NCBI GenBank assembly: GCA_000995135.1
Contig: LBWY01000003.1
Coordinates: 1-35,252 of the forward strand
Reading direction: 5' to 3'
Length of the DNA: 35,252 nucleotides
DNA from: Parcubacteria group bacterium GW2011_GWE2_39_37
GTDB lineage: Bacteria > Patescibacteriota > Patescibacteriia > Patescibacteriales > GWE2-39-37
In this document: positions 1 through 35,252 of the stretch, in pieces
Numbering within the stretch: position 1 is the first letter of the stretch
Layout: each line of letters opens with the position of its first letter
Program-made: the position numbers and the translations under genes
Notes under the pieces: model-generated
Told to the model about the DNA's origin: nothing
Database searches by the model: none
Seen by the model: the letters and a program-made list of their open reading frames with translations, nothing else

Positions 1-1
1 C

Positions 2-841
2 GACAGTATTATCGCTCTTAAACCCTTAAAAGACGGCGTAATTGCGGATTATCGAGCTACCGAAGCCATGCTTAGATATTTTATCAATAAATCATTAGGC
101 GGTATCAGGCTTTTTCGTCCAGAGGTGATGGTCGCCGTTCCTGCTGGCATCTCCTCGACTGAAAGAAGGGCTGTAATCGATGCCACCATTGCTGCGGGCG
201 CCAAGGCAGCCTACATCATCAAAGAGCCGGTCGCGGCCGCCATCGGAGCGGATATCCCAATAGGTTCTGCTTCCGGCCATATGATTATCGACATCGGCGG
301 AGGCACGGCCGAAATGGCAGTTATTTCTTTGGGTGGCATTGTTGCTTCAACATCTGTAAGAGTCGGAGGAAACAAACTGGACAGTGCGATCATGGAATAT
401 ATAAGAAAAAAATATAATTTAGCAATCGGCGAGAGGACGGCGGAAGAAATAAAAATCAATATCGGCTCAGCTTTGTATTTGGAAAACAAGCTTACTATGG
501 AAATTCGCGGACGTGATATCGTTTCCGGCTTACCACGCAGTATCATGGTCACCAGTAATGATGCAACAGAAGCGATTCAAAATGAACTCGAAGCAATAAT
601 CAGCGCAGTAAAAAAAGTACTACATGACACTCCACCTGAATTATCTTCTGATATTATGGACAAGGGCATGGTCTTGTCCGGGGGCAGCTCTCTCTTGCGT
701 AATATCGACCAACTCTTATCCAGAGCTACTGGCGTTCCGGCCTATGTGGCAAATGACTCCTTGCTCTGCGTTGCCAAAGGTACTGGCATCGCTTTGGACA
801 ATCTTGATTCTTATAAAAGAAGTATTTTAGCTACCAAATAA
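2..841 (+). CDS. mreB: Rod shape-determining protein MreB (5' truncated by window edge)
   Basis: Bacterial actin homologue that forms membrane-associated filaments and guides peptidoglycan insertion for rod shape. The reading frame is open from base 2 (DSIIALKPLKDGVIADY), so the track start at 68 is internal. The N-terminal phosphate-1 region lies outside the window. Visible actin-fold signatures are the VPAGISSTERRAV segment, the phosphate-2 motif IDIGGGTAEMAV, and the C-terminal adenosine motif VLSGGSSLLRNIDQLL. The start of the next gene is only 1 bp after the stop, so the two are probably co-transcribed. A DnaK/Hsp70-type ATPase is the only alternative and fits the motifs less well. Confidence 0.95.
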   Translation, partial: DSIIALKPLKDGVIADYRATEAMLRYFINKSLGGIRLFRPEVMVAVPAGISSTERRAVIDATIAAGAKAAYIIKEPVAAAIGADIPIGSASGHMIIDIGGGTAEMAVISLGGIVASTSVRVGGNKLDSAIMEYIRKKYNLAIGERTAEEIKINIGSALYLENKLTMEIRGRDIVSGLPRSIMVTSNDATEAIQNELEAIISAVKKVLHDTPPELSSDIMDKGMVLSGGSSLLRNIDQLLSRATGVPAYVANDSLLCVAKGTGIALDNLDSYKRSILATK

Positions 842-842
842 T

Positions 843-2117
843 ATGGTTATCGGTATAGACGCTAGTCGAGCAAACAGAAAGCATAAAAGCGGAACCGAAT
901 GGTATTCATACCATTTGATTAAGGAGCTTGCTCAGTTAGATGACAAGAATCAATATATTCTTTATTGCGATAATTTATTAACCGATCTAATCGATCTGAC
1001 TACAGAAGGGAAGAGCCAGCAATTCGTAGAATTTGACCAAGACGGTTTTCAAAAAATAAAAAGTCCTCACAATAATTTTAAAGCGAAAATCTTGAAATGG
1101 CCGTTCAATTTCCTCTGGACGCACGGTCGTCTCTCTTTGGAAATGATCTTTAATCGACCCGACGCATTATTCGTACCGTCACATGTGCTGCCGATAATTC
1201 ATCCGAAAAAATCAATCGTCACCATCCATGACGTTGGTTTTGAAAGGGATAAAAAGCTTTATTTGCAAAAATCATTAGGTTCAAAAAATAAGAATTTTCA
1301 AAAATTGATAAATTTCTCCGTCCGTTTATTCACCTTGGGAAAATATGGAGCAAACGTAATGGACTATTTTACCTGGTCCACTCTTCACAGCCTAAAACGC
1401 GCAAAAAAAATCATATCAGTATCCAATTTTACCAAGAATGAAATAAAAGAAATATATAAACAAAAGTTGAAAAGCAACATCTTCGACAAGATAAAAGTTA
1501 TACATTACGGATTTAACAACAAGATCTTTAAAAAGATCGATGACTACGATAAAATTTCTGAAATCCTCGAAAAATATGACATTGAGCCGCCATTCATTTT
1601 TTATCTTGGAAGGATGGACAAGAGAAAAAACGTCTCAAATCTGGTGGAAGCATTCGGCTTGGTTCAAAAAGATATAAAAGACATTAATCTCGTTTTAACT
1701 GGAGCGGCAGACTATGGCTATGATGAAATAAAATACATCGCCAGTGAATATCAATTAGAAAACCGGATCGTAAAAACCGGCTGGATAGGTGAGGAAGACT
1801 TGCCATACATTTTGAATGCCGCCGAAGCATTTGTTTATCCTTCTCTTTATGAGGGATTGGGAACTCCGCTCATTGAAGCAATGGCCTGTGGCGTTCCCAT
1901 AACTGCCTCAAATATTGACTCGGTAATAGAAGCCGCGGGGGATTCTGCCTTGCTTTTTGATCCTTTGGACACCAATTCCATCGCTCAATCGTTAGTAAAA
2001 ATTATAACTGACAGACCGCTTACGGTTGAATTGATCGAAAAAGGACATAATCAGGCCAGTTGCTATAGTTGGACAAAAACCGCAAGGCAGACCCTGCAAG
2101 AAATTGAATCATTATGA
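843..2117 (+). CDS. Glycosyltransferase family 4 (GT-B fold)
   Basis: Retaining GT-B glycosyltransferase that probably transfers a sugar from a nucleotide donor to a surface glycan at the cytoplasmic face of the membrane. The N-terminal acceptor half begins GIDASRANRKHKSGTE and carries the VTIHDVGFE motif. The C-terminal donor half has FYLGRMDKRKNVSNLVEAF and the E-x7-E signature in YEGLGTPLIEAMACG at about residue 337. At 424 aa it is full length. It sits 1 bp after mreB and ends in TGA, which shows that TGA is a stop in this genome. The exact donor and acceptor cannot be read from sequence. Its N-terminal motif resembles that of the second half of the fused GT4 at 8659. Confidence 0.88.
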   Translation: MVIGIDASRANRKHKSGTEWYSYHLIKELAQLDDKNQYILYCDNLLTDLIDLTTEGKSQQFVEFDQDGFQKIKSPHNNFKAKILKWPFNFLWTHGRLSLEMIFNRPDALFVPSHVLPIIHPKKSIVTIHDVGFERDKKLYLQKSLGSKNKNFQKLINFSVRLFTLGKYGANVMDYFTWSTLHSLKRAKKIISVSNFTKNEIKEIYKQKLKSNIFDKIKVIHYGFNNKIFKKIDDYDKISEILEKYDIEPPFIFYLGRMDKRKNVSNLVEAFGLVQKDIKDINLVLTGAADYGYDEIKYIASEYQLENRIVKTGWIGEEDLPYILNAAEAFVYPSLYEGLGTPLIEAMACGVPITASNIDSVIEAAGDSALLFDPLDTNSIAQSLVKIITDRPLTVELIEKGHNQASCYSWTKTARQTLQEIESL

Positions 2118-2124
2118 GCCAGCC

Positions 2125-2153
2125 TTGACACGGCCTCGTATTTATGCTATGTT
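2125..2153 (+). promoter_or_regulatory. Consensus-like promoter for the 76-aa gene
   Basis: TTGACA at 2125-2130, a 17-bp spacer, and TATGTT at 2148-2153 preceded by TGC, which makes an extended -10. It lies just after the glycosyltransferase stop and about 45 bp before the TTG start of the next gene. Confidence 0.75.
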
Positions 2154-2197
2154 ATTTATTATTTGAACATAATAATCAAAAGCGATAGGAGGACACC

Positions 2198-2428
2198 TTG
2201 GACGCCATAAATGCAAATGACAACCCGTTAAGCATCTTCATCGGGAACAGCACTTACAGGTGCTACCTTAAGGGACGAACGGTAATAGAAATCATCAATG
2301 ACGATACCGAGGTTCCAATCCCTCTGATATGTCCTTTGGCTAAAAGAATAATCAAAAAAGTCAAAGAAGAATTCGAGGAATACGACAACCTTGAAGCTGC
2401 TGAGTCTCAAAATTCACCAGCTTACTAG
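2198..2428 (+). CDS. Small conserved-looking hypothetical protein, 76 aa
   Basis: I do not recognise this protein. It starts at TTG, chosen because AGGAGG (2187-2192) lies 5 nt upstream; the nearby ATG at 2211 is out of frame. The product is soluble, with no membrane segment or signal peptide. The first half is predicted to be mostly beta (SIFIGNSTYRCYLKGRTVIEII) and the second half is a charged helix (LAKRIIKKVKEEFEEYDNLEA). It is a monocistronic unit with its own promoter and terminator. The strong Shine-Dalgarno site is unlike most genes here, which suggests independent, possibly high, expression. The two Cys residues are isolated and do not form a zinc motif. Confidence 0.7.
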   Translation: MDAINANDNPLSIFIGNSTYRCYLKGRTVIEIINDDTEVPIPLICPLAKRIIKKVKEEFEEYDNLEAAESQNSPAY

Positions 2429-2430
2429 CA

Positions 2431-2458
2431 CTGTCACCATTTTGGTGGCAGTTTTTTT
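2431..2458 (+). terminator. Rho-independent terminator after the 76-aa gene
   Basis: The stem CTGTCACC/GGTGGCAG (8 bp with one G-U pair) has loop ATTTT and is followed directly by a run of seven T. It begins 3 bp after the stop codon. Confidence 0.9.
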
Positions 2459-2694
2459 ATCTTTATCACTGTATCTTACATCGGTATCCTTGAGGGAAAA
2501 GTAAAAATCAATGGAACCAACAAAACATCAATAAACTAAAACCAATCCTGGCAGATACTCCTAAGATTTTATGTGAAATAATGACTGATCAACCCAAGAA
2601 TAATCGAGTGATAAAAGCTTTTATTATTAAGACATGTTTTTCTAGAACCTATGCTGTACAGTTCCTTGATTTAAGCTACTCTGCCGTGTTATAA
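2459..2694 (+). pseudogene. Gene-poor stretch; possible decayed GT4 C-terminus
   Basis: No intact gene is seen here. One frame is open from 2494 to the stop at 2692-2694 without a plausible start. Its translation (PILADTPKILCEIMTDQP, then TCFSRTYAVQFL) loosely follows the C-terminal end of the upstream GT4 (SIAQSLVKIITDRP, then SCYSWTKTARQTL). A TATCCTT and GAGGGA pair upstream, in another frame, echoes the donor-site DNA of that gene. The resemblance is weak and could be chance. Confidence 0.2.
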
Positions 2695-2695
2695 T
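2666..2695 (+). promoter_or_regulatory. Promoter for the protease / glycan operon
   Basis: TTGATT at 2666-2671, an 18-bp spacer, and a perfect TATAAT at 2690-2695. Transcription would start near 2702. That is compatible with a protease start near 2752 and leaves about 150 nt before the track start at 2851. Confidence 0.7.
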
Positions 2696-2714
2696 AATAA
2701 CGCTATATATAAAT

Positions 2715-2750
2715 ATGACGTTTAATTTTTTTCTGAAATATTATCAATAA
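2715..2750 (+). other. Possible 11-codon upstream ORF in the protease leader
   Basis: The ATG at 2715 opens MTFNFFLKYYQ and stops at TAA 2748-2750, one base before the candidate ATT start of the protease. This is the only ATG between the promoter and the signal-peptide coding region, apart from an out-of-frame ATG at 2835. It could couple translation by termination and re-initiation, or be fortuitous. Confidence 0.25.
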
Positions 2751-2751
2751 C

Positions 2752-5019
2752 ATTAAGAAAAAACTTAGAAAATCTGTACAAGATCAAAAAAATAAGCCCT
2801 TCTTAAGGACATCTGGCTTATTATTTTTTATTTTATGCATTTTTTTATTCTTGCCAGCGGAAAAAGAAGCCGCGGGCAAAAAATATGAATTCGAAAGCAC
2901 CAGAGTGCCAGATGAAATAATCATCAAATACAAGAATAAAGAGTCCCTGGAAGTCTTCAAGTTAAATCGTGAAGATGACTACTATCAGATGCTGGACAAA
3001 TTCCAAAAAGATAAAAGCATCGAATACGCTGAGCCGAATTTCACATTCAAAGCCTCGCTGATTCCCTCTGATACCCACTATAACGATCAATGGTACCTGC
3101 AAAAAATCAAAGCGACAAATGGCTGGAATATCACACGTGAAAGTCCAGAGATCATCATCGCAATAATCGATTCTGGGATACAAATCAATCATCCGGATTT
3201 AAAAAATAATATTTGGAAAAATTCCAAGGAGATAGATGGAAATACCAAGGACGACGATAACAATGGTTTTCTTAACGATATCAATGGCTGGGACTTTGTA
3301 AACAATACTCCCGATCCAAATCCAAAATTTGAACCAGGCTACACCAACGATCTGATGCATGGCACAATAATCGCCGGTTTGATCGCATCCGAAGGGAATA
3401 ACGCTACTGGGATTACCGGTGTTACCTGGAAAACCAAGTTAATGCCTTTGAAAGCGCTTAACGATAAGGGTGAAGGAACTGCTAGCAACGTAATCAAGGC
3501 GATCGATTATGCGGTATCAAATGGTGCTAGCATAATAAATTTGAGCTTCGTCGGCTTTGGCTATAGCCAAGGCATGGATGAGGCAATCAAAAGAGCCTAC
3601 GATGCCGGCATAATCGTAGTCGCCGCCGCAGGCAATGAAAGCACCAAGACTGAAGGATTCTCACTAGCTTCCTCGCCGATGTATCCGGTTTGCCTAGACG
3701 GCAGACCGAATGAGAATCGAGTGATCGGAGTTGCAGCGACTGATGCCATGGACCAAAAAACCTTCTTCTCTAGCTATGGCTTGAAATGCGTAGATATATC
3801 AGCTCCCGGAGTAAGCATGTTTTCGACCGTTATCTATTCACCGAAACATATGCTTAATAATCGTCCATTAGAAAAATATTACGACGGTTACTGGTCCGGA
3901 ACTTCAGTTGCAACTCCAATTATTAGCGGGGCATTAGCGCTCATTGAAGCGACTAATCCGAAATTTACTCGCAAGCAAGTAATCGCAAATTTACTGAATC
4001 ATGCTGACAATATCAATCGGCTAAATCCTAATTACCTGAATCAATTGGGCTCAGGTAGATTAAATTTAGAAGCTTCACTAACAAATGCAAAATTACAATT
4101 AGAAAAAACTAATCCCGCCTTATTGCTTGCTCCCGCAACCAACTCAAATCTGATCAAGATCACGGATCAAAATGGTAATCTAAATAAAGAATTTCCAATC
4201 ACAAACTTCAAAAATGGCATCAGTGTCGTAAGCGGGGATATGAATTACGATGGCGAGGCAGATATCATAGCGGGTACAGGCAAGGGTAGTGAGCCCCAAG
4301 TAAGATATTACGACCAAAAAGGGCAATTGCTCAAACAGTTCAATGCTTACAACAAATCTTTTCGCGGAGGAGTGAATGTAGCGATCGGAGATGTTGACGG
4401 CGACGGCAAACCTGAGATAATCACCGGACCCGGACCAGGAGGGGGACCACATGTAAAAGTATTTACCCGCGACGGCAAAGTAAAGGGTCAATTTTTTGCT
4501 TTTAATAAAAATTTTCAAGGAGGCGTTGATATCGCAGTAGGTGATGTGGACGGTGACGGTAAGGCAGAAATAATTGCAGGTGCCGGACCGGGAGGCATTC
4601 CCCAAGTACGTATATTCTCTGGAACAGGCAAGCTAAAAGGACAATTTCTAGCATATGACAGCAAATTCCGTGGAGGAGTGAATGTCGCAATCGGCGACAC
4701 TATCGGCGGAGCTTTAAGAAAAAAAGGGCAAATTATAACTGCCCCTGGCTGGGGCAATATCCCGGAAATAAAAATATTTAATGACCACGCAGTCTTATTA
4801 AAAAAATTTCTTGCTTATGATAAAAGCTTCCGCGGAGGGGTAAACATTTCAACCGCAGATACCGACAAAGATGGGCTTGATGAAATCATTACCGGGGCCG
4901 GTCCAGGGGGGACTCCTCATGTAAGAATATTCGAATCCGATGGCAAACTTTTGAATTCATTTTTCGGTCTTGCAAATGATTACCGAGGCGGGATTAAAGT
5001 AGATATTATCGAACAATAA
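2752..5019 (+). CDS. Secreted subtilisin-like serine protease (S8) with C-terminal FG-GAP/VCBS-like repeats
   Basis: Extracellular peptidase S8. Numbering from the track start at 2851: a fervidolysin-like N-terminal propeptide region (about 18-70), then the catalytic triad Asp107 (IAIIDSG), His170 (MHGTIIAG) and Ser352 (SGTSVATP), with the oxyanion Asn near 262 (AAAGNES). Residues about 440-722 hold about five beta-propeller-like repeats, of which two have a full DVDGDG calcium loop. One repeat (near GDTIGGALRKKG) has lost the loop. The frame upstream of 2851 is open to a TGA at 2734 and encodes a basic stretch plus LLFFILCIFLFLPAEKEA, a clear signal peptide, so the real start is upstream. 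I give ATT at 2752 (IKKKLRKS) as the likeliest. Thirteen bp separate it from the next gene. Confidence 0.85.
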   Translation: MKKKLRKSVQDQKNKPFLRTSGLLFFILCIFLFLPAEKEAAGKKYEFESTRVPDEIIIKYKNKESLEVFKLNREDDYYQMLDKFQKDKSIEYAEPNFTFKASLIPSDTHYNDQWYLQKIKATNGWNITRESPEIIIAIIDSGIQINHPDLKNNIWKNSKEIDGNTKDDDNNGFLNDINGWDFVNNTPDPNPKFEPGYTNDLMHGTIIAGLIASEGNNATGITGVTWKTKLMPLKALNDKGEGTASNVIKAIDYAVSNGASIINLSFVGFGYSQGMDEAIKRAYDAGIIVVAAAGNESTKTEGFSLASSPMYPVCLDGRPNENRVIGVAATDAMDQKTFFSSYGLKCVDISAPGVSMFSTVIYSPKHMLNNRPLEKYYDGYWSGTSVATPIISGALALIEATNPKFTRKQVIANLLNHADNINRLNPNYLNQLGSGRLNLEASLTNAKLQLEKTNPALLLAPATNSNLIKITDQNGNLNKEFPITNFKNGISVVSGDMNYDGEADIIAGTGKGSEPQVRYYDQKGQLLKQFNAYNKSFRGGVNVAIGDVDGDGKPEIITGPGPGGGPHVKVFTRDGKVKGQFFAFNKNFQGGVDIAVGDVDGDGKAEIIAGAGPGGIPQVRIFSGTGKLKGQFLAYDSKFRGGVNVAIGDTIGGALRKKGQIITAPGWGNIPEIKIFNDHAVLLKKFLAYDKSFRGGVNISTADTDKDGLDEIITGAGPGGTPHVRIFESDGKLLNSFFGLANDYRGGIKVDIIEQ

Positions 5020-5032
5020 ATAATTAAATCAT

Positions 5033-6067
5033 ATGATAAACCAACAAAAACAAACAATATTTGAAAAGAAAAACGTGCTAGTGATCGGCGGAGCCGGTTT
5101 CATCGGATCTCACCTTTGCGATGAGCTGGTTAAAACCGCAAAGGTAATCTGCTTGGATAATTTTTCTACAGGGGAGGAGAAAAACATTGACCACCTGCTT
5201 TCCGATCCTAATTTTAAATTCATCAATCATGACATCAGCTTGCCGATTGAATTAGAAACCTTGCCGGAATTGCAATTATTCAAAATCAATTTTCAAGGCA
5301 TCCAAGAGATCTATAATCTTGCCTGTCCTCATTCTCCGAGGAATTTTAATCAGAACAAGATAAATAACGCTCTAGCTAATTCATTGGGGGTAAAAAACTC
5401 TTTGGATTTAGCAATCAAATACCAAGCAAAATACTTGCATTTTTCTTCTGCAGTTGTCTATGGTCCAAGAATCGATGACAACAAGAAAATTGATGAGGAG
5501 TTCAGGGGCCTGGTGGATTTTACGTCACAAAGAAGTTCTTATGATGAAGGAAAAAGATTTGCAGAAACAATGGTCATAAACTATGGCGAAGTATACGGTC
5601 TGGAAACCAAAATTATGAGATTATTCAGAACCTATGGACCACGGATGAAATTGGACGATGACCAGATGATTCCTGATTTCATCAAGAATGCCCTTGATAA
5701 TACCGACCTGATCATAAATGGTGATGAGAATTTCAGCTCTTCCTTTTGCTATGTCAGCGATGTGATCGATGCCGCGGTCAAGATGATGGAAAAAGACAGA
5801 TCATTGATTTTAAATATCGGCTCTGATAATTTGGTTAATGTCACAGAGTTAGCTCAACTAATAATTGATGCCGTAGGATCAAAATCAAAAATTGTTTATG
5901 AAAAAGAGCACTTTTTCTTAACGCCTTTACCTCTGCCGAATATCAGCAAGTCACTGGATGAGGTCGGCTGGATTCCTATCATTACCCTTGAAAAAGGGGT
6001 TGAAAGAACTATTTATGATTTGCGCGCCAGCAAAGGCTTGAAAGGGGTAAAATCGATATTGAATTAA
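5033..6067 (+). CDS. NAD-dependent epimerase/dehydratase, UDP-glucuronate decarboxylase-like
   Basis: Extended short-chain dehydrogenase that acts on a nucleotide sugar in the cytoplasm. The Rossmann motif GGAGFIGSHL is at residues 19-28 and the catalytic Tyr170-x3-Lys174 pair is in SSYDEGKRFAE. The motifs YDEGKR and TYGPRM are typical of UDP-glucuronate decarboxylase (UXS), which makes UDP-xylose. The usual IFNTYGPRM reads LFRTYGPRM here, so a related decarboxylase or epimerase is possible. At 344 aa it has normal length. It lies 13 bp after the protease and 4 bp before a GT2 gene, and it probably supplies donor sugar for the neighbouring glycosyltransferases. Confidence 0.85.
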   Translation: MINQQKQTIFEKKNVLVIGGAGFIGSHLCDELVKTAKVICLDNFSTGEEKNIDHLLSDPNFKFINHDISLPIELETLPELQLFKINFQGIQEIYNLACPHSPRNFNQNKINNALANSLGVKNSLDLAIKYQAKYLHFSSAVVYGPRIDDNKKIDEEFRGLVDFTSQRSSYDEGKRFAETMVINYGEVYGLETKIMRLFRTYGPRMKLDDDQMIPDFIKNALDNTDLIINGDENFSSSFCYVSDVIDAAVKMMEKDRSLILNIGSDNLVNVTELAQLIIDAVGSKSKIVYEKEHFFLTPLPLPNISKSLDEVGWIPIITLEKGVERTIYDLRASKGLKGVKSILN

Positions 6068-6071
6068 CCTT

Positions 6072-6752
6072 ATGAAAATCATCTGTGTGATTCCAGCTTA
6101 TAACGAAGAAAAAAATATCCAGGGGGTGATCAGGAATGTCCTGCCTTTTGTCAATGAACTGGTTGTAGTGGATGACGGCTCAATCGATAACACCGGCAAG
6201 CTTGCAAATCAAGAGAAAGCTACAGTCTTGAAGCACACTGTCAATCGCGGACAAGGAGCGGCATTACGTACGGGCACACAATATGCAATCAGACAAGACG
6301 CCGACATAATCGTCCATTTCGATGCTGATGGTCAATTTTTGCCGAGCGATATCAACACAACCGTAGCACCGATTTTGAAAGGCGAGGCGGATATAGTTTT
6401 CGGCTCTCGCTTTATGACAAATAATAATGACCTTGAAAAAGAAAAGAGGATGCCTATACTAAAAAAAGTTTTCATAATGCCGCTTGCCAGAATGGTAAAT
6501 AATCTTTTTTTCAAGGTTGCACTTACTGATCCCCAAAGCGGTTTTCGGGTTTTTTCAAAAAAAGCAGCCGAGAGAATAAATTGGCATCAGGATGGCATGG
6601 CACATTGCTCAGAAATACTCTTTGCCAGCCATCAAACAGGTTTGCCTATCAAAGAAGTTCCGATAACTGTAATTTACAACAGCTTTGGACAAAAATTTTC
6701 CGGCGGTCTTAAAATATTAAAAGATTTATTCATTTCAAAATTAATCAATTAA
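6072..6752 (+). CDS. Glycosyltransferase family 2, polyprenyl-phosphate sugar synthase-like
   Basis: Inverting GT-A glycosyltransferase. It begins with VIPAYNEEKNIQGVI, has VVDDGS at 33-37 and the metal-binding DADGQF at 84-89, and then DPQSGFRVFSKKAAERI. This pattern matches dolichol/undecaprenyl-phosphate mannosyl or glucosyl transferases (DPM1/GtrB-like). At 226 aa it lacks the two C-terminal membrane helices of GtrB. The next gene encodes a DUF2304 membrane protein, a common neighbour of such enzymes. The lipid-linked sugar it would make is the usual donor for GT-C enzymes such as those encoded at 15192 and 17436. Confidence 0.87.
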   Translation: MKIICVIPAYNEEKNIQGVIRNVLPFVNELVVVDDGSIDNTGKLANQEKATVLKHTVNRGQGAALRTGTQYAIRQDADIIVHFDADGQFLPSDINTTVAPILKGEADIVFGSRFMTNNNDLEKEKRMPILKKVFIMPLARMVNNLFFKVALTDPQSGFRVFSKKAAERINWHQDGMAHCSEILFASHQTGLPIKEVPITVIYNSFGQKFSGGLKILKDLFISKLIN

Positions 6753-6756
6753 AATT

Positions 6757-7083
6757 ATGTTCCAACAGATATCCGCTTTAGTCATAATCTTGTTCTTTAT
6801 TTCCAGATTGATCTGGCAAAAAAAGAACAATCAGATCGCGAATAACGAATTCAAGTTCTGGTTATTTTTTTGGCTAGTCGCCGGCTTGGCAGTCCTGTCA
6901 TTAAAATGGGTCGATCAAATAGTCGCCAAACTTGGGTTTTCCGGTTCCGGTATTGAAGTACTTTTATATGTCTCAACAGCTGTCATGTTTTACTTGATTT
7001 TCAGACTGCGATTAAGACTGACGAAGATTGAGCAAAGCATAACCAAGATAGTGACTGAAATCGCCTTGGATAATAAGAAATAA
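6757..7083 (+). CDS. DUF2304 family small membrane protein
   Basis: 108 aa with three hydrophobic segments: ISALVIILFFISRLIW, FWLFFWLVAGLAVLSL and VLLYVSTAVMFYLIF. They are followed by a charged C-terminal helix (RLRLTKIEQSITKIVTEIAL). This topology and the tight coupling to a GT2 gene (4 bp gap) are characteristic of DUF2304. The function is not established; a membrane partner for the GT2 is the natural inference. Confidence 0.75.
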   Translation: MFQQISALVIILFFISRLIWQKKNNQIANNEFKFWLFFWLVAGLAVLSLKWVDQIVAKLGFSGSGIEVLLYVSTAVMFYLIFRLRLRLTKIEQSITKIVTEIALDNKK

Positions 7084-7087
7084 TCCG

Positions 7088-7501
7088 ATGAACGCTAAAG
7101 ACTTAATTATCGATTTTATAAATTTCATCTTTGCCGGCTTTCTGATCATTATTTGCATTTTTTATTTTATCGGTCCGGGGAGAATGGAAACGGCAAGTGA
7201 GATCATGAATGCCTTGGTGCCGATTTCTTTTTTTGTCATTGCTTTTTTAATTAATTCGAAGATCAGCCGTAGTGAATACAAAACCAACAAGAAAAATAAT
7301 ACCCTAGATATTGTTTTGAACTTGAGCTATTTTGACAAGGTCTTGGCAGAAATATTGGTTTTCGCCCTGCCTGTCTTGGGTTTGCTCTTTGTTGCTCTCG
7401 GTGACGGCGAGGTGACAATTTCTAATATTCTTTATTCATTCACTTCTTTTATCCTCTTGTATCTTTTTTATAAATACTTTTTTGGAAAACGAGTTTATTA
7501 A
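7088..7501 (+). CDS. Unrecognised small integral membrane protein
   Basis: 137 aa, almost entirely hydrophobic, with about four predicted membrane helices (FINFIFAGFLIIICIFYFIG, IMNALVPISFFVIAFLI, ILVFALPVLGLLFVALG and ILYSFTSFILLYLFYKYFF). Only about 10 bp separate it from the GT genes on either side, so it belongs to the glycan operon. I see no catalytic motif. It may be a flippase-like or scaffold component, but nothing in the sequence proves a role. Confidence 0.7.
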   Translation: MNAKDLIIDFINFIFAGFLIIICIFYFIGPGRMETASEIMNALVPISFFVIAFLINSKISRSEYKTNKKNNTLDIVLNLSYFDKVLAEILVFALPVLGLLFVALGDGEVTISNILYSFTSFILLYLFYKYFFGKRVY

Positions 7502-7505
7502 TTTT

Positions 7506-8654
7506 ATGAAAATAGCCCACATCATCTGCACCTTTCCACCCTACAAGGGCGGCATGGGTAACAGCGCCTTCCATTTTGCCAGAATTACCAGCGAGCTTGG
7601 CCATGATGTTACAGTTTTTAGTCCTGATTACCTAAATCTTGAGTACAGTGATAGTGAAAAATTCAAGATCGTTAGACTGAAACCTTTTTTCAAATATGGG
7701 AATGCCGCAGTATTGCCTCAACTCACCTGGAAATTGAGCGCGTTTGATATCGTGCACTTTCACTATCCTTTTTATGGCGCTGATCTTTTCGTGTTGCTAG
7801 CAAAAATTTTCAATCGTAAAATAAAGTTGATCACTCATTATCATATGGATAATGTAGCTCCAGGAATCAAAGGATTGATTTTCCATATCGGCAGAAATAT
7901 TTTATTTCCACTTATCGCAAAGAATTCGGTCTTTTTGACATGTGCATCAGTCGATTATGTCGAGCATTCAAAAATCGCCATGATCTATCAAAGAGACAAA
8001 ACCAAATGGCGTACCGTTCCTTTCGGGGTAGACATAGACAAATTTAATGGCGATAAAGATACAGAAAAAGATCAACTATCCAAGACGATACTTTTTGTCG
8101 CCGCCTTAGACAAAGCTCATTATTTTAAAGGCTTAGAAAACCTGATCAATGCTACAAAGAATTTGATTGAAGATGCTCAAATCATAAACTCCAATATAAC
8201 GGTAAAATTAGATATCGTGGGTGGTGGGAACATGTTAGAGTATTACAAAGATATAGCCCAACAGCTAGGAATAAGCGCTAATATAAATTTTGCAGGCAGG
8301 GTAGAAGACGAGCAACTGGTGGAACATTATAAAGACTGCGATGTCTTTACACTGCCATCAATCAATCAAGGCGAAGCCTTCGGCATGGTACTATTGGAAG
8401 CGATGGCGAGCGGAAAGCCGGTCATTGCGTCTAATTTGCCGGGCGTAAGAAGTGTTTTTACTGACAAGGCTGAAGGACTTTTAGTTGAGCCGGACGATAT
8501 ATCAGATTTGACTGAAAAATTAAAGAGAATATTATTGGATGATGGTTTAGCCAATAAAATGGGTGAAGCGGGCAGAAATTTAGCCAAGAAAGAATATGCC
8601 TGGAGCGTAATAAGTAAAAAACTTGATAATGTTTACCAAGAAGTTTCAAATTAA
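7506..8654 (+). CDS. Glycosyltransferase family 4
   Basis: GT-B retaining glycosyltransferase. The ATG at 7506 (MKIAHIICTFPPYKGGMGN) is preferred over the track start at 7482, which would overlap the previous gene by 20 bp and add eight atypical residues. The N-terminal half has a glycine loop (FPPYKGGMGNSAF) and the IVHFHYP motif. The C-terminal half has ILFVAALDKAHYFKGLENLI and the E-x7-E signature in GEAFGMVLLEAMASG. The sequence is PimB/GumH-like, but the donor and acceptor are unknown. It sits between the membrane protein and the fused GT4. Confidence 0.88.
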   Translation: MKIAHIICTFPPYKGGMGNSAFHFARITSELGHDVTVFSPDYLNLEYSDSEKFKIVRLKPFFKYGNAAVLPQLTWKLSAFDIVHFHYPFYGADLFVLLAKIFNRKIKLITHYHMDNVAPGIKGLIFHIGRNILFPLIAKNSVFLTCASVDYVEHSKIAMIYQRDKTKWRTVPFGVDIDKFNGDKDTEKDQLSKTILFVAALDKAHYFKGLENLINATKNLIEDAQIINSNITVKLDIVGGGNMLEYYKDIAQQLGISANINFAGRVEDEQLVEHYKDCDVFTLPSINQGEAFGMVLLEAMASGKPVIASNLPGVRSVFTDKAEGLLVEPDDISDLTEKLKRILLDDGLANKMGEAGRNLAKKEYAWSVISKKLDNVYQEVSN

Positions 8655-8658
8655 ATCT

Positions 8659-10860
8659 ATGGAAAAAACAGATAAGATAAAAATCGCTGTAGTACATGAC
8701 CATCTCGGGTTTTGCGGAGGAGGGGAACGTACAGTATTATTGATCGCTAACGAGTTGGGCGCTGATTTTATTACCGCCTATGCATCGCCGAATACTTTTC
8801 CGGAACTGCAAAAAAGTTTGGGCTCAAAATTGACCATCCTGTCAAAGAAAGTAGTACGAACCAGAGTAGTTAGATTTTTTTGGCTGCGCGCATTATTTTG
8901 GAAAAACAAAAAAATATTTAAAAATTACGATCTGATAATCGCTTCCTCGCCTACGGCAACCGAGGTGGTGGCAAATTACTCAAAACCGGATTGTGTAAGG
9001 ATAGTATATACGCATACGACTCCGAGAAGAATTTTCGATCAGTATGAATATAGCAAAAAAACTTACCCCTTGATCCTGCAGCCATTATTTGCTTTGTTCG
9101 TAAAATATTGGCGTTGGACATACATCAGCGGGGCGATGAAATTCAATATAAATATCGCCAACTCGAATTGCGTCAAAAAAAGAGTAGAGGATCACACAGG
9201 CGGCGAAGTAAATGCGGTCATCTGGCCGCCGATAATCACAGAAAATTTCCGCTGGCTCGGCCAAGGTGATTATTTTCTTTCCTGGGGAAGACTGGATGAA
9301 CTTAAAAGAATCGAATTGATCGTTGAAGCTTTCAAAAAAATGCCAGAAAAAAAACTTATGATTGCCTCAACCGGTCCGCGCTTTGAAGCGGTAAAAAAAC
9401 TGGCAGAGGGGTTTGAAAATATCCGAATACTCGGCTGGGTTCCTGATGAGGAATTATTCAACTTAGTCGGCAACTGCCGAGCGGCTATTTATATACCGGT
9501 TGACGAAGATGCTGGCATGACTCATTTAGAGGCTAACGCAGCGGGCAAACCTGCAATCGTTGTAGCAGAAGGAGGATTAATAGAATCAACGATCGACGGT
9601 GAAACTGGCATACTAATCAAAAGCAACCCATCAGTTGAAGATTTGATCCAAGCAATAAATGCAATTACACCAGAATGGGCACTTGCCAAAAAAGATGTTT
9701 GCATTAATCATGCGAGAAACTATGACAAGAAAATATTCATAGAGCGGATAAAAAAAATAGTCCGAAATAACGATCCAAAAAAACCCATTATCGGTATTGA
9801 TGCTTCACGTTGGGAGGATCCTCGATATCCTGGTCAAGAAAAAAGAACTGGGGTGGAAGTTTATTCGAAATATCTGATCGAAAGCCTGATACCGCAGATT
9901 AATCAGGATAAGTTCAGAATCAGAATATATACTCCAAGAACCATTACCGATCTTCCGCTTGAGATACAGAAGGTTATACCAGGGCAGAAAAAGTGGACCA
10001 AAAAATTCTTAACCCAAGAATTAAAACATTCTCCGATTGATTATTTTTTTACCCCTTCTTATTTTATTCCAAAAAATGCACCGGAAAATAGTTACGTTAC
10101 CGTTCACGATGTCATCTTTAAGGCCAGTCCGAAAAGATATTCCGCCTGGGAAAGAATCAAGCAGAATTACGCGGTAAAACAAAACATCAAAAGAGCAAAA
10201 AAAATAATTACCGTTTCTGAATATTCAAAAAATGAGATATCAAAATATTTTAACATCCAAAAAGAGAATATAGTGGTTGCTCCGATCGGCCACAATCAAT
10301 GGACAGATATTGAAAAAAATAATGAAAGAGACAAAAGCATCCTTTTCATCGGTCGGATCGAGAAAAAAAAGTCAATCGATCTATTGATAAGCGCTTTTTA
10401 CCAATTTCAAAAAAACAAACCGGAGTGGAGGCTGATATTGGCTGGCAAGCCAGGCTTTGGCATTGACGATACAAAAAAGTTGATCGACAGATTGGGCATC
10501 CAGGACAAAGTTCAGCTTTTGGGCTATGTCTCGGAAGAAACGAAAAAAAATCTGCTTACTTCATCAAGCATCTATGCTCACCCGAGCTCCAATGAAGGCT
10601 CATGCATCCCATTGTTCGAGGCTTGGGATGCGGAAATACCTGCCATTGTCAGTGATTCCGAAATTTTAAAAGAAGTAGGCAAAGCTGGCGCATTATTTTT
10701 CAAAGCAGGCGAAGAAAAAGACCTTCTTGATAAATTGAACTTGTTGGCAGAAGATATGGCTTTAAGAAAAGCATTGATTGAAAAAGGAAGGACGTTGATA
10801 AAGAATATGGGGTGGCAAAAAACCGCCAAAATCGTACTCGATACCATTACTAATAAATAG
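8659..10860 (+). CDS. Bifunctional protein: two complete GT4 glycosyltransferases fused
   Basis: The start is taken at ATG 8659 (MEKTDKIKIAVVHDHLGF); the track start at 8623 overlaps the previous gene by 32 bp. Residues 1 to about 370 form one GT4: GGGERTVLLIANEL, then YFLSWGRLDELKRIELIVEAF, then E-x7-E in EDAGMTHLEANAAG. From about residue 375 a second GT4 begins (IIGIDASRWEDPRYPGQ), with VTVHDVIFKASP, ILFIGRIEKKKSIDLLI and E-x7-E in NEGSCIPLFEAWDAE. Both halves keep the donor-site glutamates, so both may be active and add two sugars in succession. The total of 733 aa is about twice a single GT4. The second half resembles the GT4 at 843. Confidence 0.88.
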   Translation: MEKTDKIKIAVVHDHLGFCGGGERTVLLIANELGADFITAYASPNTFPELQKSLGSKLTILSKKVVRTRVVRFFWLRALFWKNKKIFKNYDLIIASSPTATEVVANYSKPDCVRIVYTHTTPRRIFDQYEYSKKTYPLILQPLFALFVKYWRWTYISGAMKFNINIANSNCVKKRVEDHTGGEVNAVIWPPIITENFRWLGQGDYFLSWGRLDELKRIELIVEAFKKMPEKKLMIASTGPRFEAVKKLAEGFENIRILGWVPDEELFNLVGNCRAAIYIPVDEDAGMTHLEANAAGKPAIVVAEGGLIESTIDGETGILIKSNPSVEDLIQAINAITPEWALAKKDVCINHARNYDKKIFIERIKKIVRNNDPKKPIIGIDASRWEDPRYPGQEKRTGVEVYSKYLIESLIPQINQDKFRIRIYTPRTITDLPLEIQKVIPGQKKWTKKFLTQELKHSPIDYFFTPSYFIPKNAPENSYVTVHDVIFKASPKRYSAWERIKQNYAVKQNIKRAKKIITVSEYSKNEISKYFNIQKENIVVAPIGHNQWTDIEKNNERDKSILFIGRIEKKKSIDLLISAFYQFQKNKPEWRLILAGKPGFGIDDTKKLIDRLGIQDKVQLLGYVSEETKKNLLTSSSIYAHPSSNEGSCIPLFEAWDAEIPAIVSDSEILKEVGKAGALFFKAGEEKDLLDKLNLLAEDMALRKALIEKGRTLIKNMGWQKTAKIVLDTITNK

Positions 10861-10864
10861 CAGC

Positions 10865-12007
10865 ATGAAAATTTGCATAATCAACAATCTCGTCAGACCT
10901 TTGGGAAGCGGAACTGAAAGGGTGGTTGAAATAATCACTGATGGTCTGAAATTAAAAGGCCATGAAGTTTTTATCATTACTACCAAGCCATGGGGAATAG
11001 ACTTGCGCGAAGTGGATGATGTAAGAACGTATCTTCTTGGCGGCTTCAGCTCCAGTTTTTATCATCTGAAAAAAATTCCTTTTTTGTTCAAGCCGTTCTG
11101 GCACCTGATCAACATTTTCAATCTTTCAAACTATTTTAAAATCAACCGGATCTTAAAAAACGAACGCCCTGATTTAGTCATGACAAATAATCTGATGGGT
11201 GTAGGCTTTTTGACTCATTTAGCTATCAAAAAAAACAAGGTGAAGCATTATCACATTCTGCATGATGTGCAGCTCTTGCATCCTTCCGGACTGATCATTT
11301 ATGGCAAGGAAAAAATAATCGATTCTTGGTTTGCCAAAATATATCAGATGATAAATCGTCAGCTATTTTCAAGACCAGATCTCGTAATCTCTCCTTCATC
11401 GTGGTTGCTAAAAATGCATCTAGACAAAGGATTTTTTCCTAATTCTAAAAACGTAGTTTTACCCAATCCGGTAAAAGATGTTGTAATCGATGAGACAAGA
11501 GAAAGAGGTGACAGCTTCTTGTGCATCGGTCAGGTGGAGCCGCACAAAGGGATAATATTTACCATTGAAACGTTCAGCCATCTGAAAGATCTTAAACTTT
11601 CCATAATCGGCTCCGGCAGCCAGATTGAAACTGCCAAAGAGAGTGCAAAAATCAATCCAGACATCAGATTTTTTGGTCAAATCGATCATGACAAGATAAA
11701 AGAGTTTATGCTTTCTGGAAAGGCCTTGATCCTGCCTTCACTTTGTTATGAAAATTCACCCACCTCCATCTACGAAGCCTTTGCGAGCGGCCTTCCTGTG
11801 ATAGGTGCTAATATCGGTGGAATACCTGAATTATTAAAAGATGGTTGCGGGATATTATTTGAGCCTGGCAATAGCAAAGACTTAGTAGGCAAAATAAATT
11901 GGTTTCTGGATAACCCTCGACAGGTTGATGAAATGGCAAAAAAAGCACAAGAAAAAATTAAGAATTTTTATCTTGATAATTATTTGAAAAGAATCTTAGA
12001 AGATTAA
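10865..12007 (+). CDS. Glycosyltransferase family 4
   Basis: 380-aa GT-B enzyme. The N-terminal half begins IINNLVRPLGSGTERVVEII and contains YHILHDVQLLHPSG. The donor half has FLCIGQVEPHKGIIFTIETF and the E-x7-E signature in YENSPTSIYEAFASG. It is the last gene of the glycan cluster and starts 4 bp after the fused GT4. No clear terminator follows; the next structure is an inverted repeat at the DUF1059 start. The sugar specificity is unknown. Confidence 0.88.
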   Translation: MKICIINNLVRPLGSGTERVVEIITDGLKLKGHEVFIITTKPWGIDLREVDDVRTYLLGGFSSSFYHLKKIPFLFKPFWHLINIFNLSNYFKINRILKNERPDLVMTNNLMGVGFLTHLAIKKNKVKHYHILHDVQLLHPSGLIIYGKEKIIDSWFAKIYQMINRQLFSRPDLVISPSSWLLKMHLDKGFFPNSKNVVLPNPVKDVVIDETRERGDSFLCIGQVEPHKGIIFTIETFSHLKDLKLSIIGSGSQIETAKESAKINPDIRFFGQIDHDKIKEFMLSGKALILPSLCYENSPTSIYEAFASGLPVIGANIGGIPELLKDGCGILFEPGNSKDLVGKINWFLDNPRQVDEMAKKAQEKIKNFYLDNYLKRILED

Positions 12008-12030
12008 TTCAGCCTTAATAAAAATATAGT

Positions 12031-12073
12031 AATTTGCATTTATCCGATAGGATTTAATTATTAAATGCAAATT
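12031..12073 (+). repeat. 12-bp perfect inverted repeat immediately before the DUF1059 start
   Basis: AATTTGCATTTA at 12031-12042 and its exact complement at 12062-12073 flank a 19-nt loop that contains a TCC-GATA-GGA mini-stem. The right arm ends 1 bp before the ATG at 12075. It could be an operator, or an RNA hairpin that hides the ribosome binding region. Confidence 0.6.
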
Positions 12074-12074
12074 T

Positions 12075-12260
12075 ATGAAAAAATTAGCTTGTAGCGACAT
12101 GGGCATTGAGGATTGTGAATTCATTGCCAAGGGTAATAACGAGGAAGAGGTGATCCAAAGAATGATGATGCATCATAAAACTCACCATCCGGATGAGATG
12201 CAAGATATGTCAGAAGAAGAAATGAAAGAAAGTATGAAAGACAAAATAGAGAATGAGTAA
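12075..12260 (+). CDS. DUF1059 family small protein
   Basis: 61 aa. The opening MKKLACSDMGIEDCEFIAKGNNEEEVIQ matches the DUF1059 signature (MKKLAC.D.G..C.F...), with Cys6 and Cys14. The middle is Met/His-rich (RMMMHHKTHHPDEMQDM) and could bind metal. The C-terminus is acidic and helical. The family's function is unknown. It is a single-gene unit framed by an inverted repeat at its start and a terminator after its stop, and it is convergent with the glutamate dehydrogenase gene. Confidence 0.8.
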   Translation: MKKLACSDMGIEDCEFIAKGNNEEEVIQRMMMHHKTHHPDEMQDMSEEEMKESMKDKIENE

Positions 12261-12278
12261 AATTTAAAACACAAAAAG

Positions 12279-12299
12279 AACGCTTTATGCGTTTTTTTT
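12279..12299 (+). terminator. Rho-independent terminator of the DUF1059 gene
   Basis: The stem AACGC/GCGTT with loop TTTAT runs into a T tract (12292-12299). It lies 19 bp after the stop. Confidence 0.8.
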
Positions 12300-12316
12300 G
12301 CGTGAACTTGTTGAGT

Positions 12317-12375
12317 TGATAATTAGAATGAACTAAATAAGCGATATAGCTCTAACGAAGATCTTCTAATTATCA
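12317..12375. repeat. 12-bp perfect inverted repeat between convergent genes
   Basis: TGATAATTAGAA (12317-12328) and its exact complement (12364-12375) are separated by 35 bp, which include part of a GAAGATCTTC palindrome. It lies in the gap between DUF1059 and the end of gdh. No T tract follows in either direction, so a standard terminator is unlikely. Confidence 0.5.
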
Positions 12376-12413
12376 GACTAAGATACAAATATTAAAAAAT
12401 TATGAAGAAGAAA

Positions 12414-13658
12414 TTATCCCCAGCCACGATCAACCATCGCATCTGCTACTCTTTTTACAGCAAGCGCATAGGCACCGAAACGCAATGAGGTCTTGTATTT
12501 GTTTTTTAATTCCCAGGATTCATCGAATGAAGTACGCATTATCCTTTCTAGCCGTTTCAAAACATGGTCTTCATCCCAATAATATCCATAGCTATTCTGC
12601 ACTTGCTCGAAATAACTGACTGCCACACCTCCGGCATTAGCAAGGATATCAGGTACTACCACAATGCCTTTTTCATATAAAACTTTATCTGCCTCGGGAG
12701 TAATCGGACCATTGGCAAGCTCTACGATCAGCTTCGAATTTATTCCTGCAACATTTTCCATCGTTATTGCATTCTCTAGAGCAGCGGGAATCAGAATATC
12801 CGTTGCACAGTCAAAGATGAAATTTTGATCCTTGTCCTCCGCACCTTGGCACTGGCCTACAGACCCCGTATTGACTTTATGGCTCCAAACCGCCTCCATG
12901 TCCAGCCCCATCGGATTATATACTGAGCAAGTTGAATCGCTGACTACAGTAATCTTATAACCGGCTTTTTGTAAAATCTTCCCCATATGGCTGCCGGCAT
13001 TGCCAAAACCTTGGATACCGACAGTCAAGCCTTCTTTATTCAAACCCATTTTCTTAACCGCTTCTTCCAGCACATAAACAGCGCCTTGAGCGGTGGAATA
13101 TTCTCTCGCTTTTGAACCGCCGATACTTAATGGCTTACCCGTAATAACCCCCGGCAAATGTCTACCCGTTATTTTTTCATATTCATCCATCATCCAGCCC
13201 ATAATCTTGGGATTGGTATTCACGTCCGGTGCCGGTACATCTTTTTCTGGACCTATTACTTGATAGATAGCTCTGATATAGCCGCGTGCCAATCTTTCCA
13301 ATTCATTTTCTGATAACATTTTTGGGTCAACAATTATTCCACCTTTACCCCCACCCAAAGGAATATTTACAACTGCGGTTTTCCAAGTCATCCAAGCGCT
13401 CAAAGCCTTCACCTCGGATACGTTAACCTCAGGATGAAAACGAATCCCACCTTTGAATGGACCTCGTGCATCATTGAATTGAGAACGGAAACCTTGAAAA
13501 ACTTTTACTGTGCCATCATCCATTTTTACCGGTATGGATACTTCTAAGAATTTCTGCGGAGCTTTAAGCTGTTCATATATATTGCCGGGAAGATTCAAGA
13601 AAGAATTGACTTCTTCCAGTTGTCTCATCGCGTTTTCGAAAGCATTTACTTCTAACAT
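12414..13658 (-). CDS. gdhA: Glutamate dehydrogenase (Glu/Leu/Phe/Val dehydrogenase family)
   Basis: Cytoplasmic enzyme for reversible oxidative deamination of glutamate to 2-oxoglutarate and ammonia. The N-terminal domain has [11 protein letters not shown] (Lys69), [16 protein letters not shown] (catalytic Lys105) and PAPDVNT (Asp145). The dinucleotide-binding motif [11 protein letters not shown] lies at about 214-224, and the acidic VVSDS after strand 2 favours NAD+. At 414 aa it matches the short hexameric form. It is the last gene of the regulator-trxA-gdh operon, 10 bp after trxA. A leucine dehydrogenase is less likely given the length and PLGGGKGG context. Confidence 0.92.
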
Positions 13659-13668
13659 AAAATTTGAT

Positions 13669-14001
13669 TTATTTTAAAATTTCATTTAATTCAGCGGCAA
13701 AAGATTCTTTTTCTTTATAACCGATGAATTCTTTGATTATTTGGCCACCTTTGAAAAGTTTCATATTTGGGATACTTTGAATGTTGTATTTGCCAGCCAA
13801 TTCTGCGTGATCCATGTTTTCCACATCTAGCTTGCCGATCTTCATTTTCCCATCGAACTGTTCCGAAAGGTCATCAAGAACAGGGGACATCATTTTGCAA
13901 GGTCCGCACCAAGGTGCCCAAAAATCTACCAATATTGGCAGATCGGATTTTAGCACTTCTACTTCGAAGTTCTTGTCACTTAGCGTAATTGTTTTGCTCA
14001 T
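13669..14001 (-). CDS. trxA: Thioredoxin
   Basis: 110-aa single-domain thioredoxin. The redox site WCGPC is in [16 protein letters not shown], and the cis-Pro is in [13 protein letters not shown]. It reduces disulfides and persulfides in the cytoplasm. It lies between a CsoR/CstR-like repressor (27 bp away) and glutamate dehydrogenase (10 bp away), which suggests that expression responds to a thiol or sulfur stress signal. No signal peptide is present. Confidence 0.95.
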
Positions 14002-14028
14002 ATTTTATATTTAATTTTTAATTAACTT

Positions 14029-14304
14029 TTAATTTTGTAATTTGAATAATTTTTGCAAATGCTCTTTTTTAATTTTTTCACCTCTTTCAAAACGACAGAT
14101 GAATTCATTTTCCAAAAGTTCAGCAGCGAGCATGGTAATCGCCTGACGCACTGCGTTGGTTTGGGTTATGATATCAGTGCAACCTTTCTTTTCTTCAATC
14201 ATTTTTCTGATCCCTCGGATTTGCCCCTCAATCCTTGAAAGTCTATTGAGAATTTTAATCTCTTCCTCATCACCTTTCTTTATTACTTCTTTCTTTTTTT
14301 TCAT
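14029..14304 (-). CDS. CsoR/CstR/RcnR family (DUF156) transcriptional repressor
   Basis: 91-aa all-helical tetrameric repressor. It carries the family core RLSRIEGQIRGIRKMIEE and conserved Cys42 and Cys70. In copper-sensing CsoR a His lies four residues before the second Cys. Here that position is Asn66 (ENEFIC), as I recall for the persulfide sensor CstR. The ligand is therefore more likely a reactive sulfur species than Cu(I), which fits the downstream thioredoxin. A perfect 19-bp GC-centred palindrome lies 29 bp upstream of its start, so the gene is probably autoregulated. It leads the operon with trxA and gdh. Confidence 0.88.
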   Translation of the reverse strand: MKKKKEVIKKGDEEEIKILNRLSRIEGQIRGIRKMIEEKKGCTDIITQTNAVRQAITMLAAELLENEFICRFERGEKIKKEHLQKLFKLQN

Positions 14305-14332
14305 AATGATTGTTTATATTTATACCTATTTT

Positions 14333-14351
14333 TATACCCCCTGGGGGTATA
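14333..14351 (-). promoter_or_regulatory. CsoR/CstR-type operator palindrome
   Basis: TATACCCCCTGGGGGTATA is a perfect 9+1+9 palindrome of the form bound by the CsoR/CstR family (TATA flanks with a C/G tract core). On the minus strand, TTGATG (14361-14356) could be the -35 and the TATAAA at the operator edge the -10, 19 bp apart. Repressor binding would then block RNA polymerase. Confidence 0.88.
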
Positions 14352-14395
14352 ATAACATCAATTAATAAATTGTACAATATGTTAATTAAAGAATA

Positions 14396-14424
14396 TTGAA
14401 CTTCCGGTCAGATTATGCTAAAGT
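14396..14424 (+). promoter_or_regulatory. Promoter for the 197-aa membrane protein gene
   Basis: TTGAAC at 14396-14401, a 17-bp spacer, and TAAAGT at 14419-14424 preceded by TGC (extended -10). It is about 52 bp before the ATG at 14477 and divergent from the repressor operon. Confidence 0.65.
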
Positions 14425-14476
14425 AAAAGTAATTAATGCAAATTAACGCTATTTTCATCAATAAAAGGAGGACCAC

Positions 14477-15070
14477 ATGAAAGTTCTGCGAGGAAAAGTG
14501 AAAGGTAGTCTACTCAGACTTGAATTGTCCATAACTATCGAACAAAACATGCCGCGTAATGACCAGGTGATTGCAGTCATGTTCTATGGCGAGAAATACT
14601 GCAGCCAAACATTTATCCTTAGAAGCATGGACTACCAAGCTGGCTTCCAGGACGTCAGAACCGAGGCAACGTCAATAAAAGATAAAGCCACGGATGGGGA
14701 CAGCTACTGCTCTCTCATCGCCATAATGTCTGAGGCTGAGTTCTTGAACCTGTTGAAAAATGATAATATCCAGAATGAACATTTGGCAAAAATCATTTAT
14801 AACTTCAAGAAAAACATGCCGGACTCAAAGAAAGTCGTTGCCACTGTCAAAGAACGACCCAAAGCAGTTTACAACAAAAAGGCGATAATTCACTTTTTTT
14901 TGGGAATTGTCCTGGCTATCATTGCATGCGTTATCGCAGCGGTTGGCCCGGCATTTTATCTTTCGGGTGAAAAATATCTTTTTATCGCCTTTGCGATAGC
15001 ATTACTGATATTCGCCCTTCTGTTAGTTGCAAAAGGGGCAAACAACCTTTCTGCCACAGAAAATAACTAA
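14477..15070 (+). CDS. Unrecognised membrane protein with a soluble N-terminal domain, 197 aa
   Basis: I do not recognise the family. The start is fixed by AAGGAGG (14465-14471), 5 nt upstream. Residues 1 to about 135 are soluble and mixed alpha/beta (VLRGKVKGSLLRLELSITI). Two adjacent membrane helices follow: AIIHFFLGIVLAIIACVIAA and YLFIAFAIALLIFALLLVA. There is no signal peptide, so the N-terminal domain is probably cytoplasmic with a helical hairpin at the C-terminus. It is a stand-alone unit with its own promoter and terminator, like the genes at 2198 and 20452. Confidence 0.7.
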   Translation: MKVLRGKVKGSLLRLELSITIEQNMPRNDQVIAVMFYGEKYCSQTFILRSMDYQAGFQDVRTEATSIKDKATDGDSYCSLIAIMSEAEFLNLLKNDNIQNEHLAKIIYNFKKNMPDSKKVVATVKERPKAVYNKKAIIHFFLGIVLAIIACVIAAVGPAFYLSGEKYLFIAFAIALLIFALLLVAKGANNLSATENN

Positions 15071-15092
15071 GACGACCAAGTCGTCTTTTTTT
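15069..15092 (+). terminator. Rho-independent terminator
   Basis: A perfect 8-bp stem AAGACGAC/GTCGTCTT with loop CAA ends in a run of seven T. It overlaps the stop codon of the 197-aa gene. Confidence 0.92.
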
Positions 15093-15094
15093 AT

Positions 15095-15164
15095 TTTCCC
15101 CTATCCTTTGGAAGAGCCTGTCCTCAGCTTGATTGGGGAAGAGGGCTAGGGGTGAGGTTTGTCT
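15095..15164. repeat. GC-rich intergenic repeat, copy A
   Basis: The segment GAGGGCTAGGGGTGAGGTTTGT (15141-15162) reappears as a near-identical reverse complement at 26057-26080. The CCCCTATCC at its left can pair with the GGCTAGGGG. It lies between the terminator at 15069 and the convergent end of the 676-aa gene. Confidence 0.5.
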
Positions 15165-15191
15165 TTTTAGGCACGCACCAATATTTTCAAC

Positions 15192-17222
15192 CTACCTCTG
15201 ATATTTAAATACAAATACCTCACCATTTCCGATTGATTGCCATGAATCTGCCTCGAGCTTTGATTCCTCCAATATTTTAGGGGAGGCATACCAATATTTA
15301 TTAAGAACAAAATAAGCTTCATTAACACCAGCAAGATTCATTGCTTCAATAATCGTTTCACGAGCAGGCTTCTTGTAAACCATGTCTAAATAATAACCAT
15401 ACAAGAGACCGCTAGTTGGTACTGGATAATAGAAAATTTTATTTTTGTAATACTTATTGAAGCCAAACTGACTCAAAGCGGCTGCACTAACCTGCTGATT
15501 GGCGAGAACGATATAATCTTTCCCGGCATTGTCATTTATATACCTGACTGCTTCAACATCAAAATTACCGACTGAATAGCCGTGAGAATTAAAAAATTTA
15601 TCATAGCGCGGATAACTCAAGTAAAATGAGCTGCTTATTAACAAAGAAAAAATCAGCAGCCAGCTGAATTGAACATATTTTTTCTGCGCCAGCATTCTTT
15701 TTACAAAAGAATGCAAGGCAAGCAAAACAAAAGGCAAGAAAAAAATTATAGCTACGGTAAATATACGATCAGCAAAATCCGACCTTTCATAATTGATTAA
15801 ATAATTAAAAGGCAAGAGCTTGGCAAGCAAATATGAAAGCAAAAGCGCTGGGCCAATAACCAGGTACGGTCTATAATCCTCCTCTTTATTATTTGTTTTG
15901 TAATAAATTACCGTGCCAACAACAATCAACAATAAAACAATCCAAATCAGATTCTGGCCATAAAGATAAACAAGATTCAGGATAACATCATCCTGGGCGG
16001 GAAAATTAAAACCGGGCAATTCGATTAAATTAGCAAAAGAAAAATCAGCAAAACTGATACTATTTTTTTCCAAAAGATAAAAGGTCGCAGGCAAAGAGAT
16101 GACCGTAAAAATAAAAATGGTAGAGATTAAATATTTTTTTAATTTAAAATCATGTTTAAAGATGGTGATCAGTAAAAAGAAAAAGATCGCAGGAAAACCC
16201 ACTATTGGGTGAACAGCTAAGGCGGTCAGAGACAATAAACCGATAAGCAAATAATTTTTTTGATCTTGCCAATTCAGACCATAAATAATGATCAATAATA
16301 ATAGCAGATAGGCGAAATTTTGTGGAGTGGTGAATGTTAGAATTGAAAAGGGAAGAATCAACAATAAACAAGAGGTAAGGCTGGCGTGTTGGTAGTTTAA
16401 TTGCTTTTTCAATACATTTACCAATGTCACAGGCAATAGGAAGACGGCCATTACGGGAACCAACAGAAGGTTCAACCAATGGATAGGCAAGGCTAAAATT
16501 TTATGCAAAATTATTATCAAGCTGTACTGCCCAAGGTAATAGTTAGGCTTCGGCAGAACAAATCCTTGCTCATCAATCAATCCAAGTGTAGCGTTATGAA
16601 TAAAAAAATCATAGCCATAGCCGAGGCGATAAACCAGCCAGATTACGGAAAAGGAGAAAAACAGATGCACCATCAATAATATAGTCTTATTCTTTTGCAA
16701 ATATATTAATAAAAAAAGTAAAATAAAAGTCGCTAGAAAATAAATAAAGAAAAAATAACCAGGCAGAACCTCCCAAGGTGAAATAATCGATTTGCTGGTG
16801 GAATTATTAGATAAAACAAAAAGACCGATTGCTACTAAAAAAATATAAAAGGGGATTAACAGGTTAAAAATTCGATTAGTTTTTTCAACGCCCAATAATT
16901 GCTTCAATCCTGAAAGGAAACTTGCCCACCATTTCTCGAAAGGAATCGTCCTCCAAAACTTCAACCCAAAAAGATGGCTGCTCCATGTCTTCGACCCAAA
17001 AGGAGGACTCGTCCTCCGTAGCTTCAGCGTAGGAGGATTGAACTTTTTAATAAAATAATGTAAGATACCATAAGTAATAATAACTAAAATTAGGCTAAAT
17101 ATTACACCAGTCCAATTCAAGGCATATACGCGATAAACGATAGCTCCCCAGAAAGAAACCAAAAGCAAAAAAACCAAAACATTTTGGCTAAAGTTGAAAT
17201 AATTAAACACATTCTTGATCAT
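15192..17222 (-). CDS. Multi-pass membrane protein, GT-C glycosyltransferase-like
   Basis: 676 aa with about a dozen hydrophobic helices, followed by a soluble C-terminal domain of about 130 aa that starts near FDVEAVRYINDNAGKDYIVLANQ. That is the layout of GT-C enzymes that use polyprenyl-phosphate sugars. I see no certain catalytic acid motif, so the function is inferred from architecture. Residues about 61-94 form a Pro/Arg/Trp-rich insert (LKLRRTSPPFGSKTW, then GLKFWRTIPFEKWW) encoded by a palindromic repeat. The insert sits in a linker after the second helix, and the frame is intact. The gene is divergent from the GT39-like gene at 17436. Confidence 0.65.
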   Translation of the reverse strand: MIKNVFNYFNFSQNVLVFLLLVSFWGAIVYRVYALNWTGVIFSLILVIITYGILHYFIKKFNPPTLKLRRTSPPFGSKTWSSHLFGLKFWRTIPFEKWWASFLSGLKQLLGVEKTNRIFNLLIPFYIFLVAIGLFVLSNNSTSKSIISPWEVLPGYFFFIYFLATFILLFLLIYLQKNKTILLMVHLFFSFSVIWLVYRLGYGYDFFIHNATLGLIDEQGFVLPKPNYYLGQYSLIIILHKILALPIHWLNLLLVPVMAVFLLPVTLVNVLKKQLNYQHASLTSCLLLILPFSILTFTTPQNFAYLLLLLIIIYGLNWQDQKNYLLIGLLSLTALAVHPIVGFPAIFFFLLITIFKHDFKLKKYLISTIFIFTVISLPATFYLLEKNSISFADFSFANLIELPGFNFPAQDDVILNLVYLYGQNLIWIVLLLIVVGTVIYYKTNNKEEDYRPYLVIGPALLLSYLLAKLLPFNYLINYERSDFADRIFTVAIIFFLPFVLLALHSFVKRMLAQKKYVQFSWLLIFSLLISSSFYLSYPRYDKFFNSHGYSVGNFDVEAVRYINDNAGKDYIVLANQQVSAAALSQFGFNKYYKNKIFYYPVPTSGLLYGYYLDMVYKKPARETIIEAMNLAGVNEAYFVLNKYWYASPKILEESKLEADSWQSIGNGEVFVFKYQR
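16941..17037. repeat. Palindromic repeat inserted in frame inside a coding region
   Basis: GGAGGAC/GTCCTCC (17002-17017, 2-nt loop) and CCTCC/GGAGG (17013-17036) form overlapping stems. The adjacent stretch holds a degenerate second copy (CGTCCTCCAAAACTTC against CGTCCTCCGTAGCTTC). It encodes residues about 61-94 of the 676-aa membrane protein without breaking the frame. Confidence 0.6.
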
Positions 17223-17281
17223 GCTATAATTTTAGCATTTTTAATATAATCTACAAAATCTTTATATAAAAACATGTTGTG

Positions 17282-17408
17282 TCGTCCCTTCCTCTTGGAT
17301 AAGAGGAAGGACAGGATGGAGTTTGAAAGTCATGGATGTGGCAAGATGTTCATTTATTCATCAACATCCAACTCCATAGCCCTCCTCTAAGCTTAGAGGA
17401 GGGGACGA
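17282..17408. repeat. Composite nested palindromic element between divergent genes
   Basis: The outer stem TCGTCCC/GGGACGA (17282-17288 and 17402-17408) encloses several structures. These are hairpin CCTTCCTCTT/AAGAGGAAGG (17287-17310), stem ATGGAGTT/AACTCCAT (17316-17323 and 17370-17377), inner stem TGGATGT/ACATCCA, and a perfect 24-bp palindrome at 17380-17403. It fills most of the 213-bp gap between the two GT-C genes. No gene is present there. Confidence 0.65.
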
Positions 17409-17435
17409 TAATTATAATTATTGGAAAACTAACAC

Positions 17436-19169
17436 ATGTTAACAACAATAAAAAATTTTTTAAAATTACATTGGCGACTGCTACTAATAATTTCAGCAGC
17501 AATTGTCTTTTTTATTGGCACCAGCAGTTACAATTATCAAACCCAGCAAAATGGTTTTATTAAGTGGTCATCTCCGGACGAAACTGCCAATTACACCTTT
17601 ACCAAACTATATGCTCAATCCGGCAACCTAACCATCAATGAAAAATACAACTCTTTGGCTAATAACATCATCCATCCGCGCAGTTTTTTAGCACAAGGCG
17701 ATCTGCTTAAACCGATGAGTTTTCTGGGCCTAATTCTTGTCTATGGCAAAATTGCCGCCCTTACAAGCTACAAAGTTATTCCATATCTGACACCTTTCTT
17801 TGGTGCGCTAGGAATTATCTTTTTTTATTTTTTGATCAAGCAATTATTCGGCAAGAACAATGGTTTGATTTCCGCCTTGCTGTTGGCAGTATTTCCTCCT
17901 TTTGTTTATTACTCCAGCCGTAGCATGTTCCACAATGTGCTTTTTGTTGTCTTGTTGATTATTGGATTATATTTTGCGGTTTTAATGAACAAAGATGAAG
18001 GTCCATCAACAAACGAACAAGCAAAAAATAATAAAGCAAACTGTCGGAACAAATTTATCTATCCAGCATTAAGCGGATTATTCATCGGCCTAGCCATAAT
18101 AACAAGAACTTCGGAAATGCTTTGGCTCTTGCCATTGCTAACTATCCTTTGGCTATTCAACATCAAAAGAACCGGTATTGTTAAATTGATAATATTGATC
18201 TGTTTTCTTGCTTTAAGCATCTTGCCAGTTATCTATTGGAATCAAATTTTATATAATGCGCCGCTCAATACCGGCTATCCGGAGATGAATAGCTCAATCG
18301 AGAAACTTACCGAATCCAGCAGTCAGTTAATCAAAACAACTGTCAGCAAGACTAGCGAGCTTGACGCCATAAAAGCGCTGGCCACAAAAATAAAAAACAC
18401 CATCTTTTACTTCGGCCTTGATGCCTACAAAAGCTTCAAGATGTTTTACTATTATTTTTTTCACATGTTCGCTTGGCTGTTCTGGTCTGCAGTCCTGGGG
18501 TTCTTGCTTTTTCTATTTTCTTACAAAGAAATCAAAAAGAGACATCTGGCATTCTTGGCAGCCTATCTGGTAACTTCCACAGTCCTATTATTTTATTATG
18601 GCAGCTGGGAATTCCATGACAATCCCGACCCAAAACAGACAACCATCGGCAATTCATATACCCGCTATTGGCTGCCGATCTATTTAGGCGCAATGCCTTT
18701 CGCTAGTCTATTCATATTAAAAATTTCTCAGCTTCTAAAAAATAAATTTTTAATCATTGGAACAAGAATCGCTTTTTTAATTGTAATATATTTCATCTCA
18801 ATCCAATTCGTCCTATTCGGCTCGGCAGAGGGCTTGGTTGTTTCTGCGAAAAAGCAAAAAGCCACCAAAGCAGAATACGATCAAGTCCTATCTTTGACAG
18901 AAAATAATTCCGTAATCATAACCCGCTATCACGACAAACTATTCTTCCCGGAGCGCAAAGTGATCATGGGCTTATTCGACGATGACAATATGAACCTGGA
19001 ATATGCCAAACTGACAAACCTCCTGCCAGTCTATTACTACAATTTCACCTTTCCAGAAAAAGATTTTAATTATCTGAATAACAATAAACTAAAAAAAGCT
19101 AACTTAAAAATATCTATAGTAAAATCTATTACAAAAGACTTTAGTTTGTATAGATTGGAAAAAAACTAG
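17436..19169 (+). CDS. GT39/ArnT-like membrane glycosyltransferase (GT-C fold)
   Basis: 577 aa with about ten membrane helices. After the first helix (RLLLIISAAIVFFIGTS) comes an extracytoplasmic loop with SSPDETANYTF (Asp48-Glu49), the position and type of the catalytic acidic motif in PMT/ArnT-like GT-C enzymes. These take a sugar from a polyprenyl-phosphate carrier and attach it to protein or lipid outside the membrane. The soluble C-terminal tail is about 100 aa. The protein acceptor is unknown; the Ser/Thr/Asn-rich surface proteins further downstream are plausible targets. A terminator follows 37 bp after the stop. Confidence 0.78.
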   Translation: MLTTIKNFLKLHWRLLLIISAAIVFFIGTSSYNYQTQQNGFIKWSSPDETANYTFTKLYAQSGNLTINEKYNSLANNIIHPRSFLAQGDLLKPMSFLGLILVYGKIAALTSYKVIPYLTPFFGALGIIFFYFLIKQLFGKNNGLISALLLAVFPPFVYYSSRSMFHNVLFVVLLIIGLYFAVLMNKDEGPSTNEQAKNNKANCRNKFIYPALSGLFIGLAIITRTSEMLWLLPLLTILWLFNIKRTGIVKLIILICFLALSILPVIYWNQILYNAPLNTGYPEMNSSIEKLTESSSQLIKTTVSKTSELDAIKALATKIKNTIFYFGLDAYKSFKMFYYYFFHMFAWLFWSAVLGFLLFLFSYKEIKKRHLAFLAAYLVTSTVLLFYYGSWEFHDNPDPKQTTIGNSYTRYWLPIYLGAMPFASLFILKISQLLKNKFLIIGTRIAFLIVIYFISIQFVLFGSAEGLVVSAKKQKATKAEYDQVLSLTENNSVIITRYHDKLFFPERKVIMGLFDDDNMNLEYAKLTNLLPVYYYNFTFPEKDFNYLNNNKLKKANLKISIVKSITKDFSLYRLEKN

Positions 19170-19205
19170 GAAAATGGCTATTCCAAATAGCATAATTACA
19201 CCAAT

Positions 19206-19227
19206 AAAACATCTTATGATGTTTTTT
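19206..19227 (+). terminator. Rho-independent terminator after the GT39-like gene
   Basis: AAAACATC/GATGTTTT with loop TTAT leads into a T tract (19222-19227). Confidence 0.8.
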
Positions 19228-19268
19228 ATTTAATATTAGCAATAACATTAAATTATCGCACATTACTG

Positions 19269-19297
19269 TTGACAAAAGATATAAACTATGGTATGAT
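19269..19297 (+). promoter_or_regulatory. Near-consensus promoter for the DHH-like gene
   Basis: TTGACA (19269-19274), exactly 17 bp, TATGAT (19292-19297), with TGG directly before the -10. Transcription would start about 15 nt before the ATG at 19317, giving a very short leader with no Shine-Dalgarno site. Confidence 0.85.
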
Positions 19298-19316
19298 TAA
19301 TTATCAATAAAATATT

Positions 19317-20324
19317 ATGGAAGTAAAAAAAATATTAATTCCCAACAAGCCACATCTGGATCCGGTTGCTGCAATATTTTTATTAATGAAGTATGGTAAG
19401 GAAAAGTTTACTGGCATAGAAGATGCAAACATTATTTTTTGGGAAAATAGCGAAAATCCAACAGAAGAAGAAATAAAAAATTTTGAAAAAGAAGGAGTGC
19501 TTTTGATAGATGTCGGAGGAGGAATATTCGATCATCACAATAAAAACACCCATGAAACTACTACTTCCTTGGTTGCAAGTTATTTAGGAATTGAACAAAA
19601 CCCTGAACTCAGCAGTTTACTAACATATATAAGAGAAGATGATCTAGAAGGCCTGCATAACCGCTATGGAGAATTGGCCTATTTACTTAAGGTTATGTAC
19701 AAGCAAAACACTTCGCTGAGCGAAGTAGTCGGAACGGCTTTGCATATATTAGAATTATTTCAGGCAGGACAGATGGATTGGCACTACAAAGTAAAAGGTG
19801 AATACGAAGCAAAAAAGCAAATTTTAAAAGTTAAAAGAAATCAGAAAAAATTAAAAGTTGGCATAATTGAATCAGACAATGTTCAAGTTGCAAATTACGG
19901 AATAACCCAAGACAATGTATCCGTTATAATTCAGAAAAGAAGCAGTGGACACGTAATGATTCTTACAAATAAACACCACCGCATTGATTTAAGAGAAGTG
20001 ATAGGTGCGATTCGAAAGAAAGAATTAGAGTTAATGGGTTATGATAAAACAATTGATGCAAGAAAATTGAGGTTTGAAGGGAAAAATTCACAGTTACCTA
20101 ATTGGTTTTATCACAGATCATTAAATTCATTTTTAAACGGCTCAGACGCCTTAGTAAAAGCAGAACCAACCAAAGTACCATTTAACGATATAGTAAGATT
20201 TGTAATATACAGCTTAACAACTGATAAATCAGAATTGTGCGACTGCCACCAGAGCGGACAGAACTGTCCTTATGTCGAATACGGATTTATTAAGTGCCAA
20301 GAAAGAAAAAGAAATCAAAATTAA
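19317..20324 (+). CDS. DHH/MYG1-like metal-dependent hydrolase with a C-terminal Cys cluster
   Basis: 335 aa, soluble. Motifs that resemble DHH-superfamily phosphoesterases are HLDPVAAIFLL near residue 14, IDVGGGIFDHHN near residue 68 (the name-giving DHH), and REDDLEG near residue 107. These Asp/His residues would bind two metal ions. The substrate is unknown; DHH enzymes act on short RNA, cyclic dinucleotides or pyrophosphate. The C-terminus has a compact CDCHQSGQNCPYVEYGFIKC cluster that looks like a zinc or redox site and is not a usual part of the family. It is a single-gene transcript with a near-consensus promoter. Confidence 0.55.
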   Translation: MEVKKILIPNKPHLDPVAAIFLLMKYGKEKFTGIEDANIIFWENSENPTEEEIKNFEKEGVLLIDVGGGIFDHHNKNTHETTTSLVASYLGIEQNPELSSLLTYIREDDLEGLHNRYGELAYLLKVMYKQNTSLSEVVGTALHILELFQAGQMDWHYKVKGEYEAKKQILKVKRNQKKLKVGIIESDNVQVANYGITQDNVSVIIQKRSSGHVMILTNKHHRIDLREVIGAIRKKELELMGYDKTIDARKLRFEGKNSQLPNWFYHRSLNSFLNGSDALVKAEPTKVPFNDIVRFVIYSLTTDKSELCDCHQSGQNCPYVEYGFIKCQERKRNQN

Positions 20325-20451
20325 AATCAATTTTTTTATATATTGATGAAAAGGGAGGGTTCGACCTTTTGACAACAAAAAACAAATAACCAAGAGATAT
20401 CAACTTCAGCCCCTAGATGTAGTAGGGACCCATTCGGGAAAGGAGAAGATG

Positions 20452-21108
20452 ATGAACAAGAATCAGGTTGTAACTTTGTTAGCCGCGGTTTTTTTCAACA
20501 AACAGAACCTCAGCAACTGCCCGGTGTGTGGCAAAGAAAAAGACGGGAAAAAGATGGTTTGCATTGAATGCTTCTCGGAGGTTGGTGATGCCGCTGTTTT
20601 CAACCGCGCAATGGCTGATCTCTCGGCTACCTTCGGTCACGAAAACGCCGTCAAGACCGGTGTCCAAAGAGGATACCTCATGGAAGGCCAGTTCTTTGCC
20701 AACCGGAAGGTCGGCAAAAGTGCCAAGCTTTTTACCCCCAAGGAAGAAACCGGCATCAAGCCTTACTACCAGTTCAGCGTACCTGTGGTAGGCGGAAACC
20801 TGGACGTAAATGTCTTTGGTGCTACCGAAGAAGATCTCGGCCATTACATTGCCGGTGTTGTCGAGGTAAAATACCGCGACACTAAAGCCGGACAGGTACC
20901 GTACCTGAGGATCCAAAAGGTTGAAGGTGTCGCTTCTGACGTCAACCTTGTTATCGGCAAGTTCAATGAAACTCCCGAAAATCATCGGGAGGATCTTCCC
21001 TTACTTCACCACAAGGGGATCCTCAACAAGGACCAGGGCGAAAATGAGAGACTGCTCATGTTCTCCATAGGCTTCGCCGACGTCCAACCGGTTGCTAAAG
21101 CCGCCTAA
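20452..21108 (+). CDS. Unrecognised zinc-ribbon protein, 218 aa
   Basis: I do not recognise the family. An N-terminal zinc ribbon is clear: NCPVCGKEKDGKKMVCIECF (CxxC-x11-CxxC). The rest is a soluble beta-rich domain (PYYQFSVPVVGGNLDVNVFG; YIAGVVEVKYRDTKAG). The second ATG (20452) is preferred because AGGAG (20441-20445) then has 6-nt spacing; ATG 20449 is the alternative. The gene looks richer in G+C and in C-ending codons than its neighbours, which suggests high expression or different ancestry. TTGACA at 20369 is a possible -35, but no good -10 follows it. Confidence 0.7.
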   Translation: MNKNQVVTLLAAVFFNKQNLSNCPVCGKEKDGKKMVCIECFSEVGDAAVFNRAMADLSATFGHENAVKTGVQRGYLMEGQFFANRKVGKSAKLFTPKEETGIKPYYQFSVPVVGGNLDVNVFGATEEDLGHYIAGVVEVKYRDTKAGQVPYLRIQKVEGVASDVNLVIGKFNETPENHREDLPLLHHKGILNKDQGENERLLMFSIGFADVQPVAKAA

Positions 21109-21133
21109 CCATGGCGACGTAAGCACCACTACC

Positions 21134-21180
21134 AAAGAGTCTTAGAACAAACCCACCAGGTTTGCGCTAAGACTCTTTTT
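21134..21180 (+). terminator. Strong two-tier rho-independent terminator
   Basis: AAAGAGTCTTAG/CTAAGACTCTTT (12 bp, perfect) encloses a second stem CAAACC/GGTTTG with loop CACCA, then a T run. It begins 25 bp after the zinc-ribbon gene. Confidence 0.92.
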
Positions 21181-21183
21181 CGT

Positions 21184-21212
21184 TTGGCGAAAAAATAAAA
21201 TAATGTTATAAT
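21184..21212 (+). promoter_or_regulatory. Promoter for the DUF4012 gene
   Basis: TTGGCG (21184-21189), a 17-bp spacer, and a perfect TATAAT (21207-21212). The transcript would begin near 21219 and carry the CACGTG-rich leader. Confidence 0.65.
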
Positions 21213-21227
21213 AAACAACATCAACAC

Positions 21228-21289
21228 AGCACGTGTACACAAAAGCACGTAATCAGATTTTATTGTTCACGTGCTTAATTGCTCACGTG
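21228..21289 (+). repeat. CACGTG-rich leader with competing stems
   Basis: Four related sites lie within 62 bp: AGCACGTG (21228), AAGCACGT (21243), CACGTGCTT (21268) and CACGTG (21284). The third can pair perfectly with either the first or the second, so mutually exclusive hairpins are possible in the leader just before the ATG at 21306. Confidence 0.5.
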
Positions 21290-21305
21290 TTCAAGTGACC
21301 ACTCC

Positions 21306-23969
21306 ATGCCTCAAAAAAATAACAAAAACATATATATTAATAAGGATGACTACAAGGCATCTCGTTTTGTTTTGGATTTGAACGCTCATCTTAAGGCAGA
21401 AGCTGATAAAAAAGAGATCAAACCGACTAAAAAAGAAAAAATAAAATCATATATAGAAAGTGTAGCCATGGGGGAGAAGAAGCTTGTTTACAAGCCGGAT
21501 TTTTCGGAAACGCAAGCGAGATTGACACATTCAGGTAAAAAATTATTTTCAACTTCAAAATCTAAAGTTTTTAAATTAATAAACAGAATTAAAAAATTAA
21601 TTCTGGGGATAATAAAAATTATTTTCTGGCCGGTTATCTTAGTGGGAAAATTATTTTATTCCATCTGCTACAGCATCGGTTGGACAGTGATTTTCCTGTC
21701 TCGGTTCATAACTCTATTAGTCATCGCTTTAAAAAATTTAATTGGCGGAAATTTGAAGCGCGGCTACGTATTGTTCAATGAAAATATCAAATTTAAATTG
21801 AAATTTAAGTTGCCGAAAAGAATTTCAAGACAAGAAAAAAAACTAGTGAAGAAAATAAGCAAGATGATTGCAACGGAGCTCGACTCCGAAACTTCGGAGT
21901 CGAGCTCCGTTGTTTCACCAGATGTTATAAATTCTAGTTTCTTCTTAAACTTTAAAAAGGTGCTGTCTTTTGCTATCGTATTGATCGTTTTAATTCTCCC
22001 ATTCAAAGCTTATACTTTTTATCAATCCTTAGATGATTTGAAAAATAAACTAACAGGGGAGACGAGCCAAGCAATCAATGATATGGTGTCTGCCGGCAAA
22101 TCGGCAGCAGATCTTGATTTTGAAAAAGCTAGCCAAAATTTTTCCGCTGCTGGCAGTAATTTTTTCAAAGCTCAAAGTCAGATTACCGAAATCCATGACA
22201 TTCTATTGAATATCGCCAGTGTCGTTCCCAACCAAAATATTCGTTTGGCCAGCAACGCAAAATATATTCTAGCCGCAGGACAAGAAACAGCCCTTTTGGG
22301 ACAGAATTTAAGTTTGGCAGTCAATTCAATCCTGATGAACGATGGCCAGCCCAAAGACATCGTTAAAATGCTTGATAATTTTACCGCCCACAGCAATGAG
22401 GCGATCAACAATGCTCGAAGTCTGAATCAGGAGCTTAAAAACATTGAAATAAATGACTTGCCAGAAGAGTACCGACAACAATTCATTGAAGCTAAAGAAA
22501 AGGCTGTTTTTCTTGAAAAAAGCTTGACTGAATTCGTTGATTTGATTGAAAAAATCAAGATTTTAATCGGGGTTGACCAAGACAAGCGCTATCTGCTAAT
22601 CTTCCAAAATAATGCCGAAGCAAGGGCAACCGGTGGCTTTTTTGGCAGCTATGCCTTGGTTGATTTCCACAAAGGTAAAATAAAGAATATCGAGACCCCA
22701 GGCGGCGGCAGTTATGATACCGAAGCCGGTCTAAGAGAAAGAATCGTCGCGCCATCACCCTTACATCTACTCAATCCTTTATGGCATTTTTGGGATGCCA
22801 ACTGGTGGCCGGATTGGCCGACTGCGGCAAAGAAATTGATGTGGTTCTATGAAAAAAGCGACGGCCCGACTGTTGATGGCGTCATCAGTCTGACTCCCAC
22901 TGTCATCGAGGAATATTTAAAAATCATCGGTCCGATCGATATGAAAGAGAAATACGGAGAAATAATCGATGAAAAAAACTTCTGGGATGTAGCACAAAAA
23001 TTTTCCGAACAAAAACCTGACCAGACCAAAGAACCGAAAAAAATTATCGGCGATCTGATGAATCAGATGATCTCTGGATTACCCAATAAATTCAATCGTG
23101 AAAGCCTGTTCGGTTTGATCAACGCTACGGAAAAAAATTTACGGGAAAAGCAAGTTTTATTCTTTTTCAAAAATCAGGAATTGCAAGAGGCGATTGAAAA
23201 CTATGGCTGGGATGGGAAAATAAAAAACACCGAATGGGATTATTTATCTATCGTCAACAGCAACATCGGCGGCGGCAAGAGTGATAAAAAAATAATTCAA
23301 AAGGTTCATCATCAAGCCGAAGTCATGCCCGATGGCTCAATTATTAATAAGCTGGAAATCAGCCGCGCGCACACAGGAGAAAAAAATGAAATGTTCAGCG
23401 GCGTGCGCAATGTCGATTGGATGAGAATTTACGTGCCCGCAGGCAGTGAATTGATTGAAACCCGAGGATTTTCTGCACCTAACAAAACATTGTTCACCTT
23501 GCCCGACCCATCATGGAAAATCGATCCCGATCTTGCAAATGAAGAATCATTCGCCGAAATAAATATCGATTCCGGAACCAAGATCTACAAAGAAGCAGGG
23601 AAAACTGTTTTTGCAAATTGGTCTATGGTTGATCCAGGAGAGACAACCAACATCTACCTGAAATACAAGCTGCCGTTCCAGCTGACAAAAAAAGAGCCAA
23701 CAGATTTTTGGCAAAGGGTTGTCGCTATCATCAACCCCAACAAAAAGCAACTTTATCCATATGCTTTATTGGCACAAAAACAGGCCGGCGCTTTATCCAA
23801 TGAATTCTTTAGCCGCTTGATCATTAATGAAAAAGCAAAATTTTCACCCGTCTGGAATTATCCGAAAAACTTAGGTAAAACTAATTTTTCCATTGATAAT
23901 ACCGGCTGGAAAATCAATGATGAACTGAATGTAGATAAATACTGGGCAGTGTTTTTAGAAGAAAAATAA
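21306..23969 (+). CDS. DUF4012 membrane-anchored protein
   Basis: The start is set at ATG 21306 (MPQKNNKN); the track start is a TTG inside the leader repeats. 887 aa. The N-terminal part is basic with hydrophobic stretches (IIFWPVILVGKLFYSICYSI; VIFLSRFITLLVIAL), and a membrane helix follows at about 218-238 (VLSFAIVLIVLILPFKAY). Next comes a helical region, then the DUF4012 domain from about residue 420 (RYLLIFQNNAEARATGGFFGSYALVDF; ANWWPDWPTAAKKL; DGPTVDGVISLTPTVIEEYL). DUF4012 is frequent in CPR and actinobacterial surface proteins; its function is unknown. Codons about 189-202 are a perfect palindrome (ATELDSETSESSSV). The next gene is 24 bp downstream, so they probably form an operon. 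Confidence 0.85.
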   Translation: MPQKNNKNIYINKDDYKASRFVLDLNAHLKAEADKKEIKPTKKEKIKSYIESVAMGEKKLVYKPDFSETQARLTHSGKKLFSTSKSKVFKLINRIKKLILGIIKIIFWPVILVGKLFYSICYSIGWTVIFLSRFITLLVIALKNLIGGNLKRGYVLFNENIKFKLKFKLPKRISRQEKKLVKKISKMIATELDSETSESSSVVSPDVINSSFFLNFKKVLSFAIVLIVLILPFKAYTFYQSLDDLKNKLTGETSQAINDMVSAGKSAADLDFEKASQNFSAAGSNFFKAQSQITEIHDILLNIASVVPNQNIRLASNAKYILAAGQETALLGQNLSLAVNSILMNDGQPKDIVKMLDNFTAHSNEAINNARSLNQELKNIEINDLPEEYRQQFIEAKEKAVFLEKSLTEFVDLIEKIKILIGVDQDKRYLLIFQNNAEARATGGFFGSYALVDFHKGKIKNIETPGGGSYDTEAGLRERIVAPSPLHLLNPLWHFWDANWWPDWPTAAKKLMWFYEKSDGPTVDGVISLTPTVIEEYLKIIGPIDMKEKYGEIIDEKNFWDVAQKFSEQKPDQTKEPKKIIGDLMNQMISGLPNKFNRESLFGLINATEKNLREKQVLFFFKNQELQEAIENYGWDGKIKNTEWDYLSIVNSNIGGGKSDKKIIQKVHHQAEVMPDGSIINKLEISRAHTGEKNEMFSGVRNVDWMRIYVPAGSELIETRGFSAPNKTLFTLPDPSWKIDPDLANEESFAEINIDSGTKIYKEAGKTVFANWSMVDPGETTNIYLKYKLPFQLTKKEPTDFWQRVVAIINPNKKQLYPYALLAQKQAGALSNEFFSRLIINEKAKFSPVWNYPKNLGKTNFSIDNTGWKINDELNVDKYWAVFLEEK
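21871..21912. repeat. Perfect 42-bp palindrome inside the DUF4012 coding region
   Basis: Two exactly complementary 20-nt arms (CAACGGAGCTCGACTCCGAA and its complement) are separated by AC. They encode TELDSETSESSSV in frame, between the basic N-terminal part and the main membrane helix. Confidence 0.9.
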
Positions 23970-23993
23970 CTTCAAAATATAATATTAAATAAT

Positions 23994-26000
23994 ATGCCAA
24001 ACCCAAATAATCAGCTGAAAAAAGATAACCCGAAATCTACTAATCCTCCAATTCCAGAAAGCAATAAAGACCAATCCCAAGTTGCTTTGGAAAATTCGAC
24101 ATCAGAAAAAGAGAATGAAAAAGTTGATTTTCTGCAAGGGGAAATCCGTGAAAACGAAATTGATGAGGGGCTGTCTGAAATTTATCAGGACGAAAACGGC
24201 AACATGGCTGATGTAAAAAAGCTGGACATAAAAAAAGCTCATGGATTCATCTACAAGCTGTTAGTTTCTGCTGTTCTTTTATCATTGCTTTTTATCGCCG
24301 GAAAATACGGCTATGATTATTATCTGCAAAAAACTGCCGGCAGTAAAGCTATCAGTTTTACGGTAGAATCTGAAAAGGAAATTGTTGCAGGCAAAGAATT
24401 CTATTACACGATCGCTTACAAAAATTTTGACAAGGTCGATCTGAAAGACATTACTATAACAACAGTATTTCCTGATAATTTTATCTTCTTGGAAAGTTCT
24501 ATGCCAACTAGCACCAACGACAATACTTGGAAGATAGAAAAACTGGATATGCGACGCAGTGGGGAAATAAAAATCAAGGGCAAGCTGATCGGAGAAGAAG
24601 GGCAAAAGAATATTTTGTTGGCCAGCATGCTTTATACCCCGGTAAATTTTTCCTCGGAATTCAAAAAAGAAACTTCTTTTGAAAACAAGATCAGTTCCAT
24701 CGGCATCGAATTCAATTTCGAAGCTGACACAGATACATTAGTAGGGGAAGAAACCAGTCTATCCATAAAATACAAAGCAAAAGCGGATAATTCCATAAAC
24801 AGTTTCCGCATCACTGCCGAGCCGAATGAAAACATAGAAATTCTTAACAGCTCATCAACCGCGATAGCGACAACGACCGAGGAAAATAATGCCACAACCT
24901 CCGATCCCATGGCAAGCTCTACTTTTCCGGGGATATGGCAAGTTGAACAGGTTACTGACCAAGAAAATGAAATCATAATCAAATTGAAATTCAAAGACAA
25001 AATTGAACAAGGAAACTTATTAAATTTAAAATTTGAACATTCTACGGATGGGCAAAAGTATCTGCCTTTTCTTAAAAAAGAAATTCCTTTTGAAATAATG
25101 AAGCGGAATCTCAACCTCAACCTTATTATCAACGGCTCGAGGACAGATCAAGGAATTGATTTCGACCAAACCCTCAACTATTCGATCGCCTACAGCAATA
25201 AAGGCGATACAGAAATGACAGACGTAGTGATTATGGCAGTGCTGGAAAGTGATTTCCTGGATTGGAAAAGTCTGGATGATAAAAATTCCGGGGTAATTAA
25301 AAATGATGCGATCATCTGGACCAAGGCGGAAATTCCCGGGCTAGCCACAATAACTCCTAATACCACCGGATCAATAGATTTTTCTATAAAAGTCAGTCCT
25401 TTGGGAGAAATCGATCCGAACAAAAAACACCAAGTCAAAAGTTATGCCACCTTTAGCGTCGGCAATATCAAGAACGAAAACAAGCTTGAGAATCGAAGCA
25501 ATGAAATAATCGGCAAAATCAATAGCGATCTATCGGTCAAAGAGCAAATCAAGTATTTTAATGATGACAATATCGCTGTCGGTTCTGGGCCATTGCCGCC
25601 AAAAGTCGGCGAGACTACCAGCTTTAAAGTATATTGGGATTTGTCCAATAATCTAAATGAGTTAACTGATTTGAAAATAGAATCAGTTTTGCCGCAAAAT
25701 GTCAGTTGGCAAAATAAAAACCAAACGGATCTGGGCACAATTCAATATGACCAAGCAAGCAGAAAAATCACCTGGAACATTGGCCGACTGCCGATCACCG
25801 TCTACAAAGCAACTGCTGAATTCGACATAAGCGTAACTCCGACGGAAGAAGATAGGAATAAAATAATGATCCTGTTATCCGGCACCACGATTTATGCTAA
25901 TGACAATTCGACCAATTCAGAAATAAAAAAGGTCAATAAAGCGAAAACTACAAAATTAGAAGACGATCAAATCTTTTCTGATGACGGTCGTATCAAGTAA
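23994..26000 (+). CDS. Membrane-anchored extracellular protein with DUF11-like beta domains
   Basis: 668 aa. Residues 1 to about 80 are an acidic, polar cytoplasmic tail. One membrane helix follows at about 86-104 (LLVSAVLLSLLFIAGKYGY). Several Ig-like domains come after it, with the DUF11 or CARDB style 'YTIAYKNFDKVDLKDITITTVFP', seen again as 'YSIAYSNKGDTEMTDVVIMAVL' and 'VYWDLSNNLNELTDLKIESVLP'. Such modules build stalks or adhesive surface proteins. No sortase signal or enzyme motif was seen. It is probably co-transcribed with the DUF4012 gene, which suggests a joint envelope role. A palindromic structure follows directly after the stop. Confidence 0.75.
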   Translation: MPNPNNQLKKDNPKSTNPPIPESNKDQSQVALENSTSEKENEKVDFLQGEIRENEIDEGLSEIYQDENGNMADVKKLDIKKAHGFIYKLLVSAVLLSLLFIAGKYGYDYYLQKTAGSKAISFTVESEKEIVAGKEFYYTIAYKNFDKVDLKDITITTVFPDNFIFLESSMPTSTNDNTWKIEKLDMRRSGEIKIKGKLIGEEGQKNILLASMLYTPVNFSSEFKKETSFENKISSIGIEFNFEADTDTLVGEETSLSIKYKAKADNSINSFRITAEPNENIEILNSSSTAIATTTEENNATTSDPMASSTFPGIWQVEQVTDQENEIIIKLKFKDKIEQGNLLNLKFEHSTDGQKYLPFLKKEIPFEIMKRNLNLNLIINGSRTDQGIDFDQTLNYSIAYSNKGDTEMTDVVIMAVLESDFLDWKSLDDKNSGVIKNDAIIWTKAEIPGLATITPNTTGSIDFSIKVSPLGEIDPNKKHQVKSYATFSVGNIKNENKLENRSNEIIGKINSDLSVKEQIKYFNDDNIAVGSGPLPPKVGETTSFKVYWDLSNNLNELTDLKIESVLPQNVSWQNKNQTDLGTIQYDQASRKITWNIGRLPITVYKATAEFDISVTPTEEDRNKIMILLSGTTIYANDNSTNSEIKKVNKAKTTKLEDDQIFSDDGRIK

Positions 26001-26001
26001 C

Positions 26002-26039
26002 TTTGCCTTATCTCCTTTCCCATGGAGACGGAAGGCAAA
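26002..26039. repeat. Bipartite hairpin after the DUF11-like gene
   Basis: TTTGCCTT/AAGGCAAA (26002-26009 and 26032-26039) encloses TCTCC/GGAGA (26011-26015 and 26024-26028). No T tract follows, so it is not a standard terminator, though it may stabilise the 3' end. Confidence 0.55.
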
Positions 26040-26056
26040 AATTAATTAAAAACTTC

Positions 26057-26101
26057 ACAAACCTCACCCCAACCCTCTCCTTCTAAAGGAGAGGGGGCTA
26101 G
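26057..26101. repeat. GC-rich intergenic repeat, copy B
   Basis: ACAAACCTCACCCCAACCCTC is nearly the reverse complement of the core of copy A at 15141-15162. It is followed by the hairpin CCCTCTCCTT/AAGGAGAGGG (26073-26095, loop CTA). It lies just before the tgt start at 26106. Confidence 0.6.
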
Positions 26102-26105
26102 AAAA

Positions 26106-27257
26106 ATGAACCATTTCAAAATATTAAAAAGATCAAAAAAATCAAGCGCGAGACTGACAACTCTAAAGACTGCTCATGGCAGAATTAACGGCCCCTTTTT
26201 CATGCCGGTTGCGACCCAAGGCACCATTAAACATATTAGCACCTTGGAGATGGAAAAAATGTCTGCGCAAATCTTGCTGTCCAACACCTATCACCTGATG
26301 TTGCGTCCTGGAGAAAAGTTGATAAAAAAACAAGGGGGACTTCATCATTACATCAAGTGGAATAAACCGATCCTTACAGATAGCGGCGGATTTCAAGTTT
26401 TTAGTTTGGCAGGAACACAAAATCGTTCAGGACAAAAACTGGTAAAATTGTCGGGGGAAGGTGTTGCATTTAAGTCCTATCTAGATGGTAGCAAATTCTT
26501 TTTATCTCCGGAAAAAGCGTTGCAAATCCAATCAGATCTCGGCGTTGATATCGCTGTTTGCCTTGATGAATGTGTTGCCTTGCCGGCCGAAAAAAAATAT
26601 ATTGAAAAATCTGTCGAACTAACTACTGCTTGGGCAAAAAGAAGTAAAATTTTTTATAACAAAATCAAAAAAAATAAGCCCTTACTTCATTGCGTTATCC
26701 AGGGAGGCCTGGACAAGGACCTAAGAATGAAAAGTCTAAATGATTTGAAAGAGATCGGTTTTGACGGCTACAACATCGGCGGACTAGCGGTAGGAGAAAC
26801 TAATGAAAAAATGTTTGAAATACTTGATTTCCTTGTACCGGAAATGCCAGAAGATAAGCCGAGATATCTCATGGGCGTCGGTTATCCGGAACAGATTCTG
26901 GAAGCGGTAAAAAAAGGAGTAGATATGTTTGACTGCGTCATACCGACCAGAGAAGGCAGACACGGTCGTCTTTTCCAGTGGCGCAAGCAGTACAAAAAAT
27001 ATCTTACCGCTCGAAAAACTAATGATAAATTTTATCAAACGATCAATATCACTAATACCAAGTTTGCCAATGACCAAAGCCCGATCAACCCTGACTCCAA
27101 ACTGCCTGAATTAAGGACATATTCCAAAGCATACCTTAACTATCTTTTTAAGATAAAAGAACCATTAGGAATGCGTTTGGCAAGTTTGAATAATCTTGAA
27201 TTTTATCTTCGTCTTTCTGATGAAATAAGGAACGCAATCAAAAAAGATGGGATTTGA
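26106..27257 (+). CDS. tgt: tRNA-guanine transglycosylase (Tgt), zinc site lost
   Basis: Exchanges guanine at position 34 of GUN-anticodon tRNAs for a queuosine precursor (preQ1 in most bacteria). Family motifs are clear: LLSNTYHLMLRPGEKLI, DSGGFQVFSL (the base-exchange Asp), VIQGGLDKDLR, GGLAVGE and MGVGYPEQILEAVKKGVDMFDCVIPTREGRHGRLF with the nucleophile Asp. The usual zinc site (CxCxxC plus a distant His) is absent: the region reads DSKLPELRTYSKAYL, and the usual HNL is NNL (SLNNLEFYL). The catalytic core is intact and the length (383 aa) is normal, so the enzyme may fold without zinc. It starts 5 bp after an intergenic repeat. Confidence 0.93.
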   Translation: MNHFKILKRSKKSSARLTTLKTAHGRINGPFFMPVATQGTIKHISTLEMEKMSAQILLSNTYHLMLRPGEKLIKKQGGLHHYIKWNKPILTDSGGFQVFSLAGTQNRSGQKLVKLSGEGVAFKSYLDGSKFFLSPEKALQIQSDLGVDIAVCLDECVALPAEKKYIEKSVELTTAWAKRSKIFYNKIKKNKPLLHCVIQGGLDKDLRMKSLNDLKEIGFDGYNIGGLAVGETNEKMFEILDFLVPEMPEDKPRYLMGVGYPEQILEAVKKGVDMFDCVIPTREGRHGRLFQWRKQYKKYLTARKTNDKFYQTINITNTKFANDQSPINPDSKLPELRTYSKAYLNYLFKIKEPLGMRLASLNNLEFYLRLSDEIRNAIKKDGI

Positions 27258-27286
27258 TTTACACAACCGTTAAATCATATTATAAT
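27258..27286 (+). promoter_or_regulatory. Promoter for the CAP-domain gene
   Basis: TTTACA (27258-27263), exactly 17 bp, and a perfect TATAAT (27281-27286). It starts directly after the tgt stop codon, 81 bp before the next gene. Confidence 0.75.
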
Positions 27287-27338
27287 AAAAATATATTTCC
27301 CCTCATTGTCTTGCAAAAAATTGCCAAAGTAATTCAAT

Positions 27339-28769
27339 ATGAAATTCTCAGAATATCTATCAATCTTAAAATCAACAGAAAGTCTTGATTCTGATCGAGA
27401 CGGTCTTTTGGATAAAGAAGAACTTGTTTGGGGCACTGACCCTTTTAATCCAGACACGGACGGAGATGGCATGAACGATGGTGATGAGATTAAGGCAGGC
27501 AGAAATCCTCTCGGTAAAGGCAGACTCAAAGATCTGTTCATTCCTCATCCAGGCAATGATTACAAGCCTCATGCACTCCATCCTAAAAGGATAGCCTTCC
27601 ATGCATCAGCAGCCCTTGCTATCAAGGCGATCGTTGTTGTCTTTTTGGTCAGCTTTCCAATCGATGCTTGGCTCATGCCGGATGTATTAAAAGAACAAAG
27701 TTTAAAAATCATCAGCCTGACCAATCAAATCAGAGCAGAGCAAGGCCTGAACAGATTGAAAGAAAATCAATCATTAAACCAGGCGGCTTATGAAAAAACT
27801 CATGACATGTTGTTGAATCAATATTTTGCTCATGTAAGTCCCAGCAAAAAAGGAGTGGCAGATTGGCTGAGAGCTGTTAAATATAATTTTGCGGTAGCCG
27901 GAGAAAACCTGGCAATGGGCTTCTCTGACCCCAACGAGGTTGTAGAAAAATGGAAAGAAAGCGAAACCCATTATGCAAATATAATCGACCCTGATTATAG
28001 AGAAATAGGCGTCAATGTCGCTAGCGGCAACTACAAAGATATAGACACCACTTTCATAGCACAACTATTTGGACAGCCGCAGATACAGAATTTTCAAGAA
28101 AAGAAAGTTTTGGGCAAATTGATAATCAATATCGCCAAGCAAGCTTCGGCCGAAAGTGCGACCGGCACAAAAAAGGATCTGATTTTAACTCCTACTGAAG
28201 AAAAAATATTGGGCGAAAAAGAAACTTCACCATCCCTAGACGAAACGAATGCAAATCCTTTGGTAAGCTTGTCATTGATCGAAGCGGAAGAGGGCAGGAG
28301 ACAGTTCTTGAAGGTTGAAGCACAACTGCCAACAAACGTCACCAAAGCATCACTTCTTTATGATGGGTACCCGATCGAACTTTCACGCTACGGCGCAAAT
28401 AATCTGAATCAATGGTCTGGGAACTATGTTATCTCAAAAAATTCAAATGACGATTCCAATATAGTAACGTTGGCGACATTAAAAACATTAGATACAAGCG
28501 GGGCCATCAAGACATTTGATGTCGACTCAAGCAATCTACGACCGACAAAGCCATCTTACTTTGATGAATACAGTTTTTTAAAAAATAATCCTTCACGCAC
28601 TATCACTCCATTGCTGTCGATATCGTCTGCATATTATTTTATTCTTTTGCTAATAGCTATTTTTGCATTATTCTTGAACATCTTTATAGAAATCAAAAAG
28701 CAACATCCGAAAATAATCTTATCAACTTTCAGTCTGATTTTTTTATTGACGATTCTCATATTAATTTAA
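27339..28769 (+). CDS. Membrane-anchored CAP/SCP-domain protein with thrombospondin type 3 calcium motifs
   Basis: 476 aa. Residues about 16-55 carry calcium-binding TSP3-type motifs (LDSDRDGLLDKEEL, NPDTDGDGMNDGDE). A membrane helix follows at about 89-107 (AALAIKAIVVVFLVSFPI). Residues about 125-245 form a CAP domain (LTNQIRAEQGLNRL; QYFAHVSPSKKG; AGENLAMGF; IDPDYREIGVNV), which keeps the His and Glu residues typical of the family. A linker and a beta domain follow, then two C-terminal helices (YYFILLLIAIFALFLNIFI; IILSTFSLIFLLTILILI). The CAP domain should face outside. Its role is unknown; YkwD-like CAP proteins act at bacterial surfaces. It has its own promoter and terminator. Confidence 0.85.
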   Translation: MKFSEYLSILKSTESLDSDRDGLLDKEELVWGTDPFNPDTDGDGMNDGDEIKAGRNPLGKGRLKDLFIPHPGNDYKPHALHPKRIAFHASAALAIKAIVVVFLVSFPIDAWLMPDVLKEQSLKIISLTNQIRAEQGLNRLKENQSLNQAAYEKTHDMLLNQYFAHVSPSKKGVADWLRAVKYNFAVAGENLAMGFSDPNEVVEKWKESETHYANIIDPDYREIGVNVASGNYKDIDTTFIAQLFGQPQIQNFQEKKVLGKLIINIAKQASAESATGTKKDLILTPTEEKILGEKETSPSLDETNANPLVSLSLIEAEEGRRQFLKVEAQLPTNVTKASLLYDGYPIELSRYGANNLNQWSGNYVISKNSNDDSNIVTLATLKTLDTSGAIKTFDVDSSNLRPTKPSYFDEYSFLKNNPSRTITPLLSISSAYYFILLLIAIFALFLNIFIEIKKQHPKIILSTFSLIFLLTILILI

Positions 28770-28796
28770 TGAATTAAAAAAATTTTTTGCATAATT

Positions 28797-28824
28797 ATCC
28801 ACCTAAAATATGGTGGATTTTTTT
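28797..28824 (+). terminator. Rho-independent terminator of the CAP gene
   Basis: ATCCACC/GGTGGAT with an 8-nt loop, followed by a run of T. Confidence 0.85.
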
Positions 28825-29068
28825 ATTTATTTTTAAAATCACTCTATAATTTTTATTTTGTTAATGTTAAACAAAATAAAATTATTAAAATTTAATCTTC
28901 TCTTAACTTGAAAACTATAACATTTAGCTCAGTTAATATTTAAAAGGTCGGAGCCTCCCAGCTTTACGGGAATTAATAATTTATTTTGAAAAAATTAAAA
29001 ATGAATTATTAAAAAATTTATAAAAAATAATTAACAAAGCTTTCTTAAAAGCTTAATAAATAAAAAAT
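28825..29068 (+). promoter_or_regulatory. AT-rich leader region of the secreted-protein cluster
   Basis: No gene is seen here. TTGAAA at 28908-28913 with TTAATA at 28933-28938 (19-bp spacing) is a weak promoter candidate. Just downstream lies a conspicuous GC island (GGTCGGAGCCTCCC at 28946-28959, with TCCC/GGGA able to pair). A perfect hairpin AAGCTTT/AAAGCTT (29037-29054) lies 14 nt before the ATG at 29069. There is no Shine-Dalgarno site. The GC island in so AT-rich a leader may be a structured RNA; it matches no riboswitch class I can name. Confidence 0.4.
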
Positions 29069-29827
29069 ATGAAGTTAAAAACACTTTCAGCATTAACATT
29101 AGGTTTACTTTCTTTCACTTTCGCAGTAGGCCCGGTGCTAGCAGGCGAAGCATCAGAGGCAATCTCTCAAAGCAACGACGTAATTACTATTGAAAACAAT
29201 GCAAATGTAGAAAACTGCATCACCTCAGTTGCGACGACTGGCGGTAACTATGCTGGCGGCAGTATTGCTGGCAACGGCGGCGATGGTGGCGATGTTAATT
29301 TGGTCCAAGAAGAGAGTGAAGATCCAAAAGCTGGCAACGGCGGCGATGGTGGCAATGTTACCCAGGGCGGTTCAGTAACCACCGGCGATGCTTCTGTTTA
29401 TACAGAGGTTAAAAATGAAGTCAATTTGAATGAAGTTACTATTGAAAGATCTGCAGGAGCAACTACTTCATCTACAGATGGGGATAAATGCGACAATGAA
29501 TATGGTCATTGCAGAAAAACTGTAAAAAATACCTACAGTGAAAATAATGCAACAATTGAAGTCAAGAACAATACCCAAGTTGCAAACCAATTAACATCAA
29601 AAGCTGAGACTGGCTATAACGAAGCAAAAGGCAGTCTAGCTGGTGATGGTGGTCAAGGCGGTTCTATCGGAGGTCAAATCGGTTATTCATACGCACCGAT
29701 AATCGCTGGTAACGGCGGTAAGGGAGGCAGCGTAGAAGCTGGCGGCGTAGTAAGCACCGGCAAGGCTGATACCCAGACAAAAGTATTTAATTTTATTAAC
29801 AAAAACGTTGTAAGAATCAAGCGTTAA
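29069..29827 (+). CDS. Secreted Gly/Asn-rich repeat protein
   Basis: 252 aa with a textbook signal peptide (MKLKTLSALTLGLLSFTFAVGPVLA, cleavage after VLA). The mature protein is two tandem modules of about 90 aa. Each has an Asn-rich strand region (ENNANVENCITSVATTGGNY; VKNNTQVANQLTSKAETGYN), then Gly-rich loops (AGNGGDGGNV; AGNGGKGGSV), then GG.V.TG.A and an N.....N motif. Three Cys residues are present (ENC, KC, HC). There is no anchor or sorting signal. The pattern suggests a stacked beta-solenoid surface protein. It shares the TG/Asn motif with the next two genes. I recognise no named family. Confidence 0.75.
   Translation: MKLKTLSALTLGLLSFTFAVGPVLAGEASEAISQSNDVITIENNANVENCITSVATTGGNYAGGSIAGNGGDGGDVNLVQEESEDPKAGNGGDGGNVTQGGSVTTGDASVYTEVKNEVNLNEVTIERSAGATTSSTDGDKCDNEYGHCRKTVKNTYSENNATIEVKNNTQVANQLTSKAETGYNEAKGSLAGDGGQGGSIGGQIGYSYAPIIAGNGGKGGSVEAGGVVSTGKADTQTKVFNFINKNVVRIKR
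29267..29360 (+). repeat. 31-bp near-perfect direct repeat in the Gly-rich gene
   Basis: GCTGGCAACGGCGGCGATGG and 11 further bases occur at 29267-29297 and again at 29330-29360 with one mismatch. The repeat encodes AGNGGDGG(D/N)V. It points to recent local duplication or gene conversion. Confidence 0.85.
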
Positions 29828-29832
29828 TAAAA

Positions 29833-29899
29833 CTTAAGGAAGGAATCTCTTCCTTCCTTAAGCAAGATTTTGACTGATTTCAAAATCTTACTTAAGGAA
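29833..29899 (+). promoter_or_regulatory. Intergenic hairpins with a possible translational switch
   Basis: Hairpin 1 (CTTAAGGAAGGAA/TTCCTTCCTTAAG, 29833-29862) is a perfect 13-bp stem. Hairpin 2 (AAGATTTTGA/TCAAAATCTT, 29864-29889) is a perfect 10-bp stem. The sequence CTTAAGGAA recurs at 29891-29899, where it contains the Shine-Dalgarno AAGGA for the ATG at 29907. TTCCTTAAG (29854-29862) can pair with either copy, so the ribosome site can be free or blocked. No strong T tract follows hairpin 1. Confidence 0.55.
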
Positions 29900-29906
29900 T
29901 TGATAT

Positions 29907-30527
29907 ATGAAACCTGCAAAATTATCAAAGATCTTGGTTTTCATTTTGTTGGTCAGCTTTCCGCCAACAGTGCTAGCTGAAACATATCTTGAAAACAATT
30001 TCGTGGACATAAGGAATAATATAAATATTTCTGCCTCAACAGGGAATAATAAAAGCAACTCAATAAAAAATGGCAAAGTAGAATTGAAGGCAGAGGTGAG
30101 CAATGAAATCAATGGTGAAAATGTAAATAGCTATAAACTTGAAAAATCTTATGACACACAGAATGTAAAAATTGAATTAAAGAATGAAATTTCAAGCAAA
30201 AACAATGAAATAAAAACTGAAAATGAATTAAAGATAAACGACCAGGTTCAAATCCTGGAAAACAAAACAAATTATAAAAAAATAGAAGATAACCCTAAGG
30301 ATAATTTAAAAAAAACAGAAGACAATGCAAAAAAAATCATAGAAGAAATGCCGGCACAAAAAAATGATTCCCAAAAAAAGGCGGATCTCGCTCCTGTAAA
30401 TAAAATTTCTGATAATAAAAATGAAAATATCAAGGAAATACCATTCTGGAAAAAAATTACCGCAAATTTCAACAACTTTTATAAATTCATCAGCACAAAA
30501 ATAAAACATTTACATATATTAAATTAA
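29907..30527 (+). CDS. Secreted Lys/Asn/Glu-rich protein of unknown function
   Basis: 206 aa with a signal peptide (KLSKILVFILLVSFPPTVLA, cleavage after VLA). The mature start, YLENNFVDIRNNINISASTGNN, carries one copy of the Asn/TG motif shared with the flanking genes. Residues about 50-165 are highly charged and low in complexity and probably form extended or coiled helix (KIELKNEISSKNNEIKTENE). The C-terminus is basic and aromatic (FWKKITANFNNFYKFISTK). No enzyme motif was seen. The Shine-Dalgarno AAGGA, 8 nt before the ATG, overlaps the candidate switch. The next gene starts 12 bp downstream. Confidence 0.7.
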   Translation: MKPAKLSKILVFILLVSFPPTVLAETYLENNFVDIRNNINISASTGNNKSNSIKNGKVELKAEVSNEINGENVNSYKLEKSYDTQNVKIELKNEISSKNNEIKTENELKINDQVQILENKTNYKKIEDNPKDNLKKTEDNAKKIIEEMPAQKNDSQKKADLAPVNKISDNKNENIKEIPFWKKITANFNNFYKFISTKIKHLHILN

Positions 30528-30539
30528 GCAAAAAAAAAT

Positions 30540-33332
30540 ATGAAAAAAAATAAAAACCTCAAGGGACGTAAGATCATATTCTTCGTTTTGTCATGCTTTA
30601 TCCTCTCTGCATTGAACATCTTGCCCGTGATCAATGCATTAGCAGCTGACGAAGCACCAACAAGCACTACAGCCACTTCCACAGAAACCATACCGGAGCA
30701 AAGCTTGACTGGAGTCGTTACCGGACCAGGTGAATCACAACCAGGTACCTTAGAGGGAGTGGTCCAAACCAGTCCAACCAGCACTTCCGGCGTCATAAAC
30801 AACAATCAAGCTGATTTAGGTAATGGTATCGATACCACTGCATCCACTAGCGACAATGCAATTATGAATGCCGCAAGCAATCCAACAAGCACTTCCACCC
30901 CGGGATCAAACGGCACATCGACAGGCTCTACAATCGATACCGGCAACATCGATATTGCCAATGCGGTTGTCAATCTGGTCAATAATAATATCATCGGCAG
31001 CGGTGTACAATATTTGGTAAATATTTTTAAAAACTTGATTCAGGATGTTGATTTATCGGGCGTAGGACAAAGCGTGCCTACCCAAACCCTGGATATGACC
31101 AACAATAATGCCGGCACGATAGATAACAAGATAGTGATAAAAGCCGATACTGGAGAAAATATTATCGCCTCGTCTTCTGGGCCAAGCTTGATCGAAACTG
31201 GAGATATCAAGATTGCAAATGATGTAATAAATATGGCCAATATAAATATAGTCGGCAACGGGTGGTACTTTGCAGTGGTAAATATCTTTGGTGAATTGGA
31301 TGGGGACATAATCTTGCCGGCGATGATGGAAGAAGAAAACGAAGGATCTGCTTCTACTACTGAATCAAACTTGAAACATCCGCGTCATGAAAGAAAAATA
31401 AGAAAAGCAACGACCGAATTCTTGATCACCAATAAGAATAATAGTGAATTGAATAATAACATAAACATAAATGCAAATACCGGTGATAATTCGATTTCTT
31501 CATCAACCTATCAGAATATACTAAAAACGGGATCGGTAAATTCGACCGTAAATGCTTTTAATCTTGTAAACTACAATGTCTTCAGCAACTCTTGGAAATT
31601 TTGTAAAATCAATATATACGGCACCTGGGATGGGGTCATTCAAGGCCTTCCAGAAGGTTATGGATATTTCGAAGATGAGAACGGGGTAACTATCTTCGAG
31701 GAGCTCTCTGATTATGAAAAAAATCAACTATACTCTAAATTCTTACTAAGCAATAACAACAATGCGACAACCACCAACAACATAGATATTGATGCCAATA
31801 CAGGGAAGAATCTGATCCTTGACGGCTCTGGAGAAATCAAGACAGGAAACATCGACATAACTAACAATATCTTGAATTTTATCAATTCGAATTTCGTGGG
31901 CGATAATTGGCAATTCAGCTTGATAAATGTTTTCGGCAATTGGAAAGGCAATTTAGCTTTTGGCAAACCTGATCTTTGGATCACTCAATCAAATATTGAT
32001 AAAAAGTCATTGATGAGAGGTGAGGCCATCACCTATACGATCCTTTATGGAAATAAAGGTGACAGTTCTGCCACGGATGCAAAATTAAAATGCAATCTTG
32101 ATAACAGATTGGCATTTGTAAATTCAAGCAATCCCATAGGTGATTCTATGGACTGGACATTGGGCAAGATACCTCCCAACACTCAGGGCAGCATAACATA
32201 TACGGTTTATGCAAAAAATGATATCCCTGTCGGCGAAACACAATCAACCAGCAAACTAAGCATATCTGCTGTAGAATCGGACCGAGACCTATCAAATAAC
32301 AACCTGGACAGCTTGTTGATTTTGAATGGGGGCTCAAGCGGGGGTGGCAGTGGAGGTGGCGGCGGCAGTAGTAGTGGTAGTGCTAGCTCGGGTGGAGGAG
32401 GCGGGTCTGCACCAAGAGCGAACTTGGCAGTCATAAAGACTAATGATACGAACGGTCCTGTACATCCAGGGGATATTGTAAACTACAAAATAAACATCAA
32501 AAATACCGGCAATGCGAATCTTGATCAAGTAAAAGTAGCGGACGCTATATCAAATATTAAAGATGGTCAAGAGCTGGGACAGAATCTATGGGATCTTGGT
32601 ACCATTCTACCTGGAGAAGAAATAAATATTGATTACGCATTAGAAATCAAAGACAGCATCCAATCCGGCATATATATAAATCAAGCTACTGTAAAAGGTT
32701 ATGACAGTTATCAAAAAAAGAATATCGCTGCTCTGGCATCGTCTAAAATAAAAATTGATAATCTCAATCAGAATGGCAAGCTATCACGCTTGGCCTTCGG
32801 CAGAATCAGCAAGAAATTATCAGCCAAGCCAGGTGAATCGGTTGACCAAGAACTGATAATCACTAACAACAGCCTGCAAAAAATTGAAAAAGTAAACATA
32901 ACTGAAAAATTACCCAAAGGACTTCTGTTTGAAGATAAGAAAAATACCAAAACATGGACTTTAGAAAATATCGAACCCGGCAAGATAAAAAATATAAAAT
33001 ACAAGATAATGGTGGAAAAAAATGCTAAACCGCAAACTTACTCGATTACTACAATCGCCGATACAGACAAAGACGAAATGCCATTGAGCCTGATATTTAA
33101 ACTCAAAGTTGTCCCGGATCAAAAAGTTCTGGGTGTGAAAATCAATAACCCGGCAAAACTAAAAACCGCAAAAACAAAAGCCTTGCCTAAAGCTGTCGCC
33201 AAAGTGAAGACGCAGATAAAAAAATCGCCAGTGACTACCAATATCAAGAGCTCTGTAAAAAAAATCAATAATTTACCGAAAAAGATCATTCAGCTTCCGG
33301 GGAAGCTTATCTCTGCTATGGCTAAAAAATAG
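30540..33332 (+). CDS. Large secreted Asn/TG-repeat and DUF11-domain surface protein
   Basis: 930 aa with a signal peptide (IIFFVLSCFILSALNILPVINALA). After a Thr/Ser-rich linker come about four modules of 85-100 aa with the plan NN.I.I.A.TG.N, ..TG.I.I.N.I.N..N.N..., then W.F..IN.FG.W.G (for example NNIDIDANTGKN and NWQFSLINVFGNWKG). Three DUF11-like Ig domains follow (SLMRGEAITYTILYGNKGD; VHPGDIVNYKINIKNTGN; KPGESVDQELIITNNSLQ), the first two separated by a Gly/Ser hinge. The tail (about 65 aa) is strongly basic, with no membrane anchor. It is probably a structural or adhesive surface protein and possibly a substrate for surface glycosylation. A strong terminator follows. Confidence 0.8.
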   Translation: MKKNKNLKGRKIIFFVLSCFILSALNILPVINALAADEAPTSTTATSTETIPEQSLTGVVTGPGESQPGTLEGVVQTSPTSTSGVINNNQADLGNGIDTTASTSDNAIMNAASNPTSTSTPGSNGTSTGSTIDTGNIDIANAVVNLVNNNIIGSGVQYLVNIFKNLIQDVDLSGVGQSVPTQTLDMTNNNAGTIDNKIVIKADTGENIIASSSGPSLIETGDIKIANDVINMANINIVGNGWYFAVVNIFGELDGDIILPAMMEEENEGSASTTESNLKHPRHERKIRKATTEFLITNKNNSELNNNININANTGDNSISSSTYQNILKTGSVNSTVNAFNLVNYNVFSNSWKFCKINIYGTWDGVIQGLPEGYGYFEDENGVTIFEELSDYEKNQLYSKFLLSNNNNATTTNNIDIDANTGKNLILDGSGEIKTGNIDITNNILNFINSNFVGDNWQFSLINVFGNWKGNLAFGKPDLWITQSNIDKKSLMRGEAITYTILYGNKGDSSATDAKLKCNLDNRLAFVNSSNPIGDSMDWTLGKIPPNTQGSITYTVYAKNDIPVGETQSTSKLSISAVESDRDLSNNNLDSLLILNGGSSGGGSGGGGGSSSGSASSGGGGGSAPRANLAVIKTNDTNGPVHPGDIVNYKINIKNTGNANLDQVKVADAISNIKDGQELGQNLWDLGTILPGEEINIDYALEIKDSIQSGIYINQATVKGYDSYQKKNIAALASSKIKIDNLNQNGKLSRLAFGRISKKLSAKPGESVDQELIITNNSLQKIEKVNITEKLPKGLLFEDKKNTKTWTLENIEPGKIKNIKYKIMVEKNAKPQTYSITTIADTDKDEMPLSLIFKLKVVPDQKVLGVKINNPAKLKTAKTKALPKAVAKVKTQIKKSPVTTNIKSSVKKINNLPKKIIQLPGKLISAMAKK

Positions 33333-33348
33333 GAAAAAGTAAAAAACT

Positions 33349-33384
33349 AAAATCACAGAATGTCAACCATTCTGTGATTTTTTA
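33349..33384 (+). terminator. Rho-independent terminator of the secreted-protein cluster
   Basis: AAAATCACAGAATG/CATTCTGTGATTTT is a perfect 14-bp stem with loop TCAAC, followed by T residues. It begins 16 bp after the stop of the 930-aa gene. Confidence 0.93.
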
Positions 33385-33506
33385 ATCTTAAATTAATTAT
33401 ATTTTCTTATACTAATAATACGCTTTTATAGCAGTGGTCGAATGCTATGAAAAATTATTTTAATTAAATATTTTAACGACCGCATATTAGAATTGCGGAC
33501 CAAAAT

Positions 33507-35252
33507 ATGAATATATTAAAAAAGATTCGCGTAAAAAATATGTTCTTTATAATTTTTTCCCTATTGTTGTTGAATGCTCTTCCGTTCACGGTTCTGGCAG
33601 CAGAATTATCGACAGACTTAACTGCTCCCATCGTCACTGCTGTTCCAACAAGCGACTCACAGATCAGCCTTACTTGGAGCAGTTCCACCGGAGCCGTCGG
33701 AGCAGTTACATACGGCATCTATAAAGACAGTAGTACCACCACTCTTGCCACGACTTTTGGCAACGATTTCAATGATGTCGGTTTGACCGCCTCAACCACC
33801 TATAGATATGTTATAGTCGCATCTGATGAATCAGGTGGAAGAGCGACCTCTACAGAAGTGTCGGCTACAACTTTGTCATCTGCTGCAACCCTCGTAGCCC
33901 CGGTAGTAACAGCAACCTCAATTTCTCCTAACCAGATAGACTTGAGCTGGGCTGCAGCAACCGGCGGAACAGGCACAATTACCTATGGTATCTTCAAGGA
34001 TGGTGCTACTCAATCAATCGCCACAACAACAGAATTAGATTTCAGTGACGCCAGCCTTCTTCCTGCCACCCCTCATAGTTATGTAATCGTTGCAACTGAT
34101 GATATCGGCAATAGAGCAACATCTACTGTGGTCACAGCAACGACAAAGCCGTTCACTGCGCCGGTATTAACTGCTATTCCGATAAGTTCGAACAGGATTG
34201 ATCTGTCTTGGTCTAGTACGACCGAAGCAGTAACAACTGTAACCTATAGTGTCTATCGAAATAACAGCACGATTACGACAACCGCTGGCAATAATTATAG
34301 TGACACCGGACTTCTTCCTTCTACCACTTACAGCTACAGAGTAGTCGCAGCAGATGAAGCGGGGAACAGAGCAACTTCTACAGAAGTGACCGCAACGACT
34401 TTGAATGGCACATCTACCAGCGGATTAACCAAGCCCATTGTTACAGCCATACCGGTTAGTGCTACCCAGATCAATTTAACCTGGAGCAGTTCAACGCAGG
34501 GAGTAGGGGATATCAGCTACAGAATATATAGGAACGGAAGTACAAGCACTACCGCTACGACTTTTGGCAATGAGTTTAACGATGTCGGGTTGGCAACTTC
34601 TACAACTTATAGATATATAGTAGTAGCTACTGACACCGCCGGCAGTCGTGCAACTTCAACTGAAGTTACCGCCACTACCTTGGGGACAGGAACAACTACG
34701 CCATCACTGACAAAGCCGATTGTCACAGCCACCTCGACTTCTCCTACACAGATAAATTTAACTTGGAGTAGCTCCACTCAGGCAGTTGGAAAAGTAACCT
34801 ATGGCATCTATAGAAATAGCAGCACTAGTACGATTGCAACCACTTTTGGCAATGAATTTAATGATGTCGGCTTGTCCGCTTCGACAACATATAAGTATAT
34901 TGTTGTTGCTACAGATGAGGCAGGGAACAAAGCAACTTCTTCAGAAGTATCCGCAACAACAAAATCTGCAACTTCAACCATCATATTGTCTGCTCCAAAA
35001 AATCTGAATGCGATTCCTTTGTTCCAAGTTCAACTCAATTGGAGCAGTTCGACAGCTACCAATACCCTAGTCGCAGGCTACAAGATCTATAGAAATGATC
35101 TGCAGATCGCAACAACCACCCTAACAACTTATTTGGATACCGGCCTCAATCCTTCCACTAACTACACTTACAAAATCGCAGCCTTTGATGCGGCCGGAAA
35201 CATCTCTGACTTCGCCATAATCAATGTGACTACTCAAGGACATGCAAATGGC
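33507..35252 (+). CDS. Secreted fibronectin type III repeat protein (3' truncated by window edge)
   Basis: Missing from the ORF track because no stop occurs before the window ends; I read at least 582 codons open in this frame. Start ATG 33507 gives a signal peptide (MFFIIFSLLLLNALPFTVLAA). Six FN3-like domains of about 90-95 aa follow. Each opens with P.VTA.P.S..QI.LTWSSST and continues with YGIY+.....T.A.TFGN.F.DVGL..STTY.Y.VVA.D..G..ATS.EV.ATT. Thr and Ser are very abundant, suggesting O-glycosylation sites. The repeats are close to each other in DNA as well as protein. FN3 arrays usually act as spacers or binders, so a catalytic or anchoring domain may lie beyond the window. Confidence 0.88.
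   Translation, partial: MNILKKIRVKNMFFIIFSLLLLNALPFTVLAAELSTDLTAPIVTAVPTSDSQISLTWSSSTGAVGAVTYGIYKDSSTTTLATTFGNDFNDVGLTASTTYRYVIVASDESGGRATSTEVSATTLSSAATLVAPVVTATSISPNQIDLSWAAATGGTGTITYGIFKDGATQSIATTTELDFSDASLLPATPHSYVIVATDDIGNRATSTVVTATTKPFTAPVLTAIPISSNRIDLSWSSTTEAVTTVTYSVYRNNSTITTTAGNNYSDTGLLPSTTYSYRVVAADEAGNRATSTEVTATTLNGTSTSGLTKPIVTAIPVSATQINLTWSSSTQGVGDISYRIYRNGSTSTTATTFGNEFNDVGLATSTTYRYIVVATDTAGSRATSTEVTATTLGTGTTTPSLTKPIVTATSTSPTQINLTWSSSTQAVGKVTYGIYRNSSTSTIATTFGNEFNDVGLSASTTYKYIVVATDEAGNKATSSEVSATTKSATSTIILSAPKNLNAIPLFQVQLNWSSSTATNTLVAGYKIYRNDLQIATTTLTTYLDTGLNPSTNYTYKIAAFDAAGNISDFAIINVTTQGHANG

Follow-up and report, generated by a model that had tools for sequence, protein, structure and literature searches.

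Three consecutive genes in the window, that is, the whole analysed stretch of 35,252 nucleotides from contig LBWY01000003.1 of Parcubacteria group bacterium GW2011_GWE2_39_37, encode proteins with signal-peptide-like starts, the first and third of which have an Asn/TG repeat module in common. On balance, we are inclined to regard this trio as an example of a surface-assembly system of the Patescibacteria with two components and an optional third part, in which a free protein (type A, here ORF1) would polymerise on an anchored one (type B, here ORF3). An earlier note on the same DNA had already taken the genes for one surface system; absent from that note were the three DUF11 domains of ORF3 and the stem-loop that follows ORF1.

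The gene trio and its repeat module

The three genes are probably read as one unit, with terminator-like hairpins on both sides and the following features.

28797..28818, plus strand: terminator-like hairpin that follows the preceding CAP-domain gene and bounds the unit upstream
29069..29827, plus strand: ORF1, type A, 252 aa; signal peptide, two Asn/TG modules, Gly-rich insertions, no anchor
29156..29449, plus strand: Asn/TG module 1 of ORF1
29528..29824, plus strand: Asn/TG module 2 of ORF1
29833..29889, plus strand: intercistronic stem-loops after the ORF1 stop (29833-29862 and 29864-29889)
29907..30527, plus strand: ORF2, short partner, 206 aa; signal peptide, one module
29979..30140, plus strand: Asn/TG module of ORF2 (weak profile match, E=0.02)
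30540..33332, plus strand: ORF3, type B, 930 aa; signal peptide, four modules, three DUF11 domains
30783..31055, plus strand: ORF3 module 1 (degenerate)
31083..31316, plus strand: ORF3 module 2
31416..31646, plus strand: ORF3 module 3
31737..31961, plus strand: ORF3 module 4
31971..33089, plus strand: the three Ig-like DUF11 domains of ORF3 (approximate for the last two boundaries)
33349..33381, plus strand: terminator-like hairpin with a T-run, which closes the unit

Signal peptides were called by eye and by hydropathy, membrane helices by hydropathy; a signal-peptide-like start is found in all three ORFs, as first read. The C-terminus of ORF1 reads ...INKNVVRIKR. ORF2 contains repeated 'INGE'-type strands and an amphipathic C-terminal segment, while ORF3 possesses a Gly-rich linker with the DUF11 part and a Lys-rich tail that lacks a membrane helix. 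Upstream of the trio lies the gene of a CAP-domain (YkwD-like) protein (27339-28769); a CAP gene is also present near the trio in loci L040, L041 and L080 and may be a regular neighbour of the system. Just downstream (33507-35252), the gene of a large secreted fibronectin type III repeat protein is cut by the contig end.

The module spans about 55-100 residues, in which an Asn-rich strand is followed by 'A.TG.N', a variable loop, another 'TG' and 'N..N.N'; the ORF3 copies add a W.F..IN.FG.W.G block. The copy numbers originally given, two in ORF1, one in ORF2 and roughly four in ORF3, hold; ORF3 has four, the first of them degenerate. Pairwise shuffle z-scores for copies of the same protein amount to about 21 in ORF1 and 6 to 21 in ORF3, and those between proteins range from 1.2 to 8.9. 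An HMM built from 66 ORF3-type modules, with every ORF1 and ORF2 sequence left out, matches the window ORF1 with E=1.5e-11, whereas the top-scoring one of 1680 shuffled decoys reaches 0.17; ORF1 and ORF3 thus have the module in common beyond chance. With the same HMM and decoys the window ORF2 reaches E=0.02, which is weak when taken alone; some of its homologues score at the same place (0.0075, 0.039), and ORF2 probably carries the module as well. The claim of a module common to all three proteins is therefore firm for the ORF1-ORF3 link and less so for ORF2.

The supposition that no named domain covers the module was borne out when known families were searched. No Pfam model lies over the modules in the window ORFs, 15 type B module regions gave single-member weak matches only against Pfam, NCBIfam and PHROGs, ten proteins of other classes (five of type A, five of type B) produced one weak family match, and the module profile had no credible match among PDB sequences; assignment of the module to a known family was accordingly dropped. 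A phage or plasmid origin was also discarded, there being neither a tblastn match nor a viral contig. A literature search, whose scope stopped short of preprints and most subscription journals, returned no description of such a system. What Pfam does recognise in the window ORF3 is DUF11 (PF01345), in three stretches of the C-terminal half (E=4.9e-20; 72.4 bits for a gathering cut-off of 24.6). DUF11 accompanies the modules within the window's class. Pfam recognised no domain in the five type B proteins that were tested from other parts of the phylum, so that DUF11 is an accessory stalk.

The AlphaFold2 model of ORF3 residues 78-592 (pLDDT 78, pTM 0.71) consists almost entirely of beta strands, 9-13 residues long and connected by short turns. 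This strand pattern suggests that the modules would form antiparallel sheets rather than a solenoid, and the beta-solenoid stacking that had been envisaged is not favoured. Foldseek searches with the model gave matches of about 120 columns to Ig-like domains, which probably come from its DUF11 part. The model of ORF1 was poor (pLDDT 55).

Conservation of the pair and division of features

Among 60 relatives, two further families of the order have homologues of ORF1, ORF2 and ORF3 arranged as in the window, one of the genomes being Candidatus Falkowbacteria RIFOXYA2_FULL_47_19 (G051; the other is G006), so that the trio does recur elsewhere; three more genomes from the family to which the window belongs yielded no match. 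A genome-wide scan over all species, made with two narrow peptide patterns, found only the Falkowbacteria relative. In 381 genomes of the class, the ORF3 profile matches 18 and the ORF1 profile 11, and A and B are found together in nine (0.5 expected, p=6e-12, the loci in this and the other counts and tests not being phylogenetically independent). In these class loci A precedes B at a short distance on the same strand, and seven loci, the window included, have ORF2 homologues between the two (the L082 homologue was identified by eye).

Of 380 genomes sampled across the phylum, 40 encode an ORF3-type protein. As a broader 40-row profile raises this number only to 41, the ORF3-type family is discrete, and it is patchy in its distribution. 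A module-only gene with a signal peptide but no anchor is situated directly upstream of B in 34 of 39 loci, the window's genome excluded; in the five others B is present and a recognisable A is absent. About 16 of the 39 phylum loci (a count made from maps) also encode a short module protein as a third member, which often has a membrane helix at its C-terminus. The short partner is thus optional and its position varies between lineages, and the constant core is the ORF1-ORF3 pair: what stands of the three-part system first proposed is the pair, while ORF2 is not a fixed member.

The features of the two partners were compared in 57 proteins of type B and 49 of type A. Type B proteins have four modules in 35 and five in 15 of the 57, whereas type A proteins have between one and six. 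The block described above as added in ORF3 is indeed specific to this type, its FGxWxG-like part being present in 96 % of type B and 6 % of type A proteins. A C-terminal membrane helix is found in 40 of 54 type B proteins, as opposed to any membrane helix in two of 49 type A proteins, and a signal-peptide-like start in 46 of 48 type A proteins. Signal peptides and the C-terminal helix of type B support the surface location predicted for the system. Divergence of A and of B is correlated (Mantel r=0.78), which, as expected, fits co-inheritance but by itself is no proof of contact between them. Together with the conserved block and the A-B synteny across the phylum, it upholds the view that the genes belong to one system.

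With a Lys-rich tail and no membrane helix at its C-terminus, the window ORF3 may be attached in a different manner from most of its homologues; it also lacks an LPXTG-type sorting signal there, and no sortase gene was seen in the immediate neighbourhood of the trio in the window. Sortase genes adjoin the system in L041 (6032-6709) and L084 (6891-7478), in the latter beside a large multi-domain surface protein (SpaA, VWA and DUF11 domains). In L082, L083, L087 and L090, a type B protein devoid of a membrane helix is followed by a small membrane protein with an FETDQQYQAR-like start, perhaps a separate anchor. A module-rich protein in L043 (7021-9906) has a C-terminus that looks dockerin-like by eye (GDLNGDGKVDDADF).

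The stem-loop after the A gene

The best hairpin after A has a median energy of -28.7 kcal/mol in 49 pairs and of -13.6 kcal/mol in 87 control gaps on the same strand and of similar length, obtained by simple ORF calling (p=6e-13); hairpins of -15 kcal/mol or below occur in 96 % of the pairs and 43 % of these gaps. Dinucleotide shuffling gave a median z of -4.6 after A compared with -0.8 in 162 controls (p=4e-15), and -5.8 for the stem-loop of the window, where the minimum-energy fold of the 29833..29889 region is a variant pairing of the arms of the same two stem-loops. The structure begins at a median of 9 nt past the A stop codon. It was not retained as an ordinary terminator, since a U-tract follows only 7 of 48 strong stems. 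A GCACTTC loop is common to five A-B pairs from a single subgroup; it sits on varying stems, and in the imperfect alignment of these loci 5 of the 11 predicted base pairs have changed on both sides. Neither the window nor the stem-loops from ten loci gave an Rfam match.

Certain operons for pili and coats have comparable hairpins between cistrons, which favour the product of the first gene. By this analogy the stem-loop suggests that A is made in excess: it would let A exceed ORF2 and B within one transcribed unit. A free ORF1-type protein with a stem-loop after its gene is a likelier bulk subunit than ORF3, and the initial reading of ORF3 as the major repeat fibre has been replaced by that of an anchored base or scaffold.

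Modes of assembly and known surface systems

In the mechanism that we propose, ORF1 would be the freely secreted subunit, probably present in the largest amount, and ORF3 the cell-bound base, carrying four modules on its Ig-like DUF11 stalk. B would present matching modules, or the B-specific FGxWxG block, on which A could dock and polymerise into a coat or fibre; the two proteins would then co-assemble directly through their like repeats. Some A homologues carry an additional N-terminal domain that by eye resembles carbohydrate-binding folds (F5/8-type, a weak match with E=0.0085). ORF2 might act as a short adaptor or nucleator with a single module.

In functional terms, the nearest parallel is the two-component S-layer of Sulfolobus, in which an outer SlaA goes with a membrane-bound SlaB that has three beta-sandwich domains (PMC10903991). 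S-layers have also been reported in some members of the Minisyncoccota (PMC13293708), and A might accordingly be a sheet over the cell with B as its membrane-bound stalk. The division of labour between a free and an anchored protein and the Ig-like stalk of ORF3 agree with such an arrangement; a C-terminal membrane helix is largely confined to type B, but the window ORF3 itself has none. However, type A proteins often number only 150-250 aa, which is small for an S-layer protein, and about 89 % of the sampled genomes do without the system, so that we consider an S-layer unlikely. The organisms differ as well, being bacteria here, and a stem-loop separates the A and B genes; the module that A and B have in common may be a further difference.

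Alternatively, A and B could be separate secreted adhesins or decoys whose repeat was shared by duplication, with no joint assembly. Ig-like stalks are common in fibrillar adhesins, the module is widespread in proteins of many lengths, and some A homologues possess, by eye, extra N-terminal domains. Independence of the two proteins nevertheless accords poorly with the strict order of A and then B over many families, with the conserved intercistronic stem-loop and with the clean partition of features, and we regard it as distinctly improbable.

A functional-amyloid fibre in the manner of curli (CsgA/CsgB) or TasA, which likewise combine a secreted repeat subunit with a surface-bound partner, A here being the major subunit and B or ORF2 the nucleator, would suit the Asn-rich repeats and the TasA-like and signal peptidase genes that adjoin the system in L080 and L088, but is highly improbable given that curlin, chaplin and TasA are missing from the Pfam matches of the module regions and window ORFs (their models being assumed present in the library), that the repeat pattern differs, and that the predicted ORF3 strands are too long for a short-coil solenoid. 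In these two loci (L080:11356-17521 and L088:11424-14608), the genes beside the system comprise TasA-like starts (FAAFEAHVINVTA, by eye) and a gene of signal peptidase S26 type; peptidase S26 is a matched family, while the likeness to TasA is one of sequence pattern only.

Returning to the docking of free A on anchored B, two further comparisons may be drawn. ORF3 resembles other DUF11 (PF01345) surface proteins in its three DUF11 domains, which in this system are accessory. Type IV pili, which are the known attachment organelle in this phylum, are similarly secreted, surface exposed and possibly engaged in host contact. On our own reading, however, A and B have Sec signal-peptide-like starts and repeat modules rather than a pilin architecture. 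Moreover, almost every member of the phylum is reported to have type IV pilus genes (PMC13293708), as against about 11 % of the sample for the A/B system.

The bacteria that carry the system are ultra-small and probably episymbiotic. It is conceivable, and we put it forward tentatively, that they possess a new assembly found across the phylum, in which free and anchored proteins sharing a module polymerise, a stem-loop sets the A:B ratio and the product is perhaps a coat or fibre for host contact. Type IV pili apart, knowledge of how the Patescibacteria build their surface and contact their hosts is scant. The discrete gene pair, in which a recognisable module, a split between free and anchored partners and a linked RNA element come together, provides a defined target that lends itself to searches in cultured members and in proteomes and to assembly tests.
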